A stretch of DNA of 11,679 nt from Funneliformis mosseae (Eukaryota; Glomeromycota; Glomeromycetes; Glomerales; Glomeraceae): positions 1 to 11,679 of the forward strand of contig CAJVPP010003421.1 of the NCBI GenBank assembly GCA_910592005.1, read 5' to 3'. The translations under genes were made by a program, and so were the position numbers. Within the stretch, counting starts at the first letter, position 1. Each line of letters opens with the position of its first letter. Shown piece after piece: positions 1 through 11,679 of this stretch. The notes beneath the pieces were generated by a model. It saw only the letters and a list, made by a program, of their open reading frames with translations. It was not told the origin of the DNA and made no database searches.

Positions 1-99
1 TTAAATAAATTCGTGTTTATTTCTTTCATAGTTTACCATTTAAACTCCCTGTTAGCAAATAAGCTTTGTTATCCTAATGACGTAGTGTTTAGGCTTAAC
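1..99. other. AT-rich flank, nothing recognised
   Basis: Short AT-rich stretch before the hairpin satellite becomes regular. No reading frame of useful length and no repeat unit recognised, although the last 30 bases may hold a degenerate first unit. Confidence 0.4.
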
Positions 100-452
100 A
101 TCGTATCTAAGAAACAATAATACTATCATTTCTTAAAAATGATAAAACCATCATTCCTAATGATAAAATTGTCATACCTAAGATATGATAATACTATTAT
201 CCCTAAGAAATGATAAAATTATCATCTCTAAAAAATGATAAAATAATTATACCTAAGAAACGATAAATGCATCATATCTTAGGAATGATAAAATCATCAT
301 TCCTAAGGAATAATAAAACCATTATCTCTAAAGAACAATAATACCATCATTCCTTAAAAATAATAAAATCATCATATCTAAAAAATAATAATACCATTAT
401 TCCTTAGATATGATAAAATAATCAGTCTTTAGAAATGAAAAAGCATTATCCC
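100..452. repeat. Hairpin satellite array, left part (~14 units of ~25 bp)
   Basis: Tandem array of about 14 diverged units with a period close to 25 bp. A typical unit has an 8-nt arm like GGAATGAT, a loop of about 6 nt such as AATACC, AAAACC or AAATGC, and the complementary arm ATCATTCC. Units are joined by TTA, TAA or TTAA, giving CCTTAGG, CCTAAGG or CCTTAAGG at the joints. Each unit is therefore itself an inverted repeat. The array stops at a TTAA where a piggyBac element has inserted and resumes at 3299. No function can be read from the sequence, and there are no CRISPR-like unique spacers. Confidence 0.9.
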
Positions 453-456
453 TTAA

Positions 457-488
457 ACCATCCAGTGGGCAAATTTGCCTACTAAAAT
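457..488 (+). repeat. Left terminal inverted repeat of the piggyBac element
   Basis: Starts directly after the left TTAA. After 8 bp comes GTGGGCAAATTTGCC (465-479) followed by TACTAAAAT. This matches the inverted right end at about 12 of 16 positions in the core and nearly all of the following CTAAA block. The core GGCAAATTTGCC is itself a perfect palindrome, so each end carries a small inverted repeat within the larger one. Confidence 0.8.
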
Positions 489-649
489 TTGTTTTAATCT
501 GTATTTGTGTAATCATCTGTGATTTCCTTAATTAATACCCCTCACCTTTCTAAATAATAATAAAAGTGTATCACCTTGCCGATCATGACATAATTTCCCT
601 TTAATCTTTTTTTAGTGATAATCTAAAAATCTCCACTTCGTTAAAAAGT

Positions 650-2845
650 ATGTATTCTGCAGTAAAACCAAGTGTGCTGTCTTCAATTTCAACTTCGAAT
701 TCATTTCCTCTTGAAACAGAACAAAATTTTAATGAAGAGGAGAAATATATGCCACTTTTGACGTCCCATCAACATTTTGTGAGATCAGATATTGAGAAGG
801 ATGAAGAAGAAGATACTAGAAACATTCATAAGGGTAGACGCAAACCAATAAAAACTGTATAATTACCACCCACTCCTAATTTTGAACATTTTATTCATCC
901 AAAACTATTACACTAGGGCATTTATTAACTTGCTGCCAAATTATGAAGCCAATTTTTCCAAACCAATCAATCTTTTTTTACTTTTTTTCCAAACTCCATA
1001 TTAGACACAATAGTTGTTAATACAAATTTGTATATATTAATAAAAGATGCTGGTGCTGTTGATAAAAAGTGGCAAAATATAGATCGTAAAGAGCTTATTA
1101 TCTGGATAGCTCTAGTTATCTATTAAGGACTCTTTAAATTACCCTCACTTAATCAATATTGGAATGAAGATCTAAAGTTTCCCATCTATCATATTTCTAA
1201 ATAAATGTCATTAAAGCGCTTTAAACAAATCAAAAGATACTTACACATTTTCCTCCAATAGCTATGATTAATAATTATTTTGAAAAACTGGAACCACTGC
1301 TTTCAAAAATTTGTGATGTTTCAAAACAACTTTATATATTAAGTTCGAACGTTTGGTGAATGAAATGATGGTACGATTTTTCAAATGAAGTATCCATATT
1401 ATTCAAATAAAAAATAAATCAACTCTGGAAGGTTTTAAAATTTTATCTTTATGTGAGTCTGAATACATATATACTTTTTTACCTATATTGCGTGTATCAC
1501 CAAATAATATAATAAGAGTGAACAGTTTTAATCAAACTGGATGTCTTGTTCAACATCTTGTTACACAATTTTCATATCAGCAATTTTCATACAATATTTA
1601 CATAGATAATTATTTTTCCAATGTCTCTCTTTTTCAGTATCTTCGACAAATAGGCATTAGTGCTTGTAGAACTATCTGAAAAACAGCTTCTGGATTTCTA
1701 AAAGAATTAAAAGTGGATAAAAATGTCAAACTCAATTGGGATATTTATTCCAGCATTGTAATAAATGAAGTGTTAGCTATTTTTTGGTAAGATAATAGAT
1801 TGGTCACGATATTATCAATGATTTATAGTCTCATTAGTGAAGAATGGGAAGTAAAGCGAGAAAGATGACAGCCAAGGGAGACAAGTACCAATACAGCAAA
1901 AGTATATCGAAGTGAAGTATCTTTTCAATTTTTTTTTGTTTTTTTTTTATTTTTAATTTTTTACTAATTTGATTTTTTTTCTTTCCTCTTTTCTTCCTTT
2001 CTTCCTTTATTCTTTTTTCTTTATTTCCTTTTTTCCCTCACTTTTTTTTATCCTTTTTCTCTATTTTTTTTTTTCCCCTTTTCTTTCTTTTTCGTTTCAA
2101 TTCTTCTTTTCTTTCTTTTTCATTTTCCCTCTCCCTTTTTTTTTATTCTCCTCCTTTTCTTTCTTTCTTTTTTGCTCTCCCTCTCCTCTTTTTTTCTTTT
2201 TTGATCCCCCTCTCTCTTTTTCTTTTTCTTCTCATTTAAGATGCGTGTAGTATTCAGCTCTGAATCAAAAAAGAAATTATTAATTCCAAAGGTAATCGAT
2301 GATTACAACTACTACATGAATGACATAGATATTGCTGACTAATTGAGGTCTTACAACAATACACAACAAATAGTACGAAGGAATTGGATGCCTCTCTTTT
2401 TTTGGTTGTTAGATACTGCAATTGTTAATGCCTATCAAATCACCCAAACATTAGGATCAATACAAGAGCATAAAGAATTCTGCCATAAACTTGTTTGGGA
2501 TCTTATTAAACTTGCAAATGATACAAAAGAAATTTATTTAAGAAATTGCTCAAAAAAAGAAATAAGAAAAGAATCAAAAAAAAAAACTAGATGGCCAAAG
2601 GTGACAAAAAATTTGAGCTTTCAAATCAATGGTTTATATTTAAAAACCATTTTGCTGAATGGAAAGAGCAATGAGAATCATATCAATGGTGCACTTGGTT
2701 GGCAAGCAAAAAAAATTTGGATTTGGATCGTAAAATACTAAATAGAAGTCAGCTTTGGTGTATAATGTGTAATGTACCTCTTTGTTGTAATATTAATTGT
2801 AATTGTTTTGTCAGTTTTCATACAAAAAATAATGATAATAAATAA
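650..2845 (+). pseudogene. piggyBac transposase (DDE_Tnp_1_7-type), broken
   Basis: Ancestral role: cut-and-paste transposition at TTAA sites. The start is ATG 650, followed by an acidic N-terminus (EKDEEEDTRN). After a stop at 860-862 the family features continue in order: FPNSILDTIVVNTNLYILIK; KELIIWIALVIY..GLFKLP; YWNEDLKFPIYHIS; MSLKRFKQIKRYLH; VNEMMVRF (about 1356-1379); GFKILSLCES; HLVTQFSYQQFSYNIYIDNYF with the second catalytic Asp; DNRLVTILS with the third; YNYYMNDIDIAD, then RSYNNTQQ. The C-terminus, after a frameshift near 2600, has a cysteine-rich domain (WCTW..., LWCIMCNVPLCCNINCN, FH) ending at TAA 2843-2845. The first catalytic Asp is Asn (1359-1361). There are more than ten in-frame stops and at least two frameshifts. 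A pyrimidine tract at 1917-2240 interrupts it, possibly an intron. AATAAA motifs at 2837-2846 overlap the stop. It resembles domesticated PGBD-like proteins only by shared ancestry; this copy is dead. Confidence 0.9.
1917..2240 (+). other. Pyrimidine tract inside the transposase; candidate intron
   Basis: The tract runs as almost pure T/C from about 1969 to 2234, roughly one purine in twenty. It sits between transposase codons ...VYRSE and MRVVFSSESKKKLLIP. Its edges fit an intron: GTATCT at 1917, a yeast-like branch site TACTAAT at 1962-1968, then no AG dinucleotide until TTTAAG ending at 2240. Removing 324 nt keeps the frame. The alternative is a simple-sequence expansion or insertion in a dead gene. 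The small apparent reading frame inside it, rich in Phe, Leu and Ser, is only the translation of T/C repeats. Confidence 0.5.
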
Positions 2846-3260
2846 AATTTTATTTTATTAATTTTTAGACATTAAGAATTTATTTTATAAACATTTATCA
2901 GTTTATTGATATAAATATGCTAAAGTTAATCTTTAATAGTTTAATTAATTCATAACATAAAATTTTATTATGGATAAGTACCCCTATTACATAGTAGCTT
3001 TTTTTTATTCATATATGAAGTAGTTAAAATAAATTTTTTGGGCGATTTGAAAAGTTCAGTCATTTAGGATACCTCATAGCCAAAGCATAGCAAATTTTAT
3101 ATAACTCAAAATTTTATCATTTGTTTAGATTACATGAAGTATACTATAACATGATTTTATTATTATCATATAACCTAATATTTCAGGTGTATTCCGGTCA
3201 ATTTTAATTTAAGATTTAATATAAAAAAAATTATTTCTAAACCTAATTTTTCTAATTAAT

Positions 3261-3294
3261 TTAGCGGACAAATTTGTACACTAAAATAGACAGT
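3261..3294 (-). repeat. Right terminal inverted repeat of the piggyBac element
   Basis: Read inward from the right TTAA (3295-3298): ACTGTCTATTTTA, then GTGTACAAATTTGTCC, then GCTAAA. The core pairs with the left repeat, but its spacing from the TTAA is 13 bp here against 8 bp on the left, so a small indel has occurred at one end. Confidence 0.8.
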
Positions 3295-3298
3295 TTAA

Positions 3299-3905
3299 GG
3301 AATACTTTAGAAATAATAAAACTATCATTCCTTAGATACAATAATATCATCATCCCTAAGGAATAATAAATGTATCATTTCTTAGGAATGATAATACCAT
3401 CATCTTTAAGAAATGATAAAACTATTATCATATTTAAGGAATGATAATACCATCATTCCTTAGGTATGATAAAATAATTGTTCCTTAGATACAATAATAC
3501 AATTATTCTTAAGGAATAATAAAACAATCATTTCTTAAGTATAATAATACAATCATTCCTAAAGAACGATAAATGCATCATTCCTTAGGAATGATAATAC
3601 TATTATCTCTAAAGAATAATAAAACTATCATATCTTAGGTATGATAAAATTGTCATACCTAAGGAATGATAATACTATCATTCTTTAAGTACAAAAAAAT
3701 AATTGTTTCTTAGAAACAATAAAATCATCATTCCTTAGGTATGATAATGTTATCGTCCTTAAGGAATAATAAATGCATCATTTCTTAGGAATAATAAAAC
3801 CATCATTTCTTAGGTATGATAAAATCATTATATCTAAGATATGATAAATGCATTATTCCTTAGAAACGATAAAACTATCGTATCTAAGGAATAATAATAT
3901 CATTC
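3299..3905. repeat. Hairpin satellite array, right part (~24 units of ~25 bp)
   Basis: Continuation of the array that begins at about 100. I count about 24 units with period 24-26 bp. Arms vary but often vary together: GGTATGA pairs with TCATACC near 3634-3660, and CGATA pairs with TATCG near 3866-3881. Loops fall into a few recurring types (AATACC, AAAACT, AAATGC, AAAATA). It ends where GATGTCAATCAG-type repeats begin. I know of no protein-coding or RNA-gene assignment for it. Confidence 0.9.
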
Positions 3906-3914
3906 CAATTAGAT

Positions 3915-4070
3915 GTCAATCAGTTATAAATGAGATAGGTCAAATTTTTATATATATCAATCAGCTATAAGTATGCCAATCAGCTATAAATAAGATAAGT
4001 TAAATTTTGGCTGATTTTTGGTCGATTTTTAATGTATGCCAATCAGTTAGGCTGATTTTCACATATCTGA
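3915..4070. repeat. Short CAATCAGCTATAA direct and inverted repeats
   Basis: Three direct copies of CAATCAGYTATAA lie at 3917, 3958 and 3977. The first and third continue in parallel as AT(G/A)AGATA(G/A)GT(C/T)AAATTTT. They are followed by GGCTGATTTTT (4009), a related GGTCGATTTTT, CCAATCAGTTA (4039) and GGCTGATTTTC (4050). CCAATCAG and CTGATT(T)GG-like pieces are opposite-strand versions of each other, so this is a mixed direct/inverted repeat block abutting the satellite. It may be a fragment of another repeat family; no gene is present. A 60-codon minus-strand open frame over it is not convincing. Confidence 0.65.
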
Positions 4071-5001
4071 TTTTTTTAATTTCGATTAGTGATATAGAAG
4101 AAGTCAGTTCAATAATATATTCTTTTTTAAAAGATAAAAATATAAATATATGTAAAATTCTATTAGTTAAAAATTGAAACATTTAAAAAAGTTTTTTTAA
4201 TATAAAAATATGAAAGAAATCTATTCAAAAATATATTAAAAATAGAAATATAAATAAATTGAAGCATATATAATATTTGTCATCTAAAAATTAAGAAGTT
4301 TAAAAGTTTTCTTAATTCAAAATATAAAAGAAGTTTATTCAATAATATAGAAAATATTAAATTATAATTCAATTCAAATAAAATCTAAGTTAGCATATAT
4401 TTTAAATATAAAGAAGAAATATATGATCCTAAAACCATATAGATATTTTAAAAAAATAACATATTTTCTAATTAAACACACTTATTTTTCATATTATAGA
4501 ATTGATTTTTTTATAAGATTAGTAAGTAACAATAAAATATATTTTAAATTTATAATTACCTGAGTGTAAAATTAAATAATTATAAAGGTAAAATATTCAA
4601 AAATTATTCATCAAAAATTATAATATATAATGGCTAATAGATCTTAATTATACATAATTAAATTGTAATCTAGTAAGAATTTTTAGATAGATGAAGAATA
4701 TTAAATCAAAGAATAGTAAAAATAATGAATATTGGAGTTTATCAAATAGAAATAAAATTAATAAAAGTTTTGAAATACAATTTATACTAGTACAAGTAAG
4801 GAAAAAATAGAAAAATTTATTAAAAGAACATTTAATAAATATATTTTATATTAATACACATATTAATATACTGGTATACTAACTTACAGAATTTATAATC
4901 ACGTGAATTATCACTTTTGTAATAAATTTGCGATTTCTTTTTAATATACATAAATAATAAAAAAATATATATATAATTTTTATCTTTTTCAAAAAAAAGA
5001 A
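4071..5001. other. AT-rich spacer, no gene seen
   Basis: Extremely AT-rich, with frequent stops in all frames on both strands and no recognised protein motif or RNA. It should contain the 5' end of the Tc1/mariner element that starts coding at 5002, but I could not identify its terminal inverted repeat. Confidence 0.5.
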
Positions 5002-5490
5002 ATGTATGAAAATGAGTTGTCTAAAATTCTATGTGAAAAAATTATCAGTGCATATCTGAATGATACTAAATAAATAGTTATTTCAATTCAGCTTGGTATT
5101 CTCATTAGTATTATTAATGATGCTATAAAAAGATACAAAGAAACAACAGATTCACAATACCTGAGAAACGTTTTGGTTATCATAAAATACTTAATCAATG
5201 TGATAAATAAAACTTACAATGTATCATTCAAAATAATCAGTTCGCTCCTCTTAGTGATATAATAAGCAAATTAAGCTCTAGCCTTACTATCAAATTGCAT
5301 AATAATACTATTAAATATATTTTCATAATGAAGGCCTTAGTAATTATGTTACTCGTAAGAAACACTTTAAATCTAAAAATAGCAAAAGGATAGGTTAAAA
5401 TGAAGTAAAAAGAAATGAAACTGGGGTGATAAATGGAAAAAGATAATAAGATCTAATGAGTGGCCTTTAGTCGACCATGATCATGAATCT
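5002..5490 (+). pseudogene. Tc1/mariner transposase, truncated and broken
   Basis: Ancestral role: cut-and-paste transposition at TA sites. The start ATG 5002 opens the DNA-binding region MYENELSKILCEKIISAYLN, stop TAA at 5071-5073, then IQLGILISIINDAIKRYKET. This is the homeodomain-like HTH typical of Tc1 transposases. In a shifted frame follow FGYHKILNQCDK, LQCIIQNNQFAPLSDI and LSSSLTIKLHNNTIK (second HTH), then HNEGLSNYVTRKK, and finally WGDKWKKIIRSNE (to 5460), where the family has its first catalytic Asp in an SDES motif; here Asp is Asn. Several Arg positions of the family are Cys or Gln, as C-to-T changes would give. Nothing resembling the second and third catalytic blocks follows, so about half the protein is missing. 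Confidence 0.85.
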
Positions 5491-6370
5491 AATTGTATAT
5501 ATTATAATATAATAAAATAAAATGACTTACAATCTATATAGTCTCAATTAAAAAAATTTTTTAATTTTAAATAAGATGAATTAATTTAAATAAATATAGC
5601 TTGAATTGATAAATAAAAAAAATAAAATACCCATTTAATTCATTTAATATATAGTTTAAGAAACTTCCAACATGATATATTTATTTATTTTAAATATTTT
5701 AATAATATCGTCTTACTTTCAAATATAAATAGGCGTTAAATTTCAATAATATAATCAACTTCTGGATTTAGTTCGTTTGAGCAAATATACCTTTAAATAT
5801 GAATTTGCCTGCATATATATTTTTAAGTAAACACGAATAATATTTTACAAGCTACAAATTTTAAAATATATTATCAATTCTAAATTTTGAATAATATAGA
5901 GTTATTTCAAGTATCATAAGAAAAATAATAATTCAAATTATTTTTATAGTAAAAAATTTTATTTATAACATTAAGTTAATATTAAATATCTAAAAATTTT
6001 ATTAATTTGCATTTAATGTTAAATGATAAAAATTAAAAGTTAAAGGTTTTACTTTGCTTAAGTTTTCTAAAAAAAATGAAGTGTAGCAAAATGATTAGTT
6101 GTAAAAAAATGTTTAAAAAATAATTTTTGAAAGATTTGAAAATTTAATGTAAACCATTATTATACTAAAAGTAAATTATTTTTTTCAATTCATATTTATA
6201 TATTTGCGTTATTGCTCTGATATTCAAGTTACATATTTATAATAAAAAAAAATGTCATCTGTTAATACGTATCTAAGCTAATAATAATATTATTGATTAT
6301 TTTTATAAAAAGCTAGCATATAAATCTTTTACATTTGATTCATCATTCTTCAGATGGATTGTAATATATC
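5491..6370. other. AT-rich spacer between the Tc1/mariner and Fanzor relics
   Basis: Nearly 900 bp of AT-rich sequence. I looked for the missing catalytic half of the Tc1/mariner transposase and for coding on the minus strand and saw neither. If the neighbouring relics belong to one element, this would be its internal non-coding part and the place to look for a guide (omega) RNA, but no conserved structure stands out apart from the palindrome at 6371. Confidence 0.45.
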
Positions 6371-6402
6371 AATAATAGGTAATACTAAGTATTACTATTA
6401 TT
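6371..6402. repeat. 32-nt palindrome at the 3' end of the Fanzor relic
   Basis: Arms AATAATAGGTAATACT (6371-6386) and AGTATTACTATTATT (6388-6402) are complementary over 15 bp with a single bulged G and a one-base centre. The minus-strand stop codon of the Fanzor pseudogene (6385-6387) lies at its centre. Possible roles are a transcript-end hairpin, part of a guide-RNA scaffold or an element-end structure. Chance is not excluded in such AT-rich DNA. Confidence 0.6.
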
Positions 6403-7989
6403 TCCTGTATGATTTCTGAAGAAAATTAAGGCTCTATCAAGCAAAGCTCAGCAAAAAATTTCCTGAATACCATTTTAATCTTGATCCATTACAGCTTCAC
6501 AACTTTGGCATTTGTACATCTCAGATCCTCCTATTTTTTGAATACTTCCATACTAGCTGCAAGTTTTTAAAGTATAGGCCTCATTTTGAATAATAATATA
6601 GATCCCTAATTCTTTAGCTTTAGCTACCAGACGTTAGCAAAATTGATAATAAGCCTAAAAGAGTATTTTATGAACAGTTTTTTATATTATATTTCATATT
6701 TTTCGATTTATCATATTTAATATCTCAAAAGGAGAAATGATAATGGCATCAAATTTGCAAGTAAAAAATATAATACTCTTTTTATAGATGAATTTTACTT
6801 TGCAGATGTTTGATTTTTCATATCATCTGAGAAATTGCATTATCAAGTTGCAAGGCCTTTTTATTTTTATGTTTTAAATTAGAGGAAGTCAGCTTGTCTC
6901 TTATAGAATGAAGATTATCCATATATTTGCATAAACGAATAATTCGTCTAATGTCATATTGGCTAATTTTACCTATACCTTTAGTAAGAGAGTATCATGT
7001 AAAGGGTATATGAATATCAGAATCAATAGAGACTGCATAAATAGAACCATCTACTTAGATTTTGTAAAGCTATTTTTGCATCTCATAAACTCATATAAAT
7101 TTCTATTCATTAGTTTCACGAATATATGTGATTTTATAATCAGATATTATCTTATAAGAAACAGGCCACTTATTATGTTTTTTTATTCAAAATAAAGAGG
7201 CTACAAATTACGTTTATTATGATCCAGAGTGACAATAGACTTATGACAATGTGTGAAAAGCGATGATGAATTATGAAGATAGGTGACATAAAAATAGTTC
7301 TAAATAGATTTTAAAAAATTTTGTGACTGAGATTGAAATGATAAAGATGGACTTTGTTGATTCATGTTTGATTCTAATTATGATTAATTATTTTATCTAT
7401 AAATTAATTAAAAAATCAAAAAAAATTAAAAAATAAATATTTTAAACAAAAAAAAATCAAAAAATAATAATTATACCTAGCAGTCAATATTTCATCAATT
7501 GCCTCATTAATAATATTTGCAGATACTTTTCTATATATATCTTAAAGTAGCATTTCAATACGTGCATAATAGTTCATACAAATTTACATTCATCTCATAT
7601 ACATGATTTTTGAAGTTTTTTGTCCTTATGTTCATTAACGTCTTTTTCTACATGAACATCTGCATAAAGTTTAAGTTATCTTTAATGGGTTAAGATTTTA
7701 CCCAAATTCGTTGTGATAGACCAATATGTGAATTCTTGATATATAAACAGCAGTATCAATTTCAGTAAACAACTGCATTATAAGCATATCTCATCAAACT
7801 CATCTAACATTTCAGTAGCTGCCTTTGAGGGTAATTTGGATACACTTTGATTAGCAGTGTATGATTGAGAATAGTTTTCAAGTGTTGTCGCTTATTATGC
7901 ATTAATATTATCTTAATCTTTATTTTACGCTTTTTCCTAATCTGGCATTCTCATCAGTAAATAGCGTTTCTTCTTTCTTACATTCAACA
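6385..7989 (-). pseudogene. Fanzor/TnpB-like RNA-guided nuclease, near full length, broken
   Basis: Ancestral role by family: transposon-encoded RuvC nuclease guided by an omega RNA. Blocks in order on the minus strand: a basic N-terminus (IRKKRKIKIK); LIKVYPNYPQRQLLKC (7854-7807) and MRYAYNAVV (7794-7768), matching the family's YP..Q...L and R..YN pattern; SANIINEAIDEILTA (7523-7479); RIKHESTKSIFI (7375-7340); DYKITYIRETNE; then VSIDSDI with the RuvC-I Asp at 7024-7022. Next come KGIGKISQYDIRRIIRL, CKYMDNLHS, FDAIIISPFE (6753-6724) and QNEAYTLKTC with the Glu at 6582-6580. The zinc ribbon is C-S-x-Y...CQSC (last pair 6510-6499; second Cys is Tyr), followed by MDQD with the RuvC-III Asp. The stop is TAG 6387-6385. 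Many stops and some frameshifts; from 6753 to the end the frame is continuous with only stops. About 520 codons fit the usual size. The 5' boundary is uncertain (7900-7989). Confidence 0.85.
7397..7476 (-). other. Candidate 80-nt intron in the Fanzor relic
   Basis: On the minus strand GTATAA (7476-7471) follows directly after the ...EILTA block and its next codon, and TTATAG (7402-7397) precedes the RIKHEST block. The sequence between is T-rich on the coding strand with stops and no family motif. The family normally has additional residues at this place, so a degraded coding linker is an equally possible reading. Confidence 0.35.
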
Positions 7990-8193
7990 GATAAAAACTG
8001 TATTGATTACAAGAATATCTTGAGAAAGTTTGTGTTCATCAGAGGTCACATTGTTGAAGAGAATCACGAGTTTTGTAATATAGAAGAAGAGTATGTACTG
8101 GATAGTATTCCAAAAGGGTTGAATCAGATCGGATTTAAGGATATACTCAGACTCAACCCATTTATAAAAACCAACCCATATAAATACCTAGAT
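7906..8193 (+). other. Unassigned 96-codon open frame without ATG
   Basis: This + frame stays open from after TAA 7903-7905 to TAA 8194-8196, with peptides such as LRKFVFIRGHIVEENHEFC and EEEYVLDSIPKGLNQIGF. In DNA this AT-rich about eight stops would be expected. It lacks an ATG and I recognise no family. Its first ~85 bases are antisense to the Fanzor N-terminus, so part may be a shadow, but 7990-8193 is not covered by anything else. It could be a fragment of a decayed element or host gene. Confidence 0.25.
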
Positions 8194-8260
8194 TAATATT
8201 TATAAAACCTGACTCTGACCTGACCCATTATAGTTTAACCCCTCAGATAACCTGAGTCAA
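8114..8260. repeat. Degenerate AACCC/GACCC-type repeat
   Basis: Contains loosely repeated pieces ACTCAACCCA, ACCAACCCAT, CTGACTCTGACC, TGACCCATTA and TTAACCCCTCAG. On the minus strand these read as GGGTT and GGGTC-rich sequence alternating with ATAAA-rich linkers. It looks like a decayed low-complexity family; there is no perfect array and no telomeric repeat. Confidence 0.4.
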
Positions 8261-8367
8261 ATAAAATTTTTAATAAATTTATTTATGATCAGCAAGCCAA
8301 TATTATATTAAAGCCATAATCCGTGACTGTGCTAAAATAAAGTTATATGATCTAAATGATCAACATA

Positions 8368-8430
8368 GTTGACGAAGTTGACGAAGTTGACAGAGTTGCT
8401 AAAGTTATCAATGTTAATTAAGTTGACATA
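8368..8430 (+). repeat. Seven phased 9-bp GTT-initial repeats
   Basis: Seven consecutive 9-mers each begin with GTT: GTTGACGAA twice, then GTTGACAGA, GTTGCTAAA, GTTATCAAT, GTTAATTAA and GTTGACATA. The first three are nearly identical and the rest diverge. The position, just upstream of the AT-rich stretch and TATA-like box of the LTR-like region, suggests a U3 repeat or enhancer; that role is inference. Confidence 0.75.
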
Positions 8431-8560
8431 TTAGATAGATGATTTATATTTATTATATTTGTTAATTATATCATATTTATTATATATATTATATTATCAT
8501 AGTTATATTATTTGTTCTCTTTATTATATTTATTATAGTTGATTTTATATTATCTTATTT

Positions 8561-8640
8561 TATATAAATATCTTGTATTTTTCCTTGAGTTGAAAAGTAA
8601 CTCAAGTTGAGGTTTTAGGATAAACCAAGAGTTCAATAAA
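8561..8640 (+). promoter_or_regulatory. LTR-like TATA box, hairpin and poly(A) signal
   Basis: TATATAAATA (8561-8570) is followed by a perfect hairpin, CTTGAGTT (8584-8591) with AACTCAAG (8599-8606) around a 7-nt loop, and then AATAAA (8635-8640) with a TTGTTGTGTCTTC stretch about 30 bases later. A core promoter only ~65 bp upstream of a poly(A) signal is the compact U3-R-U5 arrangement of an LTR, where R lies between the start and the cleavage site. Gag begins about 600 bp downstream. No second LTR is in the window to confirm this. Confidence 0.5.
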
Positions 8641-9253
8641 GAAATTGTTAAATTTATTTACTATTGCCTTTTGTTGTGTCTTCATATAGGCTGATTGTGA
8701 TATTGTCTTGTATTTAATTTGATATATTGAATTAAAAGTTTATCGTTTAAGTTTACAGAATCCAAGCCAACAAAAGTGATGATTCCTACCAGGAATTTTA
8801 GCTTTTTAGTGAATGAATTTTGATCTCTATCTCACACTACAACAAAATCATATTTAATAATACTTTGAAAACAGAAGTTACTTATCAACTGATTACACTT
8901 GTATAATTTGCTATCCACCTTCAGAAGAAGTATCTTTACCATTCAAACATTTTTGGAATTAGATTAGCGCTGAATTTAGTGCTCTTATATATACTGGAAA
9001 AATAGTAACTTTGTTTGATCAGTATCGACAACATTTTAGCGAATTACAGCTCATTAAAACTCTAAAAAGAGAAGCCAAATTATTGTTATATAGTTTAACA
9101 TTTGTTAACCCTTTTGATTTTGGATTTGATTTTAACTTCATTGCTATTTGAATATTAGAAGAATCTTATTATTCAGTAAACTTTGAACGTCCTATAGCAA
9201 CTGAATTACAACCTTTAGTACCCCTTTCATTGGAACCCTCAAGAAAAAACATA

Positions 9254-10140
9254 ATGAATGCAGACCAATTTAATGCCTTTATTACTCAGCTCACAGATTC
9301 TATTAATCAACTTACTCAGGAAATCCAAAACAGACCTTTACATCAACCACTGAAAAGAGAAACTAATTTAGTTCTAGTAAAACAATTTTCAGAAAAAAGT
9401 AAAGAGGATCCATCTGATTGGATTGCCCATTTTGAGAAAGCTGCGAAGGCTAATAACTGGAATAATGAACGAATAGTTGAAATTGCTAGAGGATTTCTCA
9501 ATCATGTAGCCGCTGAATGGTATGAGGATACTACATTTGCTTAAAGTTGAAAGTTGCAGATAATGAAGATGGTGCTGAAACCTTTGTGTTTAAATTTGTA
9601 AACCATTAATTTACAACTGAACAACAAAACAAATGGCATTATGAACTCAATGATATTCTTTAAGGAAGGGATGAAAAAGTAGAATCGTATTCTAACCGAT
9701 TTAAGAGATTAAGAAAAAAGGTAGACCCTGATAGTAATCTACCTGACTCATATGTCATTAGATTATTTTTAAAAGGATTGAAAAAAGATTTAGTACGATA
9801 TGTTGCTGCTAGTAAACCTGCAGATATTAATGAAGTAATTCAAGAGGCTATCGACTATGAAGTTGGAGTTTATTTTGAAAGACAAGAACGTCAAGTAGAT
9901 CAAAAAGCTAGAGCTCCTAGTGATAATGCTTTTGAAGCCTTAACTAAACAAATGGAAAAGTTAACTCTTAATTATTCTAATATAGTTTCAGCCTTAAATG
10001 TTTAAACCTAAACGAGACCTAAAGTTATAGGACAAAAACAAGATAAATCTCAAATCACTTGTTTTAATTGTCAAAAGAAAGGTCACTACTCTAGGGAATG
10101 TAATTTGCCCCCTAAAAAGAGAAGATGCAAATATAATTGA
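9254..10140 (+). pseudogene. gag: Retrotransposon Gag with CCHC zinc knuckle, broken
   Basis: Ancestral role: structural protein of the retrotransposon particle, binding its RNA. The preferred start is ATG 9254 (MNADQFNAFITQLTDSINQL). A retrotrans_gag domain follows: DPSDWIAHFEKAAKANNW, then IARGFLNHVAAEWYED. A stop at 9542-9544 coincides with a one-base frameshift. The reading continues in the next frame as NKWHYELNDIL, then VESYSNRFKRLRKKV and LFLKGLKKDLVRYV, the usual end of this domain, with extra stops at 9607 and 9661. QMEKLTLNYSNIVSALNV ends at a stop at 10003-10005. The zinc knuckle CFNCQKKGHYSREC (10060-10101) is intact in C-x2-C-x4-H-x4-C form. The frame ends at TGA 10138-10140. Upstream, 8863-9253 is also open in the gag frame except for two stops and reads like protein, so an N-terminal extension or leader ORF may once have existed. 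Confidence 0.88.
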
Positions 10141-11679
10141 AGTTTATTTTGACCTTGATTCAGAAAATAAAGAAGAAAACTATGAAGAAGTTTATGCTAC
10201 TCTAAGAGTAAGGGTCACTCCGTATATTACCAACAGGAGGAATACTAAAGAAAGAAGTAAAAGGATGTCTAAATCTTAATAAGAAATGAGATTGAGAAAT
10301 AGAAATATAAGTAAACCAATTCCTCTTACTATGCCAATGAATATTGAAGAAGGAACTTCAACTTCAAAGGTTAAGAAACCTCAAAGAAAAATACCACGCA
10401 CCTCCTCTGCTGTTGACCAATTAGCTTCTTATAATGTCACTGAAGATATTTTAAACTTACCTTCATCTGCGAAACTTGAACAATGGTTAAAATATTCAGA
10501 CCAAAGGAGAAACTTAGCTAATGCTTTAAAAAGAGCTATCATTAAAGAAACCAATAATGTTGACCTTGATGACGAATATATGAGTGACAATGATGATACT
10601 CCTACAACTGCAGTCAGATGTACTATTCAAATTCACTATAGCAATGTGCAAGCTATTCTTGACTCTGATACAGCTATCAGTATTATTATGAGTAGTCTAG
10701 TCAAACGACTTAAATTAAAGATTGATAAACCATCAAAAATAATCTTCAATACTGCTAACGGAAAAAGAATTAGAGCTTTAGAAATGATCAATACCATCAA
10801 AATGACTATTGGATCCATTTGTATGCCGATAACTTTACAAGTCATTGAGTCTTCTGATGAAAACTTGCTATTAGGAACTGATTAGTTTAAGAGAACTAAA
10901 GCCATTCTTGACTTTGACGAAAAAAAAGTGAAGTTCAGATATTTTACAAAATCTGCCTCTGTTTCAATTACTTTTATGACAGTTCTTCTGTTGAATTAGA
11001 TGAAAAATCTGATACATCTATGGATGAACTGATCGATGTAATTGAAGATCTAACTTATAACGATTAATATGAGGATGAAGACCTTGATGAACGAGATATC
11101 TTTTATTTTAATAGTGAAGAAGATTTATCTGATGAAGAAAGTTTATTTGATTTTGACGAAAATAAGCTATTTGCTAATCCTTGGGATAACAATCCAGCAG
11201 TATTCTTAACTCAAGCTGAACAACCAAAACCTCAAAATAATGAATGGCGTATCCAAGAAGACTTACATGTTAGACCCTTAGATATTAATCAACAAGAAAT
11301 TTTTGAGCAATTCATTGAAGAAAATAAAGATATCTGTGCACTTAGTCAAACAAAAATTGGTCATACAACTTTATTTCAACATCAAATTTCAACAGGAGAC
11401 CATGAACTGATCGCTGGCCCTGCATATCATCTAAAGAATCCATCTAAATTAAAATTTCTTCAAGAAAAAATTAAACGAATGGAAGAAAATAATATTATTC
11501 AAAAGTCAAAAAGCCCTTAGGCTTTTCCAGTTATTATTGTATCTAAGAAAACTGGAGATGCACGTATTTGTATTGCTATAACTAAAGGAGATGCTTATCC
11601 CTTTCCACTTATTGATGACTTGCTTGAGAAATTTAGAAATGCAAGTTGGTTTTCTACACTTGATCTTGCTAGTGGATAT
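10124..11679 (+). pseudogene. pol: Retrotransposon Pol: aspartic protease and start of reverse transcriptase, broken
   Basis: Reading resumes one frame over from gag at 10124 (DANIIEVYFDLDSENKEE). It passes two stops at 10277-10282 and ATG 10286 and reaches a retropepsin-like protease: VQAILDSDTAISIIMSSL, TANGKRIRALE and LLLGTD. The active-site triad, normally D-S/T-G, is D-S-D (10661-10669). TAG 10883-10885 stands where the family usually has Trp after GND/GTD. After another frameshift near 10930-10965 comes a very acidic linker (EDEDLDERDIF, SEEDLSDEESLFDFDE). Then RT begins: NEWRIQEDLHVRPL; HQISTGDHELIAGPAYHLKN; KIKRMEENNIIQKSKSP; stop 11518-11520; AFPVIIVSKKTGDARICI; AYPFPLIDDLLEKF; ASWFSTLDLASGY. 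The family's DYRxLN motif is missing at 11574/11575, consistent with a short in-frame deletion. The catalytic YxDD block lies beyond the window. Confidence 0.9.

Follow-up and report, generated by a model that had tools for sequence, protein, structure and literature searches.

The element and its parts

The minus strand of the window, the whole stretch of 11,679 nucleotides of Funneliformis mosseae DNA that was analysed, carries at positions 6353 to 8103 the remains of an IS607-type mobile element. The remnant contains the tail of a serine recombinase gene (tnpA) and a broken gene of the TnpB/Fanzor family of nucleases (tnpB). The features are as follows.

6353-8103, minus strand: IS607-type element remnant, 5'-truncated, delimited by own-genome DNA matches and the boundaries of paralogues
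7963-8103, minus strand: pseudogene tail of TnpA, the IS607 serine recombinase, whose remainder is absent from the window
6385-8103, minus strand: tnpB/Fanzor2 pseudogene, frameshifted, with YPN at 7842 and the stop codon at 6387-6385
7399-7476, minus strand: insertion of 78 nt, by homology a putative spliceosomal intron, which keeps the donor GT and reads AT in place of the acceptor AG
7022-7024, minus strand: RuvC-I Asp (SID), where the DPG of relatives has become DSD
6580-6582, minus strand: alternative RuvC-II Glu (NEAYTLKTC), kept, the motif being defined as in the accessible text of PMC10711439
6499-6561, minus strand: zinc ribbon seen in translation, three of four Cys kept and the second reading Tyr, inside the PF07282 match
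6478-6486, minus strand: RuvC-III Asp motif DQD (DRD in relatives)
6351-6417, minus strand: right end, possible stem-loop, from the TGATGTATTACAATCCATCCG-like end found across subfamilies and from folding z-scores
8103-8306, strand not assigned: unrelated dispersed repeat of about 205 bp that cuts the element at 8103

The original prediction, made from the letters alone, had placed a relic of a TnpB/Fanzor nuclease on the minus strand at 6385-7989, and the profile search that it proposed bears this out. The PF07282 model matches 6463-6651 with 50.6 bits (E=1.7e-11, the whole 82-Mb genome being searched), and the match contains three in-frame stops. With X placed at the stops, the piece reaches 36.3 bits against a cut-off of 26.3, and the frames of the window reach 7e-12 with the NCBIfam TnpB model, a score below that model's cut-off. 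The motif blocks that had been predicted were all recovered in the predicted order by frame-by-frame translation of 8050-6300, spread across three frames: YPN..Q begins at 7842 and is followed by MRYAYN, and the FDAIII..PFE block lies at 6753-6724, besides the catalytic motifs listed above. The many stops that had been reported are also there, numbering 40, 59 and 43 in the three frames over 8103-6353. Upstream of YPN, the tnpB frame overlaps the TnpA tail as its +1 frame. When two frames of the window copy are joined, with X for each stop, the best solved chain is L79, a TnpB-like protein (PDB 9b0l), at 2.6e-13, followed by chains at 2e-4 that are named as IS605 OrfB-type proteins. The PDB listing gives L79 by name only, and we take it to be the Fanzor2 of a mimivirus.

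The predicted span was good for the nuclease gene, but the element is larger, reaching from 6353 to 8103 and including the TnpA tail; likewise, the call of a dead Fanzor-family gene holds, while the Fanzor2 type and the IS607 carrier are additions of the present analysis. Over 47 aa, the TnpA tail shares 55% identity with the undamaged TnpA of the paralogue on contig C67 (L029); the E-value of 2.2e-16 applies to a comparison of two short sequences only. That intact protein scores 6.8e-47 with NF033518, the NCBIfam model of the IS607 transposase, which is over the cut-off, and bears both PF00376 (the N-terminal MerR-type helix-turn-helix) and PF00239, where the window keeps the tail alone. Of the seven PF00239 matches genome-wide, two have PF07282 close by on the same contig (C2771 and C711), and paralogues continue into the serine recombinase on the side where the window copy stops at 8103. 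The element is identified as IS607 because of the TnpA tail in the window, the paralogue that fits the IS607 model and the occurrence of PF00239 near PF07282.

The edges come from other copies. A search of the genome with 6300-8300 gave 47 DNA matches, the query itself included, part of which belong to the repeat at 8103-8306; this repeat has 16 matches elsewhere in the genome (query 1-202), with 87% identity over 205 bp at L053. The right end is clear and the left end approximate only. Eleven matches stop at query 1947-1954, which is about 6354-6347 of the window, and the right-end sequence TGATGTATTACAATCCATCCG is common to different subfamilies. The folding z-scores of the right end are -1.3 in the window, -3.2 in L012, -3.6 in L016, -1.2 in L013, -2.0 in L010, -0.3 in L054 and +0.7 in L022. 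It is possible that the right end is the 3' scaffold of a guide RNA, a transposase site, or both. A scan of the whole window with Rfam at gathering thresholds, together with a tRNA scan, gave no match.

The window copy differs from the majority of five paralogues by 203 substitutions over 1726 sites, of which 155 are C>T or G>A, and the C>T-type changes are commoner in CpA, CpC and CpG than in CpT. Counted copy by copy, such changes number 155-168 in the window copy, L016 and L017, where opposite changes number 19-35, a strong bias; L024 stands midway, with 89 to 46, and L037 (27 to 80) and L041 (47 to 65) show none. This bias suggests decay through methylation or a RIP-like process in a glomeromycete.

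Other repeats share the window. A decayed piggyBac-type transposase occupies 650-2830, with PF13843 at 1389-1676 (E=1.9e-8) and at 947-1123 (E=3.7e-4); arrays with units of about 25 bp flank it, at about 100-440 and 3300-3900. A decayed Ty3-type retroelement spans 9152-11679 and apparently runs off the end of the window; its capsid (PF19259) lies at 9664-10002 (2.2e-8) and its gag-type aspartic protease (PF13975) at 10283-10882 (5.3e-7).

Paralogues, putative intron and class of the nuclease

The genome holds at least 48 matches to PF07282, many of them with stops; some copies give two matches, and such counts are lower bounds. Live relatives had been expected in the same genome. Better kept copies do exist, one of them with an intact TnpA ORF, but the stretches of this genome that were translated contain no complete intact TnpB. 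The best-kept copy is that of C67 (L029), with a TnpA ORF of 250 residues and a tnpB frame of 342 residues that is still open where the contig ends. Long open TnpB relatives are present in the databases (P0002, P0017), and the nearest named relatives, among the best 120 of 460, are proteins of Diversispora, Gigaspora, Cetraspora, Rhizophagus and Geosiphon. The contig of L016 has a gene whose protein matches one of Funneliformis caledonium, itself an arbuscular mycorrhizal fungus, with 99% identity and 94% query coverage.

Six copies of one subfamily, the window included, share an insertion that is absent from L013 and L014, the other two of the eight copies compared. Its length is 49-83 nt. 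GT stands at the donor in five of six, L024 having AT, and AG at the acceptor in five of six, the window copy having AT. Once it is excised, the frame reads LTARDKIINHN-like and resembles that of the intronless copies. We regard the insertion as a putative intron, specific to one lineage among the eight copies compared. A divergent Fanzor subfamily, which we call C (L018, L020, L021, L026, L027), also has introns. As far as its broken copies can be read, it seems to retain an N-terminal extension peptide, described below, that an intron interrupts within the part overlapping TnpA; the TnpA Ser motif is replaced in this subfamily and reads RGIF in L026. The predicted 304-aa protein P0030 of Rhizophagus irregularis joins the TnpA helix-turn-helix to the N-terminal part of TnpB, and is either a splice variant or an artefact of the gene model. 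Within tnpA itself, the first 180 nt, encoding the helix-turn-helix, differ by 2-7% per codon position among L029, L030, L041 and L044, and the recombinase part by up to 39% at third positions. The conserved 5' part suggests an exchange of modules or a constraint at the DNA level at the left end.

The class of the nuclease points to Fanzor2 in an IS607 element, because of the IS607 TnpA, the DPG and alternative Glu of the relatives, and L79 as the nearest solved chain, which is also nearest for the paralogue L037 (3.5e-20). In the accessible text of PMC10711439, DPG together with NEAYTSKTC-like motifs is the fingerprint of Fanzors and pro-Fanzors. The RuvC-I DPG is present in all 14 aligned relatives, having become DSD in the window copy; the Glu ahead of the zinc ribbon reads NEAYTLKTC in the window and E..YTSKTC-like in 13 of the 14, the last (P0012) ending before that position. 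The assignment rests on motifs, carrier and L79, for the tree had no named Fanzor2 rows. This tree has 64 rows. Its fungal-type rows number 17, of which 16 form one group (100/99) apart from the 42 bacterial or viral-contig rows, and the seventeenth, P0031, stands outside beside P0037; the fungal-type label was assigned by us, and several rows are metagenome proteins. The carrier is of the IS607 type expected of Fanzor2, by the TnpA tail in the window and the score of L029 over the IS607-model cut-off, and the genome is eukaryotic, by the host gene on the L016 contig and the putative intron.

We weigh two other origins for the copy. The piggyBac-type remains at about 650-2830 in the same window would suit a Fanzor1 relic, that is, a gene riding on a eukaryotic DNA transposon such as piggyBac, Mariner or MuDR. 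The copy is instead bounded by the edge that other copies set at 6353 and by an IS607 TnpA tail on its 5' side, which is not the non-IS607 eukaryotic carrier of a Fanzor1, and the piggyBac remains lie about 3.5 kb away on the opposite strand. The element edges rule them out as the carrier. Additionally, no chain named Fanzor appears among the PDB matches of the window or of L037 up to E=1, and a Fanzor1 relic is very improbable. We give as little credit to a bacterial IS607 element from an endobacterium or a contaminating contig. The gene order is indeed the same in bacterial relatives, but many diverged copies sit in one AT-rich assembly, eukaryotic-type transposon and retroelement remains share the window, the putative intron is found within one lineage, the nearest named relatives are fungal, and the L016 contig carries the gene that is nearly identical to that of F. 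caledonium. We thus read 6353-8103 as a 5'-truncated and heavily C>T-mutated copy of an IS607-family element with tnpA and a Fanzor2-type tnpB, resident in an arbuscular mycorrhizal fungus, and we put the probability of this reading, including the steps of mobility, guide RNA and +1 overlap proposed for the living element, at about 0.93.

The +1 frame within tnpA

The window lacks most of tnpA, and the overlap of the two genes is not visible whole in its copy; the frames were followed in relatives. Through an alignment of TnpB, 113 related loci were gathered, namely the best 80 of 283 prokaryotic loci and 33 from viral contigs. They were found with the DPG pattern, so its presence in them is largely by construction. 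A tnpA lies upstream on the same strand in 105 of the 113. The tnpB frame is +1 to tnpA in 101 of these and in the other frame in four (L102, L113, L114, L168), with a median overlap of the open frames of 532 nt across the 105. As to their hosts, 23 of the 80 prokaryotic loci carry non-cyanobacterial names (Thiotrichaceae, Chloroflexi, Synergistales, Parachlamydia and others); many of these, within L056-L135, are metagenome bins, and the selection was by DPG pattern only.

Leaving aside 8 loci without tnpA, 22 without the Ser motif and 16 with a short or broken tnpA, 67 loci remain, of which 47 are non-redundant. Over the tnpA catalytic domain of these 47 (360 nt, 345 in one), the +1 frame contains 7 stops against 135.4 expected and the +2 frame 379 against 380.6, the expectation coming from synonymous codon permutation that keeps the protein and the codon counts. 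The +1 frame is free of stops in 43 of 47, and all four exceptions are viral-contig loci. In 42 of 47, tnpB is reached by a single +1 ORF of 400 codons or more that is already open ahead of the Ser motif; an ATG precedes this motif in 40 of the 42, and in ten of them the first is at -98.

Controls came from the hosts and from other IS607 elements. Nineteen genomes of these hosts were examined, with tnpA recovered at all but 6 of 30 loci; the 18 tnpA genes without a recognised alternative-Glu TnpB have 153 stops in +1 against 156.0 expected, and the six with one have 0 against 14.6. Three of the 18 are stop-free in +1; two of them, L185 and L197, are of the DPG type, and the third is L179. Among canonical-Glu IS607 elements, L171, L173 and L190 give 31 stops against 30.4, and seven further elements, those with an IS607 tnpA among 60 loci, give 70 against 67.4. 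Together the ten give 101 against 97.8 with none stop-free, in a set that was not made non-redundant and in which L229/L237 and some others are close copies. The deficit of stops in the alternative-Glu clade and its absence from the canonical controls associate the open +1 frame with the pro-Fanzor/Fanzor2 clade and not with IS607 at large. The canonical-Glu pair L229 and L237, from one genome, has only one stop in the +2 frame of tnpA and one tnpB ORF of 622 aa, which may be a separate case of long overlap, using the other frame.

Selection on the +1 peptide was gauged by its amino-acid differences relative to simulation. In 18 independent pairs there are 756 differences in +1 against 928 simulated and 850 in +2 against 909; in 8 control pairs the numbers are 509 against 552 and 534 against 568. 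The shortfall is thus 18.5% (+1) and 6.5% (+2) for pro-Fanzor pairs and 8% and 6% for controls; the codon-position model is simple and biased by 6-8%, which leaves an extra +1 deficit of about 11%. As evidence of constraint at the protein level we consider this moderate, and the stop deficit strong.

The fungal copies show the same arrangement in part. In L029, L030 and L041, a +1-frame ATG (M[SP]ITPP...) follows the tnpA ATG at a distance of 157 nt, and the interval is free of ATGs in all frames. At position -3 the tnpA ATG has T and the +1-frame ATG has A, which makes for a stronger start context. From this ATG the frame crosses the recombinase domain toward tnpB, giving the 342 residues of L029, and is broken in the decayed copies L030 (176) and L041 (145). 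The start codons are this tidy in three of the eight fungal copies checked. L009 contradicts the arrangement, as the same ATG reads into the TnpA frame, and so does L031, with an offset of 146 nt, one ATG between and a 22-codon frame; L011, L014 and L037, also among the eight, have no recognisable ATG of that kind. Synonymous permutation of the L029 domain leaves +1 open in 3.4% of trials, and the fungal copies used in the pair test have no +1 stops apart from one in L041, where 3-5 are expected. Simulations constrained by TnpA alone exceed the observed +1 peptide differences in all four fungal pairs, which are not independent of one another: 58 against 75.1 (sd 3.4) for L029/L030, 46 against 60.1 for L029/L009, 56 against 66.4 for L029/L041 and 34 against 44.1 for L030/L041. 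With a higher transition rate, L029/L041 has P=0.02 and L030/L041 P=0.01.

The peptide that this frame encodes is recognisable in database proteins. Its N-terminal PYWN...S..LWLPT...SWF occurs in P0013-P0016 and P0018, and by alignment it is alike in fungal-type proteins and in bacterial-type proteins such as P0041, P0055 and P0082; P0035 (371 aa) is without it. Searched for by regular expression, the motif turns up in no more than 5 of the 47 frames from bacteria or viruses with a strict pattern, and in 5 of 14 fungal loci with a looser one; the alignment is the better evidence. In subfamily B, the extension ends in a basic stretch, KKRKK...RKNKRRKK, which could be a nuclear localization signal. 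These frames lead us to propose that Fanzor2 and pro-Fanzor have a dual-coded N-terminal extension, one that the annotated proteins often lack.

The open frame might also be passive, following simply from the TnpA protein and its codon usage, with the true start of tnpB lying close to where tnpA ends. Some single loci are fairly likely to be open under codon permutation (P up to 0.235), the amino-acid test is biased, with controls themselves 8% below simulation in +1, and SD-like sites precede 19 of 81 candidate ATGs against 3 of 30 other-frame ATGs in the same stretch, which is not significant (P=0.18). The permutation, however, already keeps the protein and codon counts and still expects 135.4 stops where 7 are seen, with +2 at expectation; the ten canonical-Glu elements are at expectation; bacterial-type and fungal-type proteins have similar +1 peptides; and SD-like sites are commoner at candidate ATGs than at later +1 ATGs (11 of 335; P=4e-8). 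We hold a passive frame to be improbable, with somewhat more to be said for it than for the two other origins weighed above. On balance, and with real reservation, we lean to a functional extension. The nuclease of the IS607-borne pro-Fanzor/Fanzor2 clade would carry an overlooked N-terminal segment of about 120-190 residues. The transposase gene would encode it in its +1 frame, with selection acting on the two frames alike. Gene-finding programs would often trim it, leaving it missing from many catalogued proteins and perhaps from constructs that have been tested. It would have entered eukaryotes with the element, where one subfamily has the NLS-like basic end and leaky scanning would apply, and it may couple the dose of nuclease to that of transposase, or touch TnpA or the guide RNA.

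The living element and known systems

By analogy with known families, TnpA would have moved the living element, and Fanzor2, with a guide RNA from the right end, would have cut DNA matching the flanks and so helped to retain it. Going by the relatives, tnpB would start inside tnpA in the +1 frame, and Fanzor2 would have carried an N-terminal extension co-encoded with the recombinase. Both proteins could come from one transcript. In the fungus, ribosomes might skip the tnpA ATG by leaky scanning and begin Fanzor2 at the following ATG, 157 nt further on; in bacteria, Fanzor2 might be begun by internal initiation. Fanzors are eukaryotic RNA-guided nucleases, and the present loci bear on how a bacterial IS607 gene became one. 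They add arbuscular mycorrhizal fungi as a Fanzor host, with the 48 or more PF07282 matches in one genome falling into several subfamilies and the putative intron in one lineage. Should the extension exist as protein, the enzyme in nature is not the one annotated, and loss of the extension would mark the departure of Fanzor from IS607.

The pro-Fanzors, to which these elements are also to be compared, are the subject of Yoon et al. 2023 (PMC10711439). In the accessible text of Bao and Jurka 2013 (PMC3627910), Fanzor2/IS607-type elements of eukaryotes and giant viruses likewise combine TnpB with an IS607 serine recombinase; its Table 1 lists no glomeromycete, and the present copy differs in being dead and in having relatives with a long frame overlap. 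The Fanzors of Saito et al. 2023 (PMC10432273) are likewise RNA-guided eukaryotic relatives of TnpB; the accessible main text has no Glomeromycota, Rhizophagus, introns or IS607, and its 'overlap' concerns the guide RNA. A review (PMC12451028) mentions Fanzor and Rhizophagus separately in its accessible text. Our search, outside which most subscription papers lie, found no literature on Fanzor in Glomeromycota or IS607 in Rhizophagus, and in titles and the beginnings of abstracts no report of a dual-coded TnpB extension. The word 'overlap' is absent from the main texts of PMC10711439 and PMC3627910, and 'intron' from that of the former.

The pro-Fanzor IS607 TnpBs, as given in the accessible text of PMC10711439, have the same DPG, the alternative Glu ahead of the zinc ribbon and an adjoining IS607 TnpA. 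They are described there as mostly, and in the Discussion as exclusively, cyanobacterial, whereas the 23 of 80 loci noted above bear other names. IS607 elements with a canonical TnpB have the same order of a tnpA serine recombinase and then tnpB; their two ORFs often overlap according to the accessible text of an eLife 2018 paper (PMC6188088), and overlapping and separate types are reported in that of a Genes 2023 paper (PMC9956272). Unlike the pro-Fanzor/Fanzor2 clade, the ten canonical-Glu IS607 elements tested here have stops in the +1 frame of tnpA at the chance rate.
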